A program made the translations under genes and the position numbers. Below the pieces are notes generated by a model. It saw nothing but the letters and a program-made list of their open reading frames with translations. It was not told the origin of the DNA and did no database searches. Of a DNA stretch of 64,000 nt, positions 1-64,000 are shown piece by piece; position 1 is the first letter of the stretch, and each line of letters starts with the position of its first letter. Source of the stretch: Actomonas aquatica. Its GTDB lineage: Bacteria; Verrucomicrobiota; Verrucomicrobiia; Opitutales; Opitutaceae. The DNA is taken from contig NZ_CP139781.1 of assembly GCF_019679435.2 (NCBI RefSeq), positions 5,328,001-5,392,000 of the forward strand, read 5' to 3'.

Positions 1-1015
1 CTACGGCCATGCCGAGGGCGATCCAGGCGATGTCTTGATTGGTGGCGAGGGCCGCCAGTGCCGCCACGGCACACGCAGGAGCTGCGATCAAGAGGGCGAA
101 ACGGTCGAGTCCACGGCGGTGCGGCCAACCGGCGACAGCGAGGCCGGCAAACAGAGCGACGATCGCGGCTCCGATGAAGGGCAGATGCAGATCCCCGTAA
201 TAGTTGTGCAGTGGGCGCAGGTAAAATTGCGGGTCGGCCAGCGCGTGGAGGTATTGGGCGCGGTCGCCTGCGGCGAGTTCGATGACGTTGTAACGCCATT
301 GGGCGAAACTAGCCCCGGTCAGTCCCAATTCCGTAAGGAGAGGGAGAGCCCCGCCGGCGATCGCAGTGAGCAGGCCGAGTCCCGCGCTTCGTTTCCAGTG
401 AGCGGGAGCCAACAGGATGCTGCGAAGCGCGAGCGCAAAACAGCCGGCGACGGCGACCAGATGGAAACTGATTTTGTTGACGCCACCGATCCAAAGGCAG
501 GCCGCGAGCAGCAGAATCAGGCGACCGGGGCGCACTGGGTTTTCAGCGCGGGTCAGCAGGGCCATGCAAGCGGTGGCGAGCGCCATGGTGATGACGCCCA
601 GCACATTGTGCCAGATGATGGTATGTTGCGCGGTGGTGAGCGCGGTGACGATCCATGCCCCGAGAATCGCGGCCGGGACGCCATAAGCGCGCCGGAGCAA
701 ACCGAAGAGCAGGCCACCACCGAGCAGCAGCAGCAGCAAGGCACCGTAGGTCATGCCCAGGTAGGTGCCGCCGAACAGCGTTTCGACTCCGCGGTTGATT
801 TCCAAAAAGCCCACCTGAATCGGGGTCACAAAGTCGACGTAGGCGGCTTGGCCATCGGCCAAACGACCCGCGGCGGCCATGACCAGGCCGTAGTCCATGA
901 AATCGCGCAGGTAATCGTGATTACGCAGCCAGGGAGCGATGGCGGTGAGCACCGCCAAGACGGAGGCACCGCAGAGCAGCCATTTGGACGAGGCGGAGGT
1001 TGAGGCGGTCGGCAT
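1..1015 (-). CDS. Polytopic membrane protein, GT39/ArnT-like (partial, 3' end outside window)
   Basis: The frame runs off the left edge without a stop, so only the first about 338 residues are visible; the start is the ATG read from 1015. The protein is strongly hydrophobic with an N-terminal membrane segment at about residues 12-30 and several more after residue 80. Near residues 45-80 it has the pattern DYGLVMAAAGRLADGQAAY followed by VDFVTP and a later LFGG. This resembles the first extracytoplasmic loop of PMT/ArnT-type glycosyltransferases (GT39), where a conserved acidic residue precedes 'G..pY.Df'. That assignment is inference from a motif; the catalytic C-terminal part is not present here. 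It is divergent from msrA, with a 126-bp shared upstream region. Confidence 0.7.
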   Translation of the reverse strand, partial: MPTASTSASSKWLLCGASVLAVLTAIAPWLRNHDYLRDFMDYGLVMAAAGRLADGQAAYVDFVTPIQVGFLEINRGVETLFGGTYLGMTYGALLLLLLGGGLLFGLLRRAYGVPAAILGAWIVTALTTAQHTIIWHNVLGVITMALATACMALLTRAENPVRPGRLILLLAACLWIGGVNKISFHLVAVAGCFALALRSILLAPAHWKRSAGLGLLTAIAGGALPLLTELGLTGASFAQWRYNVIELAAGDRAQYLHALADPQFYLRPLHNYYGDLHLPFIGAAIVALFAGLAVAGWPHRRGLDRFALLIAAPACAVAALAALATNQDIAWIALGMAV

Positions 1016-1141
1016 GAGCGTTGAGCAACGTGCGACCTTGGGCGGTCGGCGCTCACCGGCAAGGGGTTTCCCGCCACGACAGATCGATGCACGCGGTGGA
1101 AATTTGGGAATAGGCACGCATGTTGGCGGTTCCCAACGACC

Positions 1142-1717
1142 ATGATACGCCGCATTGCCCTTTTCCTCAGTTTTTTGGTTTCGCTCTCCTTTAGCCAAGC
1201 GGCGGAACCGCAAAAAGCCACGCTGGGCGCGGGTTGCTTCTGGTGCGTCGAGGCGATCTACGAGCAGTTACCGGGCGTGCTGGATGTCGTGTCAGGTTAC
1301 GCCGGCGGTCCGGAAAAGAACCCCACCTACAAGCAGGTCAGTGCTGGCCGCACGGGACACGCCGAGGTGGTGCAGATCACCTTCGATCCGGACCAGACGA
1401 GCTACCGCGAACTCATCGACTACTTTTGGGGCACGCACGATGTCACCGATCCCACCGGGGTGTGGCCCGACTTCGGCAAACAGTATCGCAGCATCATTCT
1501 GCCCCACAACGAAGCCCAGTTGGCTGAAGCGCGAGCGTCGCGCAACGAGGCTCGCGCGCGTTTCGACAAACCGGTGGCGACCGAGATCGTGATGCTGGAC
1601 ACGTTCTATCCGGCCGAGGACTACCATCAGGACTTTGTGCGGCTGAATCCGCTCCATCCCTACGTGAAAAGCATCGCGTTTAAGAAGCTCGATAAGCTCG
1701 GGCTCAAACGCCCCTGA
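1142..1717 (+). CDS. msrA: Peptide-methionine (S)-S-oxide reductase, secreted form
   Basis: MsrA reduces the S-epimer of methionine sulfoxide in proteins. The catalytic motif GCFWC is at about residues 31-35, and GHAEVVQ and YHQDF later in the chain are typical of the family. The 191-residue product starts with a basic and hydrophobic stretch ending near SQAAEP, consistent with a Sec signal peptide, so it probably acts outside the cytoplasm. The only cysteines are the two in GCFWC. There is no distal resolving cysteine, so recycling may use the adjacent cysteine or an external thioredoxin-like partner (inference). It is convergent with lepB, six bases apart. Confidence 0.93.
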   Translation: MIRRIALFLSFLVSLSFSQAAEPQKATLGAGCFWCVEAIYEQLPGVLDVVSGYAGGPEKNPTYKQVSAGRTGHAEVVQITFDPDQTSYRELIDYFWGTHDVTDPTGVWPDFGKQYRSIILPHNEAQLAEARASRNEARARFDKPVATEIVMLDTFYPAEDYHQDFVRLNPLHPYVKSIAFKKLDKLGLKRP

Positions 1718-1723
1718 CCCCTC

Positions 1724-2455
1724 CTAACGCAGCGGTTCCAGCCATCGCTGCCAGCGGGGCAGGTAGGTGTCGTTGATGTCCCATGACAGCAACACGCCCT
1801 TGGCTTGGCCCAGCACGTCGTTGCGGTCGGCAAAGCCAAAGCGACGCGAATCGGTGCTGTTGTCGCGGGAATCGCCCATGAGAAACAGTTTGCCGGGCGG
1901 CACGGTGACGGGACCCCAATCCTGACGGGCGACGCGTATCCGCAGACCCATGACGGCGTGTTCGGGCCTGTCGGGCAGGTGTTCTTCGGCAAAGTAGGCG
2001 TGAGGGCGCAATTCCTCGGCGATCATCGAGCCGTAGTCTGAGCCGGGTGCTTGATAGGTCACAGCTTCGCCGTTCAGGTAGAGTTGCTGTCCGTGCATCG
2101 CGAGGGTGTCGCCGGGGATGCCGATCACGCGTTTGACCAAGCGAGTGCGTTCCGCGGCGGGCGACAGCACGACGATGATGTCGCCGCGCTTCGGATCAGC
2201 TCGGTGTTGCAACGACCACGGGGTGAGCGGGACGCGGAGGTCGTAGGCGAGTTTATCCACCCAGACCACGTCGCCTTCCAGGATGGTCGGATTCATGGAG
2301 CCGGTCGGCACCGGACTGTAGTCGATCACCGAGGAGCGCAACGGCACCCAGACGAAACAGAAAAACAGCACGTAGCCGCGCCACGCGCGCCATTGGTGCT
2401 GCAGGTAGGGGCGGACGCGATCGCGCCAGAGCTGAGCGGCGGAGGAAGGGTGCAT
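1724..2455 (-). CDS. lepB: Signal peptidase I
   Basis: This membrane-bound serine protease removes Sec and Tat signal peptides on the outer face of the inner membrane. The 243-residue form starting at 2455 (MHPSSAAQLW) has one N-terminal membrane segment at about residues 27-45. The catalytic serine box PTGSMNPTI follows (Ser53), then the lysine box LVKRVIGIPGD (Lys108) and the box E motif GDSRDNSTDSR near the C-terminus. An upstream in-frame extension exists, but it overlaps the divergent flavoprotein region and has no family similarity, so I chose the internal ATG. It is smaller than the E. coli enzyme (324 aa), as in many bacteria with a single membrane segment. Confidence 0.93.
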   Translation of the reverse strand: MHPSSAAQLWRDRVRPYLQHQWRAWRGYVLFFCFVWVPLRSSVIDYSPVPTGSMNPTILEGDVVWVDKLAYDLRVPLTPWSLQHRADPKRGDIIVVLSPAAERTRLVKRVIGIPGDTLAMHGQQLYLNGEAVTYQAPGSDYGSMIAEELRPHAYFAEEHLPDRPEHAVMGLRIRVARQDWGPVTVPPGKLFLMGDSRDNSTDSRRFGFADRNDVLGQAKGVLLSWDINDTYLPRWQRWLEPLR

Positions 2456-2548
2456 GGGACCAGAACACTGCTTTACGAACAATAGTTGCAGCCGACTTCG
2501 CGGGTTTTGCCCCTTGCTGGCCGGGAGCCGGGCTTCACCTTCGCGCCC

Positions 2549-3112
2549 ATGGGAAACGTGCTCGTGCTTTACGCCTCCGCGACCGGTAACACCGCCAAGA
2601 TGGCCGAACAGGTGGCGGCGGGGGCGCGTCGAATCGATGGGATCGAAGTGCGGGTGCGCGACGTTAGTGCTGCGACTCTGGAGGACGTGCAATGGTGCGA
2701 CGGCCTCGCCCTCGGGGCGCCGACCAACATGGGCACGGTGCCCTGGGAGATGAAGAAGTTCTGGGATGTGACCATGCAGTCAGCCTGGGCCGACATCGAC
2801 GGCCGCATCGGTTGTGCCTTCGCCACGCAGGGCGGTTGGGGTGGCGGCGCGGAACTGACCTGCCAGACGCTCAACACCATCATGATGAACTTCGGTTTCC
2901 TCGTCTTCGGCGTGACTGACTACGTGGCCCAAGGATTCACGCTGCACTACGGCGCCACGGTGGCGGGTGAACCGCGGGCGGACCGCGAAGTCGAAGCCTG
3001 TCAGCGGCTCGGCCAACGTCTGGCCGAGTGGGTGGCGGTGTATCGGGATGGTCGCCAGGACCAGCACCCGCTCACGTCGGGTCGGACTCGCTTTCCGTGG
3101 CCGCGGGATTAA
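2549..3112 (+). CDS. WrbA/flavodoxin-like NAD(P)H:quinone oxidoreductase
   Basis: The product is a 187-residue flavodoxin-fold protein that probably binds FMN and reduces quinones or similar acceptors. The phosphate-binding loop is at the N-terminus (LYASATGNTAKMAE, residues about 6-19). The GAPTNMGTVPWEMKKFWD segment and the GGWGGGAE segment correspond to the FMN-contacting loops of WrbA-type proteins. The start MGNVLVLY is chosen because flavodoxin folds begin with this first strand; a longer frame from 2486 adds an unrelated leader. The last 41 bases overlap the 3' end of the convergent methyltransferase gene. Confidence 0.85.
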   Translation: MGNVLVLYASATGNTAKMAEQVAAGARRIDGIEVRVRDVSAATLEDVQWCDGLALGAPTNMGTVPWEMKKFWDVTMQSAWADIDGRIGCAFATQGGWGGGAELTCQTLNTIMMNFGFLVFGVTDYVAQGFTLHYGATVAGEPRADREVEACQRLGQRLAEWVAVYRDGRQDQHPLTSGRTRFPWPRD

Positions 3113-3875
3113 GCGCGGGTTTCCACGTCTGGTAGTAGAGCGAAAAATCGACCGCGTGATCGAGCTCCTCGGCTCCGACCTTGGCGCCGTCATGGCCCTG
3201 GAGCACGCGGGTGTTGGCAAAGCCCAGCTTCTCCAAGACCCGCACCTGGTGGGCGGGACGGATGTAGATGTGGCGCACGTCTTCATCGTCGCCGTAGACG
3301 CCATCCCAGAACATCGCTTCGGGCTGAGTGGCGAGCTCGGCCCACGGCGGGTTGCGCGACTGGATGCCAGCCCAGCGGCTGGCGGTCAGCTCAGGCTGGT
3401 CGGCGTGGTAGGTCGTCGGGATCGCCTGCAGGTTGTGAGAGGAGAACATCAGCATGCCGCCGGGGCGCAGCACCCGTTGGATCTCGCGTAGACAGCGCTC
3501 ACGATCGGCCAGCGACAGGCAGTCGAGACCGTTGAAACTGAAGAGCACAAAATCGAACGACTCGTCTGCCCACCGGCTGAGGTTGGCCCCGTCGCCGACC
3601 TCGATGCTCCATCCCTTGCCGTCGATCGCCGTGGCGAAGGTCTTGCGGCAATAGGTTACCATGCCCGGTGCGATGTCGATGCCGGTGTAGGTGCCGCACA
3701 GCGGGGCGAGGAAGCGTGTGGTGCGGCCGGCGCCGATGCCCAAGTCGAGCAGATCGGGGTCGCCCTCGTGGCGCATGAGGGCGCGGAGGAATTCTCCCTC
3801 GGCGAATTCGAGGCGGTCGAAGTCGAACTGACGCACGATGTGCGGACGACTGTAGATCTCGGCAAAGGACTCCAT
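3072..3875 (-). CDS. Class I SAM-dependent methyltransferase
   Basis: The product has 267 residues with the Rossmann motif I as DLGIGAGRTT at about residues 43-52 and an acidic motif GIDIAPGM after the second strand. A DFVLFSFNGLDCL segment and VLRPGGMLMFSSHN (motif post-III) follow. The small-molecule methyltransferase domain spans about residues 35-170. The C-terminal part (DVRHIYIRPAHQVRVLEKLGF) resembles a substrate-side extension of unknown specificity. The target is not evident from neighbours. It overlaps the flavoprotein gene by 41 bp at the 3' ends and is divergent from the sugar symporter. Confidence 0.85.
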   Translation of the reverse strand: MESFAEIYSRPHIVRQFDFDRLEFAEGEFLRALMRHEGDPDLLDLGIGAGRTTRFLAPLCGTYTGIDIAPGMVTYCRKTFATAIDGKGWSIEVGDGANLSRWADESFDFVLFSFNGLDCLSLADRERCLREIQRVLRPGGMLMFSSHNLQAIPTTYHADQPELTASRWAGIQSRNPPWAELATQPEAMFWDGVYGDDEDVRHIYIRPAHQVRVLEKLGFANTRVLQGHDGAKVGAEELDHAVDFSLYYQTWKPALNPAATESESDPT

Positions 3876-3907
3876 CGCCGAGCATGGAGGCGGCGGCGGC
3901 GGGGAAG

Positions 3908-3929
3908 GTCCACCGTGTTTATCGTGGAC
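3908..3929. promoter_or_regulatory. Inverted repeat in divergent promoter region (possible operator)
   Basis: GTCCAC and GTGGAC half-sites are separated by 10 bases, in the 110-bp region between the methyltransferase and the divergent GPH symporter. Dimeric repressor sites often look like this, but no regulator is encoded nearby, so the role is a guess. Confidence 0.25.
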
Positions 3930-3985
3930 TAAGCGGAGCTAAACTTCGCCCTTGTTCGATTGGATGCCGCTCCTACGGTCGCGCC

Positions 3986-5392
3986 ATGCCCCATACCCCC
4001 AGTTCGCCAGCGAAGGGCGATCGTCTGTCGTTTAAGGAAAACCTTGGCTTCGGCCTCGGCGACATGGCGTCGAACTTCTTCTTCCAGACCTTCGGCATCT
4101 TCCTGCTGTATTACTACACGGATGTGTTCGGGATCGAACCGGCGGCAGCGGCGGCCATGTTCTTCCTCACGCGGTTGGTCGATGCTTTCACGGATCCGGC
4201 GATGGGCGCGCTGGCTGATCGCACCCAGACACGTTGGGGGAAATACCGTCCCTACCTGCTGTGGATGGCTATCCCGTATGGAATATGTGGATACTTGATC
4301 TTTGCCAATCCGTCCCTCGAAGGCGCGAGCAAACTGGTTTATGCCTATATCACCTACTCGGCGATGATGCTCATCTACACGGCCATCAACGTGCCGTATT
4401 GCTCGCTCATGGGCGTATTGAGCCCGTCCTCGCGGGCCCGCACCGTCGCTTCAAACTTCCGTTTTGTCTGCGCGTTTGGCGGCGGGTTTCTCATCTCACT
4501 CTTTGTGCGTCCACTGGTGGAGGGTCTGGGCGGCGGCGATGAGATCCGTGGTTTTCAACTTACCATGGCGCTGTTTGCGGTGGTTTCCATCGTGCTGTTT
4601 TTGATCACTTTCGCCACGACGCGGGAGCGGGTGCAGCCGCCGGTTAACCAGCAACACAACCTTAAAGAGGAGTTGGTGGAGCTGTTCCGCAACAAGCCGT
4701 GGATCATGCTGTTTTACGGGGCGGTGGCTTCGACCACGTTTCTGGTCATGCGCGATTCCGTCACCATCCACTACTTCAAGTATGTGGTGGGCGTAAGCGA
4801 CGAGAAGTATTGGTGGATCTTCGACCAAGCTTCGCTGTTTCTGGGCGCGGCCAAGCTTTCGAATGTGGCCGGGATCATCTGTATCGGATTCTTCCTGCGC
4901 AATTTTGATAAGAAGCCGCTCGCGGTGACGCTCTGTGTCGTCACGGCGCTGAGTGTGGCGGCCTTCTATTTCATTCCGGCCGATCAGTTCGCGCTGATGG
5001 TGGTGGTGAACACGATCGGCACCTTTGTCTACGGGCCTACGGCGGCGATCATTTGGTCGATGTATGGCGACGTGGCGGCGTATGGAGAATACAAGTTCGG
5101 CCGCCGGTCCACGGGGTTGATCCACTCGGCGTCACTCTTTTCGCTTAAGACCGGGAGCATGATTGCGGGCACCTTGGCCAGTGCGTTGCTCGCCTACTTT
5201 GGGTTCGTGGCCAACGAATTGCAGACCGAGCGCTCCATTCTCGGTATCACGCTCATGTTCTCGCTGATCCCGGCGGTATTCGCGCTGATCAAAGCGTGGG
5301 CGATTTGGGCGTATCCGCTCGATGCGGCGCGGATGGCGGAGATCGAGACGGCGCTGGCTGAGCGTAAGGCGGCGGAGACATCGTCGGCGTAA
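3986..5392 (+). CDS. GPH-family (MelB-like) sugar:cation symporter, MFS
   Basis: The 468-residue product has about 12 membrane segments. Its N-terminus (SFKENLGFGLGDMASN, then FLLYYYTDVFG) is characteristic of the glycoside-pentoside-hexuronide:cation symporter family. The DPAMGALADRT segment with WGKYRPYLLW is the conserved loop 2-3 motif carrying the aspartate of the cation site and the R..P loop. It probably imports an oligosaccharide or glycoside with Na+ or H+. A secreted alpha-L-rhamnosidase is encoded about 1.5 kb downstream on the other strand, so a plant- or algal-sugar substrate is plausible but not shown. I chose the ATG at 3986 because the longer frame from 3884 adds a non-conserved leader. 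Confidence 0.88.
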   Translation: MPHTPSSPAKGDRLSFKENLGFGLGDMASNFFFQTFGIFLLYYYTDVFGIEPAAAAAMFFLTRLVDAFTDPAMGALADRTQTRWGKYRPYLLWMAIPYGICGYLIFANPSLEGASKLVYAYITYSAMMLIYTAINVPYCSLMGVLSPSSRARTVASNFRFVCAFGGGFLISLFVRPLVEGLGGGDEIRGFQLTMALFAVVSIVLFLITFATTRERVQPPVNQQHNLKEELVELFRNKPWIMLFYGAVASTTFLVMRDSVTIHYFKYVVGVSDEKYWWIFDQASLFLGAAKLSNVAGIICIGFFLRNFDKKPLAVTLCVVTALSVAAFYFIPADQFALMVVVNTIGTFVYGPTAAIIWSMYGDVAAYGEYKFGRRSTGLIHSASLFSLKTGSMIAGTLASALLAYFGFVANELQTERSILGITLMFSLIPAVFALIKAWAIWAYPLDAARMAEIETALAERKAAETSSA

Positions 5393-5414
5393 CCACGATC
5401 CCGATACAACGAAG

Positions 5415-5448
5415 CCGAGGCAGGGATGCCTCGGCCACGGGGGGGGGG
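5415..5448. other. Hairpin plus 10-base G run between convergent genes
   Basis: A perfect 8-bp stem (CCGAGGCA / TGCCTCGG, 4-base loop) is followed by ten consecutive G at 5439-5448. It lies between the symporter and the convergent YchJ-like gene. There is no T tract, so it is a weak terminator candidate, or a fragment of a dispersed palindromic repeat. Confidence 0.4.
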
Positions 5449-5469
5449 AATTCGCTCAGGTGCGGCGGT

Positions 5470-5985
5470 TTATTTGCCGCAGCACTTTTTGTATTTTTTG
5501 CCGGAGCCGCAGGGGCAGGGGTCGTTGCGCCCGACTTTCTGGGTGTTTACCACCGGAGCGGGACCTTCGCGCAGCGGGCGAGTGAAGATCCAGTGGCCGT
5601 CGGTCAGCTTAAACTCGGACTTTTCGTGCATCACGCCGGTCTGGCCGCGCTCTTCGAAGTGGGCGGAGAAATCGACATGGGAGATGCCGGGGCGCACGTC
5701 GGGTTCGTGGCTGTGGACCTCAAGCTTGGTCCACTTGATGTGATTGCCGTATTCCTCCTCGGTGTAGGGCGTGCCGGCGGTCTCGGCGTAGGTGCGGTGC
5801 AGGTAGGGGAAGTCGTGCACGACGTGGGCGGTGTAGCGGGAGCGCATCATCTCCTCGGCCGTGGCGGCTGGACGCAGCCCCTTGAGCAGAGGCTCGCAGC
5901 ATTCGGCATAGGTCTTGCCCGAGCAGCAAGGGCACGGGTCGGCGGACGTGAGAGTGGGAGGTGTGACGACGGAGGAATCGCTCAT
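5470..5985 (-). CDS. YchJ-family protein with two SEC-C zinc motifs
   Basis: The 171-residue product has a SEC-C-type motif at each end. The N-terminal one is [13 protein letters not shown] at about residues 17-29 and the C-terminal one is [13 protein letters not shown] just before the stop. The middle ([21 protein letters not shown]) matches the NTF2-like core of the YchJ/UPF0225 family. SEC-C motifs bind zinc and in SecA contact SecB and the ribosome; the role of YchJ proteins is not well established. The start at 5985 is chosen over a longer frame because that frame enters the divergent sulfurtransferase promoter. It is divergent from that gene by 79 bp. Confidence 0.85.
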
Positions 5986-6064
5986 GGGGCGGAAGATGGG
6001 CGGTTGAAGTGGAGTTTGGCGAGTCTGGGTTGGCGTTGATCTCGGCTTCCCGCAAGGTGGGCCC

Positions 6065-6892
6065 ATGCTCATCAGCACCTCAGCCTTGGAAACGCGTCTC
6101 TCCGATAGCTCAGTCGTGATTTTCGACTGTCGCCATGATCTCGGCGATCCGGCCGCGGGTCGGGCGATGTTTGATGCGGGCCACATTCCCGGGGCGCAGT
6201 TTGCCGGGGTCGACACCGTGCTGGCCGGAGCGCTTACGGGGTCCAATGGCCGGCATCCGTTGCCGTCGGCGGAGGCGTTTGTGGCGTTTTTGGAGCAGGC
6301 GGGGGTGACGGCCGATACGCTGGTGGTCGGTTACGACCAGGTAGGGGGGCAATACGCTGCCCGACTGTGGTGGATGCTGCGGTGGATCGGGCATCCGCAG
6401 GCGGCGGTGCTGGACGGCGGTTGGAACCGCTGGACGGCCGAGGGTCGTGCCACGTCGACGGACGATCGGGCTGCGACGCCCGGGCGGGTCGCCGCGGCCG
6501 TAGACGATGCTCTGTGGGTCGACGCCGACATGGTCGCGGGGGGCGGCGGGCTGGTAGTCGATGCGCGGGCGCCGGAGCGCTACCGCGGAGAGGTGGAGCC
6601 CATCGATCCGGTGGCGGGGCACATTCCCGGGGCGGTGAATCGTTTTTTTAAGACCAACCTGCGCGACGATCTGACCTTCCGTGATCCGGCGGAGCTGCGA
6701 GCGGAGTGGTTGGCGCTGCTCGACGGTCGCGAGCCGAGCGAGGTGATTCACCAATGCGGTTCGGGCATCTCGGCCTGCGCGAATCTGTTGGCCATGGAGG
6801 TGGCGGGGCTGACCGGCTCCCGGCTTTACGTGGGCTCGTGGAGCGAGTGGGTGGCGGATCCTTTGCGGCCCGTGGGCACGATCAAAGGTTGA
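6065..6892 (+). CDS. sseA: Thiosulfate/3-mercaptopyruvate sulfurtransferase (tandem rhodanese)
   Basis: The 275-residue product has two rhodanese domains. The N-terminal one is inactive-type and begins with a [10 protein letters not shown] strand. The C-terminal one carries the active-site loop QCGSGISAC at about residues 231-239, whose cysteine would form the persulfide. The CGSGxxA loop is closer to mercaptopyruvate sulfurtransferases than to the CRxGxx loop of thiosulfate rhodaneses. Substrate choice cannot be settled from sequence alone. A conserved linker (HIPGAV with R and K nearby) is present. The gene overlaps the convergent rhamnosidase by 11 bp at the 3' ends. Confidence 0.88.
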
Positions 6893-9314
6893 TCTGCTGT
6901 TCGCCGGGACGGAGGTCGACGGTCTGGCCGCGCCATTCGAAGCGGCCGTGCAGTCCGGCCGGCAGGATGATGCGGGCGCGCAGGCCGTGGGCACCGACGC
7001 GTTCGTAGGCGACCTCGATGTCGCCGCGTGGGTGCGGCACCTTGCCGGCGGCGTGCGGGAGAGCGCCGAGGTGAGGCGCGATGCGCACCGAGGCAAAGCC
7101 GGGTTCGGCAGGCGTGATGCCGAGCACGGTGTTGAGCAGGCCGAGCATGGGATGGGCGCCCCAGGCATGGGAGTCGGAACGCGAGTCAGGCCCGGGGCGC
7201 TCGGGCACGGTGGTGAGGCCCTGCGCGAGGACGTCGTGCCACGGTTCGAGTTGATCGAGGTAGCGGTCGCCAAGCCCGACGCGGGCGAGGGCGGCGTGGG
7301 AGTAGAAGCTGAAGTAGAAGGTCGCCTGAGCGAGGTCGTCTTCGGCCAGCATGCGCTCGGCAACGGCTTTGAGGCGCGGATCGGAAGCGTCGCCGGTGAG
7401 GATGTAGTAGCTGTTGGCGTGTTGGCTGAAGGTCTGGTGCTCGGGGGTGTCGGCGATGAGTCCGCGGGCCTCGTTCCAGCAAGTGGTTTCAACCCAGGCC
7501 CGAAGGGCGGCGGCGCGCTCGCGGCAGCTAGCGGCGTCGTGCTCGAAGCCAAACGCCGCGAAGAGCTCGGCGGCCTGTTGCAGGGTGTAGACGTGTTGGA
7601 GATCGATGATGGCGGAGGTGCCGCGGCCATCGCGCGGCGGCACGCCACCGAGGCCGGTGACGGCGTCGCGACCCCAGGCCGGAATCCAATCGATGTAGTT
7701 CCACCATTGGCGGCCGGTGTAGCTGCCGGTGGCCGGGTCGCTGTGTTCGGCGAAGTAGCGCAGCACCTCGCGCACGCCGCCGAGACGAGCGCGGACAAAG
7801 GCGTCGTCCTGTCGCAGCATCCAATAGTCATGAACCATGCTGACCCAGACGAGGGAGTAGGGCGGGATGATTTGGATGCCGGAGTCGGGCCACCGCGAGG
7901 CGGTGAGACCGTTGGGATCGCGGCTGTTGTCGAAGGCTTCGATGGCCTTGCGCATGAGGCGGTCGTCGCCATCGATCCAGAGGCTGACCAAAGCTTCGAT
8001 GCGGGTGTCGCCAACGTAACTGAGTTGTTCGTAGTAGGCGCTGTCGGTGAAAATCTCGTGGGTGCCGGTGCGCATGGTGCGCCAGGCGATGTCCCAGATC
8101 TGTGCGAGTTCGTCGTCCGGGCTGAGGAAGGCGGCGTGCTCACGCAGTGGATACGCGGTGAACTCGGCAGTGAGGTCGTTCAGCGTCAGAGCGTCGTCGC
8201 CGGTCTCGATGTCGAGCTGCAGGTAACGCCAGGTGCGCCATCGCAGCGGGCGGAAGGTGCGGTCGGCCGCGCCGTCGGGATGGTAGATGTCGAAGAAGCC
8301 GCGCAGGTGTTTGCCCTCGATCGCGTTGCGGTCGCCTTTGACGGTGGAGCTGGGGTGGTCCTCGCCCTCGTAAAGCGACTCGGCGTAGGTGAGTCGCACC
8401 TGGCTGTCGGCGCCGCCGCTTACGTTCAGTTGCGGGTAGCCGGTGGTGTGCTCCCCTTGATCGAGCAGCACGGTCGCCGTGGTGTGAGGTGGCACGGTGA
8501 GCGGGGCGTCGCCACGCAGGAAGGCGTCGGAGGTGTCCACGCCGGTAGTGCGGCGCACGGTCTGCAGCCGTAGGGGGCGGGATTCCATGAGCGGAATCTG
8601 GCGGGGGACAAGCAGCCAGACGCCGTGCGTGCTGATGCCGCGGGGCTTGCCGTGGTGCAGCGTTTGAGCCGGTGTCCATGCGGAGTCGTCGAAGGTGGGA
8701 TCGGCCCAACCCCAGGGGTAGCGGGAGGCGTCCACTTCGTCGCCGGGGCCCACCACGATGTAAGTCCAGAGATGAGCGCCCATGTCACCAAGCGGTGAAT
8801 ACGCGGGGTTGGTGAAGGTCGTCCAACTGGCGTCGGTATTGGCGATGGCCTCCGTTTCGCCGTCGCCCTGGAGAATAAAAGCGGTGCGGCCGCTCTGCTG
8901 GGCGATCGGGGCGTGTTCGCCGAAGTTCCAAACCTGCGCGGCGAGCACGTTGGGACCGGCCTGCAGGAAGGGGGCGAGGTCGAGTGAATCAAAGCGCCAG
9001 TGTCGCAGTTCGCCGCGGGCAGGACCGATGTGCACGGGAGTGCCGTTGACGAAGATACGGTAACGGTTGTCGGCCGAAATATGGACGACAAAGCGCTCGG
9101 GCGCTGCGGGCAGGTCGATGTGCTTGCGAAAATGATACACGCCGTAGGCGCGGGCGGGGGCATCGGCGGGGGCAATCCACTGGGCAGACCAGGTTTGCTC
9201 CAACAGCTCCGGGGGAACGGGGGCCGTGCTGACGCGGGGAGCGGGTTGGCCGGTCAGGAGGGTGGGGCTGATGGCCAGAAGCAGGGCAGCGGCGAGTCGG
9301 GGCAGGAGGGGCAT
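6882..9314 (-). CDS. Secreted GH78 alpha-L-rhamnosidase
   Basis: The 810-residue product releases terminal alpha-L-rhamnose from glycosides or polysaccharides. A Sec signal peptide (LAAALLLAISPTLLTG) is followed by N-terminal beta-sandwich modules in which WSAQWIAP and YHFRKHIDLP are typical of GH78. The (alpha/alpha)6 catalytic domain spans about residues 400-720 (YYEQLSYVGDTRIEALVSLW and later HAWGAHPM). A C-terminal Ig-like segment ends with the GEQQINL tail. The start at 9314 gives the signal peptide; the longer frame from 9482 is antisense to nothing useful and overlaps the upstream gene. It is probably cotranscribed with the 140-residue gene 43 bp upstream. Confidence 0.88.
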   Translation of the reverse strand: MPLLPRLAAALLLAISPTLLTGQPAPRVSTAPVPPELLEQTWSAQWIAPADAPARAYGVYHFRKHIDLPAAPERFVVHISADNRYRIFVNGTPVHIGPARGELRHWRFDSLDLAPFLQAGPNVLAAQVWNFGEHAPIAQQSGRTAFILQGDGETEAIANTDASWTTFTNPAYSPLGDMGAHLWTYIVVGPGDEVDASRYPWGWADPTFDDSAWTPAQTLHHGKPRGISTHGVWLLVPRQIPLMESRPLRLQTVRRTTGVDTSDAFLRGDAPLTVPPHTTATVLLDQGEHTTGYPQLNVSGGADSQVRLTYAESLYEGEDHPSSTVKGDRNAIEGKHLRGFFDIYHPDGAADRTFRPLRWRTWRYLQLDIETGDDALTLNDLTAEFTAYPLREHAAFLSPDDELAQIWDIAWRTMRTGTHEIFTDSAYYEQLSYVGDTRIEALVSLWIDGDDRLMRKAIEAFDNSRDPNGLTASRWPDSGIQIIPPYSLVWVSMVHDYWMLRQDDAFVRARLGGVREVLRYFAEHSDPATGSYTGRQWWNYIDWIPAWGRDAVTGLGGVPPRDGRGTSAIIDLQHVYTLQQAAELFAAFGFEHDAASCRERAAALRAWVETTCWNEARGLIADTPEHQTFSQHANSYYILTGDASDPRLKAVAERMLAEDDLAQATFYFSFYSHAALARVGLGDRYLDQLEPWHDVLAQGLTTVPERPGPDSRSDSHAWGAHPMLGLLNTVLGITPAEPGFASVRIAPHLGALPHAAGKVPHPRGDIEVAYERVGAHGLRARIILPAGLHGRFEWRGQTVDLRPGEQQINL

Positions 9315-9320
9315 AAGCGC

Positions 9321-9337
9321 CACGATGCGAGATCGTG
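9321..9337. promoter_or_regulatory. Short perfect inverted repeat just upstream of GH78 start
   Basis: CACGAT and ATCGTG are separated by five bases and lie 7-23 bp upstream of the GH78 start codon. It could be an operator or a leader hairpin masking the ribosome site; there is no independent support. Confidence 0.25.
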
Positions 9338-9357
9338 ACGGCGGCTCAACCCCGCGC

Positions 9358-9780
9358 TTACCACGCTTCGCGCACGGCGCGCTGCGCGCGGTCGGCGGAG
9401 ATCCGCAGGCGCAGCCAATGGCGCCAGCGACGCTCGCGGCGGCTTTGCTTGTAAAAGTCGTTGGCTTCGTGGGTGATGCCACGGCGGGAGCGAAGAGGAG
9501 CGAGCCCGCGCACGAAGCGGCGATCGAGTTCGAAACAGCCCGGCAGGAGCAGCCGCAGCAATGGGGCCAGGAGGCGGGCGTGCGGGTAGAGGGACCGCGA
9601 AAGCAGGTGGGAGGTAAACTCGTCCTCGGTCAGGTGGTGCGTCAGGCAGTAGCGCTCCTGCAGGTTCTCGGGGAGACCGGGCGAAACGGGGACACTCAAA
9701 ATACGGGCGGAACGCTGCACGCGGGGAGGCGATTCAGAACGGACAGAGGCTGGGATATTAGCGGTGGCAGAAATGGGCAT
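9358..9780 (-). CDS. Hypothetical protein, 140 aa, basic C-terminus
   Basis: I do not recognise this protein. The start at 9780 (MPISATANI) gives 140 residues with no signal peptide. The middle is ENLQERYCLTHHLTEDEF and the second half is arginine- and tryptophan-rich (SRRERRWRHWLRLRIS), which suggests RNA, DNA or membrane-surface contact. It is on the same strand as the rhamnosidase, 43 bp away, so it may share its transcript. The amino-acid composition looks like a real protein and not an antisense shadow, but there is no family evidence. Confidence 0.55.
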   Translation of the reverse strand: MPISATANIPASVRSESPPRVQRSARILSVPVSPGLPENLQERYCLTHHLTEDEFTSHLLSRSLYPHARLLAPLLRLLLPGCFELDRRFVRGLAPLRSRRGITHEANDFYKQSRRERRWRHWLRLRISADRAQRAVREAW

Positions 9781-9913
9781 AAGGTGATCAGCGAGAGGCC
9801 GGGATCGCCCCTGCAAAATTCGTGCCGAGGTAAGTTACAGCTCGGTGACTTGAGCGTGCGGGCTGCGGTGGTCTCGGCGGCCGGAATGGCGCGCGGCTTC
9901 GCGGGCGCGCGGG

Positions 9914-10249
9914 TCAGCGGGTTAGCTTGGCTTCCGCGGCGGCGATCATCCGGGGGTAGGCGGAGGTCAGGTCGACGCCATATTCGTCGGCGAGGACCAG
10001 AACGCTCCAGAGGCAGTCGGCCAACTCGTGAGCCAGCGGGGAGTCGTCGGCGGTGGTGGACGGTGAGCCAGCCGCGCCCTGCCGGCGGCCGTCGACGATC
10101 ATGCAGAGTTTTTGGAGTTCACCGACATCGGCGGCGAACCCTTGGGCGAGTTCGAGCCGGGACCAGGGGGCGCGGTCCTCGCGACGGGCGGATTCATCAA
10201 ATTGGCGGCGCAGGCGGCGGGCGTGGTCGATGAAAGGGGATAAGCTCAT
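9914..10249 (-). CDS. MazG-like nucleotide pyrophosphohydrolase
   Basis: The 111-residue all-alpha protein has the MazG-fold second metal-binding motif HELADCLWSVLVLADEYGVD at about residues 73-92 and a GELQKLC helix earlier, equivalent to the E(x)2E helix. Single-domain proteins of this size hydrolyse non-canonical or damaged (d)NTPs to monophosphates. The first acidic pair (DVGELQKL) is weaker than the canonical EExxE, so activity is likely but not certain. The start is the ATG at 10249. A divergent small gene begins 125 bp away. Confidence 0.8.
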   Translation of the reverse strand: MSLSPFIDHARRLRRQFDESARREDRAPWSRLELAQGFAADVGELQKLCMIVDGRRQGAAGSPSTTADDSPLAHELADCLWSVLVLADEYGVDLTSAYPRMIAAAEAKLTR

Positions 10250-10373
10250 GGTGCTGACAATGGCGGTTCTCAGCGCGAAGGGAATCCCTGGTCGGCCATG
10301 ACCCTACCGCTCTTGGCGAAAAATGTGCGTCGGCGGGTGACCCTTTGGCGGAGAAATTTCGCATCTAGAGGCG

Positions 10374-10619
10374 ATGCACCTCACCTCCAGCCCCTTCACC
10401 ACCCGTCCCGCCGCCCAGACGCCCGATTCCACCAGCATCGACGACCAGATTTTTCGCACCCTCATGGAGGTGGATGCCGCGGTGCGGGACTTGTTGCTTG
10501 CCCATCTGTGTGATGGCGACGAGCAGCGGCGCGAGCGCCTGCAGGCGACCGTCGAGGCGGCGTTGGCGTGGCGCGAACAGGATGAAGCGCCGCGGCGGGT
10601 TGACCTCTCCATGGCCTGA
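10374..10619 (+). CDS. Small hypothetical protein, 81 aa
   Basis: An open frame begins with MHLTSSPFTTRP and contains a plausible amphipathic helical segment (DQIFRTLMEVDAAVRDLLLAHL, shortened here to its core LMEVDAAVRDLLL). I do not recognise it. An antisense frame covers the same bases but is serine/arginine-rich shadow sequence. The stop codon overlaps a perfect hairpin at 10618-10638. It is kept because of its ordinary composition and position. Confidence 0.45.
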   Translation: MHLTSSPFTTRPAAQTPDSTSIDDQIFRTLMEVDAAVRDLLLAHLCDGDEQRRERLQATVEAALAWREQDEAPRRVDLSMA

Positions 10620-10638
10620 GCAACGCCCCTCGTTGCTC
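10618..10638 (+). terminator. Hairpin at 3' end of the 81-aa gene
   Basis: A perfect 8-bp stem GAGCAACG / CGTTGCTC with a five-base loop CCCCT begins inside the stop codon. There is no U tract, so termination is uncertain. Confidence 0.4.
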
Positions 10639-10830
10639 GATCAACCGTGGCCGTCGGCTGCTAGGTAAGGGCTGAGGAGTTTTCCCTGTGATGCTCTAAG
10701 GGGATACCCGTGGACGAGATTTGCTCTGCGGAGGGGCAAGATCTGCATTAGGTAGAAATACCTGATCCGAAAGTGCTTAGGTGGATCCATCGGGTGTCGA
10801 AAGCGGAGTTAATATTCCCGTCATTACCCG

Positions 10831-12801
10831 ATGAAAAAGAACCTCACCCTCGCGCAGCGCATCACCGCCGGATATGTCCTGCTTCTTACCGTTTGCGGCA
10901 TCTTTGGTGGTGTCGCCGTTTGGCGAATGCAAAAGTCGGCCGATGGGGCCGCTTTTCTGAACGAGGCGGTGACGCCGCAGCTGCAGATCTCCAACGACCT
11001 CAACCACCATGCCGCCTTGATGAACCGGGCGGCGCGGACCTACGGACTGACGGGGCAGGCGGATCAGCTGGAGATCGCCCGCGAGCACATGGGGGAACTC
11101 AAGCAGGATCTGCAGACCGCCCTGAAACTGTCGCAAAGTCATCCGGAGCTTCAAGCCATGGTGGTCGCGGTGCAAAAAGCCCAGGCGGCGATGGCTGAAT
11201 ACCAGAAGGACTTTAATGCGACCGAAGCGGAGCAGCAGAAGTTGACGCAAGTGAGTGCGGTGATGGACGGAGCCGCTGCACGTTTCTCGAGTGCCTTTGA
11301 GGCCTATATCGCCAGCCAATCCAACACGCTCGAAGTTGAAATCCTAGGCGAGGTCGACGATACCAAGATCCTCGAGACGCGCACGAAACTGGTGAAGGCG
11401 GGGGAAGCGTTCCGTTTGGGTAATCAGGCCCGCATTGAGAATTTTAAAAGTCAGGCCACCCGTGATCCCGCCGCGCTGGAAGCAGCTCTGCCGCTGTTTG
11501 ACCAGATTCTGACCCTCGGGAATGAGGTGGGCGAAATCACGGTGCTGGACGCCGATATCAAGGAACTGACGGTGGTGCGCAATGCCGTCACCGACTACCG
11601 TGAGGGGGTCCTCAATGTGATCACGTCGCTCAAGGCGATGAAGGCCTTGCAAGTGAAACGAACGGCCGCCGCCGACGCCTTCGATGCTGCCGTCGAAAAC
11701 TTTGTGGACGCCGCGATGGAGCAGACGGTGGACTACGCCGAGAACAGTTCCACCGGTCTGGCGGTGGTGGTCGGCACGACCATTTCCGGCGGCATATTTG
11801 TCGGTATCATCGGGCTCGTCATGGCGTGGTGGACGGTGCGCAGTATCAACCGATTGGTTACGGATATCGCGAATACTATCAACCAGGGAGCACTGCAGGT
11901 CGCGACTGCCGCGTCGCAGGTGTCCGGCTCCAGTCAGACCCTCGCCGAAGGCGCCAGTGAACAGGCCGCTTCGCTCGAAGAGATCAGTTCCTCGGTCGAG
12001 GAGCTGGTGAGCATGACCCATCGCAACCGTGATCACGCCGCCGCCTCGAAGACCGCGGCGAATCAGGCGCGCGGATCCGCCGAAACTGGCGTCGGGGAGA
12101 TGGAGCGCCTCGAGACCGCGATGCAGGCGATCAAAGAGTCTTCTGAGGAAATCGGGCGCATCATCAAGACGATCGACGAGATTGCCTTCCAAACCAATAT
12201 TCTGGCCCTCAACGCGGCGGTGGAAGCCGCCCGGGCGGGTGAGGCCGGAGCTGGGTTTGCCGTGGTGGCCGATGAAGTGCGGGCGCTCGCGCAACGTTCG
12301 GCCAAAGCGGCTCGCGAAACCGCGACGAAGATCGATGACGCCATGAGCCGCAGCAATCAGGGCGTCGAGCTTTCCGGTCGAGTGGTGAAGGCCCTCGAGG
12401 ACATTGTGGAGCGGGTGCGCGAAGTCGACTCGCTGGTTATCGAGGTTTCCAGCGGCTCCGAAGAGCAGAGCACCGGCCTGAATCAGGTCAGCACCGCGAT
12501 CACGCAGATGGACAGCGTCACACAGACGGGCGCTGCCAATGCGGAAGAAACCGCCGGTGCCGCCGAAGAACTCAACGCCCAATCGACCGAACTGCGCTCT
12601 GCGGCCGAGCAGCTGGCCGCCTTGGTGGGACTCAAAATGGAGTCCGAGGTCGAGAGCGGTCGTGGTCTGGGATCGATGATGGGAAGCGCGGTGTCCGTGT
12701 TGACCTCAGGTCGATCAAAATCCACGTCGCGAGCCCCGTCGAAGCCGGTCGCCACGGTCATGAGCAGCGGCGGGGATGACTCGATGGAATTCTTTCGCTG
12801 A
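10831..12801 (+). CDS. Methyl-accepting chemotaxis protein with long helical sensor
   Basis: The 656-residue receptor has TM1 at about residues 10-30, a mostly helical periplasmic domain at about 35-305 and TM2 at about 311-333. The cytoplasmic signalling domain includes the hairpin tip around [20 protein letters not shown] and [17 protein letters not shown]. The long sensor, with repeated heptad-like helices and no Cache signature, resembles four-helix-bundle or helical bimodular (HBM) sensors; the ligand is unknown. There is little room for a HAMP domain after TM2. No che or flagellar genes are in the window, so it must act with a kinase encoded elsewhere. Upstream is a 211-bp gap and downstream a bidirectional hairpin. 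Confidence 0.93.
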
Positions 12802-12831
12802 ACCGACGGAATGACTCAGCGTGAATGAACC

Positions 12832-12859
12832 AAAGCGCGGTCCGTGAGGACCGCGCTTT
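12832..12859. terminator. Bidirectional terminator-like hairpin
   Basis: A perfect 12-bp stem AAAGCGCGGTCC / GGACCGCGCTTT with a GTGA loop sits between the convergent chemoreceptor and DUF3016 genes. The A and T ends of the stem itself provide short U tracts in both directions. Confidence 0.75.
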
Positions 12860-12888
12860 GCCTATTCGGAGGAGGGAGATCAGGTCGC

Positions 12889-13434
12889 TCAGGAGATCGA
12901 ACGCGACAGGTCGTAGATCAACTGGCGGGCGAGTTCGGTCTCATAGAAGAGCGTTTCGTCGTCGCGGAAGTTGATGATGTATTGGAAGTCCAGATCGGCG
13001 ATGCGGCGCTGGCCCTTGGTGACGACTTCGCCGGTGGGCGTGGTCACGCTGTATTCGACCAGGAAGCGCGGCGCGTAGATGCTGCGCACGATGCGCACGT
13101 CGTCATTCGGCGGCGTGAGGTTGGGCTCAAAGTCGCCGGCCATATCGATGTCGAGGAAGGTGAGGTGGAGATGGCGATCCTTCGGCAGGTAGCGCGGTGC
13201 GATGCGCTTGATCTCTTCACGCAACTGCTTCGCGAGCGCCTTTTGATTATCGGCGCGGGGGTTCATGCTGTAGCCGAAGTCGGTGTAGGACTCCATATCC
13301 TCGAATTCGACGCTGATCACGCCGTCGGGGTGCTGATGATCCTTGGACTTTTTATGATCGTCGGCCTGGAGCACCGTGCCGGTGCCGAGCGCCAGTGCGA
13401 TGAACGGAACGAGGGTTTTACGTAGTGCTTTCAT
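12889..13434 (-). CDS. DUF3016 family secreted protein
   Basis: The 181-residue product has an N-terminal signal peptide (MKALRKTLVPFIALALGTG). The mature region has the DUF3016 pattern: VEFEDMESYTDFGYS near residues 43-57, then APRYLPKDRHLHLTFLDIDM at about 91-110 and a C-terminal DFQYIINFRDDETLFYETE. Function of the family is unknown. The protein is probably periplasmic. The start at 13434 gives the signal peptide; the longer frame from 13557 passes through an inverted repeat and is unlikely to be coding. It may be monocistronic: the hairpin at 12832 follows it and an inverted repeat lies upstream. Confidence 0.8.
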   Translation of the reverse strand: MKALRKTLVPFIALALGTGTVLQADDHKKSKDHQHPDGVISVEFEDMESYTDFGYSMNPRADNQKALAKQLREEIKRIAPRYLPKDRHLHLTFLDIDMAGDFEPNLTPPNDDVRIVRSIYAPRFLVEYSVTTPTGEVVTKGQRRIADLDFQYIINFRDDETLFYETELARQLIYDLSRSIS

Positions 13435-13539
13435 GGTTACGTTGGATTTGAGGTGTTTGCTTTTGATAACCATGCGAGAATAGGCGCAACCCGTGTGCCA
13501 GTTACGTAAGTGCCCATGGCCCAGGGGGCGGTGCCTGTC

Positions 13540-13562
13540 CTGTATTGCAGGCTGCAATACAG
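13540..13562. promoter_or_regulatory. Perfect 11-bp inverted repeat between glcF and DUF3016 gene
   Basis: CTGTATTGCAG and CTGCAATACAG are separated by a single base. It lies 31 bp beyond the glcF stop and about 106 bp upstream of the DUF3016 start. A near-continuous palindrome without U tract fits a dimeric regulator site better than a terminator, but either is possible. Confidence 0.4.
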
Positions 13563-13592
13563 CAGGCGGGACAAGCCTTCAGGTTGCAACGC

Positions 13593-14879
13593 TCAGAGCC
13601 GGCCGGCGTAGGCGTCGCGGAGGATCTGCACCGTGTGGCGGATGGGGAGCGGCGGGCCACCGTCCTTGGCGAGATGACTCTTGATCTGAGTGAGGCAGCC
13701 GATGTTGCCGGTGGCGATCAGGTCGGCGTCGGTGGAGCGCAGGTGCCGGGCTTTTTGGCGGCCGAGGGAGGCGGCGATTTCCGGTTGATCGATGTTGTAG
13801 GAGCCGGCGGAGCCGCAGCAGGTGGCGCCGTCGGGAACCTCGATCACCTCGACGTTGGGGATGGCCCGCAGCAGGTCGCGCGGTGGGATGGTCACGCCCT
13901 GGGCGTTGGCGAGGTGACAGGCGTCGTGGTAGGCGATGCGCAGCGCGCGCGACGGCGCGGGGATGGGCTCGAGATCGGCGGCCAGTTTGGCGAGGTAAAC
14001 CGAGATGTCGCAGCTGCGCTCGGCAAAGGCGGTGGCGGCAGCTTCGGCGCGGGTGCCTTTGAGGATGAGGGGATATTCGTGCAAACCGGAGCCGCAACCG
14101 GCGGCGTTGGTGATGACGGCGTCGACGTCGGCCGGGAAGGCGGCGAGATTTTTAACCGCAAATTTTTGGGCAGAGGGCAGGTCGCCGACGTGCCAACTGA
14201 GCGCGCCGCAACAGCCTTGGGTTTCCGGGATGACAATCTCGATGCCGTTGCGGTTGAGCACCTCGATGGTGGCGTCGTTGATGTCGGGATCGAGCACCTG
14301 TTGGGCGCAACCGAGCAGGAGGGCGACGCGAGCGCGGACGGGCACTCCATCGGGCGGCGGCACCGTGGGCGGATAGACCACGAGGGGGGGCAGGGGCTCG
14401 TCGGGAATGAGCTCCAGCATGGGGCGCAGCGCGCGGGGCAGAAGAGGGGCGAGGGGTTGGGCGAGTCGGCCGGTGCGGGCGGCGAATTGGAAGCGGCTCG
14501 GATGCGGAATGGTGGTCGAGACGAGTTTGCGCCGCAGCTTCTCCATTAACGGGCGCTGGGGCTCACGCTCGGCGGCGGTGGACGCGCGATAGGCGCTGAC
14601 AAGGTCGCGGTAAGGCACGCCGGACGGGCAGGCCGGTTCGCAGGCGAGACAGCCGAGGCAAGCGTCGAGGTGAGGCGCGGCGTCGGCGACGGCGAGGGAG
14701 CCCTCAAGGACCTCCTTCATCAGCACAATGCGCCCGCGCGGGGAATCCATCTCGGTGCCGAGCTCGCGGTAGGTGGGGCAAGCCGGCAGGCAGAACCCGC
14801 AGTGCACACATTTCTCCACGGCGCGGGCCATGGGAGCGGTCAGGGGGCCGTGGGTATCAGGAGGAATGGCGTGCTGCAT
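13593..14879 (-). CDS. glcF: Glycolate oxidase iron-sulfur subunit
   Basis: The 428-residue protein has two 4Fe-4S ferredoxin motifs in the N-terminal quarter (CVHCGFCLPACP at about residues 17-28 and CLGCLACEPACP at about 68-79). Two CCG domains follow (QGCCGALSWHVG and GATCCGSAGSYN), as in GlcF and other heterodisulfide-reductase-like subunits. In GlcDEF it passes electrons from the flavoprotein subunits to the membrane quinone pool during glycolate or lactate oxidation. No glcD or glcE lies beside it here, so the partners must be elsewhere. The start is the ATG at 14879. Confidence 0.88.
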   Translation of the reverse strand: MQHAIPPDTHGPLTAPMARAVEKCVHCGFCLPACPTYRELGTEMDSPRGRIVLMKEVLEGSLAVADAAPHLDACLGCLACEPACPSGVPYRDLVSAYRASTAAEREPQRPLMEKLRRKLVSTTIPHPSRFQFAARTGRLAQPLAPLLPRALRPMLELIPDEPLPPLVVYPPTVPPPDGVPVRARVALLLGCAQQVLDPDINDATIEVLNRNGIEIVIPETQGCCGALSWHVGDLPSAQKFAVKNLAAFPADVDAVITNAAGCGSGLHEYPLILKGTRAEAAATAFAERSCDISVYLAKLAADLEPIPAPSRALRIAYHDACHLANAQGVTIPPRDLLRAIPNVEVIEVPDGATCCGSAGSYNIDQPEIAASLGRQKARHLRSTDADLIATGNIGCLTQIKSHLAKDGGPPLPIRHTVQILRDAYAGRL

Positions 14880-14940
14880 GGGGGGTAGTCAGATAGGGCA
14901 GACTCAGCCCGAAAGGCACGCAAGAACGGCACACGCCGCG

Positions 14941-15741
14941 CTAGCGGGAGGTGACGAACTCGTCTCGTCGTTGATAGGCTCGCAGGACTCGGGCATTATC
15001 GGCGGAAGCGGGCAAGGTGGCATCGATCATGACCTCGTAGCCCCAGTGCGGGATACCGTTGGTGTCGGGTGCGCCATGGACCCAGAGGACGAGGACCGAC
15101 GGTGTGAGCCATCCTTGCACTTCCGAGGAACAAGCGCGGTCGAGTTGGCGGGTGGTAAAAAACGGCGTGAGGTCGGTGCTGCGCACGGAGATGGAGGCTT
15201 GATCCAAGTCGTGAGTGTCGACGAGGAAGGCGTGGCGCCAGTGGTTTGGGCGGAGTTCGTTGAGCCCGATCCAGCGGCCTTGGGGCGACCAGTGGAGTGA
15301 TTCAAACTGGCCGGTGGACCAGAAGTAGCGTTGGTCCTGATCGGCCTGGCGGGTCATCTCGATGACGTTGGGCAAACCTTCGGTGCGCTTGAGCTGCGTG
15401 AACCACAGCCCGTCGGGAGAGGCGCCGCTGAGCGGGGCATGCGGACGTTGGCGCGGGTTGAAGAGACCGGCGGACAAGGCTTCCGCGGAGACCAAGGCGC
15501 GGTGCGTGTCGGGTGGGAAAAAGTGATCGTGGTTGGCGGGGGCCAGGGCGTCGAAACCGAGTTCGGCCACGTTCAGTTCCGCGAGCGGGATCCCCTGCCA
15601 GTTGATGGGAATGATGAGAAAGATGCCCCATTCCATGATGGGGAGAGCGGCGGGGCGCCGAGAGTTGAGGCAGCCCGGTAGGGATACGAGCACGGCCAAC
15701 GTGACGGCGAGCGGACGCAGATGACGGGCAAGCGTGGACAT
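14941..15741 (-). CDS. Hypothetical lipoprotein, 266 aa
   Basis: A lipoprotein signal (LAVTLAVLVSLPGC) has its lipobox cysteine at about residue 24, so the protein should be membrane anchored. The mature part contains IFLIIPINWQGIPLAEL, then IGLNELRPNHWRHAFLVD and a WVHGAPDTNGIPHWGYEV segment. I recognise no family. The strand is shared with the FlgO-like pair upstream, but a terminator at 15821-15853 separates them. Confidence 0.65.
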   Translation of the reverse strand: MSTLARHLRPLAVTLAVLVSLPGCLNSRRPAALPIMEWGIFLIIPINWQGIPLAELNVAELGFDALAPANHDHFFPPDTHRALVSAEALSAGLFNPRQRPHAPLSGASPDGLWFTQLKRTEGLPNVIEMTRQADQDQRYFWSTGQFESLHWSPQGRWIGLNELRPNHWRHAFLVDTHDLDQASISVRSTDLTPFFTTRQLDRACSSEVQGWLTPSVLVLWVHGAPDTNGIPHWGYEVMIDATLPASADNARVLRAYQRRDEFVTSR

Positions 15742-15820
15742 GAACAGGGGGGCAGATTCGTGGCCAGCGAAGGGCGTCAGCGTGGCAGCGCGCGTGGGTT
15801 GGGAAAAGCGGGAAGTGAGT

Positions 15821-15853
15821 AAAAGAAAAGCGCGACCGGGGAGGGTCGCGCTT
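15821..15853 (-). terminator. Intrinsic terminator after the FlgO-like gene
   Basis: On the minus strand a perfect 10-bp stem AAGCGCGACC / GGTCGCGCTT with a six-base loop is followed by TTTTCTTTT. It is nearly identical to the terminator at 17632-17665. Confidence 0.9.
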
Positions 15854-15880
15854 GATTGGTGCGAGGGTTTGCGCGAGCGC

Positions 15881-16858
15881 TTACTCGACGGTTACCGGGA
15901 CGTTCCGGAACTGAACGGGGAACCTTACGTTGCCGCTTTCACAAGATACTTCCAGCACCTGCAGATACTCCGACGGTTGCTCCGTCGCCGGAAAAACCAA
16001 GGAGGCGGCAGTGGAGATTTCGCGGATAAGATCCGAGGTGGCGTAAGTAGAGGCATCTTTGCTTCCGAGTTGGGACTGTTTAGCGCGGGCGACATTGCCA
16101 AAGGGATCAATGATACGGGAGAAACTGGAGTTGTAGGTTCCGTAGATCTTGAGTCGTAGATCTTCCTTCAAGGCAGTGATCCGCAGTTGGGCTTTGATGG
16201 AATCGCCGGACTTGGTGACGGAGAGCAGCTCAAAGCGGATATCCCGCGTGGTGATGGCGCCGGTTGGAGCGGGCGGAGGTTTAAGCTTCTGTTGGCGTTC
16301 TTGGAGCAGAGGAGGATCTCCCACGGTGGTCTGCCCGGCGGACTTGGCGAGGAGGTCGGCGACGGTGCCGACCTTGGGAATGCGGACCTGGGAGACGGAG
16401 AAGATCTTGGCGGTTTCGACGGAGATCAGGCGGGCGTTGATTTTAATGTCGTTGCCCAGGTCGACGATCGAGCCAGTGACCACGGCGTCGACGGCGAGGA
16501 ACTGGCCCAATTGTTTGATGGTGTCGGGATTGAGCAGGCCGGTGGCCCCCAGCTTATGCTCCGCCATGACTTGGGTGAGTTGGCGTCGCTCAACCACGTC
16601 GAACTTTCCCGGGCTCACAACGAAGAGTTGGGTGATCAATTCTTCGGCGAGGAACTGGCCGAAGTGACTGACGTCACCATTCAGATCCGCGAACTCCAGC
16701 ACGGCGACGCGTTGTTTGCCTTCGGCCTCAAGGTTGGTCGTGATTTGCGTCGCGAGATCGGCGATCCCGGACTCGAAGTCGGCGTGAAGGGATTGAGTCA
16801 GTATCACGCAGGCCCAGGCGGCGGCCATGGTGCGGCCTAGATATGAGGTCAGTTTCAT
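15881..16858 (-). CDS. FlgO/CsgG-like secreted protein
   Basis: The 325-residue protein has an N-terminal signal peptide and then a FlgO/CsgG-type core. RVAVLEFADLNGDVSHFGQF is near residue 50, DVVERRQLTQVMAEHKLGAT near 85 and DAVVTGSIVDLGNDIKINARL near 125. Such domains occur in outer-membrane assembly factors and in unknown periplasmic proteins. The C-terminal third (residues 195-325) is beta-rich and unassigned. The gene overlaps the upstream 171-residue gene by ATGA (16855-16858), indicating translational coupling. It lacks the lipobox of true CsgG, so a pore role is not supported. Confidence 0.8.
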   Translation of the reverse strand: MKLTSYLGRTMAAAWACVILTQSLHADFESGIADLATQITTNLEAEGKQRVAVLEFADLNGDVSHFGQFLAEELITQLFVVSPGKFDVVERRQLTQVMAEHKLGATGLLNPDTIKQLGQFLAVDAVVTGSIVDLGNDIKINARLISVETAKIFSVSQVRIPKVGTVADLLAKSAGQTTVGDPPLLQERQQKLKPPPAPTGAITTRDIRFELLSVTKSGDSIKAQLRITALKEDLRLKIYGTYNSSFSRIIDPFGNVARAKQSQLGSKDASTYATSDLIREISTAASLVFPATEQPSEYLQVLEVSCESGNVRFPVQFRNVPVTVE

Positions 16859-17370
16859 TGCGGGGGTGGATTTGGTTTTTGGAGGACAACGACCGTCGCT
16901 TGGCCAGTAGCGGGGTCGAAAGCGTTCAGATTGATGAGGTAGGTGAAAGCGGAGCTTTTCCAGGAGAGGAGGGGACCGGCGGTGATCACCGTTTTACGAA
17001 TCGGTGGTGAACCGTCTGCGGGGATTAAAGTGGCGGCGGCGATTTTGGAATCGGCGACAACCGACAGCGTCACACTGAACGAGAATTCGCCGTTTTCCGG
17101 AGACCAGGCTTCGCCTGAAGATAGGTGAAGCTCAGTCGATCGTGGAGCGGACAGGGTGGCTGGCGGGGTAACGGCGACCGGTGGCGGGGAACTTGACGAA
17201 GTGGCCGCTTGAGCTGCGGGCGGCGGCTCGTCTCGAAACCGCCTTTCGATGAAATCCACGACGTTAGTCAGGTTGGCCAAAAAGGTCACGGTGGCGACGA
17301 CTCCGGTTCCGGCTGCCGAGGCTTTCACCCACGGCGAGGAGGTCTTCAACTTCAGCAAGGCGGATTTCAT
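16855..17370 (-). CDS. Membrane-anchored hypothetical protein coupled to the FlgO-like gene
   Basis: The 171-residue product has one membrane segment at about residues 18-36 (VKASAAGTGVVATVTFLANL). A proline/serine-rich linker (about 45-75) and a beta-rich extracytoplasmic domain follow. I recognise no family. Its stop overlaps the start of the FlgO-like gene by four bases, so the two products are probably made together and may interact at the inner membrane (inference). Confidence 0.65.
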   Translation of the reverse strand: MKSALLKLKTSSPWVKASAAGTGVVATVTFLANLTNVVDFIERRFRDEPPPAAQAATSSSSPPPVAVTPPATLSAPRSTELHLSSGEAWSPENGEFSFSVTLSVVADSKIAAATLIPADGSPPIRKTVITAGPLLSWKSSAFTYLINLNAFDPATGQATVVVLQKPNPPPQ

Positions 17371-17696
17371 GACGATGGGGCACCTGGTTGCTGCCAGTTG
17401 AGTGCCAATCGACCGGTGGAATCCGCGCTCATTTTAGCCGAGTGGGCTGGGGCGCGAAGTCGAGCGGCTGCTTGTCCGGGGCGCGGTCTGGACATGGGAA
17501 GTTCAAGGCCGGGGCGAGCGGCTTCTTTTGGAATGGGGGTAGGCATCGGGTGGCGGACCGTCGAGTCGGAGCCAGCGAAGGCCGTATTGGGAACACCGCC
17601 GTCACGGGAGGAAAGCCCGAAACGTCTGGAGCAAAAGAAAAGCGCGACCGGGGAAGGTCGCGCTTGGGATAGAATTTGAGGAGACTCTGGAGGTGC
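17371..17696. other. Intergenic region, 326 bp
   Basis: No gene is supported here. It holds the upstream region of the 171-residue/FlgO operon and, at 17632-17665, the terminator of the GxGYxYP operon. Short GC-rich frames on the plus strand look like noise. Confidence 0.6.
17632..17665 (-). terminator. Intrinsic terminator after the GxGYxYP gene
   Basis: The minus-strand stem AAGCGCGACC / GGTCGCGCTT has a six-base loop and a TTCTTTTG tail, starting 32 bp after the stop. It differs from the terminator at 15821-15853 by one loop base over about 31 bp. Confidence 0.9.
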
Positions 17697-19355
17697 TCAG
17701 AAGCCTTTGAAGTGCTTGGGGTCTTCGGGGTCCTGGTAGCGGGTGGTGTAGGTCTTGTTGCTGGCGGCGAGTTTGAGGAACACGTCCAGCGGCACGATCT
17801 CGACCGGGCCCTCGAGGTTCTGCGTCACTTCGACGAGGCTGTTCACGTCGTTGGATTCACGCACGTGCACGAGCAGGAAGTAGGGGCGCTTGGCGTTGAG
17901 GTAGATGAGCTCGTTGAGATCCGCGGTCACTTCCTCGCGGGGACGTTTCGGATCGATGTAATAATCGTAGGAGATGAGCGGTTGGCCGTTGCGCAGATCG
18001 CGGGTGCGGGCGGGGCCGTAGCCGTTGATGAAGCCGATGACATCGGGGAAGGCTTCGTAGTAGCGGTCGACCGTTTCCTTGGTGAGGTCGGTGTTGCCCA
18101 CGTTGCCGTCGGCGGCGGAGTTGTCCATGATCTCCATGACGTGCTCGTCGAGCATGGCCATCATCTCCTTGGCTTCATCCATGAGGCCGAAGAAGCGGTC
18201 CTCGGGGATGTGGTTCGGATACATGTAACCCGGGCCGGAGAGGCCGCCGATGAAGTAGTCATTGGGGGTGGCGGACTCGTGGAAGTATTCGAGGGCGGGG
18301 GCGGAGAACTTGGTCCAGTTCATCGTGACCTGCCAGCCGAAGGGCAGTTTGCCGCGGCCGGGTTTGGTCCACACGCCGATGCCGATGGAGTCGGACTGCA
18401 CGAAGGACATGTAGACCTTCTCCTCGGCGACGAGATCGGCATCGAGAGCGACGTTATTGTTGTTGGTGAACTTGAAGCCCTCGGTGAAGCCGAACTGGCA
18501 GTTGAAGCTGAGGTTGGGCAGGTTGTGCAGGCCTTCCATCTTGAGGCCGTAGGTGGAGAGCAGGGTGGTGGCCTGTTCCTCGGTGTCTTTGCCGTAGGGG
18601 TGCCAGCCGAAGACGATGGAGCCCGGGTTGAGCTCGGAGAAGATGCGCTTCATGAGCGCGAGTTCCTCGGGGTGGCGCAACGGGTTGGCCGAGAGGTCGT
18701 GGAAGAACATCTTTTGGCGGATGCCCCAGTCGGCCATGGCGGGTTGCATGACCCGGCCGCGGTGGCCGCCCATGAGCATGACCGAGTCGTGGGTGCAGCG
18801 CTCCCAGTAGCGATCGTAGGCGTCCTGGTAGATCGCGGCGTCGCTCATGCCGTTGTAGCGGCCGCGCAGGTCGTCGATGGGCTGGAGGCCATGACGCTCG
18901 ACCAGCGGTATGAGTTCTTCGGATACAACGACGGCGTCTTCGAGGCCGGCGATGGTGAAGGCGACGTTGAGGGACGGGCCGACGGTTTTGTCCCAGACCA
19001 CGTAACCCTTGGCGGCGGATTTGAATTTCGTCAGCGCGGCGTCGGCGTCGCGCAGGGTGGTGAAGTCGACGTGGTGTTTGCGCTCATAGAAATCGAGCAG
19101 GGGCGCGGTGATTTCCCATTGGAAATCCGGCGGGTGCACGACGTAGAGCTGGGGCTGATCGCGATTGGCGAGACCTTGCAGGCTGACGATGAGTGCCTTG
19201 TCGGACAGGCCGGAGTCGACGCGCCAATCGAGGTCGAAACACATCACCGAAGCGTCACGGCCGTTGTCGGCGGCGACAGCGGACGAGGCGGTGGGGCCTA
19301 GGGCGATCGCAGTGGCGGTGAGGGCGAGGGAGCAAAGGGAACGCAGGGATTTCAT
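17697..19355 (-). CDS. GxGYxYP domain-containing secreted protein
   Basis: The 552-residue product has a signal peptide (LALTATAIALGPTASSA). The N-terminal GxGYxYP-associated domain includes ALIVSLQGLANRDQPQLYVV. The C-terminal putative glycoside-hydrolase-like domain bears the naming motif as LSGPGYMYPNHIP near residue 375. The family is annotated as a putative glycoside hydrolase, but no activity is proven to my knowledge. The acidic residues around FHDLSANPLRHPEE and GYGPARTRD could be catalytic (inference). The start overlaps the stop of the upstream 179-residue secreted protein by four bases, so they form an operon ended by the terminator at 17632. Confidence 0.88.
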   Translation of the reverse strand: MKSLRSLCSLALTATAIALGPTASSAVAADNGRDASVMCFDLDWRVDSGLSDKALIVSLQGLANRDQPQLYVVHPPDFQWEITAPLLDFYERKHHVDFTTLRDADAALTKFKSAAKGYVVWDKTVGPSLNVAFTIAGLEDAVVVSEELIPLVERHGLQPIDDLRGRYNGMSDAAIYQDAYDRYWERCTHDSVMLMGGHRGRVMQPAMADWGIRQKMFFHDLSANPLRHPEELALMKRIFSELNPGSIVFGWHPYGKDTEEQATTLLSTYGLKMEGLHNLPNLSFNCQFGFTEGFKFTNNNNVALDADLVAEEKVYMSFVQSDSIGIGVWTKPGRGKLPFGWQVTMNWTKFSAPALEYFHESATPNDYFIGGLSGPGYMYPNHIPEDRFFGLMDEAKEMMAMLDEHVMEIMDNSAADGNVGNTDLTKETVDRYYEAFPDVIGFINGYGPARTRDLRNGQPLISYDYYIDPKRPREEVTADLNELIYLNAKRPYFLLVHVRESNDVNSLVEVTQNLEGPVEIVPLDVFLKLAASNKTYTTRYQDPEDPKHFKGF

Positions 19356-19891
19356 TTGGCGGCCTCCTCAGCGGAGAGTTTGTCGAAAACGTAGACGAGC
19401 GGGCGGGTGCGGCTGGAGTGCAGCTCGATGAGGGTGAGGCGGTCGCCCATCTCACCGACGCGGAACTCCTGGTAGAGACGCATGGGCACGTCGCCCTGGG
19501 AGACCTCGACGGAGGTGTTGGCTTCGATGCGCAGGGTGCGGCCATCGTCGAGCCAAGTGGCCGTCGCGGTGGTGGTGCCGTGTTTGGTCGGGTAGACGGC
19601 CATGTGGCGTTGCTCGACGCGGAAGTAGTCGTCGCTGGTGACCGACTGAGTCGTGTCGTAGTGATTGGTGGCGGACACTTTGGTGGAGCGCCACTGCATG
19701 TGGTAGGTGACGCTCACGGCGGAGCCGTCCGTGGCGATTTCGAGGTCCATTTTCTGCCAACCATCGAGGGCGGTGCTCTTGGCGGGATCCATACGCCAAC
19801 GGCCGTCGATGTTGGGGGCGGCGGACAGGAAGCTGGCGGCGAGCAGCGTCAGCCCCAATCCGAGGAGGAGTTTGAGTGGGTGAACTTTCAT
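19352..19891 (-). CDS. Secreted beta-rich hypothetical protein, partner of GxGYxYP
   Basis: The 179-residue product starts with a signal peptide (KLLLGLGLTLLAASFLSA). The mature part begins NIDGRWRMDPAKST, like small lipocalin-type or 'lipocalin-like' periplasmic domains that open with GxW. It continues with alternating beta segments (YHMQWRSTKVSATNHY, RTLRIEANTSVEVSQG). The fold call is inference; I know no function. It is the first gene of the operon with the GxGYxYP protein, overlapping it by ATGA. Confidence 0.7.
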   Translation of the reverse strand: MKVHPLKLLLGLGLTLLAASFLSAAPNIDGRWRMDPAKSTALDGWQKMDLEIATDGSAVSVTYHMQWRSTKVSATNHYDTTQSVTSDDYFRVEQRHMAVYPTKHGTTTATATWLDDGRTLRIEANTSVEVSQGDVPMRLYQEFRVGEMGDRLTLIELHSSRTRPLVYVFDKLSAEEAAK

Positions 19892-19975
19892 GAAGGGTGC
19901 GGGTAGTGTCACCCGACCGGCGCGTGAGTTCCAAGTGTTAAGTGTTGATGAGTAGTGATTTGTGAAACGGAAATG

Positions 19976-19989
19976 AATGAAATTTCATT
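19976..19989. promoter_or_regulatory. 14-bp perfect palindrome upstream of the GxGYxYP operon
   Basis: AATGAAATTTCATT lies 85-98 bp upstream of the first start codon of the operon, within a longer imperfect palindrome and an AT-rich stretch. The position fits an operator; the cognate regulator is unknown. Confidence 0.4.
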
Positions 19990-20046
19990 TCATCAACCAG
20001 GGGTTGGCGAACCTTGTGAGGGAGAGCTGGTTACGCCGACGGACGC

Positions 20047-20075
20047 AAAAACGGCGCACCGTTGTGGGTGCGCCG
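20047..20075 (-). terminator. Intrinsic terminator after the Cache chemoreceptor gene
   Basis: A 9-bp stem CGGCGCACC / GGTGCGCCG with a six-base loop is followed on the minus strand by TTTTTG, 46 bp downstream of the stop. Confidence 0.85.
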
Positions 20076-20120
20076 AAATAGGAGAGCGGACGGGCCTGAC
20101 AGGCGGGTCGCTGCCGAGTT

Positions 20121-22178
20121 TTAGGAGAAACTGGCGAAGCTTGCCTCGCGCGGAGCCGACGCGGTGGCGCGCGGGGCATTGTAAGTGGAGGCGCCGAATG
20201 ACGGGGCCGGAGCGGCGTTTTCCGCGTCATCGATGGTGCCGCCGTTGACGAGGGTGCGCAGGCCGTGGACGAGTTGCCGCATGCGCAGAGCGTGGGCATT
20301 GAGGTCTTCGACGGCGTGAGCGGTGCTGGTGGCGGCTGCGGCGTTTTGCTGGGTGATTTGGTCGGAGGCCTCGGCGGTCTGATTGATGCGCTGGATGGCC
20401 TGTTGCTGCTCCAAACTGGCCTGGGCAATCTGGCTGACGAGGGTATCCACTTGCTCGATACTGCCGACGATTTGTTCGAGGCAGCCGGCGAGGCGTTCGC
20501 TGCTGGTGACACCGTCCTGGGTGCTGCGCGCGCTGATTTCGAGTTTCTCGGCGGTTTCGCGCGCGGCTTCGGCGCTGCGTTGGGCGAGGGCGCGCACCTC
20601 TTCGGCGACGATGGCAAAACCGGCGCCGGCCTGGCCAGCGCGGGCGGCTTCGACGGCGGCGTTGAGCGCGAGCAGGTTGGTCTGGAAGGCGATTTCGTTG
20701 ATGGTGCCGATGATGTGGCCGGTTTCCTGGCCCGATTTGCGGATGCGCTGCATCGCCTCGTCCATCTGGGTCATGGCGTGCTGGCTTTCCTGCACGGCGG
20801 TGCTGGCCCGGTGGCTCAGCTCGGTGGCGCTTTGGGAGTGGTCGGTGTTGTTCTTGGCCTGTTGGCGGATCTCCAGCAGGGATTGGTGGATGTCCTGACT
20901 GGCCTCGGCCTGGCGGGTGGCACCGGCGGCGAGGTCGTTGATCTCGGCCGAGATCCGATCGAAGGTGTGAGTGGAGTGTTCGGCGCTGTTGAGCAACTGC
21001 GTGGAGGTGCGGTTGAAGTGTCCGCTGAGCGAGCGGGCGACAAAGAAGAACACCGCGCCGGCGAGGGCGGCGGCAAAGATCATGGCACCGATGCGCAGCC
21101 AGGTGGCGCGGCGTTGGCTGGAGCGCACCTCGGTGGCGATGGCATCGAGTTCGTCTTGGGCGATGCTGACGCCGAGCACCCAGTCCCAGGGGGCGTAGTA
21201 GGTGGCGAAGATGGCGGTTTCGCCGGAGGCTGCGGCGGAGTCGCCAAAGGCGAGGCGCGCCATGTCGCCGGCGGCCAGTTGGGTGGCTTGTGCGGCGAGG
21301 TCGTTGCGGAAGTCGTCGGAGGCTTGGGAGAGGTAGGCGCCGCGATCGCCGGTGGCGTCGGCGGTGACGATTTTGCCGCGGTTGGCGCCTTGGGAGTGCA
21401 TGACGAAGAGGCGGCCGGTGTTGCCGATGCGGGAATCGTTGAGGCGGGACAGCAGGGGCTGGGTGGCGATGGCGTCGGGGGTGCCGACGTAGAGGATGCC
21501 GATGACTCGGCCGGCTTCGTCGCGCAGCGGTTTGTAGGCGGTGATGTAGTGCTGGTTCACGACATAGGCGCGGCCGACGAAGGTCTCGCCGCGCAGCACG
21601 GTCTGCACGACCGGGCTGGTGTGGGGAATGAAGGTGCCGATCGCCCGTTCGCCGTTGAGGAGTTTCACGTTGGTGGCGACGCGGAGCATGTCGCCGCGAT
21701 CGTTCATGCGTTGGAAAATGGTGGCGGTGTCGCCGGTGCGGGCTTGGAGGGCGTCGACGACGGGAACCTCGACGGCGTCGTCAAAGGTGCGGGTTTGGCC
21801 GAGCCATTCGCCGCCGACTTGGAGCTGGGGCAGGGTGATGGGGGTGGCCTCCTTGGTGATCTGATTGATCGCCTTCCACTCGGTCGATTCGGTGGAGGAC
21901 TGGGTGACGGTGCCGCGCTGGAGGAGCAGTTCGTCGGCGACGGCGAGGGTGGTGCGGACCTTGGCGCGCAGGAGATCGTCGGCGAGGCCGGCCTGTTGAG
22001 CGAGGTCGGCGATGAGGTGCTGGTAGCGGCCGTTGCTGTCGCGTTCGAGGGCGGTGTCGAGGTTCTCGCTGAGTCGGCGGGAGTCGAACTCAGCCCAAAC
22101 GGCAATGATGAGCAGCGGCAACAGCGTGCAGCTGAGGCCGACGATCAAGAGGCGTTGGAGGAAGCTTTTGCGTCGCAT
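20121..22178 (-). CDS. Methyl-accepting chemotaxis protein with Cache sensor
   Basis: The 685-residue receptor has TM1 at about residues 7-28. A large periplasmic Cache_3-Cache_2-type sensor (about 30-370) follows, with [19 protein letters not shown] and [12 protein letters not shown], then [14 protein letters not shown]2 is at about 380-402. The cytoplasmic domain carries the tip [20 protein letters not shown]. The ligand is probably a small organic acid or similar molecule (family inference). Adaptation glutamate/glutamine sites cannot be read securely. The start at 22178 places TM1 correctly; a longer frame from 22244 adds a leader. A terminator follows. Confidence 0.93.
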
Positions 22179-22335
22179 GGAAAGGGAGTGATGAAAAAGG
22201 AAAGGTCCGCGGGTCTTGGAAGGAGTATGCGGCTTTATGGTCATCGTCCGGTTTGGTGCTTATCTTGATAAAGGATGCTGCTTAGTTGGGTGAGTAATAT
22301 TGCCCAGAAGGAGCAGTGGGATTGCCGGAGGGCCC

Positions 22336-22367
22336 AAAAAAAGCGCGCCCGGGAGGGGGGCGCGCTT
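22336..22367 (-). terminator. Intrinsic terminator after htpG
   Basis: A perfect 10-bp stem AAGCGCGCCC / GGGCGCGCTT is followed on the minus strand by seven T. It sits 30 bp after the htpG stop. Confidence 0.9.
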
Positions 22368-22396
22368 CGCGAAAGGGAGTGGAGGGCGGGCTGGGC

Positions 22397-24238
<1,842 letters not shown>

Positions 24239-24243
24239 GATGG

Positions 24244-24279
24244 GATTTTCGATTTTGGATTCTCGATTTTTTGATTTTG
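24244..24279. repeat. Degenerate heptamer array upstream of htpG
   Basis: Five consecutive units of the type GATTTTC/GATTTTG (one with an extra T, one GATTCTC) occupy the spacer immediately 5' of the htpG start. The surrounding genome is GC-rich, so the AT-rich periodic tract stands out. Confidence 0.75.
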
Positions 24280-24375
24280 GAAGGGAGGTCGCGCCGACGG
24301 GGGGCGCGGAAATTGAAGGGCCGGAAGTTTTAAACGAATTTCCGGAAAATCAAGAGCCCGGCTGCATGGGGGGCG

Positions 24376-25068
24376 TCAGCTTTGGTCGGGGGCGCGAGTG
24401 ACGAGCACATCGAAGGGCAGGGGAAGTCCTTGGGGCGAAAGCAAGACATTGGCCGGGTGCACATCCCAAAGATCAAAACCGTCCAAGCGGAAGGAGAGGG
24501 AATCCTGATAACCGAGTCCTCGCCAAGGGAGCTGGGTGAACCCGAACTCCTGAAAGGCGGCGGAGAGTTCTGCGAGCGTCACGCGGGAACCGACGAGGCC
24601 GGGTTGCGTGGTGACGATCGACCATCGGTGCGGTTCGGCGGCAAGCAGTCCGACGAAGAGAATGTCGTCACCGAGGAGCTCGTTCTGCCAGATGAGACCA
24701 TGGAGTTAGTCGAGCGGAAGGGCATTGTGGAGGTAAGGGGTGCCGTTTTCGGCCCAACTCACCGTATAGCCGCAGCTGGCGGGTTTGGTGTATTTGATCC
24801 AACGCCCACTGGATTCGTCGACGGAAACGTCGTGCTCCCGACCGCCCTCTCGTTCGGGACCGGGGAAGCTTAGCGGGAGGAGTTTTCCGGAAGTTTTTGC
24901 CCAAGCGATGAGCGCTGCCCACTGGGCTTCGAGGAGACGGAATTCGTCTTCTTCCCCATCAGACGCTCCATTTGCGCATACGCCGAGTCGGAGGTGAGCG
25001 GCCGCATCTGCGAGCGCGCTTGCCGAGCCTGCTTGGAGTAATTGCTGAGTGTCATGATCCGGAAACAT
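24376..25068 (-). pseudogene. Polyvalent-protein-kinase-like gene interrupted by a nonsense codon
   Basis: Two open frames in the same reading frame, 25068-24706 and 24705-24376, are separated only by a TAA at 24706-24708. Read through, the protein would be about 230 residues. It has SGRWIKYTKPASCGYTV, then NGTPYLHNALPLD-stop-LHGLIWQNELLGDDILFVG and a C-terminal FDLWDVHPANVLLSPQGLP. The last segment resembles the D.HP.N catalytic/metal region of the putative kinase domain found in polyvalent proteins. The stop sits where a tyrosine codon (TAC) would fit, so one base change explains it. Alternatives are a sequencing error or suppression. Confidence 0.7.
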
Positions 25069-25186
25069 TGGGGCTCGGGGCCGAGTTGCAAGTATGGTTC
25101 GTGTTGGCAGGACGTCCCAAGAGGTCTCCCGCTAGCCACGGATTTCTCCGCTGTGATCGGCGTGATCCGTGGCCGGCTGAGTCTCC

Positions 25187-25372
25187 TCAGCGCTTCGCGG
25201 ACTCGTCTTCGTCGAGGGGTTCGACGTGGGCGAGTTCGTGCTCGTGCTTGGCGCCGGGACCTTTGAGGACGCGGGTCACGCAGTAGATGAAGAGGCTGGT
25301 GACGAAACCGACGGAGAGGAGCATGTTGATCCAACCTCCGATCGTCAGGGTGGCCAGGGTGATGAGTGTCAT
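25187..25372 (-). CDS. Small membrane subunit of NSS transporter (MetS-like)
   Basis: The 61-residue product has one membrane helix (GGWINMLLSVGFVTSLFIYC) and a charged cytoplasmic tail (HEHELAHVEPLDEDESAKR, 19 residues). It begins 22 bp after the NSS symporter stop. Known NSS transporters such as MetP need a small single-helix subunit MetS encoded next to them. The position and topology fit that role, although the sequence is longer than typical MetS. Confidence 0.7.
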   Translation of the reverse strand: MTLITLATLTIGGWINMLLSVGFVTSLFIYCVTRVLKGPGAKHEHELAHVEPLDEDESAKR

Positions 25373-25394
25373 GGCGAGAAGGGGGTGGAGGTTA

Positions 25395-26999
25395 TCAGTC
25401 GTCCTGCGCGGTGGGCGGATTGGTGGTCCAACGCCGGCCGGCAATGTTTACGAAGACGAGGGCGAAGGTGGTGATGATGGCGATGAAGCACACCGTGATG
25501 CGAGCGACGTGGCTGGGGTTGTCGCCGATGATGTCTTCGACGTAACCGGTGGGTTGGAACACCGGATCGGAGAAGGAGTAGTTCCAGCCAAAGACGTTTT
25601 GGAGGAGGAACATCACGAAGATGGTGACCAGGTAGGTGGGCGTGATGTATTTGATGATGATCCCAAAGATATTGGGGATGCGCATCTCGGCGCCTTCGTG
25701 GGCGATTTCGAAACCGCGTTTGATGCCCAAGCCCCAGCCGAAGATGATCACGAGGATGGTGGCCTGCACAAAGAGCATCACGGTGCCGACCCAGAAATCC
25801 ATCGTGTCGAGCGCCTTCAGGTCCTTGGAGAAATACCAGACAAACATGGTGCCCACGGCGGTCATGAGACCGAGCAGGGCGACCGAGGCTTTACGCTCGA
25901 TGCCGAGGCCTTCTTCGAGGAAGGCGATGCCGGGCTGCAACATGGAGAGCGAGCTGGTGACCGCCGCGATGAAGAGCAGCACGAAGAAAATCGACGCGAA
26001 GAGGTGACCGGCAGGCATGGAGGCGAAGACCTGCGGCAGGACATTGAAGCCCAGGCCGAAGGTGCCTTGGCCGACGATGCCGGCGGCGCCGAGGAAGACG
26101 AAGGCAGCCGGCACGGTGATGAGACCGCCGAGGCCGACCTCGCAAAACTCGTTGGCGGCGGTGGCGGTGAGGCCGGAGAGGACGACATCGTCCTGTTTGC
26201 GCAGGTAGGAGGCGTAGGTGATGATCACGCCGAAGCCGACGGAGAGGGAGAAGAAGATCTGGCCGGCGGCCGCGAGCCAGAGTTGCGGGTTCTTCAGGCC
26301 GGCGGCGACGTCACCGGGGTTCCACATGTAGGCGAGGCCGTTGAGCACGTTTTGGTCGGGCTTGGCCGGGTCGGGCGTGCCGAGGGTCAACACGCGCACC
26401 AGGATCACGATGGCAATGAAGATGAGCGCCGGCATGGCCACCTTGCAGACCATCTCGATGCCCTTGGAGATGCCGCGGTAGATGAAGAAGAAGTTAACGA
26501 CGTAGACGATGACGACGAAGATGCCCACGTCGCGCAGGCCGAACTTGAAGGCCACGCCATCGGAGCCCGCCCCGGTGAAGTTGGCGAAGAAGGTCGTGTA
26601 GTCCTTCCCGTCAATGGAGAGGTTACCCATGAGCGCGTTGAGCGCGTAGCCGAGCGCCCAAGCCTCGATATACACGTAATACATGTAGATGATGACCGGG
26701 ACGACGAAGCCGATCACGCCGAGGTATTTGGCGGCGGGGTGCTTGAGCAGCGCGTTGAAGATGCCCGAGGTGGAGTGGTAACCCTTGCGACCGCCGAAAC
26801 GGCCCAGCGTCCACTCGGTCCAGCAGATCGGAATACCGATCAGCAGCAGCGAAATGAAATACGCCACCATGAAGGCGCCACCGCCGTATTGAGCGGCGAG
26901 GCCGGGGAAGCGCAGGAAGTTGCCAAGGCCCACGGCGCTACCGGCAACCGCGAGAATGACACCAAGTCGGGAGGACCAAGCCTCTTTGGGAGCGGACAT
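25395..26999 (-). CDS. NSS-family sodium-dependent amino-acid-type symporter
   Basis: The 534-residue transporter of the neurotransmitter:sodium symporter family opens with SRLGVILAVAGSAVGLGNFL, followed by RFPGLAAQYGGGAF. These are the TM1 sodium- and substrate-site residues typical of LeuT/SNF proteins. About 12 membrane segments follow. The second structural half contains SLSVGFGVIITYASYL, the conserved unwound TM6 region. The substrate is likely an amino acid; which one cannot be read. It forms an operon with the small membrane subunit downstream. Confidence 0.92.
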   Translation of the reverse strand: MSAPKEAWSSRLGVILAVAGSAVGLGNFLRFPGLAAQYGGGAFMVAYFISLLLIGIPICWTEWTLGRFGGRKGYHSTSGIFNALLKHPAAKYLGVIGFVVPVIIYMYYVYIEAWALGYALNALMGNLSIDGKDYTTFFANFTGAGSDGVAFKFGLRDVGIFVVIVYVVNFFFIYRGISKGIEMVCKVAMPALIFIAIVILVRVLTLGTPDPAKPDQNVLNGLAYMWNPGDVAAGLKNPQLWLAAAGQIFFSLSVGFGVIITYASYLRKQDDVVLSGLTATAANEFCEVGLGGLITVPAAFVFLGAAGIVGQGTFGLGFNVLPQVFASMPAGHLFASIFFVLLFIAAVTSSLSMLQPGIAFLEEGLGIERKASVALLGLMTAVGTMFVWYFSKDLKALDTMDFWVGTVMLFVQATILVIIFGWGLGIKRGFEIAHEGAEMRIPNIFGIIIKYITPTYLVTIFVMFLLQNVFGWNYSFSDPVFQPTGYVEDIIGDNPSHVARITVCFIAIITTFALVFVNIAGRRWTTNPPTAQDD

Positions 27000-27150
27000 G
27001 GGCCCAACGGGCTAAGGGAGCGCGCGTTAACTGCAATGGTGTTTTTACGTAGTGGCGTTCCCCACCGTCCGACCGGCGTCTGCAGGCTGCGGGGAACATT
27101 GCCGGATTGGCCTCGTCAATGAAGCCGTGCCGAAGTCACTGTGCCCCCGT

Positions 27151-29253
27151 ATGCGAAACCCCTTTCGATGCCCCCAACGAATCCGCCGAGCCGTGGCCGG
27201 CCTGAGTTTCGGGATACTTTTCTGGTGGGGCGCGGGGTGTGAGAGCACCGCCGGCAGTTTGGCGACGAACGAAACCTCGTCGGACGTCACCGCCATCGAT
27301 GGCGGCGATCAGTCTGCGTCCGAAACGGCCGACGTCGCGGCGGAGTTGACTGCCGCCCAACAACAGGCGGCCGAAGCTGAGCGGCAGTTGGAGCGGGATC
27401 GGCAGGCGCTGCAGTTCTCCGCCTGGCAGCACGTGAAGGCCATCGTGGAGATGTGGCGGCAGATGCCGCCGGAGTATTTTCCGGGCATCGCGACGCTGGT
27501 GGAGCAAATCGACACGCTCGCGGCCGAGATCGAGCGCGAGGATTCGTTGCAAGTGGGGCGCATCGACCCACTCCAGCTCACCACGCACAACCCGGCGTTC
27601 TGGCGGGCGATGTTGGAGACCACTCCGGAGGATCCGGTGGTGGGACTCTTCGAGCAGATGTTGTGGACGGCACGGGGGTATTTTGACCGGGCGGGCTGGT
27701 TGATTGATCTGCAGATTTCGGGACCAGCGCTGCCCATGCCAGTGCATCGGCTGACCTATCGGGTGGACGACGAGATTGAAAAGCTGCGGGCGCGCAAAGA
27801 CGCGCGCTTGCGGGCGCTGAGTCAGAGTCTGAGCGGGGAGGAGTTGTTGCGTTTCATCACCAGTGCCCGGGGCTTCCGCGGACAGGATCCGGATCTGGTG
27901 CTGGCCTCGATCGTGGTGCGGTTGCGCATGGCCGGTATCGATCCAGCCGATACGGAGGCCACGTCGGTTCAGGTTTCCGAGCTGATGGAGACGATGCGGG
28001 ACGACTGGCTGATCGTGGCCGAGCACAATCCGTGGCTCGCGGCGCGCTTCAATCCGGATCCGGCGGCGCGCAAGGCGGCCCTCGAAGCCGAGGGTTTTTT
28101 CGCCCAGTTGGCCGAAAGCCGGGGCGCTTACGGGGAACGCGATCTGCAACGTCTGGCGGAGGCGATGGCGGCGGGCGGCTTTTATGCCGAGGCTGTGCAA
28201 ACCTCGCGCCGCGCGGTCGGCATGCGCGGCTTCACGATGCCCGGCGATACCATGGTTTGGTGGGACTGGCTGGAACCTCTGATCGGGGCGGAGGAAACGG
28301 CCGCGCTGCGCGACGCGATGGATTCCGGTGAGATTCGCCCGGTGGCCTTTTTTGAAGTCGGACGCGCGCTCGACGGCACGCCTCAGTTGCCCTTGCACCC
28401 GATCCTGGGCGAGCGGGCGCTGCGGCGTCTCCAGGAAGTGGAGCGGCGCTTGAGCAGCGCGGAACCCGACTCCCGGGAAGCGGCGATTGCGCGACTCACG
28501 CAGGCAGAAACCCTGGGCCACCTCGGCCGGTGGGACGAAGCCGAAGCGGCGTTGGACGCGGTGCCGGCGACGCTGGCGCAGGCAGCCATCCCGATGCGGA
28601 TGTGGGTGGCGCTATGGAGCGGTCGGGTCGACGACATCGAGACGCTCAAACGTGAGCTCGACCCGGACTCCGTGCTGGAGGCGCCGGCCTTGCCCGCCCT
28701 CGCCGATGCGGCGCAGGGCAACTGGGCGGCCGGAGCCGAGGTGTTTGCCATGGCGGCGGAGTCGCTGGCCAACGACAACGAATACCGCGCCTACTACGCG
28801 CTCATGGGCGCGGCCTTCCATCGGGTGGCCGGGGATGAGGCGAAGGCGGTCGCGTTGATCAAACGGGCACGCGAACTCGGCGCGGGCCATGACTGGGTCA
28901 GCGTGTTGGTGCGCAGCATGGCCGGCGAAGACGAGCGCGAGCCGGTGGGCGACAACATCACCGAAATCGCCGAAGCCGGGCGGGTGTGCGAACAGCGTTT
29001 TTATCGCGCTTTCCAAACCGACCTGTCCCCCGCGCGGCGTCAGGCGCTGTTGGAGAGCTGCGTATCCACGGGCGTGGTCGACTTCGTGGAATACACGGCG
29101 TCACTGCTGCGGCTGCGCGAGTTGGAACCCGAGCGTTGGGATCCGAGTTTTGCCGCGCCGGATGTTGCGGATCCGGCGGAAGACGAGGAAACCAAAGACG
29201 CGGATCGCGAGTGGACCAGGGACGCCTCGCCGACGTGGTCCGTGCCTTCCTGA
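27151..29253 (+). CDS. Lipoprotein, TPR-like, first of a tandem paralogous pair
   Basis: The 700-residue product has a lipobox in FWWGAGC (cysteine near residue 30). An N-terminal coiled-coil-like segment (AAQQQAAEAERQLERDRQAL) follows, then a long helical solenoid-like body with repeated helix pairs. The start MRNPFRCP at 27151 is chosen because it gives a lipoprotein signal. It is homologous to the next gene: FPGIATLVEQIDTLAAE and HNPAFWRAM here match YPGVAALVSDLRAAAAR and ENPNFWQAM there. Function is unknown; helical-repeat lipoproteins often scaffold envelope complexes (inference). Confidence 0.75.
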   Translation: MRNPFRCPQRIRRAVAGLSFGILFWWGAGCESTAGSLATNETSSDVTAIDGGDQSASETADVAAELTAAQQQAAEAERQLERDRQALQFSAWQHVKAIVEMWRQMPPEYFPGIATLVEQIDTLAAEIEREDSLQVGRIDPLQLTTHNPAFWRAMLETTPEDPVVGLFEQMLWTARGYFDRAGWLIDLQISGPALPMPVHRLTYRVDDEIEKLRARKDARLRALSQSLSGEELLRFITSARGFRGQDPDLVLASIVVRLRMAGIDPADTEATSVQVSELMETMRDDWLIVAEHNPWLAARFNPDPAARKAALEAEGFFAQLAESRGAYGERDLQRLAEAMAAGGFYAEAVQTSRRAVGMRGFTMPGDTMVWWDWLEPLIGAEETAALRDAMDSGEIRPVAFFEVGRALDGTPQLPLHPILGERALRRLQEVERRLSSAEPDSREAAIARLTQAETLGHLGRWDEAEAALDAVPATLAQAAIPMRMWVALWSGRVDDIETLKRELDPDSVLEAPALPALADAAQGNWAAGAEVFAMAAESLANDNEYRAYYALMGAAFHRVAGDEAKAVALIKRARELGAGHDWVSVLVRSMAGEDEREPVGDNITEIAEAGRVCEQRFYRAFQTDLSPARRQALLESCVSTGVVDFVEYTASLLRLRELEPERWDPSFAAPDVADPAEDEETKDADREWTRDASPTWSVPS

Positions 29254-29300
29254 ATCCTGGTCGTGTCGTTTTCGTCCGTCATCTGTTTACCTGTTTTGCC

Positions 29301-31199
29301 ATGTCCGTAATCTCTTCGTTCCGTTCCCGTCTGCGTTGCGTATCCACCTTCTGGGCACTCGTTGGCGCGCTGGCGGTGGCCTGGGTGTTGCCCGGCTGTC
29401 AGGTGGTGCCGCAATCGAGCACGATCGTGGCGGCTTCTGCGGGTGACGTGCAGGAAGAGGCTTGGGCGAACGTGCAGGAACTCACCGCTGAACTGGGCCA
29501 GGTGGACGGGCGGCGGTATCCCGGCGTGGCGGCGTTGGTGAGCGACCTGCGGGCGGCGGCGGCGCGGGTCGATGCGGGCACGGGCGGTAGTTACGAGATG
29601 CTCGATCCGGCGAAGCTCATCGCGGAGAATCCGAACTTTTGGCAGGCGATGGCGGAGATGGACCCGGGCGACAGCACGTTGGCGGTGTTGGAGGGCATGG
29701 TGCTGGCGGCGGCGGGCCACATCGAAGCGGCGCAGGATGCATTGGAGTTGGCAGAGGCCGGACCGTTGATGGAGGACGAACTTGGCCGGCGGGTGGCGGC
29801 GCAGTTACGCACCATCGATGCGTGGTCGCTTTCCCCGCCGGGGGTGCAGCTTTTGCAGGCGCGCAGTCTGCCGCCGGAGGAGCAGTGGTCGCCGGTGAAG
29901 AAGGTGGAGGCGAGTTTTCCGGAATCGGCCACGGCGGCGATGGCGGTGCTGCGGATGCGCGCGGAGCTGGCCGACATCGAGCTCACCGAAGCGGAGGGCG
30001 ACGACGAGCGCATGCGCACCAAGATCCTCGCGGCCGAACCGCGGGCGGTGAAGGTGCTGGAGGAGAAGCAACCGCTGTGGGCGGCGATTTTGAAGGCGGA
30101 CGGCGAAGCGGGCGACGCGGGGCGACGCATCGCCAAGATGCTGGAACCGGATCTGACCGGCGTGCTGAACCTGTCTGCGGAAGACTGGGAGCAGTTGATC
30201 GCGGATTTTGATCGGATCGGGCTGCCGGATTGGGCGCTGCGGGCGTTGCGCATGCGAGCGGCGGAGAGCGGTGGTCTGAGTGATCGTGATCTGACCGCGA
30301 TGCGTCAGCTATTGCCGAAGGTGCTGCCGGCGGCGACGGCCGAACGCTTGGTGGATGCCTTGGAAAGTGGCAGTCTCGAGCCGGTGGCGCTGCGGGTGCC
30401 GCAGGCGGAGCCGACCGGGACAGAGGACTGGCCGATCGATCCGGTGGTGGGGGGATCGTTGGTTTCCCTGACCCGGCAGGCCGAAGCGGTGCTGGAGGAT
30501 GTCGAAGGTGAGCCGGAGACCTTGATCGAGCGCAGTGCGGTCGTGAGTCTGGCGCAAAACGCGCTGTTGTTGGGCGATCTGGAGCGGGCCGAGCGGGAGT
30601 TGCTCAATGCGGCGACGGTGGCGGACGCCGATGAGCGGCTGCAGGTGGCGCGGTTGAAACTGGCGATGATGCGGGGCGAGCGCGGCGCGGTGGTCGCGGC
30701 CCAGGAGGAGCTGCGCAAGGTCGATCGCGGGTTTAAACAGAGCTATTTTACGGCGGGCAATTCGTTCATCCAGACCGGCGATTGGGAGCAGGCTATGGAC
30801 GTCTTTGCGGTCGGTTTTAAACACCGCAATCTCGAGCCGGAGCGCCGGGCTTATGCGGCCTTGTATTCCCATGCGGCGGCGCGACTGGCCGGGCGCAGTC
30901 AGGAAAAAATGCTCCGCGAGGCGCTGGAGTTGGTGGAGGAAGACGAGTGGGTGGCGCGGCTGATTTTGACGGTGCTGGGCGAGGTGGAGCCCGCGCAACT
31001 CATGGTCGAGGCCGACGAAGGCCGCCACTACGTCGCGCTGGGGCAGCGTTGTGAGGCGCACTTTGTGTTGGCCTTCACCCCGGGGCAGACTACGACCGGG
31101 CGCAACGCGGAACTCGAAGCCTGCATCGCGACGGGTGTATCGACCTTCATCGAATACGAGTTCGCGCAAAGCTGGTTGCGGGCGCAAGGGGGGCGGTAG
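29301..31199 (+). CDS. Lipoprotein, TPR-like, second of the tandem pair
   Basis: The 632-residue product has a lipobox WVLPGC (cysteine near residue 33). It is paralogous to the preceding gene at both ends. The N-terminal LDPAKLIAENPNFWQAMAEM corresponds to IDPLQLTTHNPAFWRAMLET. The C-terminal RCEAHFVLAF with ACIATGVSTFIEYE corresponds to VCEQRFYRAF with SCVSTGVVDFVEYT. It lacks the coiled coil of the first copy and is 68 residues shorter. The gap between the two genes is 47 bp, so they are probably cotranscribed. Confidence 0.75.
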   Translation: MSVISSFRSRLRCVSTFWALVGALAVAWVLPGCQVVPQSSTIVAASAGDVQEEAWANVQELTAELGQVDGRRYPGVAALVSDLRAAAARVDAGTGGSYEMLDPAKLIAENPNFWQAMAEMDPGDSTLAVLEGMVLAAAGHIEAAQDALELAEAGPLMEDELGRRVAAQLRTIDAWSLSPPGVQLLQARSLPPEEQWSPVKKVEASFPESATAAMAVLRMRAELADIELTEAEGDDERMRTKILAAEPRAVKVLEEKQPLWAAILKADGEAGDAGRRIAKMLEPDLTGVLNLSAEDWEQLIADFDRIGLPDWALRALRMRAAESGGLSDRDLTAMRQLLPKVLPAATAERLVDALESGSLEPVALRVPQAEPTGTEDWPIDPVVGGSLVSLTRQAEAVLEDVEGEPETLIERSAVVSLAQNALLLGDLERAERELLNAATVADADERLQVARLKLAMMRGERGAVVAAQEELRKVDRGFKQSYFTAGNSFIQTGDWEQAMDVFAVGFKHRNLEPERRAYAALYSHAAARLAGRSQEKMLREALELVEEDEWVARLILTVLGEVEPAQLMVEADEGRHYVALGQRCEAHFVLAFTPGQTTTGRNAELEACIATGVSTFIEYEFAQSWLRAQGGR

Positions 31200-31279
31200 G
31201 CGGTAGGCTCGCTTTGGGGCAATTGAGTGAACTTCGTTCTTCTGCCCGGGGGCTTGATCCGTAGTGTGCGGCGCGACGC

Positions 31280-32776
31280 ATGAAGCACGCACCGACTTCT
31301 CTTCGCGCCCCGACGCTGGGCGAATCGCTGATTCCGGTCGTATGCCTGGTGGTGTTCCTGGCTGGATCGGTGCTCAATCTCAATGACCTCCCGGAGCTGG
31401 CGGTGATCACGCCGCTGCTGCGGGCCCTGGCGTCGATTCCGTATTTCGGCGACGTGTTGCACGCCTCGATTCCGGTGCAGTTGCCGCTCGTGGCGGCGAC
31501 GGTGGTGGCCTCCATTATGGCGAAGCGGGTCGGGCTGCGTTGGCGGGACATTCACGAGAGTTATTTGCGTGGCATCAAACTGTCGCTGGGCGCGGTGCTC
31601 ATTCTGCTGGTGGTGGGCATGTTGATCGGGGTGTGGATCGCCAGCGGGGTGGTGCCCTTGATGATCGTGTGGGGGCTCAAGCTGCTGTCGCCGGGGGCGT
31701 TTCTTTTTGTGACCTGCCTGATCTGCGCGATCGTATCGGTGGTGACGGGCAGCTCGTGGACGACGGCGGGCACGGTGGGGGTGGCGCTTATCGGCGTGGG
31801 GCAGGGGCTGGGCGTGCCCATGCCGATGGTGGCGGGGGCCATCATCTCGGGGGCGTATTTTGGCGATAAGATGTCACCGTTGTCGGATACCACTAACCTG
31901 GCGCCGGGCGTGGCGGGAGCGGAGTTGTTCGAGCACGTGAAGCACATGCTTTTCACCACCGGGCCGAGTTTGGTGATCGCGCTGGGGCTGTATTGGCTGC
32001 TCGGGCTGCGCTTCGGCGAGGGCACGATCGAGGCGGGCTCGATTGACGAAATGATCCGTGGCATGAGCGCCGGTTACACGCTCTCGGGCTGGCTGGTGGT
32101 GCCACCGCTGGTGGTGTTGGTGCTGGTGATCGCGCGGGTGCCGGCCTTGCCGTCGCTGGTGGCGGGCGTGGTGGTGGGCGGGGTGATGGCCAGTGTGCTG
32201 CAAGGGAGCACGCTCTCGGATCTGTTGATCACCTCCTACGACGGTTTCGTGAGTGAGACCGGGGTTGCGGCGGTCGATGACCTGCTGACGCGCGGCGGGA
32301 TGAGCAGCATGTATGGCACGGTGGGGATCATTTTGTGCGCGATGTGTTACGGCGGCGTGATGGAGCGGTCGGGCATGTTGGAACGCATCGCGGGGGCGAT
32401 TCTGGGTCTGGCCAAATCGCGGGGCGGACTCGTGGGCGCGACGCTGGCGACCAGCATGGGCATCAATCTGGTGGCCTCGGACCAATACCTGTCGATTGTC
32501 GTGCCGGGCCGCATGTATCGCGGCGCTTACGCCAAGCGCGGGCTGCATCCGAAGAACCTGTCGCGGTGCCTCGAGGACGGCGGCACCATCACCTCGCCGC
32601 TCATTCCGTGGAATTCCTGCGGCGCCTACATGTTTGCGACGCTGGGGGTGTTCCCGCTGGCCTACCTGCCGTTTGCGTTTCTGAACCTGCTCAACCCGCT
32701 CATTTCGCTACTGTATGGCTTCACTGGCTGGACGATGGCCCCGGCAGATCCCGTGGACGACGAGGAGGAGGAATAG
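31280..32776 (+). CDS. nhaC: Na+/H+ antiporter NhaC-like
   Basis: The 498-residue polytopic protein of the NhaC family has TGSSWTTAGTVGVALIGVGQ and ISGAYFGDKMSPLSDTTNLA at about residues 155-215. These are the hallmark segments with the DK and SD residues expected in the ion path. A second half-repeat follows with NLVASDQYLSIVVPGRM. It exports Na+ in exchange for H+ and fits the sodium-based transport seen elsewhere here. The start is the ATG at 31280, 80 bp after the lipoprotein stop. Confidence 0.92.
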   Translation: MKHAPTSLRAPTLGESLIPVVCLVVFLAGSVLNLNDLPELAVITPLLRALASIPYFGDVLHASIPVQLPLVAATVVASIMAKRVGLRWRDIHESYLRGIKLSLGAVLILLVVGMLIGVWIASGVVPLMIVWGLKLLSPGAFLFVTCLICAIVSVVTGSSWTTAGTVGVALIGVGQGLGVPMPMVAGAIISGAYFGDKMSPLSDTTNLAPGVAGAELFEHVKHMLFTTGPSLVIALGLYWLLGLRFGEGTIEAGSIDEMIRGMSAGYTLSGWLVVPPLVVLVLVIARVPALPSLVAGVVVGGVMASVLQGSTLSDLLITSYDGFVSETGVAAVDDLLTRGGMSSMYGTVGIILCAMCYGGVMERSGMLERIAGAILGLAKSRGGLVGATLATSMGINLVASDQYLSIVVPGRMYRGAYAKRGLHPKNLSRCLEDGGTITSPLIPWNSCGAYMFATLGVFPLAYLPFAFLNLLNPLISLLYGFTGWTMAPADPVDDEEEE

Positions 32777-32834
32777 GTTTTACAGAAGGAAACGAAGGCA
32801 ACCAAGTCGGGCTCGGCGGCTCGCGCCATTATTC

Positions 32835-33947
32835 ATGTCATTGATTGATCGATACGTTTTGCGGGAGTGGGTGGGCGCACTGGCTTTGGTGCTCGGAGCC
32901 ACCATGGGCCTGCTGCTCATGGCCTCGATGGTCGATGATCTGACTGACCTGCAGGCGGTGGGCGCAGGGCTGGTCGACATCTGTTTTTATTTCCTGATCA
33001 AGCTGCCGAGCTTTCTCTCGGTGGTGCTGAACCTGTCGGTGTTGCTTTCGCTGCTCTTCACGCTGGGGCGCCTCCACCGGAATCTGGAAATCACGGCGAT
33101 GCGGGCGGCGGGCATGGGCTTCTTCCGCATCACGCGGATGATCTGGGGGGCGGGTTTGGTGCTGTGCGCCGCCACCTGGTATCTCAACGGCACGGTGATA
33201 CCGTGGTCGGTCGAGACGTCGCGGGCGATCCTGCAGGACCTGCGGGTGCAGGGGCAGGGAAAGGTCGAGAGCGCCGACAAAGTGGAGGCGGTGTATTCGG
33301 TGGCCTTCGACAATCGGCGGGAAAACCGCATGTGGTTCATGAACCGTTTCAGCCGCTACACCGATCGCGGTTACGGCGTGATGGTGACGGAACTCGACCG
33401 GCAGCGACGGGAGAAAACTCGCCTGCAATCGCGCGAAGCGTGGTTTGACGAGGAGACCGGGAGTTGGGTGTTTGTGGACGGCCGCGAGACGTGGATCGAT
33501 CCGGAGACGGGCGAGGTGCAGCGCACGCTGCCCTTTGCGGAAAAGGCGGTGCGGCACTATCGCGAGGATCCGAAGCTGATGCTCGTCTTCGACCAGAAGC
33601 CGCAGGACCTGTCGTTTTTCGAATTGGAGCGGGTGATGGCGTTTCACCGCGCGGCGGATGACCCCAAGGTGCAGCGGTATGCCGTGCGGTATTACGGCCT
33701 GCTGGCCGAGACCCTGGGGCCGCTCATCATCATCGCATTGGCGGTGCCGTTTGCGGTGGCGGGCGTGCGAGTGAATCCGGCCGTGGGGGTGTCGAAATCG
33801 ATCGGCCTATTCCTGGTGTATTTTGTCCTCTTCAAAGCCAGCACCGGGTTGGGCGGACGTGCGCTGATTGACCCCGTCTGGGCGGCGCTGGCGCCCAACC
33901 TGATCATGCTCGCGCTCGGTATCGTGCTGATGTTCCGTGTGCGGTAG
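32835..33947 (+). CDS. lptG: LptF/LptG-type permease
   Basis: The 370-residue protein has the YjgP/YjgQ fold: two N-terminal membrane segments and a periplasmic beta-jellyroll (about residues 110-270). Three more membrane segments follow (GPLIIIALAVPFAVAGVR, KSIGLFLVYFVLFKA, LIMLALGIVLMF). With LptF and LptB2C it extracts lipopolysaccharide from the inner membrane. The N-terminus MSLIDRYVLREW is typical, so I used the ATG at 32835. No second copy (LptF) lies beside it. Its presence supports an LPS-type outer membrane. Confidence 0.88.
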   Translation: MSLIDRYVLREWVGALALVLGATMGLLLMASMVDDLTDLQAVGAGLVDICFYFLIKLPSFLSVVLNLSVLLSLLFTLGRLHRNLEITAMRAAGMGFFRITRMIWGAGLVLCAATWYLNGTVIPWSVETSRAILQDLRVQGQGKVESADKVEAVYSVAFDNRRENRMWFMNRFSRYTDRGYGVMVTELDRQRREKTRLQSREAWFDEETGSWVFVDGRETWIDPETGEVQRTLPFAEKAVRHYREDPKLMLVFDQKPQDLSFFELERVMAFHRAADDPKVQRYAVRYYGLLAETLGPLIIIALAVPFAVAGVRVNPAVGVSKSIGLFLVYFVLFKASTGLGGRALIDPVWAALAPNLIMLALGIVLMFRVR

Positions 33948-33960
33948 GACGGGCGCAAAT

Positions 33961-34262
33961 GTAGCTGCGCCGTAAAGTAGCTGCGCTTGAGCCGGAGGCG
34001 AAAGCGTGGCCGCGGGTGGAGTGGCCATCCCACGGGGCCGCGTTGTCGCTTCGCTCCAACGCAGCTACGGTTGTGCAGGTGGGGGTGGTGGGTAGCTGCG
34101 CTTGAGCCGGAGGCGAAAGCGTGGCCGCGGGTGGAGTGGCCATCCCACGGGGCCACGTTGTCGCTTCGCTCCAACGCAGCTACGGTTGTGCGGGTGGATG
34201 GTGGTGGGTAGTTGCGCTTGAGCCGAAGGCGAAAGCGTGGCCTCCAGTGGAGAGGCTACGGT
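33961..34262. repeat. Tandem array of ~115-bp palindromic extragenic repeats
   Basis: Two near-identical units start at 33977 and 34092, and a shortened, diverged third unit starts at 34208. A stub lies at 33961. Each full unit is an imperfect palindrome whose ends are GTAGCTGCG and CGCAGCTAC, with GTGGCC/GGCCAC pairs inside, so it could fold into a long cruciform or RNA hairpin. It fills the gap between the convergent lptG and 585-residue genes. No open frame is supported. Size and symmetry fit a REP/MITE-type element. Confidence 0.85.
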
Positions 34263-36013
34263 TGCGTGGTCGCGGCGTCGAGGCGGGCGCGGAGGTCGTC
34301 GTAGAAGTGGGCGGTGCGGGCGTCGCGAGTGCGGGCGCGGGCGTAGTTGAGAATCTGCCGGGCGAAGGCGAGTTGGCCGCGCTCGGCCTGCAGGGCCACC
34401 ATGGTCGCAATGACGTTGGGTTCGTGGGGGAAGAGGCGCACGCCGCGGGCGAGGGGGGCGAGGTCCGTGCGCGTGAGTGGCGCATCGATCTGCCGCCAGA
34501 GTTCGGCGAGTTGCACGTAGACTTCGGGCAGGGCGGGCGATTGCTCGAGTGCGCCGTTGAGCATGACACGGACGGCGCCGACTTCCTCGCCGGGGATAAA
34601 CTCGGTGTCGGCATGGCGGGCGCGCAGCTCGTCGAAACGCAGGTCGGCCAGCGCCTGCAACACGCGCGGACGGCGCTCGCCGCTGACGACGGCGTATTCG
34701 AGCTCAGCACGGGCGGCGTCGGCGGCACCGGCTTCGTATTCAATCAATCCTGACAGGGCGGCGAGTGCAGGGGAGTTGCCGGCTTCGCGTGCGCGTTGCA
34801 CGGTGGCGCGGGCGCGGTTGAGGTAGAGCTCGGTGAGGGCGGGGGCGTGTTGGCGCACGTAGCCGGTTTCGAGGCGTTCCCATTCGCCCATGATGAGGCC
34901 AACATCGGCAGGACGGGTGCGGCGGGTGGCGACGGAGGGGGGATAGAAGTCACGCGGCAGGGTGAGGGCGAAGGTTTCGGAAACGGCGCTGTTGAGGTAT
35001 TCGCTGAGCCGGTCGCGGGCCTCGGCGAGGCCGAAGCCGAAGCTGGCGCGGAAGGTGTCGTCGGTGGGGCGAGACAGTTCGAGCTGATCAACAAAGTCCC
35101 ACAAGGCATCGCGGTGCGCGGCGTCGTCGGCGAAGAGCGCCCAGCGCACGAAGAGCGCGGCTTGTTGTTCCCAGCGCGCACGGGTGGCGGGATCGCTGGG
35201 CGGCGGATTGCTGAAGAGGGTCGGTAGCACGAGCAACTCGCGCGGTTGGTCCGGATCGCGGCGGAAGAGGTCGGACTGGGCCGGCGAATACCAGACGTAG
35301 GTGGCGGCTTCGAAGGTCTTGGAGCCGAAGACGCCGTTGCGGTAAACGCCGGTGAGTCCGGCGATGAGCCAGGCGGGCAGGGCGGGTGTGCGGCGACTGA
35401 GTTTTTCTTCGAGGCGGGCGACCGAGAGGTAGAAGCCGGCGTTGTCGCGGCGGCGCAGGTGTTCGCCTTGCATGAGTTCCCAGGCGGAGCGGATGCCCCG
35501 GGAATTGGGTTCCTCGGGGTCGTCGTGAAAGGCGAAGACCACGCTGCTGTCGTGGCCGGCGAGGCGCATGTTGGGCAGGAAGCGGGAATCGGGAGCTTCC
35601 TGGCCGTCGCGGCGGTCGTCGCGCAGGGCCGCCATGGCCTGCTGCATGGCGGTATCCGTTTCCTGGCGACGGCTTTCGCTGGCGACGACGATGTGGCGCA
35701 CGGGCAGGGCGGGTTCCCAGAGGTAGCGGTCGGGCACGAGTTCGCGCACGAGGGCGAGTTGGCGAAAGTAGTGTTTGGTGTAGGTGCGGGCGAAGTCGGC
35801 GTCGTGGGTCGTGAGCAGCTCAAAGCCCGGGGTGGTGGCGAGCATCCAGCGGTCGGGACGCGAGGGAGGCTCCACGAGGAAAGGCGGCAGGAGGATGCTC
35901 TCGTCGACCTCGGCGGGGCGGTCGGGCGTTTGGGCGCGCAGTCCGGGCGCGGTGAACGTGGCCGCGAGCAGGACAACGGCGACGGTGGCGGGGAGGAGGC
36001 GCAGCGGGGTCAT
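34256..36013 (-). CDS. Secreted protein with C-terminal helical repeats, 585 aa
   Basis: A signal peptide (LLPATVAVVLLAATFTAPG) is followed by a domain beginning RWMLATTPGFELLTTHDADF and PVRHIVVASESRRQ. That pattern is reminiscent of secreted DUF1570-like or peptidase-like proteins that start 'w....sp.f.v.s'. I see no HExxH zinc motif. The C-terminal half is TPR-like. The start overlaps the stop of the degenerate S9 peptidase gene by four bases (36010-36013), so they are translationally coupled. The 3' end runs into the palindromic array. Function is unknown. Confidence 0.7.
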   Translation of the reverse strand: MTPLRLLPATVAVVLLAATFTAPGLRAQTPDRPAEVDESILLPPFLVEPPSRPDRWMLATTPGFELLTTHDADFARTYTKHYFRQLALVRELVPDRYLWEPALPVRHIVVASESRRQETDTAMQQAMAALRDDRRDGQEAPDSRFLPNMRLAGHDSSVVFAFHDDPEEPNSRGIRSAWELMQGEHLRRRDNAGFYLSVARLEEKLSRRTPALPAWLIAGLTGVYRNGVFGSKTFEAATYVWYSPAQSDLFRRDPDQPRELLVLPTLFSNPPPSDPATRARWEQQAALFVRWALFADDAAHRDALWDFVDQLELSRPTDDTFRASFGFGLAEARDRLSEYLNSAVSETFALTLPRDFYPPSVATRRTRPADVGLIMGEWERLETGYVRQHAPALTELYLNRARATVQRAREAGNSPALAALSGLIEYEAGAADAARAELEYAVVSGERRPRVLQALADLRFDELRARHADTEFIPGEEVGAVRVMLNGALEQSPALPEVYVQLAELWRQIDAPLTRTDLAPLARGVRLFPHEPNVIATMVALQAERGQLAFARQILNYARARTRDARTAHFYDDLRARLDAATTQP

Positions 36014-38523
36014 GGCGCGTCGGGCACCTCGCGCGAGGGACCAATCTCGACGTCGAAGTTAAGCAGGGTTTCGTTGAGGAACTCGGCCACGCGCAGCCAG
36101 ACTTCGGGGCGTTCGGCGATGCTGCGATTCCACGGCGAGGCCGGCAGTTCCCAGACCTCGGCGGGATGGCGGGCGTCGGCGAGGGCGGCGGCGATCTTGC
36201 GGGTGGCGGAGAAGGAGTGGCCGGCTTCGTCGGGCGTGGCGCAGAGCAGCACGGCGGCGTCGATTAGGTCGGCGTGTTCAGATACTGAATACGCTTCGTT
36301 GCGGTGGGTGTCCTCGCCGAAGAACCACTGGGCGAAACGCACCCGGAACGGCACGGGGGTGGGTTCCTGGTGACGGACCATGCGGTCGAGGGCGCGGAAG
36401 CGGGACGTGGTGTTGTAGCGGTTCCACTGGTTTTCTTCGGAGTAGGTGACGTTCTCGTCGACCTCCTCTCCTTCGCCGTCGGAGTAGGTGGAGGGATCGA
36501 TGGTGCTGCCGGAGGAGAAACTGGTGTCGCTCGTGCCGCCGCTCACCAGGTTGATCGTGGCGTCGAGGTCCCGGCGGGTGGCTTCGAGGTATCCCTGCAT
36601 GTCTTGGGCGAGGCGCAGGGCGGAGACGGTGCCGTCCGGACGTTCGCGTTCCGGGGGCGGGGTGAAGAGATGATCGAGGTCGTCGAAGGCATTGAGCGCG
36701 GCCACGGAGCTGAAGGCGGAGGGGGAGAGTTGGGCGGCACGCAGAGCCAGCCAACCGCCGTAGCCCACGCCGATGAGGGCGACGCGGCGGGGGTTGTAGG
36801 TCTGCTTTTCCGCGAGCCACGCCATGGCGCGGGTGAGGTCGGCGTGGGCAACGTGGTCGGGGGCGTCGCGGCCGGCGAGCAGGGTGGCGTTGCCGTGGCC
36901 GGCGCTGCCGCGGTAGTCGACCTCGAGGACGAGGCAGCCGTATTCGGCGAGCATCTGGGCGGGGGCGGAGTGGGTGTGGTCGGACACCTGCCACGGGCCG
37001 TCGGGGAGGAAGCAGACGAGGGGAGGCGTCTTGCCCAGCGGCTGACGCGGGTAGGTGACCCGGCCGTGGAGGGGCGAACCGTCGTCGGCGGTGAGGGTAA
37101 AGGACTCGACGCGGTGGTGGTCGGCGGCGCGGTCGATTTCGTCGCGGCGGAGGATTTCCACCCAGGCGGCGTCGGCGGTGCGGTAGAGGTAGTAGCGGCC
37201 GGTGGAGGCAGCGGAGGCGACGTTGACGAGGAGGAACTGGCGGGCGTCGTCCCAATCGAGGATATGCACGAGGCGGCCGGGATGGTCGCGTTCGAGCAGG
37301 GGTTGCAGGGCGGCGAGCTGTGGGTCGATCCAATGCGCGCCGGCGGGCAGGGCGGCGACGCGCACGCCGGCGAGTTCGCCGGAGGCGCGATCGAAGACGA
37401 GCGGGTTGGGCGGCGGCACGGGGGCGAAGTCGGTGTAGAACAGGGCGGCGTTTACGCGGCGCTGTTGACGTTCGTAGGAGCCGATGAAGCGGGTGGTGAC
37501 ATCGGCGACGGGGGGCGCGAGGTCGATGCCCGGCAGGTCGACCTGCAGGTCGGTGAGGGAATCGCGGGCGAAGTCCCAGGCGCGCAGGGCGTAGCTGTCG
37601 CGGTCGACGTTGGTGGCGAAGTAGAGCGTGGTGCCGTCGCGGTTGAAACCGAGCGGGAGGGCGCGGTCGAGCCAGAGGCGGTCGGCGTCGGCCTCGAAGG
37701 CGGTGGCGAGGGTGGAGGCGATCACGTCCTCGAGGGGCCGCCAGCGACCGAGGCGACCGTTGGCGCGCAGGTCACGGGCGCGCCATTGCAGGGGGAAGTA
37801 GGTGCGGTCCTCGAGCAGGCGGTAGCGGCCCTGCGGGTCGGCCCAGGTCCGCATGGCGGGCGCGATAAGGCGGACCTGCTCCAGCTCTTTGAGCGAGCCG
37901 TCGGTGAGGTCGAGGCGGGCGGTGGTGGCGATGGCGTCTTCCAGATCGCGGCCGGCGACGCCTTCGACGATCACGGTGTCGGGTGCATCGGGAGCGAGGG
38001 CGAGCAAGCGCGGCGGGCGGGCGAGGCGTTCAAACTGCAGCGGGTTGTCGCGGGCGGCGAAGGTGGTGTCGAGCTGGCCCGAGACACCGATGGTGAAGCG
38101 ACTGGGATCGAGCACGATGCGAGCGGAGCCGTCGCTGAGGGTGGCGGTGGCGATGGCCCAATCCTCGGTGGCGAGCACGAGGCGATCTGGGGAGGTCCAT
38201 TGCAGGGAGAGCAGCCGGGCGCCTCGTGTATCGCCGAGTTGGATACTTTGTTTGGCGTAAGGCGGCGTGGTGGCGACGATGTCGATGCGGGTGCGGCCCC
38301 CGGCGTGCACGGCGTAGGCGAGGTGCCGGCCATCGCGTGAGAGGGTGGCGAGGGAAGCACGGGGGGGCGCGAGTTGGCGTTCAATGCCGTCCTGGCGGGC
38401 GACGGGGCGGGAGGCACCACCGAAGAGTTGGGCGGAGGCGGTGGGGGGCGCGGTCAGGGCGATGAGCAGCGCCAACGCGCAGGTGATGAAGCGGCGGGAG
38501 CAGTGGGGGCGGGGCAGGGGCAC
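36010..38523 (-). CDS. Degenerate S9 (prolyl oligopeptidase-type) peptidase homologue
   Basis: The 837-residue protein has a signal peptide, a beta-propeller-like N-terminal half (residues about 50-560) and a C-terminal alpha/beta hydrolase domain (PPLVCFLPDGPWQVSDHTHS, LVLEVDYRGSAGHG). The nucleophile elbow, normally GxSxGG, reads GVGYGGW near residue 655, so the serine is glycine. The usual HG..D segment reads CATPDEAG, and the usual EGHG near the C-terminus reads ASPWN. Asp may remain, but Ser and His are lost. An acidic serine/glycine-rich insert follows LVSGGTSD. I chose GTG at 38523 because it gives a signal peptide 23 bp after dgkA. Confidence 0.82.
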   Translation of the reverse strand: MPLPRPHCSRRFITCALALLIALTAPPTASAQLFGGASRPVARQDGIERQLAPPRASLATLSRDGRHLAYAVHAGGRTRIDIVATTPPYAKQSIQLGDTRGARLLSLQWTSPDRLVLATEDWAIATATLSDGSARIVLDPSRFTIGVSGQLDTTFAARDNPLQFERLARPPRLLALAPDAPDTVIVEGVAGRDLEDAIATTARLDLTDGSLKELEQVRLIAPAMRTWADPQGRYRLLEDRTYFPLQWRARDLRANGRLGRWRPLEDVIASTLATAFEADADRLWLDRALPLGFNRDGTTLYFATNVDRDSYALRAWDFARDSLTDLQVDLPGIDLAPPVADVTTRFIGSYERQQRRVNAALFYTDFAPVPPPNPLVFDRASGELAGVRVAALPAGAHWIDPQLAALQPLLERDHPGRLVHILDWDDARQFLLVNVASAASTGRYYLYRTADAAWVEILRRDEIDRAADHHRVESFTLTADDGSPLHGRVTYPRQPLGKTPPLVCFLPDGPWQVSDHTHSAPAQMLAEYGCLVLEVDYRGSAGHGNATLLAGRDAPDHVAHADLTRAMAWLAEKQTYNPRRVALIGVGYGGWLALRAAQLSPSAFSSVAALNAFDDLDHLFTPPPERERPDGTVSALRLAQDMQGYLEATRRDLDATINLVSGGTSDTSFSSGSTIDPSTYSDGEGEEVDENVTYSEENQWNRYNTTSRFRALDRMVRHQEPTPVPFRVRFAQWFFGEDTHRNEAYSVSEHADLIDAAVLLCATPDEAGHSFSATRKIAAALADARHPAEVWELPASPWNRSIAERPEVWLRVAEFLNETLLNFDVEIGPSREVPDAP

Positions 38524-38546
38524 GGACGGGGGGCAGACGAAGGCGC

Positions 38547-38966
38547 TCAGGATACAAACCAATCGGCGAGGCGGTTCCAGACGGTGTTGGAGGGCCAGAG
38601 GAGCACGACCCAGACGACGATGGCGTTGATGTAGCTGAGAAACACCGCGGCGCTGCCCATATCCTTCACGCGTTTGGCGAGCGGATGAATCTCCGGGCGC
38701 AGGTAGTCGATGGTCCACTCAATGGCGGAGTTGAGCAGCTCGACGATCATGATGAGCAACAGCACCGCGATCATGAGAGCGGTGGAGACGGCGTTGACCG
38801 GCAGGATGATGGCAAAGGGCACGAGACAGGCCACGAAGATGAGGTCTTCGCGGAAGGAGGGCTCGTGCTTCACCGCGGCAAAGAAGCCGTCGACCGAGTA
38901 GCGGATGGACGCGATGAAGTTGCGCAGGTCGCGGCGTTTGTTTTCGGCGTCGCCACCGGTGGCCAT
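38547..38966 (-). CDS. dgkA: Diacylglycerol kinase
   Basis: The 139-residue membrane enzyme has three membrane segments. The family signature is ELLNSAIEWTIDYLRPEIH followed by KRVKDMGSAAVFLS, containing the catalytic glutamate and the aspartate of the D.gsaAV motif. It phosphorylates diacylglycerol or, in some bacteria, undecaprenol. The start ATG at 38966 gives the normal length; an in-frame GTG at 39065 would add a proline/serine-rich tail. It lies 23 bp upstream of the S9-like gene, suggesting one operon. Confidence 0.85.
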   Translation of the reverse strand: MATGGDAENKRRDLRNFIASIRYSVDGFFAAVKHEPSFREDLIFVACLVPFAIILPVNAVSTALMIAVLLLIMIVELLNSAIEWTIDYLRPEIHPLAKRVKDMGSAAVFLSYINAIVVWVVLLWPSNTVWNRLADWFVS

Positions 38967-39135
38967 GGTGGTGGCGGGCGGCGGGCTGACCGGCTCGGAC
39001 GAGGGTGGCGTCGAAGACTCGGGACGCGCCGAAGCACGGTCGGACTGGGGCGGAGAATCGCTCACTAAGCGGGCATGGTGAGCAGTTCGGGAGGGAGCGA
39101 AAGCCTTATCGGAACACGCGGCGGCGGCGGGGCAC

Positions 39136-39170
39136 AAAAAAGCCCAATGTTCGTATTACGAACATTGGGC
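39136..39170 (-). terminator. Intrinsic terminator after the SeqA-like gene
   Basis: A perfect 13-bp stem GCCCAATGTTCGT / ACGAACATTGGGC with a three-base loop is followed on the minus strand by TTTTTTG, about 78 bp after the stop. Confidence 0.92.
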
Positions 39171-39247
39171 GAAAGGGGATCGATGAAGGGGAAAGCAGGG
39201 GGGAGGGCGCCGCGGGACGTTGGCGCGGCGGGGGGCGGATTGGCCGA

Positions 39248-39751
39248 TCAGGCGGCGAACGAGATACGGCGAGCCGGGCGGCGCATGCCGATCACGTTGC
39301 AGGTGAAGTCGATCAACTCTTCGCGATAGCCGCAGAAGGTGAGCACGCGGGAGAGGAAGCGGCGCTTGGTGGGCGTATCGATGTTCATGATCGCCCAGTA
39401 GTGGGTGCCGGGGATCTGGCGGGCCTGGTTGTGGCGGCACTGCGAAAGGATGTCCTCGCGGCTCATGCTGAGGAAACGACGGCCGCGGTTGAGGGACTCA
39501 ATGTATTCGCGGAAGTCGGCTTCGTGCTGCTTCGAGATCCAGCCGAGGATGGCGAGGTATTTGTCGGCATCGGTGAACTTGCTGCGGAACTCGGGGCCTT
39601 GGAGATAGGTGATGAGCGGATCCTGCTGGGCCACGGTGGAAACGGGCAGGTGCAGGATGGAGGCGAGCACGTCGTTCGGGCTCTGGTTGAAGTCGGTGGT
39701 GAGCCGCTTCAGGGCGTTATAAACGTCTTCGGTTACATCGATCTGCTTCAT
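39248..39751 (-). CDS. SeqA-like protein
   Basis: The 167-residue protein matches the layout of SeqA, the E. coli protein that binds hemimethylated GATC and delays re-initiation. Its N-terminus MKQIDVTEDVYNAL, with NDVLASIL by residue 33, parallels the SeqA oligomerisation ribbon-helix-helix. The C-terminal domain has NRGRRFL near residue 88 and IPGTHYWAIMNIDTPTK at 113-129, parallel to SeqA's GRTRVYF and VPGTPYWVITNTNTGRK. The arginines and the first asparagine (N123) are kept, while the second DNA-contact asparagine is aspartate. I chose ATG 39751 over an upstream GTG because it aligns with SeqA. A strong terminator follows. Confidence 0.75.
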   Translation of the reverse strand: MKQIDVTEDVYNALKRLTTDFNQSPNDVLASILHLPVSTVAQQDPLITYLQGPEFRSKFTDADKYLAILGWISKQHEADFREYIESLNRGRRFLSMSREDILSQCRHNQARQIPGTHYWAIMNIDTPTKRRFLSRVLTFCGYREELIDFTCNVIGMRRPARRISFAA

Positions 39752-39897
39752 GGTGGTCACAGGTTGGACCGGTGCGGGCCGGCCGCGACCACTCTGCGAT
39801 GAACCGGTTTAATTTTGCGGTGAACGGGGGCTCCGCTGCGACGACCCGGGGCGGGGCCTGCGACGAATGGGGCGGATTCTGCGACGAATGGCAGGAT

Positions 39898-40110
39898 TCA
39901 GCGTTCGGTCGCAGGCGGGGAAACCGGCCGCTGGAGGTCAAAATCGGTGAAATCGTTCAGGACATCGGGGTAGCGTTTGTCCTGTTTGTAGATCTGGAGG
40001 ATGCGGGCGTGCTGCACGTCGTCGGTCGGAAAAATTCGCGGCGGCTCACCCGGCAGGAAGATCCCGGTGTAAGCGCGGCGGCGGTCGACGATGCGGCGAA
40101 TGACGAGCAT
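39898..40110 (-). CDS. Small hypothetical protein, 70 aa
   Basis: An open frame begins MLVIRRIVDRRRAYTGIF and continues LPGEPPRIFPTDDVQHARIL and QIYKQDKRYPDVLNDFTD. Composition is normal for a cytoplasmic protein and unlike the neighbouring shadow frames. It lies 146 bp upstream of the SeqA-like gene on the same strand. No family is recognised. Confidence 0.5.
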   Translation of the reverse strand: MLVIRRIVDRRRAYTGIFLPGEPPRIFPTDDVQHARILQIYKQDKRYPDVLNDFTDFDLQRPVSPPATER

Positions 40111-40131
40111 GGCACGCAGCGAAGCTGCGAA

Positions 40132-40227
40132 ATCCTAAAACACAAAATCCTAAATCCTAAATGGGAGTGGCCTACGCCAACCGCGAAGGCTGACGGTTTT
40201 TAGGATTTAGGGGTTAGGGATTAGGAT
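40132..40227. repeat. Two facing heptamer arrays (ATCCTAA and TTAGGAT types)
   Basis: On the left are three ATCCTAA units plus a degenerate one (40132-40160). On the right are four consecutive 7-bp units TTAGGAT, TTAGGGG, TTAGGGA and TTAGGAT (40200-40227). The arrays are partly inverted relative to each other around 39 bp of GC-rich sequence and could pair. They lie just beyond the stop of the 2OG-oxygenase-like gene. Confidence 0.75.
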
Positions 40228-40237
40228 TTTTGGAACG

Positions 40238-40855
40238 TCAGTTCCACGCGTAGTTGAAGGAGATCGAGATGCGCTCCTCCTGGACCTGGTTGGCGGGGAC
40301 TTCGTGGCGGAGCCAGCTCTCGAAGAGCACGACGTTGCCGGCTTGGGCGGGGTAGGTGACGAAGGCCTCATTCTCGGGCTTGCACTTGGCCTTGCGGGGC
40401 GGGGCGGCCATGAAGCGGTCGAGGCGCGGGTCCTCGAACTTGATGCCAGGGCAACCTTCCGGGGTTTGCACGTAGTAGGTGCCGCTGATGAAGGAAAGCG
40501 GGTGGATGTGAAGGGCGTGGGTGGTGCCGGGGGGCATCATGTTGACCCAGCAGTCGGTCATGCGCACGTCGGCGCCGCGCAGGTCGAAGTCGAGGGCCTT
40601 GGCGTAGGCTTTGACGTGTTTGTCGATCTTGCGCTGCAGCGCCTCGAAGGTGCTGGAGAAGCGGTGCAGCTCGTTCATCGACGCGTAGCTGGTGTAGCCG
40701 CCGGGGTAGTTTTTCTCCGACCACTTGCGGCCGGCGACATCGAAGGCGCGCAGCTGGTCGCACTCGGTGACCAACTCGGCGTTGAGCTTGTCGAGGCTCT
40801 TGGGTTGAAGCGGCTCGCAGTAAACGTAGGTGGGGAAGTGCAGGTGGACGGGCAT
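40238..40855 (-). CDS. Putative 2OG-Fe(II) oxygenase (TIGR02466-like)
   Basis: The 205-residue protein resembles the TIGR02466/PF13759 group. The HALHIHPLSFISGTYYVQTP segment at about residues 120-139 gives candidate iron ligands (HxH). FESWLRHEVPANQ near 180-192 provides the distal histidine, and a following arginine in QEERISISFNYAW could bind 2-oxoglutarate. The substrate is unknown. The start MPVHLHFPTYVY at 40855 matches family N-termini; the longer frame reads through the octamer array. It is downstream of sugE on the same strand. Confidence 0.82.
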   Translation of the reverse strand: MPVHLHFPTYVYCEPLQPKSLDKLNAELVTECDQLRAFDVAGRKWSEKNYPGGYTSYASMNELHRFSSTFEALQRKIDKHVKAYAKALDFDLRGADVRMTDCWVNMMPPGTTHALHIHPLSFISGTYYVQTPEGCPGIKFEDPRLDRFMAAPPRKAKCKPENEAFVTYPAQAGNVVLFESWLRHEVPANQVQEERISISFNYAWN

Positions 40856-40867
40856 GACGTTTAAAAA

Positions 40868-40899
40868 GCTGAAATGCTGAAAAGCTGAAACGCTGAAAT
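40868..40899. repeat. Octamer array upstream of the 2OG-oxygenase-like gene
   Basis: Four exact-period units GCTGAAAT, GCTGAAAA, GCTGAAAC and GCTGAAAT lie in the 55-bp spacer before the start codon. Confidence 0.85.
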
Positions 40900-40910
40900 G
40901 AGCGCGCGGC

Positions 40911-41228
40911 CTACTTGGCGAAAAGTTTGAGGCCGACGATGCCGGCGACGATGAGCAGGATGCAGACGATGCGGGCGACCGTGGCGGGTTCACCGAGTTT
41001 CGCCATGCCGATGATGGCGGTGCCGACGGCGCCGATGCCGGTCCACACGGCGTAGGCCGTGCCGATGGGCAGGTGGCGGGCGGCGAGCGCGAGCAGCCAC
41101 ATGCTGCCGATCATGGCGGCCCCGACCAGGAGGCTGGGGCCGAGCTTGGTGAAACCTTGGGTGCTTTTGAGGCCCACGGCCCAGACTACCTCCAAGCCGG
41201 CGGCGATCAGGAGCAGCACCCAAGGCAT
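40911..41228 (-). CDS. sugE: SMR-family exporter, SugE/Gdx-like
   Basis: The 105-residue protein has four membrane helices. Glu13 in [13 protein letters not shown] is the conserved proton/substrate-coupling residue. [20 protein letters not shown] is the conserved TM3 segment of the SugE/Gdx branch, whose members export guanidinium. The polyamine- or drug-exporting EmrE branch is less likely. I see no guanidine riboswitch in the 50-bp upstream gap. The start MPWVLLL is typical. The spacer carries an 8-bp-period repeat similar to that of the next gene. Confidence 0.92.
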
Positions 41229-41239
41229 CGGTTTAAAAC

Positions 41240-41263
41240 GCTGAAAGGCGGAAAAGCTGAAAG
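41240..41263. repeat. Octamer array upstream of sugE
   Basis: Three 8-bp units GCTGAAAG, GCGGAAAA and GCTGAAAG are followed toward the start codon by a TTTAAAA-type stretch, the same layout as at 40868-40899. Confidence 0.7.
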
Positions 41264-41278
41264 GGCTTCTGAGGCGAC

Positions 41279-42787
41279 TCAGTGCACGCCGCCCATGAGG
41301 CGCTTCACCCACGGGACGAGGGCGAGCAGGATGGCGGTGGCGATGCCCACCCACATGGCTTGGGTGAGGAAGAAGTCGACCAGCGAGGAGGGATCGGACT
41401 CGTCGAAGCTGCCCGCGAGCAGACCGGCGAGTTTGTTGCCCAGCGCGGCGGCGAGGAACCAGATGCCCATCACCAGACCGGTGAGGCGAGCGGGCGCGAG
41501 TTTGGTCATGGTGCTCAGTCCGACGGGGCTCAGGCACATCTCACCGGCGGTTTGCAGGAAGAACAGACCGAGCAGCCAGATCGGGCTCACGAGGCCCTCG
41601 GCGGTGAGTTTGGCCGCCGGGATCATCCAGATGAAGGACACGCCGACGAGCAGCAGGCCGAAGACAAACTTCATCGGCGAGCTCGGGCCGCCTTTGCCGA
41701 GTTTGATCCACAGCCAGGCGAAACAGGGGGCCATGAGGATGACCCAGAGCGAGTTGACCGACTGCCACCAGGTGGAGGGGAATTCCGCGCCGAAGACCTC
41801 GTTGCGGGTGAGGCGGTCGGCGAAGAGCTGCACGGAGGAACCGGCCTGCTCGAAGATGGCCCAGAAGACCTGGGCGGCCATGAAGAGCACCAGGATGGCG
41901 GCCATGCGGCGGCTTTCCTCGGACGGGCGGAAGGCGAAGAAGAGGATGGCGCCGATCTGCACGGCGAAGAGGGCGAAGACGATGGCCTTGTATTCTTCGG
42001 CCGCGACCATGAGGCCGATGAGGGCGGCGGAGCCGAGAGCGACGAGGCCGAGTTTGCCCCAGGGGCGGGAGCCGTCGGCTTCCGGAGCCGGCACGTGACC
42101 CACGTGGGCGAGGGTGCCGGCGCGGCGCAGGTAGGAGATGAGGCCGAAGGTCATGCCGACGCCGGCGGCACCGAAGGCCCAGTGCCAGCTGCCGTGCGGG
42201 TTCATGCCCCAGGATTCGAGCATGCCGCGGAAGGTTTCGGATTGGGCGAGCCAGCCGCAGACCAGCGCGGAGGAGAGGGCACCGATGTTGATGCCCATGT
42301 AGAAAATGGAGAAACCGGCATCGCGACGGGCGTCCTCGGGGGAGTAGAGGCTGCCGACCATGGTGGAGATGTTGGGTTTGAGCAGACCCGTGCCGACGGC
42401 GACGAGGAAGAGACCGATGAAGAAGGTGGTCTCGGACGGCAGGGCCATGGAGTAGTGGCCGGCGGCGATGACCATACCGCCGATGAGCACGGCGCGGCGG
42501 GCGCCGATGAAGTTATCGGCAATAAACCCACCGAGGATGCCGAGCAGATACACGCTCATGGTGTAGGTGCCGTAGATGTTGGCGGCCTTCTCGGTGGAGA
42601 AGCCCAGGCCGCCCTCGGCGATCGCGAGGGTCATGAACAGCACCAGCAGGGCGCGCATTCCGTAATACGAAAAACGCTCCCACATCTCGGTGAAGAACAG
42701 GGTGGACAGGCCACGCGGGTGGCCCCCGATGCCACCCCGGTCATTCAGCGAATCGACGGGGGCGGAGGAAGTGGATTGGTCGCTCAT
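41279..42787 (-). CDS. POT/PTR-family peptide:H+ symporter
   Basis: The 502-residue MFS protein has the POT signature region [19 protein letters not shown], preceded by [20 protein letters not shown], the E..ER motif of proton-coupled oligopeptide transporters. [10 protein letters not shown] and [10 protein letters not shown] belong to the second PTR2 signature. About 12-14 membrane segments are present. It imports di- and tripeptides. The start is MSDQSTSS at 42787; the longer frame from 42820 adds residues without support. It is upstream of sugE on the same strand. Confidence 0.92.
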
Positions 42788-42893
42788 GCAGTCGTGGTGT
42801 GTGTGCCGCGAGCGAAACAAACCGTCGCAGTGATGCGACGATGAAATGGCCGAAGGGACGGAGCGCAGCGGGTTTAGGCGCGATCCATACGGG

Positions 42894-43529
42894 TTATTGC
42901 AACTGCGGTGCAGCCTTGCGGGCGGCGGCGAGCAAGTCGTCGAGGTTTACGCGCTGGCGGATGTCGGTGTGGGTGAAGGCGAAGGTGATGACGCCCTCGG
43001 CATTCACGACGTAGGCGGCGGGCACGGGCAGCCAGTGTTCGCCGGGTTGGTCGGCGATGGGGGCGAGATCGAGCCCATGTTCCAAGTAGCGACTATGGGT
43101 GGCGGGCTTCATTTGGTAGGCCAGGCCGAGGGCGCGGCTGGCGTGGCCGGCGCGATCGGAGAGGGTGAGTCGACCGTTTTCGGCGGGATGCTCGGCCAGC
43201 GCGGCGGCGAGGGTGGCGGGTTGCTCGGGGCTGAAGGCGATGACGCGGAAACCGAGGGCGGTGAGCTGGGGCTCGATGGTGGCGAGCTCACCGAGGTGGG
43301 TGTTGCAATAAGGGCACCAGCCGCCGCGGTAGGTGATGAGGATGCTCGGTTGGGCGAGCGCGAGTTCGCGCAGGTCGACGGAAGCACCGTCGGGTTGCTG
43401 CAAGGCGGCGGAGGGCACGGGCTCGCCGACTCCGATGGGTTTCGCGGCCTCCGGACCGAGCGGCAGGGCGGCGAGGCCGCTGGTGGACAAAACGAGAGAG
43501 CTAAGAGCAGCAGCAAATAAAAGGCGCAT
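42894..43529 (-). CDS. Secreted peroxiredoxin-like/thioredoxin-fold protein
   Basis: The 211-residue AhpC/TSA-like protein has a signal peptide (LLFAAALSSLVLSTSG). The redox motif is RGGWCPYCNTHL with cysteines at about residues 72 and 75. GFRVIAFSPEQPATL follows, typical of 'peroxiredoxin-like' proteins that carry CxxC in place of the T..C motif. It probably handles thiol-disulfide or peroxide chemistry in the periplasm. Two in-frame starts exist (43529 and 43547), and both lie inside the terminator-like hairpin 43523-43552 that follows the PFP gene. The shorter form places the signal peptide best. Confidence 0.85.
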   Translation of the reverse strand: MRLLFAAALSSLVLSTSGLAALPLGPEAAKPIGVGEPVPSAALQQPDGASVDLRELALAQPSILITYRGGWCPYCNTHLGELATIEPQLTALGFRVIAFSPEQPATLAAALAEHPAENGRLTLSDRAGHASRALGLAYQMKPATHSRYLEHGLDLAPIADQPGEHWLPVPAAYVVNAEGVITFAFTHTDIRQRVNLDDLLAAARKAAPQLQ

Positions 43530-43552
43530 GCCGCTGAGAGCGGGCATGCGCC
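43523..43552 (-). terminator. Terminator-like hairpin overlapping the next gene's start codon
   Basis: A perfect 10-bp stem GGCGCATGCC / GGCATGCGCC with a 10-base loop is followed on the minus strand by TTTTATTTG. It starts 31 bp after the PFP stop. Each arm contains an ATG of the downstream gene, and the U tract is its third to fifth codons. Confidence 0.7.
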
Positions 43553-43582
43553 GGAAAATTCCCGAGAAAAAGCGACTGTTTC

Positions 43583-44821
<1,239 letters not shown>

Positions 44822-44995
44822 GGCGAAAGAGTCCGCCCATCCAAGGGGTGGAAGCGGCGGCGTCAAACCGGCAGCGGTGGGCGGGCATTGTTCGGCAATT
44901 TGTGCGGGTCTGTGCCAAGTCGGTGACATGGCCCGCGTGGAGCGTTTAGGGACGGGCTGGCCGGATGCTGGCATCCAACCTGCTAAAATGGAGAT

Positions 44996-45085
44996 ATGCA
45001 TCTTTCTCATGAATTAAACTACACCACGCGTGCCGCAGCGGTCGTGGTGGAGGTCGCCAACCCGGAGGTCGCGCATGCGTATTGA
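44996..45085 (+). CDS. Possible 29-aa leader ORF overlapping mpgS start
   Basis: A small frame starts at ATG 44996 (MHLSHELNYTTRAAAVVVEV) with GGAG two bases upstream and ends at TGA 45083-45085. It overlaps the mpgS start by 11 bp in another frame. It may couple translation to mpgS or be chance; the spacing of its ribosome site is poor. Confidence 0.3.
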   Translation: MHLSHELNYTTRAAAVVVEVANPEVAHAY

Positions 45086-46343
45086 GTCGCCGCGTGAGTT
45101 TGAACGCTTGGGGGCCGTGCGCATTTATGGCCTGCAGAAAGTGTATGAGTTGGATGCCGGTCCGGAGAGCGGCTCCCCCGAAGGCGGAGAGGACTCGGTG
45201 GTGCGCCGCGTTTCGTCGGAGGCGCTGCACGAGATCGAGAGCCAGATGGCGATCGTGGTGCCGGTGCGCAACGAGCGTTTGAAGCTCATCGAAGGCGTGC
45301 TGGTGGGTATCCCGCACGACTGTCTGGTGATTGTGGTCTCCAACAGCCCGCGAGCGCCGGTGGACAAATTTTTCCTCGAGCAGGAGGCGATCAACAACTT
45401 CTGCCGCTTCACCCGCAAGCAGGTGATGGTGGTGCACCAGAAGGATCCGGCGATCGCGGCGGCCTTCTCGGCGGCGGGTTATCACGACATCCTCGACGAC
45501 AAGGAGCTGGTGCGCAACGGCAAGGCCGAGGGCATGATCATGGGGTCGCTCCTGGCCAAGATGGCGGGCCGCAAATACGTGGGATTTGTCGACAGCGACA
45601 ACTACTTCCCGGGCGCGGTGAACGAGTATGTGAAGGAGTATGCGGCGGGCTTCTGTCTGAACCCGAGCGATTACGCCATGGTGCGCATCTCCTGGCACTC
45701 CAAACCCAAGGTGGTGGAGAACTCCCTCTACTTCGCGAAGTGGGGTCGCAGTTCCCGTCACTCCAACATGTTCCTTAACAAGTTGGTGGGCCATCACACC
45801 GGCTTCGAGACCGAGATCGTGAAGACCGGCAACGCCGGCGAGCACGCGCTCACGACCGATCTCGCGATGAGCATCGATTACGCGACCGGTTACGCGGTCG
45901 AGACCTTCCACTACGTCCACCTGCTCGAAAAATATGCCGGCATCCTCACCGAGGGTGAAGGCGTGGGCGAAGACATGCATCGCATGGTCAAGATCAGTCA
46001 GATCGAGTCGCGCAACCCGCACTTGCATGAAGTGAAGGGGGACGAACACGTCGAAGACATGATCGCGGCCTCGCTGAGCACGATCTACCACTCCAAGCTC
46101 TGCCCGGAATCACTCCGCGAGGAAATCGAGCAGGACCTGCAGCGGCGCAACTACCTCAAGGAAGGGGAGCAACTCGCACCGATGCGGATCTACAAGAGTC
46201 TGGATCGGATGAATTATGACCAGTTCTTCGCGACGTCGGAGGCCGCGATTCGTGCCGCTGGCGGCACCTCGCTGACGGTCCCGGTGGCGTCGTCGAAGCC
46301 GAGCCCCGTCGAGCCGACTCCCGCGGAGACCGCCGAAGACTGA
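45075..46343 (+). CDS. mpgS: Mannosyl-3-phosphoglycerate synthase
   Basis: The 422-residue GT55 enzyme makes mannosyl-3-phosphoglycerate from GDP-mannose and 3-phosphoglycerate. It opens with MRIESPREFERLGAVRIYGL, the family's usual N-terminus. MAIVVPVRNERLKLIEGVL marks the GT-A start, YVGFVDSDNYFPGAVNEYV the DxD-like metal site, and FAKWGRSSRHSNMFLN a conserved loop. GGAGG lies six bases upstream of the start. The phosphatase follows 30 bp downstream, so this is the two-step mannosylglycerate pathway. The product is a compatible solute for salt or heat stress. Confidence 0.95.
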   Translation: MRIESPREFERLGAVRIYGLQKVYELDAGPESGSPEGGEDSVVRRVSSEALHEIESQMAIVVPVRNERLKLIEGVLVGIPHDCLVIVVSNSPRAPVDKFFLEQEAINNFCRFTRKQVMVVHQKDPAIAAAFSAAGYHDILDDKELVRNGKAEGMIMGSLLAKMAGRKYVGFVDSDNYFPGAVNEYVKEYAAGFCLNPSDYAMVRISWHSKPKVVENSLYFAKWGRSSRHSNMFLNKLVGHHTGFETEIVKTGNAGEHALTTDLAMSIDYATGYAVETFHYVHLLEKYAGILTEGEGVGEDMHRMVKISQIESRNPHLHEVKGDEHVEDMIAASLSTIYHSKLCPESLREEIEQDLQRRNYLKEGEQLAPMRIYKSLDRMNYDQFFATSEAAIRAAGGTSLTVPVASSKPSPVEPTPAETAED

Positions 46344-46373
46344 CCTGCCAAACGGCTGACTGCATCTGCCCTC

Positions 46374-47282
46374 ATGCCCCTAAGTTCCTTGTTGGATCCC
46401 GCCAGCCCCTGGCTGGTGTTCACCGATCTCGATGGCACCCTCTTGGAGTGGTCGTCCTATTCTCCGAAAATCGCGCGACCGGGTTTACTGCGGTTGCGCG
46501 AGCGGGGCGTGCCGGTCGTGTTTTGCTCTTCCAAAACCGCCACTGAGCAGCGCGCGCTCCGTCAGGAGCTCGGCATCCGTGCGATCCCGGCGATCGTGGA
46601 AAACGGTGCGGCCATCATCGTGCCGGAGTCGACCGGTCTGCCGACGGCGGGCTGGGAGCCGGCACCGGGCGAACCCGGTCGTCGCGCCTTGGCGCTCGGT
46701 TTGCCGGTCGCAGAAATCCAAACGCGGCTGGACCGGGTGCGGGCGCGCACGGGGCAGGCCTTGCGTGGATATCGCGACATCAGCGACGCCGATCTGGCGG
46801 AGCTCACGGGGCTTTCGGTGGAGTCGGCGGCGCGCGCGCGGCAGCGTGATTTCAGTGAGACGCTGGTGGAGGTGCTCGATGATGAGACGTGGGCGCAGCT
46901 CGATGCCGAGTTTGCCCGCGAAGGTCTGGAGTGTCGTCATGGCGGGCGCTTTCACACCGTGACCGGCGCGGGCACGGACAAAGGTCGGGCGGTGCGTCAG
47001 GTCATCGAGCTGTATGAGAGTGCCTACGGGCGTTCGGTGCAGTCGGTGGGACTGGGCGACAGTGCCAACGACAAGCCGCTGCTTGAGGCGGTGGACCATG
47101 CCTTTTTATTGGCTTTGGAAAACGGGTCCTGGGCGGATCTGGCCACCGATGGTCTGCATCGAGTGGGAGGCCGCGGACCCTATGGCTGGGTGGAGGTGGT
47201 TGACGGTCTGCTCGACGATGGCACCGACGACACGGTGAAGCAGAAAAGCGAAACGGCCGAGACAGGTTCGGCGGACGTGTGA
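46374..47282 (+). CDS. mpgP: Mannosyl-3-phosphoglycerate phosphatase
   Basis: The 302-residue HAD-superfamily phosphatase has motif I as VFTDLDGTLLEW (Asp18, Asp20). Motif II is near VVFCSSKTA, and motif IV is in SVGLGDSANDKPLLEAVDHA. It removes phosphate from mannosyl-3-phosphoglycerate to give mannosylglycerate. The cap domain is of the Cof/MPGP type (GYRDISDADLAELTGLS). It is cotranscribed with mpgS. Confidence 0.93.
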   Translation: MPLSSLLDPASPWLVFTDLDGTLLEWSSYSPKIARPGLLRLRERGVPVVFCSSKTATEQRALRQELGIRAIPAIVENGAAIIVPESTGLPTAGWEPAPGEPGRRALALGLPVAEIQTRLDRVRARTGQALRGYRDISDADLAELTGLSVESAARARQRDFSETLVEVLDDETWAQLDAEFAREGLECRHGGRFHTVTGAGTDKGRAVRQVIELYESAYGRSVQSVGLGDSANDKPLLEAVDHAFLLALENGSWADLATDGLHRVGGRGPYGWVEVVDGLLDDGTDDTVKQKSETAETGSADV

Positions 47283-47335
47283 TCGAGGGCATCGCAGCAT
47301 TGCCAGCGGTTTGAAGAAACTCATGCTGCGCCGAC

Positions 47336-47815
47336 ATGGAGTCCCACGAACTACTCAAGGAACTACTCAAAAAAACGAGTGCGAAGCAGGTCTGCTCCGA
47401 CTTGGGGCTGTCGCTTTCCTTGATCTACAAGTGGGCCGAGCCGCCGTCCGAGAACGCCGGCAGTGGCGCGGTCAATCCGCTCGACCGGGTGGAGAAACTG
47501 ATGCGAACCACCGGCGATGTGCGCATCGCCCAATGGGTGGCCGAGCGCGCCGGGGGCTTCTTCATTCACAACCCGAAGGGCGTCAGCCAGACGTCCGAAC
47601 TCATCCCCTCGACCAACGCGATCGTGCAGCAGTTTGCCGACATGTTGGGGGTGATTGCGACGGCGGCGGCCGATCAAAAAATCACCGACGATGAGGCCCG
47701 CAAAATTCGCGCACAGTGGGAGAGCCTGAAGTCGGTGACCGAAGGATTTGTGCAGGCGGCCGAGCAGGGGAATTTCTCCGGCATTCGCGCCGAGTTGGTC
47801 GAGCAGCCGCATTGA
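47336..47815 (+). CDS. Phage CII-like regulatory protein
   Basis: The 159-residue protein has an N-terminal helix-turn-helix (SAKQVCSDLGLSLSLIYKWA) and NPLDRVEKLMRTTGDVRIAQ, then WVAERAGGFFIHNP. This layout resembles the CII/CP76-type regulators (PF06892) of P2-like phages and some chromosomes. The C-terminal half is helical. No other phage gene is nearby, so a domesticated regulator is more likely than a prophage remnant. A 53-bp gap separates it from mpgP; cotranscription is possible. Confidence 0.7.
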   Translation: MESHELLKELLKKTSAKQVCSDLGLSLSLIYKWAEPPSENAGSGAVNPLDRVEKLMRTTGDVRIAQWVAERAGGFFIHNPKGVSQTSELIPSTNAIVQQFADMLGVIATAAADQKITDDEARKIRAQWESLKSVTEGFVQAAEQGNFSGIRAELVEQPH

Positions 47816-47867
47816 GCGGTGTGTGGTGAGTGGAGGCGCGGCTCCGACGCCGGGACCTTCGCCGCCC

Positions 47868-50189
47868 CTAGCGCTGGGCGTGTTTGAGCGCCTTCTGCAT
47901 GAAGCTGGCGAGGCCTTGGAAGGAGAAGGGCTTTTCGAGGAACCATTTCACGCCGAGGGCGCGGGCGGTATCGATGTCGCGCGCGTTCATGAAGCCGGTG
48001 GCGATGATGAGCGGCAGACCCGGGCGCAGCTCAAAGACGCGGCGAGCGATGTCGACGCCGGTGATACCGCCCATGGTGAGGTCGGTGACGACGATATCAA
48101 ACTGGCGGGGCGCGGCGGTGAAACGTTCGAGGGCTTTGCTGGAAAGGGTGAAGGCTTCGACCTCGTAGCCGAGGCGCTTGATCATGCGGCTGCCGATGTT
48201 GACGACCGACTCTTCGTCGTCGACCAGCAGGACGCGTTCACCGTTGCCCTTGGGCAGATCGGTGGGCGTGACTGCCACGTCGAGGGAGGCCGGATCGACG
48301 GTGGGGAAATAGACGCGGAAGGAGGTGCCGATGCCCGGTTCACTTTCGCAGACGATGGCACCGTCGTGATCCTGCACGATGCCGTGCACGACGGCGAGGC
48401 CCAGGCCGGTGCCCTCGTTGGACGGTTTGGTGGTGAAAAACGGTTCGAAGATGCGTTCGCGGGTGGCGGCATCCATGCCGGTGCCTGTATCCGAAACGCT
48501 GAGACAGAGGGTCTGGCGGTTGGCGAGCTGCGGGTAGCTGGCGTAGAGGGAGGGCTCGGCCTCGCCCTTGGTGAGGCGCAGGGTGAGCAGACCGCCGTGG
48601 GCGTTCATGGCGTGGCCGGCGTTGGTGCCCAGGTTCATGATGACCTGGTGCAGTTGGGTGCCATCGCAGAGAATGGGCGGCGCGGTCTCGTCGATCTCGA
48701 TCTTAAAATCGATGGTGGCCGGCAGGGAGGCGCGCAGCAGGCGCACGGCATCATTGATGATGGGCGATACCTGGCCGAGCGCGCGTTGTTGTTCGCGGCG
48801 GCGGCTGAAGGTGAGGATCTGGCTGACGAGGTCGCGGGCGCGTTCGCTGGCCTCGAGGGCTCCGGCCAATTCTTCGCGGATGGGGGAGTCGTCGGGGGTC
48901 TCCAACTGCACCAACTGGAGGTAGCCGAAGATGGCGGTGAGGATGTTGTTAAAATCGTGAGCGATGCCGCCGGCGAGGGTGCCGATAGCTTCCATCTTCT
49001 GCGCTTGGCGGAGTTGTTGCTCGAGTTGGGCGCGATCAGCATCGGCCTTGAGGGAGGCGGTGATGTCACGGGAGATCACCACGGCGCGGCGGGAGCCGTC
49101 CGGCGCGCGGTGCACCTGCACGGCGGAGTCGAGGGTGAGCCAGTGCTCCTTGCGATGGCGGATGCGGAGGCGGAGCTGCGCGCGGTGATCGAGCTGCGAA
49201 AGCAGCGCATCAATGTCGTCGATGTCGTCGGGGTGGGCGAGGTCGTGGATACGTTTGCCCTCCATTTCGTCGGGCAGGTAGCCGGTGACCGCCTGGTGAT
49301 TGGGGCTCACGTAGCACAATACGCCTTGGTCATCCAATTCGCAGATGAGGTCGTGGGAGTTCTCCACCAACAGGCGGTAGCGGGCCTCGCTCTCGCGCAC
49401 ACTTTCTTCGGCGGCTTTGCGATGTGAGATGTCCTGCATCATGACGAGCAGGCGGTTTTTACCTTCAAATTCGAAGGCGGAGAAGGAAACCAGCAGGGTG
49501 CAGTTGGGGGCGCCGGGTAAGTCGACCTCTCGCTCGATGGTGTGGCGCGAGCCGCTGAACAGCGCGTCACCGACGAGACGGCGGCGCTGGGGCAGGTCGG
49601 ACCACGCACCGAAGTCGATGGTGCGTTGGCCGATGATCTCGTCGCGGGTTTTGTTGGCTAGACGCTCGGCGGCGGGGTTGGCGTCGACGATGGCACCGTC
49701 CTCGATCTCGGTCACGATGGTGGCGATCGGGCTGGCGTTGAAGAGGGTGGCGAAGCGGCGCTTGCTGGCGGCGACCTGGCGCAGGTCGGCATCGTGCTGT
49801 TGGCGATAGCACTCGTAACGAATCGCGCGAAGAATGGCGGAACCCACCTCTTCCGGATCCTCCCCCCGCACCATGACGGCAATGCCAGTGTCGAGAACCT
49901 GCTTGGTGGCGGTCGTGGTTACGCGTTCGGCGAGCACAATGATGGGCGGATTACCTTGGCAGGCGGTGCGCAATTGGTCGATGGCCGTGGCGTCCAGTTC
50001 GATCAGATCCTGCTCGATCAGGACGGCGCGCCAGATGCCGCGACGGGGCAGGGTTTCGAGCTGCTGCGGGTCTGTCAGATGGTCGAATTCGACCTCACAA
50101 CCCGCCGCCGACAGCGTCTCCGCGTAGGCGGGAACGTGGGAGGCTTGCGGCGCAAAAATGAGAACACGAAATGGAGTCCAGGCAGACAT
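47868..50189 (-). CDS. Hybrid sensor histidine kinase (pseudo-receiver, two PAS, HK, receiver)
   Basis: The 773-residue cytoplasmic kinase has, in order, an N-terminal receiver-like domain (about 5-130), two PAS domains (about 150-270 and 280-400) and HisKA with GGIAHDFNNILTAIFGY. HATPase_c follows with NLGTNAGHAM, SVSDTGTGMD and GTGLGLAVVHG, then a C-terminal receiver (VVTDLTMGGITG, LEKPFSF). The N-terminal receiver lacks the usual phospho-aspartate region (VLIEQDLIEL), so it is probably not phosphorylated. No transmembrane segment is seen. The signal and cognate regulator are unknown. It is downstream of the 42-bp repeat copy. Confidence 0.92.
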   Translation of the reverse strand: MSAWTPFRVLIFAPQASHVPAYAETLSAAGCEVEFDHLTDPQQLETLPRRGIWRAVLIEQDLIELDATAIDQLRTACQGNPPIIVLAERVTTTATKQVLDTGIAVMVRGEDPEEVGSAILRAIRYECYRQQHDADLRQVAASKRRFATLFNASPIATIVTEIEDGAIVDANPAAERLANKTRDEIIGQRTIDFGAWSDLPQRRRLVGDALFSGSRHTIEREVDLPGAPNCTLLVSFSAFEFEGKNRLLVMMQDISHRKAAEESVRESEARYRLLVENSHDLICELDDQGVLCYVSPNHQAVTGYLPDEMEGKRIHDLAHPDDIDDIDALLSQLDHRAQLRLRIRHRKEHWLTLDSAVQVHRAPDGSRRAVVISRDITASLKADADRAQLEQQLRQAQKMEAIGTLAGGIAHDFNNILTAIFGYLQLVQLETPDDSPIREELAGALEASERARDLVSQILTFSRRREQQRALGQVSPIINDAVRLLRASLPATIDFKIEIDETAPPILCDGTQLHQVIMNLGTNAGHAMNAHGGLLTLRLTKGEAEPSLYASYPQLANRQTLCLSVSDTGTGMDAATRERIFEPFFTTKPSNEGTGLGLAVVHGIVQDHDGAIVCESEPGIGTSFRVYFPTVDPASLDVAVTPTDLPKGNGERVLLVDDEESVVNIGSRMIKRLGYEVEAFTLSSKALERFTAAPRQFDIVVTDLTMGGITGVDIARRVFELRPGLPLIIATGFMNARDIDTARALGVKWFLEKPFSFQGLASFMQKALKHAQR

Positions 50190-50295
50190 AAACGAAGCTG
50201 ATCCGACACCACTGACTAAGGGGTGCCAGAGAGCCTCCAAAGTCTTCCCCCTACGGCAACCGATTTTAACTAAGTAATATTTGTCAGTCCGATTT

Positions 50296-50337
50296 CTCGC
50301 GGTGCGTCGGAATGAACTCCTGTTCGACGGCGCGAGC
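50296..50337. repeat. 42-bp direct repeat, distal copy
   Basis: Identical to 55412-55453 over 42 bp. On the minus strand it encodes LARAVEQEFIPTHRE followed by KSD and a stop, a displaced copy of the C-terminal codons of the DUF885 gene. It is not part of a gene here. Confidence 0.9.
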
Positions 50338-50387
50338 CAGGTGCGGGTGAGCAGGGCCGTGACGCGGTGCAGGCTCGGGGCTCTGCG

Positions 50388-51350
50388 TCAGAAACGCCAC
50401 TGGGCGGATGCGGCAAGTCCGAGATCCCACTTCTGGAAATCCGGCACCAAGGGGTCGCTGCTCTCCCGATGATCGAAGCCGACTATGAGGCGCATTTCGG
50501 CGTGTCGGCCGAGGGGGCAGGTGGCCGCGAGGCGCGCGCCGACCTGCTGATCGAAACGGTCGCGTTCGGCGGCAGTGTAGTGGCTCGCGAGGTAGCGGAG
50601 GGAAGGGCGCAGGTGCCAGCGGGTGCCGATCGTCTGATCGAGGAGAACGGAGATGCTTTGTTCGATACGGTTGTTCCAGTCGTGCGGTAACAAACCGAAG
50701 GAGTCAGTGGCGGAAAACCGCATGGCACCATCGCCGCCCAGCACGAGGGTGCGTCCGGCCCCGAGGGGTTTTTGCCAGAACAGCGCCCACTCGGTGGCGA
50801 GCTCCTCGTAGAAGGTGTGATCGGTGGCGTTGGCGCGCAGCGTGGAGGCGCGGGCCGTCACCGCTGCATACCAGGGGCCGCTTTGCCAATCGAGGCGGGC
50901 GTGCAGGCCGCCAAGGGCGAAGTTGTTGCGATCGATTTCGACCAGATTGACCTTTTCATTTTCGCCCGCGAGGAAGCCGTAGCGGTAGGCCTGCGCCTGC
51001 GCGCCGACCTGCCAGCCGAGCGTGCCGCCCCAATGGGCATGGCGGGCCGAGTCTCGGTTCAGGCCGACCTGGGCCACGGTGAGGGTCGATGTCGCGGGAT
51101 CGGTCTCGACGAGGGTGACATTGGACGTGGCGGTGATTTCGAGATCAGCCCAGAGCTGCCACCGATGCGGTTTGGGTTGGGCGATCAAAAGGTATTGAGG
51201 GCCGACGTCGTCGAGCTCGCCGACGAAGAGCGACGGGACCGTTGCTTGGCCGGATGCGGTCGCGGATTGCGCCCGGGAGGCGGGGACGAGGAGGACCGGA
51301 AGAAAGATGGCGACAATGAGACGCCAATTGAGAGGGCTGCGGTGCTTCAT
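50388..51350 (-). CDS. Outer-membrane beta-barrel-like protein
   Basis: The 320-residue product has a signal peptide (LIVAIFLPVLLVPASRA). Alternating beta segments follow (HWGGTLGWQVGAQAQAYRYG, WYAAVTARASTLRA, HLRPSLRYLASHYTA), and the last residue is phenylalanine after SAQWR, the typical Omp85/BAM-recognised C-terminal signature. It is likely an outer-membrane barrel. It overlaps the FecR gene by four bases and is the last gene of the cyclase operon. Ligand and function are unknown. Confidence 0.75.
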   Translation of the reverse strand: MKHRSPLNWRLIVAIFLPVLLVPASRAQSATASGQATVPSLFVGELDDVGPQYLLIAQPKPHRWQLWADLEITATSNVTLVETDPATSTLTVAQVGLNRDSARHAHWGGTLGWQVGAQAQAYRYGFLAGENEKVNLVEIDRNNFALGGLHARLDWQSGPWYAAVTARASTLRANATDHTFYEELATEWALFWQKPLGAGRTLVLGGDGAMRFSATDSFGLLPHDWNNRIEQSISVLLDQTIGTRWHLRPSLRYLASHYTAAERDRFDQQVGARLAATCPLGRHAEMRLIVGFDHRESSDPLVPDFQKWDLGLAASAQWRF

Positions 51351-53203
51351 CCGTTGCCGGGATTTGGAGTGGTGATCGTGATGGTCGGGGCGGCGCGGCC
51401 GGTGCCGCCGGCGGCGGTCGAAACGTGGTCCTGAGCGGGCGCGCCGTCATAGGTGACGTCGCGCACGAAGTTGACGAAGCCCGGCTGCACGGTGGCGTTG
51501 GTATTGGGATTGGGAGCGAGCTGGCCGGTCTCGCTGACGAGGCGCACCACGGAGTCGGCGGGGAACGCGACATTCGTCAGGGCGATGGTGCGGGCGCCGA
51601 GGTTGATGGTGGCAAAGCCGGCGAAATCGAGCAGGCGCGCCTCGATGAGGTTGACCGCGGTGGTTTGAAACACGGCTTCGGGGGCCACGACCTGCCAAGT
51701 CAGCCCGTCGAGCCGGGCGGTGTCGCCGGAGTCGGCCCAGAAATCGCCCTCCAGCAGGAAGTGGGTGTCGCGCAATGCCAGGTCGGCGGCGAGCGCGGCG
51801 AAGGTGCCACCCTGCGAGCGTATTTCGCTTCCGGATACATCGAGCAGCCCGTGCGGAGCATCGATGTTGACGGCGCTGGGCACCACGGAGTCGGCGCCGA
51901 TGAGATCGCCGGCGTGCAGCAACTCGTCGGAGATGATGAGATCACCGCCGTGAGACTGGAGGAGCAGACCGCCGCGGGTGTTGCTCACGGAGCCACCGGC
52001 GAGGAGCAGCGTGAGGTCGGTGTCGACGTAGAAGGTAGTGGGGGTGGCTTCGACCGGAAAGTCGGCGATGATGGCGGCCCCGGCCGGCACGATGACCTGC
52101 GGCGAAAACAGCCGCAGGTAGTTCACGTCGGCGAGGTCGGTGAAGGTAGTGGATCCGGCGAAGGCGATATACTCCTTGCCGACAAAGTTGAAGGCCGACA
52201 CTCCGGCGGCGGCGAGGCTGAGCTCCGGCGTGGTGATGTCGACCCGCAGACCGAGCAGGCCGGTAAGCAGGGTGTCGGACTCGAGGTTGAGGAACTCACT
52301 TTCGCTCGCGGGAATGAGAAACTCGGAGCGAAAGACGCGGTTGTTGGGCAATGTCGGCGAGTCGAGCACGACGGCGGAATTGAGCGCGAGTCGCTGGTGT
52401 TGATTGAAGTCGCCCACGAGGTTGTCGTCGGCGTCGGGTCCGGCGGCTTCGATGCCGTTGACCTGCGTGTCGCTGGTGGCGCTGTAAACGAGGAAGCCGG
52501 TGGCGAGGTAGTGGCCCTGACCGACGGCGCGTTGTTGGTCGGCGATGGCGCGATCGATCTTCGGTTGGGACGCGAGTGGACGTTTGAAGCCTTTGACCAA
52601 CTTTGAGTCCTTTACTTGGCGTTCGAGGTCGAAGTGCAAGGTGGGGCCGGGGGTGCCGGTGCCGAGTCCGCCGGGGCGCACAAAGAGCATTTGGCCGGCG
52701 TCGAGTTCGCGCCGGGCGCCGGAGTTGAAATCCACTTGGGCGCGTCCTTCGAGCACCAGCAGTTTGAAACCGCCGTCGGTGGTGGCCGCGGCGATGATGG
52801 TGGTGCCGAGAACCGAGGCCGAAGCGGAGGGCGATTTGATGGTGCCTCCGCCGCGGCCGCTAGGGGAGTGGAACAGCACGCTGCCGCGATCGAGCTGCAT
52901 GGCGCGGGTGGCGCGGTCGAAGGCGAACAAGGTGTTGGAGCCGAGGCGTGTGATGGTGCCGTCGGGGGCCTGCAACTCAGCGCGGGAGGCCCGGCCGGTG
53001 CGCAGGCGGTCGGGGGCGTGCAAGTGATCCTGCAAGCGGGCGGGCGCGGCGTGGCCGTCGGGCATCGTGATGAGGGTGACGTCGTTGACGACTTCGATGA
53101 CTTCGGACTCCTCCAAGGCGCGGGGGGCGGCGATGGTTTGGGTGGCGGCCAGCACCAGGAGGCCGGTAAGGCGGGGCAGCACAGTTTTCATGAGGCGGAT
53201 CAT
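51347..53203 (-). CDS. FecR-domain secreted protein with beta-helix-like C-terminus
   Basis: The 618-residue product has a signal peptide (MKTVLPRLTGLLVLAATQTI). A FecR domain spans about residues 35-165 (DRLRTGRASRAELQAPDGTI, GSVLFHSPSGRGGGTIKSPS, GTTIIAAATT). FecR domains normally pass an outer-membrane signal to an anti-sigma or enzyme partner. The rest is beta-rich with repeated strand motifs, including a filament-like stretch with IDAPHGLLDVSGSEIRSQGG. It overlaps the cyclase gene by ATGA (53200-53203) and the barrel gene by ATGA (51347-51350). I chose ATG 53203 because of that overlap. Confidence 0.85.
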   Translation of the reverse strand: MIRLMKTVLPRLTGLLVLAATQTIAAPRALEESEVIEVVNDVTLITMPDGHAAPARLQDHLHAPDRLRTGRASRAELQAPDGTITRLGSNTLFAFDRATRAMQLDRGSVLFHSPSGRGGGTIKSPSASASVLGTTIIAAATTDGGFKLLVLEGRAQVDFNSGARRELDAGQMLFVRPGGLGTGTPGPTLHFDLERQVKDSKLVKGFKRPLASQPKIDRAIADQQRAVGQGHYLATGFLVYSATSDTQVNGIEAAGPDADDNLVGDFNQHQRLALNSAVVLDSPTLPNNRVFRSEFLIPASESEFLNLESDTLLTGLLGLRVDITTPELSLAAAGVSAFNFVGKEYIAFAGSTTFTDLADVNYLRLFSPQVIVPAGAAIIADFPVEATPTTFYVDTDLTLLLAGGSVSNTRGGLLLQSHGGDLIISDELLHAGDLIGADSVVPSAVNIDAPHGLLDVSGSEIRSQGGTFAALAADLALRDTHFLLEGDFWADSGDTARLDGLTWQVVAPEAVFQTTAVNLIEARLLDFAGFATINLGARTIALTNVAFPADSVVRLVSETGQLAPNPNTNATVQPGFVNFVRDVTYDGAPAQDHVSTAAGGTGRAAPTITITTPNPGNG

Positions 53204-55290
53204 TTGGCGGTCAGATCGAGCGGGGCGGTCGGTGCGGCGTCGGCGCACAGCTGTTGGCGACGGGTGAAATAAGGGCGGAGGTCATGGGCTCCGGCGGCTG
53301 CGGTTGCGGCCTCGGCCCAAGCCACGCCAGCCTCCGCGGTGCGGCCCTCCTGCCAGGCTTGGTGAGCGCGCAGCGCGGCCGGCCACCAGGGCGGCGACGG
53401 AGCGGCCAGAGGACCGATTGGAATGAAGAGTTCCAGGGCGGCTCGCTTGCCTTTGAGCCGGGCGGGACCGACGGGCAGAAAGCGGTGGCGGTCGGCGAGG
53501 AGTTCAACGATGCGCGGACTCACCAACACATCTGTGTCGAGCGGGCGGTTGGCGGTCTCGAGGCGCGAGGCGGTGTTCACTGCGTCACCCATGACGGTGA
53601 ACTCCATGCGGCGCGGGTGGCCCACGTTGCCAAGCATGACTGCGCCGTGGTGCAGGCCGATGGCCATGCGCAGTCGCGGGTGGTCGGGTATGGTGGCCCA
53701 CTCCGCGTTGAGGCGAGCCAACGCCGCCTGCATGGCCAGCGCAGCGGCGACGGCACGGGCACTGTCCTCAACGGGACCTTCGCTGCGCGTGTCACCCCAA
53801 ACCGCGAGCACGGCATCACCGATGTATTTCTGCAGTGTGCCGCCGTGAGTCAGCACGCAGTCGACGATGGCGGCGAAGTAGGCATTGAGCTGGGCGACGA
53901 AGGCTGCGGGTTCGGCGTCTTCGACCCAGGCGGTGAAACCGCGAAGGTCGGCGAAGAGCACAGTCACGTCACGCCGCTCGCCGCGCAAGGAAGCGGAAAA
54001 GGCGTCGGGTTGATCGGCGATGAGGGAGGCGATCTCTTCGGAGACGTAGCGTCCCAGCATGCGGCGCAGTCGGCGGCGTTCGCGTTGTTCGCTCACGAGC
54101 TGGGCACCGATGCCGAGCGCGGCGCCACCGGTCCAGGCTCCGGCGGGAGCGACGCAGGGCAGGACTAGATTGGTGGCGGCAAAAGCGACGAAGCAGAGCA
54201 GCACCCAAAGCAGCAGACCGGCGATTGCCCAGGTGACTTGCAGGCTGGCGCGGCGGGGTCGCAGCGTAACCAGCAGGGCGATGAGGGCGAGGCTGCTCAC
54301 CAGCGCCACGGTGGTCCAGCGGGGCGGCTCGACGGGGTGGCGGCGATCGAGGAAGGTGGCAAACGCGGCGGCCTGAGCCTGCACGCCGGGCATGCGGCCA
54401 AGCGGAGTGAGGTGCACGTCTTTGAAGCGGACTTCGGAAAGCGGGCCGATCCACACGACGCGATCGCGAAATCGATTGTCGTGATCGAGCCACGCGCTGT
54501 TCCACCGATCCGGCAGGAAGAGGTCTTCGATGGGCACCACCGGAACGTCGGCTGCGGGATGACGGAAGTCGATTCGGCCGTGGGGCATGGCGGGGGTGCT
54601 CGGGTCGAGGGCGCGAGCGGCGGCGAGGGCGAGTGACGGTGCGATGCCGGCGGGATCGGACGGCAGACCGAGCAGGGCGGCGGCGTCCAGGGTGCTTTCG
54701 CTGTGGCGCAATACGCCGTCGGGATCGGGCCAGACGTTGGCGAAGCCGTTGAAGGCACCGGCGTCGAGGAGCGGCAATGAAGGTTCGAGGAGCACGGCGG
54801 TGCCTTCGCCAGCGAGGGAGTGATCAACCTGCCACAGCGAGGCCAGCACCACCGGGGCACCGGGTTCGGCAAGGGCTTCGGCGAAGTCGGCGTCACCGGG
54901 ATTGGGGCCGGCGAAAACGATATCGAAAACGATCAGACGCGCACCGGCGGCCCGCAGGCGTCGCACCACGGCGGCGTAAACGCGGCGATTCCATGGCCAG
55001 TTTCCTGCCATTTCCCCGAGGATCGGATCCTCCGCCACCGACTCGGGCGCGCGCTCGGCGAGCGTGAAGCTACTGTCGGAGAGGCCGACGACCACCGGGG
55101 GTGGGGCCGGTTCGGGCAGCAGTTTTTGGCGCAGGCTGAAACGCTGGTCGATGGCGATGCCTTCGAGCGCTTCGATCCAACTCCAGGTCCCCAGCCAGAC
55201 ACTCGCAAGAATCAGCAGGCCCACGCCCAGTGCGAGGCGGCGCGGGGTGAAGGAACGAGAGCGTGGGGAGCTGGAAGAGACGCCGAACAT
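53200..55290 (-). CDS. CHASE2-domain adenylate/guanylate cyclase
   Basis: The 696-residue membrane protein has TM1 at about 19-38 and a periplasmic CHASE2 sensor at about 45-320 (APPPVVVGLSDSSF, ARLIVFDIVFAGPN, RFRDRVVWIGPLSEV). Three membrane segments follow at about 328-398, then a class III cyclase domain at about 435-640. Metal aspartates are in VLFADLRGF (Asp448) and YIGDAV (Asp492). Lys488 in LQKYIGD and the later GDAVNTASRLE favour ATP over GTP, so cAMP is the likely product. It is the first gene of the cyclase-FecR-barrel operon. Upstream lie three 11-bp direct repeats. Confidence 0.93.
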   Translation of the reverse strand: MFGVSSSSPRSRSFTPRRLALGVGLLILASVWLGTWSWIEALEGIAIDQRFSLRQKLLPEPAPPPVVVGLSDSSFTLAERAPESVAEDPILGEMAGNWPWNRRVYAAVVRRLRAAGARLIVFDIVFAGPNPGDADFAEALAEPGAPVVLASLWQVDHSLAGEGTAVLLEPSLPLLDAGAFNGFANVWPDPDGVLRHSESTLDAAALLGLPSDPAGIAPSLALAAARALDPSTPAMPHGRIDFRHPAADVPVVPIEDLFLPDRWNSAWLDHDNRFRDRVVWIGPLSEVRFKDVHLTPLGRMPGVQAQAAAFATFLDRRHPVEPPRWTTVALVSSLALIALLVTLRPRRASLQVTWAIAGLLLWVLLCFVAFAATNLVLPCVAPAGAWTGGAALGIGAQLVSEQRERRRLRRMLGRYVSEEIASLIADQPDAFSASLRGERRDVTVLFADLRGFTAWVEDAEPAAFVAQLNAYFAAIVDCVLTHGGTLQKYIGDAVLAVWGDTRSEGPVEDSARAVAAALAMQAALARLNAEWATIPDHPRLRMAIGLHHGAVMLGNVGHPRRMEFTVMGDAVNTASRLETANRPLDTDVLVSPRIVELLADRHRFLPVGPARLKGKRAALELFIPIGPLAAPSPPWWPAALRAHQAWQEGRTAEAGVAWAEAATAAAGAHDLRPYFTRRQQLCADAAPTAPLDLTAK

Positions 55291-55330
55291 GACGGCCGGG
55301 GAGAACCGGCCGACGATTCAACTCCGCTTA

Positions 55331-55363
55331 CATGAACGTCGCATGAGCGTGGCATGAGAAGTT
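55331..55363. promoter_or_regulatory. Three 11-bp direct repeats upstream of the cyclase operon (Pho-box-like)
   Basis: CATGAACGTCG, CATGAGCGTGG and CATGAGAAGTT follow each other without gaps, 41-73 bp before the cyclase start. On the minus strand they read as CTCATG/TTCATG every 11 bp. PhoB/OmpR-family regulators bind 11-bp direct repeats of the (T)GTCAT type, so this is a candidate site. Confidence 0.45.
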
Positions 55364-55405
55364 TTTCATAAAACCCCGCGGGAGAACGGAGTGGGGAGGC
55401 TGCCC

Positions 55406-57145
55406 CTAGGGCTCGCGGTGCGTCGGAATGAACTCCTGTTCGACGGCGCGAGCGAGCAGCGCGGGCGGGATGAGGCCCTGCTGAATGAGGAAGTCATTGA
55501 AGGCGAGCCGGTCAAAACGGTCGCCAAGGGCCAGCTCGGTGCGGGTGCGCAGGGCCATGACGCGCAGGTAGCCGTAGAAGTAGGCGGTGGCCTGGCCGGG
55601 GCTGCGGAAGGTGTAGCGGTCGAGCTCCTGTTCGGTCATGGCGTCGGACAGGACGACCTCTTCGCGCAGGATGCGGCCGGCCTCCTCGCGGGTGATTTGG
55701 CCGAGGTTGAGCATGGGATCGAGGAAAGCACGGCTGGCGCGCAGCAGGCGGAACTGCAGGGCGATCATCTGGCCCTCGAGCGGCTCGTAGGGTTTGAGTT
55801 CGGCTTCGGCGTAGAGGGCCCAGCCTTCGACGTTGACGCTGTTGAAGGCGAAGAAGCTGCGAGCGACGGAGACCCCGCGCTCGACCATGGCGGCAAACTG
55901 TAGCTCGTGGCCGGGACGGCCTTCGTGGGCGGTGAGCGTCCAGGTGGCGGCGTTGAAGGTGAAATCGTCGAAGGTCACCGCTTCCTCGCCGTCGAGGGGC
56001 GGGGTGCCGGTGGTGAGCACAAAGGTGCCGCGCTCTTCGCCGGTGCCGCCGGTGAGGGGCGGGGGCTGCATGTGGGGCGCGGGTTGGGCGGCGTTTTCGG
56101 CTTCGGTGGCGAGGCGAATAGCCATGGGACGATCGGGCAGGGTGACGATGCGCTCGCGGCGGATGATGTCCTCGATTTCGGCGATGACGGCTTCATAGGT
56201 CGGGATGACATTGTCGGCCGGAATCTGCTCGGCCTTCAGGCGGCGAATGACCTCGGTGTAGTCGGTGGTGTCCCAACCGCGTTCGGCGGCGATGAGGCCG
56301 GCGAGGGTGCGCATCTCGTTGCGGATCTCGGCGTAGGCGGTCTGGGCGCGCTCGATGAGTTCGGCGGGCGGGATGTCGAGACCGACGCCGCGGAGGTTTT
56401 GAGCGTAAACCGGGGCGGGCAGGCGGGAGTCGGTGCGGGCGGCGGGCAACACGGTTTCGCGCACCCACGCGTCGTGGGCGGTGAGCTCGGTCTCGAGTTG
56501 GTCGAGCAGCGGGTTGACGGCCTCGGCGTCGAAGTCGGGCGCGGCAAAGAGGGCGCGGATGCCAGCGATGAAGCGCGGCGTGTTGGCAAGACCCTGTTCC
56601 AACTGGGAGCGGAAGGGGTGGGTGAGCTCGGGGTCGCTGGCGGCCTCGGCGTAGCGCGCGCGGACCTGCGCGGGGAGGCTCAGGTAGCGTTCGAGGCGAC
56701 TGAGGGCGGCGGGGCGATGCTCGGGGGCGGCGTCGGGTTTGAGCAGACCGAAGAGTCCTTGGTAGATCAGTTGGCTCGCGTTGACGTAGGGCACCATGTG
56801 CTGCTCTTGGATGAGGCTCGTCTCCACGTTTTCGTCGGCGGCGTCGATGAGGATGGCGAGGTCTTCGCGGACGAAGGGGTTTTCCTCGGCTTCGAGGCGG
56901 CGGCGGTAGTGTTCCCGCACGGTCATCACGGCGGAGCGCAGGCGGGCACCGCGGTCGGGGCCGAGATCGATGATCTGATCGTGGTAATCGCCGAGACCGA
57001 GAAAGGTGAGCATCTCGGGCTGGAACTGGCCCAGCACCTCGACGAGGGCTTGGGATTCTTCGTTGCTGCGTTCAACCCACGACGGGGTTTGGGCGGAGAG
57101 CCAACACGTGGTGGCGACGAGGAGGAGCGAGAGACGGCGGATCAT
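55406..57145 (-). CDS. DUF885 family secreted peptidase-like protein
   Basis: The 579-residue product has a signal peptide (LSLLLVATTCWLSAQTPS). It has the DUF885 core with LTAHEGRPGHELQFAAMVER near residue 408, an HExxxGH metal-binding motif. FNSVNVEGWALYAEAELKPY supplies the distal glutamate, and FRSPGQATAYFYGYLRV follows. Family members are zinc-dependent peptidases or carboxypeptidase-like enzymes. The last residues LARAVEQEFIPTHRE lie within the 42-bp direct repeat and end in P and a stop. It is downstream of rph with a 52-bp gap. Length is normal. Confidence 0.88.
   Translation of the reverse strand: MIRRLSLLLVATTCWLSAQTPSWVERSNEESQALVEVLGQFQPEMLTFLGLGDYHDQIIDLGPDRGARLRSAVMTVREHYRRRLEAEENPFVREDLAILIDAADENVETSLIQEQHMVPYVNASQLIYQGLFGLLKPDAAPEHRPAALSRLERYLSLPAQVRARYAEAASDPELTHPFRSQLEQGLANTPRFIAGIRALFAAPDFDAEAVNPLLDQLETELTAHDAWVRETVLPAARTDSRLPAPVYAQNLRGVGLDIPPAELIERAQTAYAEIRNEMRTLAGLIAAERGWDTTDYTEVIRRLKAEQIPADNVIPTYEAVIAEIEDIIRRERIVTLPDRPMAIRLATEAENAAQPAPHMQPPPLTGGTGEERGTFVLTTGTPPLDGEEAVTFDDFTFNAATWTLTAHEGRPGHELQFAAMVERGVSVARSFFAFNSVNVEGWALYAEAELKPYEPLEGQMIALQFRLLRASRAFLDPMLNLGQITREEAGRILREEVVLSDAMTEQELDRYTFRSPGQATAYFYGYLRVMALRTRTELALGDRFDRLAFNDFLIQQGLIPPALLARAVEQEFIPTHREP
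55412..55453. repeat. 42-bp direct repeat, gene-borne copy
   Basis: Identical to 50296-50337. It consists of the last coding codons of the DUF885 gene, six bases before its stop codon ends. The two copies bracket 5.07 kb that holds exactly the cyclase-FecR-barrel operon. Confidence 0.9.
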
Positions 57146-57197
57146 GAGGCAGCGTGGCTCGGACGCCGGAGTCGGGTGGCGGCGACCGGAGGCGGGT

Positions 57198-57950
57198 TTA
57201 GGATTTGGCCAAGAGGTGTTGGGTCAAAAAGGCGTTTTGAGCGGCGGCGAGTTGCTTGAGACCGCTTTGGGCGAGGCCCAGCAGTTCGCTGAACTGGGCG
57301 GGGGAGAAGGTGGCTTCCTCGCCGCTGCCCTGGACTTCGACAAATTGGCCGGCGCCGGTCATGACGATGTTGGCGTCGACCTCGGCGTCCCGGTCTTCGA
57401 TGTAGGGCAGGTCGAGCAGGGCGGTGCCTTTGACGATGCCGACGGAAACGGCGGCGATCGAGTCCTTGAGCGGGTTTTCCTTGAGGCGGCCGGAGTCGAG
57501 GAGCTTTTGCACGGCGAGGCGCGCGGCGACGTAGGCCCCGGTGATGGAGGCGGTGCGAGTGCCGCCGTCGGCCTGGAGCACGTCACAATCGATCCACAGC
57601 GTGTTGGGTCCAAGTTTCTCCAAATCGACGATGGCGCGCAGGGAGCGACCGATGAGGCGTTGGATCTCGATCGAGCGACCGTCGGCTTTGCCGCGGGAGA
57701 TGTCGCGGGCTTTGCGATCGTGTGTGCTGTAGGGAAGCATTGAATACTCCGCGGTGATCCAGCCGCCGGAGACATTTTGGGCCCGCATCCAACCGGGCAC
57801 TTTGGCTTCGATGGTGGCGCCGCAGATCACGCGGGTGTCGCCGAAGGAAACGAGGACGGAGCCGGTGGCGTGGGGGGCGATGTCGGGTTGGAAAGAAATG
57901 GAGCGCAACTGGTCGGCGGCGCGGCCGTCGGCGCGGGTGAAATTGGACAT
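57198..57950 (-). CDS. rph: Ribonuclease PH
   Basis: The 250-residue phosphorolytic 3'-exoribonuclease matures tRNA 3' ends. It opens with MSNFTRADGRAADQLR, then SVLVSFGDTRVICGATIEAK, SRGKADGRSIEIQRLIGRSL and IDCDVLQADGGTRTASITGA, all family signatures. The phosphate-binding RLIGRSLR region is intact. I chose ATG 57950 over the in-frame start at 57992 because family members begin near this residue. The DUF885 gene follows on the same strand. Confidence 0.97.
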   Translation of the reverse strand: MSNFTRADGRAADQLRSISFQPDIAPHATGSVLVSFGDTRVICGATIEAKVPGWMRAQNVSGGWITAEYSMLPYSTHDRKARDISRGKADGRSIEIQRLIGRSLRAIVDLEKLGPNTLWIDCDVLQADGGTRTASITGAYVAARLAVQKLLDSGRLKENPLKDSIAAVSVGIVKGTALLDLPYIEDRDAEVDANIVMTGAGQFVEVQGSGEEATFSPAQFSELLGLAQSGLKQLAAAQNAFLTQHLLAKS

Positions 57951-58140
57951 GCCGTCACCCCATGGTCCGCGCTGGGGAGTGGCAAGGCGCATTGAGCGGG
58001 ATTGGCCAGTTGCGGTGCGCAGGGGCGAATAGGGGGCAACGATACGAAAATCAGATTTGGGGGCGATTTTTGCTGATAGGGTTTGGGGCCCATCCTTAGT
58101 TTGGTGAAAAATAGTGCGGCAGATCTGGTGGCAGGTTTAC

Positions 58141-58167
58141 TCAAGTCCACCAACATCAAGCCGATAG
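58141..58167 (+). promoter_or_regulatory. Possible sigma-28-type promoter before the giant sensor kinase
   Basis: TCAAGTCC and GCCGATAG are spaced by 11 bases, against the sigma-28 consensus TAAAGTTT-N11-GCCGATAA. Transcription would start only about 6-8 bases before the ATG at 58181, which weakens the case. Confidence 0.25.
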
Positions 58168-58180
58168 GTAAACGTTGGCG

Positions 58181-61100
58181 ATGATCCCCAGTCAGTCTGC
58201 TTTTTCCCTTTATCCCGGCCGCCGACGTCGGTCTCTGATGCGTTGGGGAGTGCTCCTCCTCTTGGCTTGGGCTGCGGCACGGGGCGTTGGGGCCGAGCCG
58301 ATCACGCGATTGGACGATATTTGGGCGATGAGTCCGGCGGAGCGGGCGGAGGAGCATCCGCTGCGTATCGAGGGGCGGGTGGGCTACGTGGACCGGCTGT
58401 GGGGCAACCTGTGGTTTGAGCAAAATGGGGAGGCGCAATACGGGCGGTTGGCGGGAGATCCGCCGGCGTTTGAGAACGGCATGCTGTTTAGGTTGGAGGG
58501 CATGTATGTGCCGGATGAAGGCCTGAGCGCCGCGCGCACGACTTTGACGGTTTTGGGCAAAGCACCGCCGAAGGAAGTGCTGGACGTGAACGGGCGGGTG
58601 AACGAGATCGCGCGCTTTGATCGTCGCACGGTGCGTTTGCGAGGCGTGGCGGACACGCAGCAACTGATCGATGATGAACACCTGCGCATCGTGCTCATCG
58701 TGGATCAGCGGCCGGTGGTGTGTTGGGTGCCGCCGGATGATCCCACGGATTTGCCGGACTTCAGAGGTCGGGTGCTCGAGGTGACCGGGGTCTATTCGGG
58801 ACGGGTTGATCCCTCGGGCAACCAGTCGACGATTGAGATTTGGGTGGCGGAGGAATCGCAGTTGGAGGATCGGGGGGCGGTGGCGGAGTCGGCGTGGTTT
58901 GACGGCGAGACCCTCACGGTGGGCGAGTTGGCGCAGCGCCCGATCGGCACGCGGGCCGTGGTCACCGGAGTCGCCACGCGACGCGCGGTGGGCGAGGGGC
59001 TGTTGTTGCGAGGGGCCGATGGCGACGTGTGGGTGCGCACGATCCAGGAACAGGTTTTTGGGCGGCAGGAACCGGTGGTGGTGGCGGGCACGATTGCCAT
59101 GGATCAGACCCGGCGGATATTGGACCGGGCGTTGGTGCAGGCCTTGCCGGAGTCGGAGGCGAAGCAGGTGCGGCAGGCGCTGGCGACGGTGCCGGGGCGG
59201 GTTGAAAAGATTCGGGAAATGAGCCGGGCACAGGCGGAGGAGGAGCAGCAAGTCGAGTTGCTGGGGACGGTGACGTGGAGCGTGCCGGGTTTTGATTTTT
59301 TCTACCTCTCGGATCTGACTGGCGGCACGCGGGTGCGGTTTGATCCGCAGACCTCTCAACCGCCGGCCCTCTACAAATATCTGCGCCTGCGCGGCCATAC
59401 CATCGCCGGGCCGGCGGGGCCCGAGGTGATGATGCATGCGATGGAGGATCTGGGCGCGCGCGGGCACCCGGTGCCGCTGCCGGTCACGGTGCGTGATGCG
59501 TTGGCGGGCGGGGTGGAAGCGCAATGGGTGGAGATGCGAGGCTTCATCCTGGGCACGGAGTCGGAAGGGGATTGGCGACGGCTGCGCATGACCTCGCCGG
59601 CCGGCGACTTCACGGTATTGCTCAATTCGCCGGTGGATTTTGTGGCCACGCCCGGATCGTTGCTGCGGGTGCGCGGCGTGCTCGAAACCACGCGGGATGA
59701 GCGTGGTTTGATCGAGCAGGTGAAACTGCGGACGCCCTTCTTACACGACATCCGTCTGGAGGAGGAGGCGCCGGCGGATCCGTTCTCACTGCCGCTGGTG
59801 CCGCTCACCCATCTCGAGCGTCGCTCTGTATTGGAAGAAATGATACGATTGCGGGTGGCCGGTCGGGTGGTGCACGCACGCCCGAACGGTTCGTTGGTGA
59901 TCGAAGACCGTCTGGGTGGGGTGCAGGTGTTTTTGCGCGCGCCCGGTGAGCCGGTGGTCGCGCGGGGCGAGGTGGTGGAAGTGGTGGGCATTCTCGGGCG
60001 GGACGGCGCCCGTGCCGTATTGCGTGATGGTTTGGTGCGGGCGGCGGACGAGACGTTGGTGCCGGCACCGGTGTCCGCGCACGCGCTCGGGGTCTCTCAC
60101 CTGTTGGATTCGCGGCATGATGCGCGTTTGGTGCAGCTGGAGGGACGGGTGGTGAGCCGGTCGGAAACCCCGCGGGAGGTGAGGTGGAGGATGGTGACCG
60201 ATGGGGTCGACTGGGATGCGTGGTGGCCGCGGTCGGCCGGGAAAGCGCCGGAGGGCTTGCGGGTGGGCAGTGTGGTGCGGCTGACCGGCGTGGGGGGGCT
60301 CGTTTTTGGCAATACCCTGCGACCGGAGAGCTTCGAGCTGGAGTTGCGTGATGCGGGGGATGTGGAGGTGTTGCGGCGACCCAATTGGCTGACGGTTGAG
60401 GGCGCGCTGTATTTGATGGGCGGGTTGGCGGTGCTGGCGTTGCTGGCGGCCGGGGCGGTGCTGGTCCTGCGCCGTCAGGTGCAGCGCCAAACCACGTTGT
60501 TGCGCGAACAGTTGGAGCGGCAACGAGAGTTGGAAGGGCAGTTGGAGCGAGATCGTCGCTACCGCGCGGTGGGGGCTTTGGCGGGCGGGCTGGCCCACGA
60601 TTTTAACAACCATCTCACGACCATCATCGGGAATCTCTCGCTGCTGCAGATGGATCCCGACTTGGGGGAAGAGCAGAATGAAACACTGCAGGATGCGGCG
60701 AAGAGCGCGCGCTTGGCCCGCGATCTGACCTCCCAATTAACGACCTTGGCCAAGGGCGGGGCGCCGGTGACCCGACCGATGGTGGTGGCTTACTGGGTGG
60801 AGCGGGCGGTGCGTAAAGCGTTGCCAGCGGAATGGCGTTTGGAGGTGTCGCCGAGCGAACCGGAATGGGTGGCGCAATTGGACGAAAATCAGATGGCGCG
60901 CACCCTGCAGATTCTGGTGAGTCATCAGGTGCGGCGAGTCGGCGGAGTCGGGACCCTGACGCTGAAAGTCGAACGTGTGCCGGATCGACGTCAGCTGCGC
61001 ATATGCCTGAGCGATGGGGGGGCGGCGCCGTTGGCCGGGGTGCTGGAAAGTCTGTTCGATCCTTACGGCAAGTCGCTGTATGGCGATGAGCGATTTGACA

Positions 61101-61654
61101 TGGCGTTGGCCTTCTCAGTGGTGCGACGCCACAACGGCGAACTGGTGGCGCGAGCGCATAACGGGTTGGAGTTTGAGATGCGGTTGCCTTTGTGGGAACC
61201 GGCTCCGGAAGAGCCCGCTCCGGCAATATTACCGACAGCAGAACCAGCGAAGGCTCCGGTGCAGGAGCCGAAAGCGGCGTTGAATGTGCTGGTGCTCGAA
61301 GATGAACCCACCGTGGCCACGGTGGTGGACCGGATGCTGCATCGGCTGGGGCATCAGGTGCGAGTGCTGCCGGAAGGCAGCGCCCTCGTGGAGCTTTATG
61401 CGGCAGAGCAGGCGGCCGGTCGTAAGGTGGATGTGGTGATTTTGGATCTCACCGTGCCGGAGGGCATGGGCGGGCTGGAAACCTTGGCGCGCTTGCGCCA
61501 ATTGGACCCAGCCGTCTGGGCCGTGGCTTCGAGCGGATACTCCCACGACCCGGCGATGTCGCAGCCGCGGGAGCACGGGTTCAGCGATGTGTTGCGCAAA
61601 CCGTATCAGTTTGCCGACCTGCTGGCGGTGTTGCAGCGGGTGCGTGACGCCTGA
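58181..61654 (+). CDS. Giant hybrid histidine kinase with tandem OB-fold-like sensor and degenerate ATPase
   Basis: The 1157-residue product has a signal sequence (MRWGVLLLLAWAAARGVGA), then an extracytoplasmic region of about 700 residues containing seven OB-fold-like repeats. Examples are RTVRLRGVADTQQ, AVVTGVATRRAVG and VEMRGFILGTE. A membrane segment lies at about 745-765 and a coiled coil follows. HisKA has an intact ALAGGLAHDFNNHL. HATPase boxes are degenerate: N-box QILVSHQVRR, G1 CLSDGGAAP, and DERFDMALAF in place of GxGLGL. The C-terminal receiver keeps ILDLTVPEGM and RKPYQF. ATG 58181 is used; TTG 58175 is two codons upstream. Confidence 0.85.
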   Translation: MIPSQSAFSLYPGRRRRSLMRWGVLLLLAWAAARGVGAEPITRLDDIWAMSPAERAEEHPLRIEGRVGYVDRLWGNLWFEQNGEAQYGRLAGDPPAFENGMLFRLEGMYVPDEGLSAARTTLTVLGKAPPKEVLDVNGRVNEIARFDRRTVRLRGVADTQQLIDDEHLRIVLIVDQRPVVCWVPPDDPTDLPDFRGRVLEVTGVYSGRVDPSGNQSTIEIWVAEESQLEDRGAVAESAWFDGETLTVGELAQRPIGTRAVVTGVATRRAVGEGLLLRGADGDVWVRTIQEQVFGRQEPVVVAGTIAMDQTRRILDRALVQALPESEAKQVRQALATVPGRVEKIREMSRAQAEEEQQVELLGTVTWSVPGFDFFYLSDLTGGTRVRFDPQTSQPPALYKYLRLRGHTIAGPAGPEVMMHAMEDLGARGHPVPLPVTVRDALAGGVEAQWVEMRGFILGTESEGDWRRLRMTSPAGDFTVLLNSPVDFVATPGSLLRVRGVLETTRDERGLIEQVKLRTPFLHDIRLEEEAPADPFSLPLVPLTHLERRSVLEEMIRLRVAGRVVHARPNGSLVIEDRLGGVQVFLRAPGEPVVARGEVVEVVGILGRDGARAVLRDGLVRAADETLVPAPVSAHALGVSHLLDSRHDARLVQLEGRVVSRSETPREVRWRMVTDGVDWDAWWPRSAGKAPEGLRVGSVVRLTGVGGLVFGNTLRPESFELELRDAGDVEVLRRPNWLTVEGALYLMGGLAVLALLAAGAVLVLRRQVQRQTTLLREQLERQRELEGQLERDRRYRAVGALAGGLAHDFNNHLTTIIGNLSLLQMDPDLGEEQNETLQDAAKSARLARDLTSQLTTLAKGGAPVTRPMVVAYWVERAVRKALPAEWRLEVSPSEPEWVAQLDENQMARTLQILVSHQVRRVGGVGTLTLKVERVPDRRQLRICLSDGGAAPLAGVLESLFDPYGKSLYGDERFDMALAFSVVRRHNGELVARAHNGLEFEMRLPLWEPAPEEPAPAILPTAEPAKAPVQEPKAALNVLVLEDEPTVATVVDRMLHRLGHQVRVLPEGSALVELYAAEQAAGRKVDVVILDLTVPEGMGGLETLARLRQLDPAVWAVASSGYSHDPAMSQPREHGFSDVLRKPYQFADLLAVLQRVRDA

Positions 61655-61675
61655 CCGCGGTCACTGAACCGTCCC

Positions 61676-61706
61676 AAAAAAAAGACCGCCGGGGTGGCCG
61701 GCGGTC
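61676..61706 (-). terminator. Intrinsic terminator after korB
   Basis: A perfect 9-bp stem GACCGCCGG / CCGGCGGTC with a five-base loop is followed on the minus strand by eight T. It may also serve the convergent sensor kinase. Confidence 0.9.
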
Positions 61707-61739
61707 GAAGGGTGTAGGGAGATTTAGGATACTCGGACC

Positions 61740-62645
61740 TCAGCGCATGCGGGCGAAGGTCTGCTTCAGCAGGGTGGCGTCGTCGGAGTTGTCGTGCTTG
61801 GCGCGGGCCTTGGTGATGAGGCCGGCTTCGAGCGCGTTTTTGGTGGGACGCTGCACCTCGTAATACACGCCGAACTTGCCCGGCCAAGGTTCGCTGGCGA
61901 GGGCCATGGCGGCGGTGACGTCGGTCTTGTCGTGCGCCTCTTCGTCGATGATCTCGAAGCCGCCGCCTTTGCGCGGGTTGGCGGCATCGAAGGCGCCGGG
62001 GTGAAACTCGACGCATTCGGAGAGGATTTCGACGACGGCAAAGCCGGGGTGCTCGGCGGCGCGTTTGATCATCTCGACCATGTGCTTCACCTGGGTGGCG
62101 TGGGAGCGGGCGACGAAGGTGGCGCCGGAGTTGACCAGCTTGCGCATCGGGTTGATGGGCTGATCGATCGCGCCCCACGGGTCGGTCTTGGAGCGGAAAC
62201 CCTCGGGGGAGGTGGGCGAGGTCTGCTTCTTGGTGAGACCGTAAACCTGGTTGTCCATGATGACGTAGGTGAGGTTCACGTTCTTGCGGGCCACGTGGTC
62301 GAGGTGGTTTCCGCCGATGGAGAAGCCGTCGCCGTCGCCGCCGAAGACGAAGACCTTGAGGTCATCGCGGGACAGGCTGATGCCGGCGGAGAAGGGCACC
62401 GAGCGGCCATGGATGAAGTGGCCGCCGTGGGAGTTGACGAAGTAGGGGAAGCGCGAGGAGCAACCGATGCCGGCCATCGTGACGATGGATTCGTGCGGGT
62501 AGTTGAGTTGCTCGAGGGCGCGGTAGAAGGAGGCCAGCACGGCGAAGTCGCCGCAGCCGGGGCACCACGTGGGGTGATCGGCGGTGAGGGCCTTCTTGGT
62601 CAGCTGGGGTTGCTCGGGGGTGGGAGCTTCAGCGGTAGCGGACAT
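61740..62645 (-). CDS. korB: 2-oxoacid:ferredoxin oxidoreductase beta subunit
   Basis: The 301-residue thiamine-diphosphate subunit of 2-oxoglutarate (or pyruvate):ferredoxin oxidoreductase has the conserved opening TWCPGCGDFAVL. The ThDP-magnesium motif is FGGDGDGFSIGGNHLDHVAR, and NVNLTYVIMDNQVYGLTKKQ follows. With KorA it decarboxylates 2-oxoacids to acyl-CoA and reduces ferredoxin. It is the downstream gene of the korAB operon (51-bp gap). The spacer before its start holds a heptamer array. Confidence 0.94.
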   Translation of the reverse strand: MSATAEAPTPEQPQLTKKALTADHPTWCPGCGDFAVLASFYRALEQLNYPHESIVTMAGIGCSSRFPYFVNSHGGHFIHGRSVPFSAGISLSRDDLKVFVFGGDGDGFSIGGNHLDHVARKNVNLTYVIMDNQVYGLTKKQTSPTSPEGFRSKTDPWGAIDQPINPMRKLVNSGATFVARSHATQVKHMVEMIKRAAEHPGFAVVEILSECVEFHPGAFDAANPRKGGGFEIIDEEAHDKTDVTAAMALASEPWPGKFGVYYEVQRPTKNALEAGLITKARAKHDNSDDATLLKQTFARMR

Positions 62646-62649
62646 GGTG

Positions 62650-62684
62650 GTGAATGGAGAATAGTGAATGAAGAAGGGTGAAGG
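62650..62684. repeat. Heptamer array upstream of korB
   Basis: Five 7-bp units GTGAATG, GAGAATA, GTGAATG, AAGAAGG and GTGAAGG fill most of the 51-bp korA-korB spacer, starting five bases from the korB start. Confidence 0.65.
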
Positions 62685-62696
62685 TGCGCCGTGTGC

Positions 62697-64000
62697 TCAC
62701 ACGTCCGGGTAACCGGAGACGCTGGCGTAGCGGGAGCCGGAGAGCTCGGCGACGCCGTTGAGAATTTCGCGCACCTTGAAGGCGAGGCCGTCGGTCTTGG
62801 TGATGGAGCGGATGGCGGGGTTGGCGTAGCGGGCGCGCAGGAGCGTCGCGAGCTGGCCGTAACCGTAGAGGCCCTGGTCGTTCATCTCGACGACGAAGAC
62901 CTGGCGGAAGCGCGAGAAGATGCGCTCGAGCTCCGGCGGCAGCGGGTTGAGGTGGCGCAGGTGGATGTGGCCGACTTTCTGGCCGTCCTTGCGGGCGCGG
63001 TTTACGGCCTCGCGGAGCGGGCCGAAGGTGGAGCCCCAACCGACGAGGAGGACGTCGCCGTCCTGGTCGCCGTGGATTTCCGGGCGGGGCAGGGATTTGC
63101 CGAGCTGCTTGATCTTGTTGCGGCGCTTGGCGGTCATCTTCTGGTGCTGCGCCGGGTTGCCGGAGGGGTGGCCGTGCTCGTCGTGTTCGAGACCGGTGAC
63201 GGTCGGGTAGGGCGCACCCTCGATCTTGGTGCCGGGAGGCGCGTGCCGGGTGAGGGCATCGATCGGGTAGGGTTTGAAGTCGGCGCCCTTGGCGGTGAGG
63301 TCGATGTCGGGCGTCACCATGAGGGCGTCCACATCGGGTTCGTCGAAGGCCTCGATGCGCGAGGAGAGCGCCTGGTCGGTGAGGATGATGACCGGGGTGG
63401 AATATTCGCCGGCGATGCGGCCGGCTTCGAGGGCGATGTAGAAACAGTCCTCGACGTTTTGCGGCGCGAGCACCACGCGGGGCGAATCACCGTGCGAGCC
63501 GTAGATGGCCTGCATGAGGTCGGACTGCTCGACGTTGGTCGGCAGACCGGTGGAGGGGCCGCCGCGTTGCACGTTGATGATGATGAGCGGGAGCTCGGCC
63601 ATGGTGGCCCAGCCGAGGGCTTCCATCTTGAGGGAGAGGCCGGGGCCGGACGAGCCGGTGATGGAGAGGTGGCCGGCGTAGGCAAATCCGAGCGCGTAGG
63701 CGATGGCGCCGAGTTCGTCCTCGGCCTGCACGAAGAGGCCGCCGTATTTCTGCAGCTCGGTGCGCAGGGTCTCCATGATGGTGGACCACGGTGTGATCGG
63801 GTAACCGGCGCCGTAGCGCACACCCGCGGTGATGAGGCCGAGGGTCATGGCGGTGTTGCCATCGGTGGTGATCTGCGGGTGGCCGGAGTCGTTATCGTTG
63901 GTGGCGAGCTTGTGGTAGATCTCGCGGATGTTTTGGGCGGGCCACGCGTAGCCGGCGTCGAAGGCCAGCATGGTGTTGCGCACGACGTCTTCGCCGAACT
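62697..64000 (-). CDS. korA: 2-oxoacid:ferredoxin oxidoreductase alpha (gamma-alpha fused) subunit, partial
   Basis: The start lies beyond the right edge; about 434 residues are visible to the stop. The end of the gamma domain is at the edge (FGEDVVRNTMLAFDAGYAW). The alpha domain follows: GNTAMTLGLITAGVRYGAGY, ITPWSTIMETL, SITGSSGPGLSLKMEALGWA and GPSTGLPTNVEQSDLMQAIY. The C-terminal transketolase-like region ends with ATLLRARYANPAIRSI. This is the KorA/PorA-type 2-oxoglutarate- or pyruvate-cleaving subunit; the substrate cannot be fixed from this part. It forms an operon with korB. Confidence 0.92.
   Translation of the reverse strand, partial: FGEDVVRNTMLAFDAGYAWPAQNIREIYHKLATNDNDSGHPQITTDGNTAMTLGLITAGVRYGAGYPITPWSTIMETLRTELQKYGGLFVQAEDELGAIAYALGFAYAGHLSITGSSGPGLSLKMEALGWATMAELPLIIINVQRGGPSTGLPTNVEQSDLMQAIYGSHGDSPRVVLAPQNVEDCFYIALEAGRIAGEYSTPVIILTDQALSSRIEAFDEPDVDALMVTPDIDLTAKGADFKPYPIDALTRHAPPGTKIEGAPYPTVTGLEHDEHGHPSGNPAQHQKMTAKRRNKIKQLGKSLPRPEIHGDQDGDVLLVGWGSTFGPLREAVNRARKDGQKVGHIHLRHLNPLPPELERIFSRFRQVFVVEMNDQGLYGYGQLATLLRARYANPAIRSITKTDGLAFKVREILNGVAELSGSRYASVSGYPDV

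Follow-up and report, generated by a model that had tools for sequence, protein, structure and literature searches.

The genomic island SGI1 has been described as integrated at the 3' end of the trmE gene (PMC8409611). When a plasmid bearing a lacZ segment was conjugated in E. coli, 56 of the 60 clones tested were reported to give the PCR product that indicates a lacZ duplication; in 14 sequenced clones 109-950 bp were duplicated, which was assigned to single crossover by a circle from which part of the segment was missing (PMC3240628). For the T6SS loci of Vibrio, homology-facilitated illegitimate recombination has been proposed to account for displaced modules with orphan genes (PMC5361080). 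With respect to the genes treated here, a CHASE2 adenylate cyclase is described in Campylobacterota as clustered with the gene of a FecR-domain outer-membrane protein (PMC9239204), and a FecR-domain gene is listed among the targets of the cAMP regulator Clr in Sinorhizobium meliloti (PMC5498481).

The locus analyzed here belongs to a 64,000-nucleotide stretch of the Actomonas aquatica genome (the window; contig NZ_CP139781.1, positions 5,328,001 to 5,392,000), to which all coordinates refer. It contains an intact gene for a DUF885 protein of 579 aa (55406..57145, minus strand; PF05960, Pfam E 5.6e-80), next to a gene at 57198..57992 (minus strand) that, based on relatives and synteny, we take to be rph, encoding RNase PH. 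As the original prediction had it, a cyclase-FecR-barrel operon (50388-55290) is located between two perfect copies of a 42-bp sequence, a gene-borne one within DUF885 (55412..55453, minus strand) and a distal one (50296..50337, minus strand). Both form an exact direct repeat with 42 of 42 positions identical, far beyond chance, as the longest repeats found in ten simulated 64-kb sequences (second-order Markov) were of 16-19 bp. Among exact direct repeats in the window only one is longer, a local and unrelated repeat of 63 bp (33977-34039 and 34092-34154), which is followed by a 36-bp exact direct repeat with the same 115-bp offset. A search with positions 50250-50450 against the genome, a single contig of 6.1 Mb, returned two matches only, its own site and the DUF885 end. 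The predicted difference in the termini was also found, with the gene-borne copy ending in ...THREP-stop and the distal copy reading ...THREKSD-stop.

The homology extends well beyond the 42 bp. From the base immediately past the barrel stop codon, positions 50296-50387 are collinear with the last 195 bp of DUF885 coding sequence ahead of its final P-stop (55412-55606), and three codons and a stop follow (50284-50295), so that a remnant of the DUF885 3' end occupies 50284..50387 (minus strand), with the distal 42-bp copy as the tip of this pseudogene tail. The alignment consists of six blocks with 89 aligned bases, 85 of them identical; with respect to DUF885, the remnant has lost 22, 82 and 2 bp at three places and gained 2 and 1 bp at two others. 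The part outside the 42-mer, 50338-50387, is collinear with 55454-55606, with deletions, and its local score (25.9) was not reached by any of 2000 dinucleotide shuffles, for which the maximum was 22.7. Within it, a 26-mer (50341-50366) matches the collinear DUF885 site at 24 of 26 positions, the next best place in the window matching at 20 of 26. The two substitutions in this 26-bp block affect an M and an R codon, both of which, as judged by eye, are unchanged across nine aligned orthologues; this points to the distal copy as the relaxed one. By these alignments, the distal copy is the surviving tip of a decaying and partly deleted duplicate of the DUF885 end, and no attachment site. A frame of 140 codons (stop included) over the remnant was given no weight, as it is out of the barrel's own frame. 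The same data leave an assembly artefact or a chance repeat with practically negligible probability: the genome is a single 6.1-Mb contig, the far copy is diverged and deleted, unlike a misassembled duplicate, and simulated repeats reach only 19 bp. The artefact was consequently rejected.

The rph-DUF885 pair is also present at four other loci (L020, L021, L058, L062), a single DUF885 lying beside rph in the congeners G001 and G006, and in the more distant L058 (a Lacunisphaera record) and L062 (an Opitutae record). No operon protein was detected in the DNA examined at the rph-DUF885 loci of these four, nor an extra DUF885 tail or the operon in the 19 kb fetched for G001 and G006, the operon being thus lineage-specific at this site. 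Six further DUF885 loci (Tahibacter, Lysobacteraceae and Rhodanobacteraceae records) carry one DUF885 each and no operon protein, so that all 10 loci in relatives have one DUF885 per locus, one of these loci being cut by a contig end. In the genus, this DUF885 was found in two of the seven congeners, with a third having only a distant one; two congeners are incomplete drafts (G006, 69%; G003, 82%). The G006 orthologue (L021, 10188-11897) has three in-frame stops and looks like a pseudogene, or else reflects draft errors. As an empty-site comparison, G001 and G006 each show one DUF885 end but different genes downstream, gluconate-dehydrogenase-like in G001 and IS-like in G006, as judged by eye. 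The empty order DUF885-kinase was found in no genome, with other genes in that place in G001, and IS-like material in G006, whose kinase is on another contig. The C-terminal ends of DUF885 vary by species (SQQ, SQD, NAK, RKK and RK, compared to REP here and REKSD in the fragment). The proposal that KSD-stop is the older terminus draws support from a K near the end in three non-congeneric orthologues, but the two congeners lack it, so an older age for the fragment's end than for the P-stop end of the gene is plausible but weak.

We propose, with a probability of roughly 55%, that homology-anchored or single-crossover recombination brought the operon to this place and left a second DUF885 3' end, which later decayed. 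A truncated second gene end flanks the segment and the upstream gene is complete, as in partial gene duplications, and one recombination event explains the whole layout of a complete gene with a new end, the operon and the old end. We infer the original gene arrangement, the sequence of events and the route of recombination as follows. The ancestral locus would have been rph-DUF885(...KSD-stop)-histidine kinase, and the resident gene would have recombined with a DNA molecule in which a DUF885 3' segment was attached to the cyclase-FecR-barrel operon. DUF885 homology would have provided the join on the right. On the left, the operon would have been fused, just past the barrel stop codon, to an internal DUF885 position some 195 bp short of where the shared coding sequence ends. 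The molecule may have been a circle with a partial homologous segment, integrated by single crossover, or a linear fragment, taken in by homology-facilitated illegitimate recombination. The upstream gene would have been left complete with a new end (P-stop), with the 3' fragment carrying the old end stranded beyond the operon, where it would have decayed by deletions and substitutions.

The lacZ case, of the single-crossover (Campbell-type) class, is similar in that a duplicated part of a gene end flanks the insert (109-950 bp there, at least 195 bp here), whereas it was laboratory-made and inactivated lacZ, and here the event would be old, the gene is complete, the fragment is decayed and no donor is known (PMC3240628). 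As described, that case shows duplication by single crossover, and the illegitimate route is therefore without direct precedent in it for the duplication seen here. The Vibrio T6SS proposal shares the homologous anchor on one side, the illegitimate join on the other and the old piece stranded downstream, but here the stranded piece is the pseudogene tail of the anchor gene itself and the cargo is a signalling operon (PMC5361080). No intermediate of the recombination event was found, and no donor in which DUF885 adjoins the operon appeared among 12 other operon loci (several with less than 3 kb on one side) and 10 DUF885 loci. Recombination had been named as an alternative in the original prediction, and it fits better than site-specific insertion. 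Direct repeats at gene 3' ends are usually taken for attachment sites, but ordinary recombination can also produce them, and here the sequence beyond the exact match turns out to be an eroding gene tail; the locus is ordinary genome evolution, neatly recorded.

The inclusion in the remnant of coding sequence well upstream of the 42 bp would also be expected if DUF885 had first been duplicated in tandem, with the operon placed between the copies later and the downstream copy losing all but its tail. There are indeed other DUF885 genes in the host genome, with 27-31% identity, though they are too diverged to be the source. We consider this order of events doubtful, as each of the 10 relatives' loci (one cut by a contig end) has one DUF885, two or three events are needed, and the end of the deletion must fall by chance exactly at the barrel stop codon.

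The distribution of the operon was studied with the FecR protein, which at a cut-off of E 0.001 had matches in 35 of the family's 252 genomes. Near full-length proteins were found in 13 of the 252, the window's own included, with E below 1e-190, and the 12 relatives showed 55-65% identity; the remaining 22 of the 35 genomes (best E 7.6e-57, partial) were left out, giving 12 loci besides the window. At all 12 the order cyclase-FecR-barrel is kept, so the operon is stable elsewhere. In the genus, the barrel gene was detected only in the window's own genome (1/8 genomes, 0/7 congeners) and the FecR gene in none of the seven congeners. By tblastn, neither rph, DUF885 nor this kinase was present in the fetched flanks of the 12 loci, with kinase matches under 150 bits ignored; these flanks are short at several loci, under 3 kb on one side (93 bp upstream at L092, about 1.5 kb downstream at L089). 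In up to 2.5 kb on either side, exact repeats shared by the two flanks reached 15 bp at most. A blastn search of the DUF885 3' end against the 12 loci gave only short scattered matches, the best with E 5.6e-4 over 45 bp at L095, and no convincing tail. Neighbours are shared in some lineages, namely among the g41 loci and among G255, G085 and G065, which have a downstream gene in common, and this speaks for a resident chromosomal unit. Searches with FecR as sole query against 72,556 plasmid and 50,697 phage records returned nothing, and no match was confirmed in viral contigs. For the cyclase there are matches to four PHROG families without assigned function (best 1.5e-38), which could speak for phage links, but we take these matches as due to the widespread cyclase domain. 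A conserved three-gene CHASE2-cyclase/FecR/barrel unit is thereby documented, patchy in the family, and no mobile element was found for it.

These results bear on the site-specific integration of a non-autonomous cassette, in which the 42 bp would be attL/attR and an integrase would act in trans. The perfect 42-bp identity at a gene 3' end agrees with it, as does the count of mismatches, 0/42 in the repeat versus 4/47 in the other aligned bases, although this difference is marginal and its hypergeometric p of about 0.07, calculated by hand, is biased by the choice of the longest run. The genome also holds tyrosine-recombinase genes (nine matches over the cut-off), but the nearest PF00589 integrase match is about 268 kb away, in a search confined to this family. 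Moreover, at least 195 bp of coding sequence are covered by the duplication, which has internal deletions and no short defined core, the 12 other operon loci have no flanking repeat above 15 bp, FecR is without match in phages, plasmids and viral contigs, and the cargo is a conserved chromosomal operon. We therefore regard this integration as very unlikely. The attachment-site reading was rejected on the extended homology, the distant PF00589 match, the lack of flanking repeats elsewhere, the absence of tRNA genes from the window and that of FecR from phages and plasmids. Of what had been predicted, the lack of an integrase in the segment is correct (none of its three genes is a recombinase by Pfam), and a duplicated gene end does bracket a segment that is lineage-specific at the site, but neither its site-specific integration nor the attachment-site footprint was sustained; the non-autonomous cassette gave way to a conserved chromosomal operon, and at the 12 loci, several with short flanks, the operon was not seen beside the 42-bp sequence.

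Like SGI1-type islands, the segment is placed at the 3' end of a protein-coding gene, but here there is no integrase, no defined short repeat and no mobility gene among the three genes (PMC8409611). No PF00589 integrase lies in or next to the element, no short defined repeats restore the gene end, and the same element with the same repeat was not seen elsewhere (12 loci, several with short flanks). It is highly improbable that the 42 bp are kept perfect by a trans-acting recombinase that mobilizes signalling operons without integrase by way of gene 3' ends; were this true, the duplication would have been imprecise and wider, which would account for the additional DUF885 homology.

Regarding the history of the operon, the window's copy has a long branch (0.6) in the unrooted operon tree and joins between the groups at an unresolved node, and the rph tree, which leaves out G004 and G145 (no full-length rph match), places the window's genus outside the others. 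G042 groups with the g7 genomes by rph and with G145 by the operon, a conflict that makes some transfer within the family likely. For the window's copy, both an old transfer and vertical descent with losses are possible. Its composition is ordinary, with 33 of 60 windows of 4.9 kb deviating more than the operon, and a recent compositional import was rejected for this reason. The trees, moreover, allow vertical inheritance with loss, so that an import of the operon is no more than possible. A close paralogous operon in the same genome was also rejected as the source, as the other cyclases in this genome (G000) reach at most 39% identity and barrel and FecR were matched once. The typical composition, and an unresolved node compatible with the position of the genus in the rph tree, would suit an operon that is old and vertically inherited at or near the site, with the copy of the DUF885 end pasted beyond it by local rearrangement or gene conversion. 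This is unlikely, since different genes follow the rph-DUF885 block in the two congeners that have it, and none of the seven congeners yielded the barrel gene.

The first gene of the operon (53200..55290, minus strand) encodes a protein of 696 aa with CHASE2 (PF05226, E 3.6e-37) and class III adenylate/guanylate cyclase (PF00211, E 2.8e-21) domains. It carries FADLRGF, KYIGDAV and GDAVNTASR, motifs that presumably hold the usual metal, substrate and catalytic residues, and the cyclase is hence probably active. The second (51347..53206, minus strand) encodes a FecR-domain protein of about 618 aa (PF04773, E 9.3e-13), with a long C-terminal region without Pfam match. The third (50388..51350, minus strand) encodes a putative outer-membrane barrel of 320 aa, without match in Pfam, NCBIfam or PHROGs. 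Outer-membrane barrels often end in F, and F is the last residue in 13 of 13 aligned proteins. The gene contents suggest an envelope-sensing cyclic-nucleotide system. A gene for a CHASE2 and class III cyclase adjoins a FecR-domain gene, as in the clusters described in Campylobacterota, although most of those include a phosphodiesterase and a TPR protein, and here the third gene encodes the putative barrel (PMC9239204).

Upstream of the cyclase gene, three TCATG words with 11-bp spacing are found at 55331..55357 (minus strand), the sole match in the genome at up to one mismatch. This triple resembles a Pho box. No TCATG/CCATG pair with 11-bp spacing was present in the 12 orthologous upstream regions, one of them shortened by a contig end. 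The word A.AT.TGCG or GGAT.TGCG, chosen after looking, appears in 7 of the 12 loci (L087, L088, L093-L097), at most 200 bp from the estimated start of the cyclase gene, and is possibly the operon's usual control site; in the window it is absent from the 300 bp upstream of the cyclase. The cyclase upstream region has its next match in the genome only at E 1.35, and a promoter and terminator scan performed no better than shuffles.

Beside the remnant lies a gene for a PAS hybrid histidine kinase (47868..50240, minus strand), with an orthologue in G006 on another contig. No significant match to the DUF885 tail was obtained upstream of the G006 kinase, the DNA match beginning inside the kinase gene. 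A small gene at 47336-47815, with a signal of CII-like/YmfL-like phage regulators (PHROG 1.7e-12; NCBIfam below the cut-off), is conserved beside the kinase in G006. Adjacent genes of the mannosyl-3-phosphoglycerate synthase and phosphatase families (osmolyte synthesis) are found at 45030-47282.
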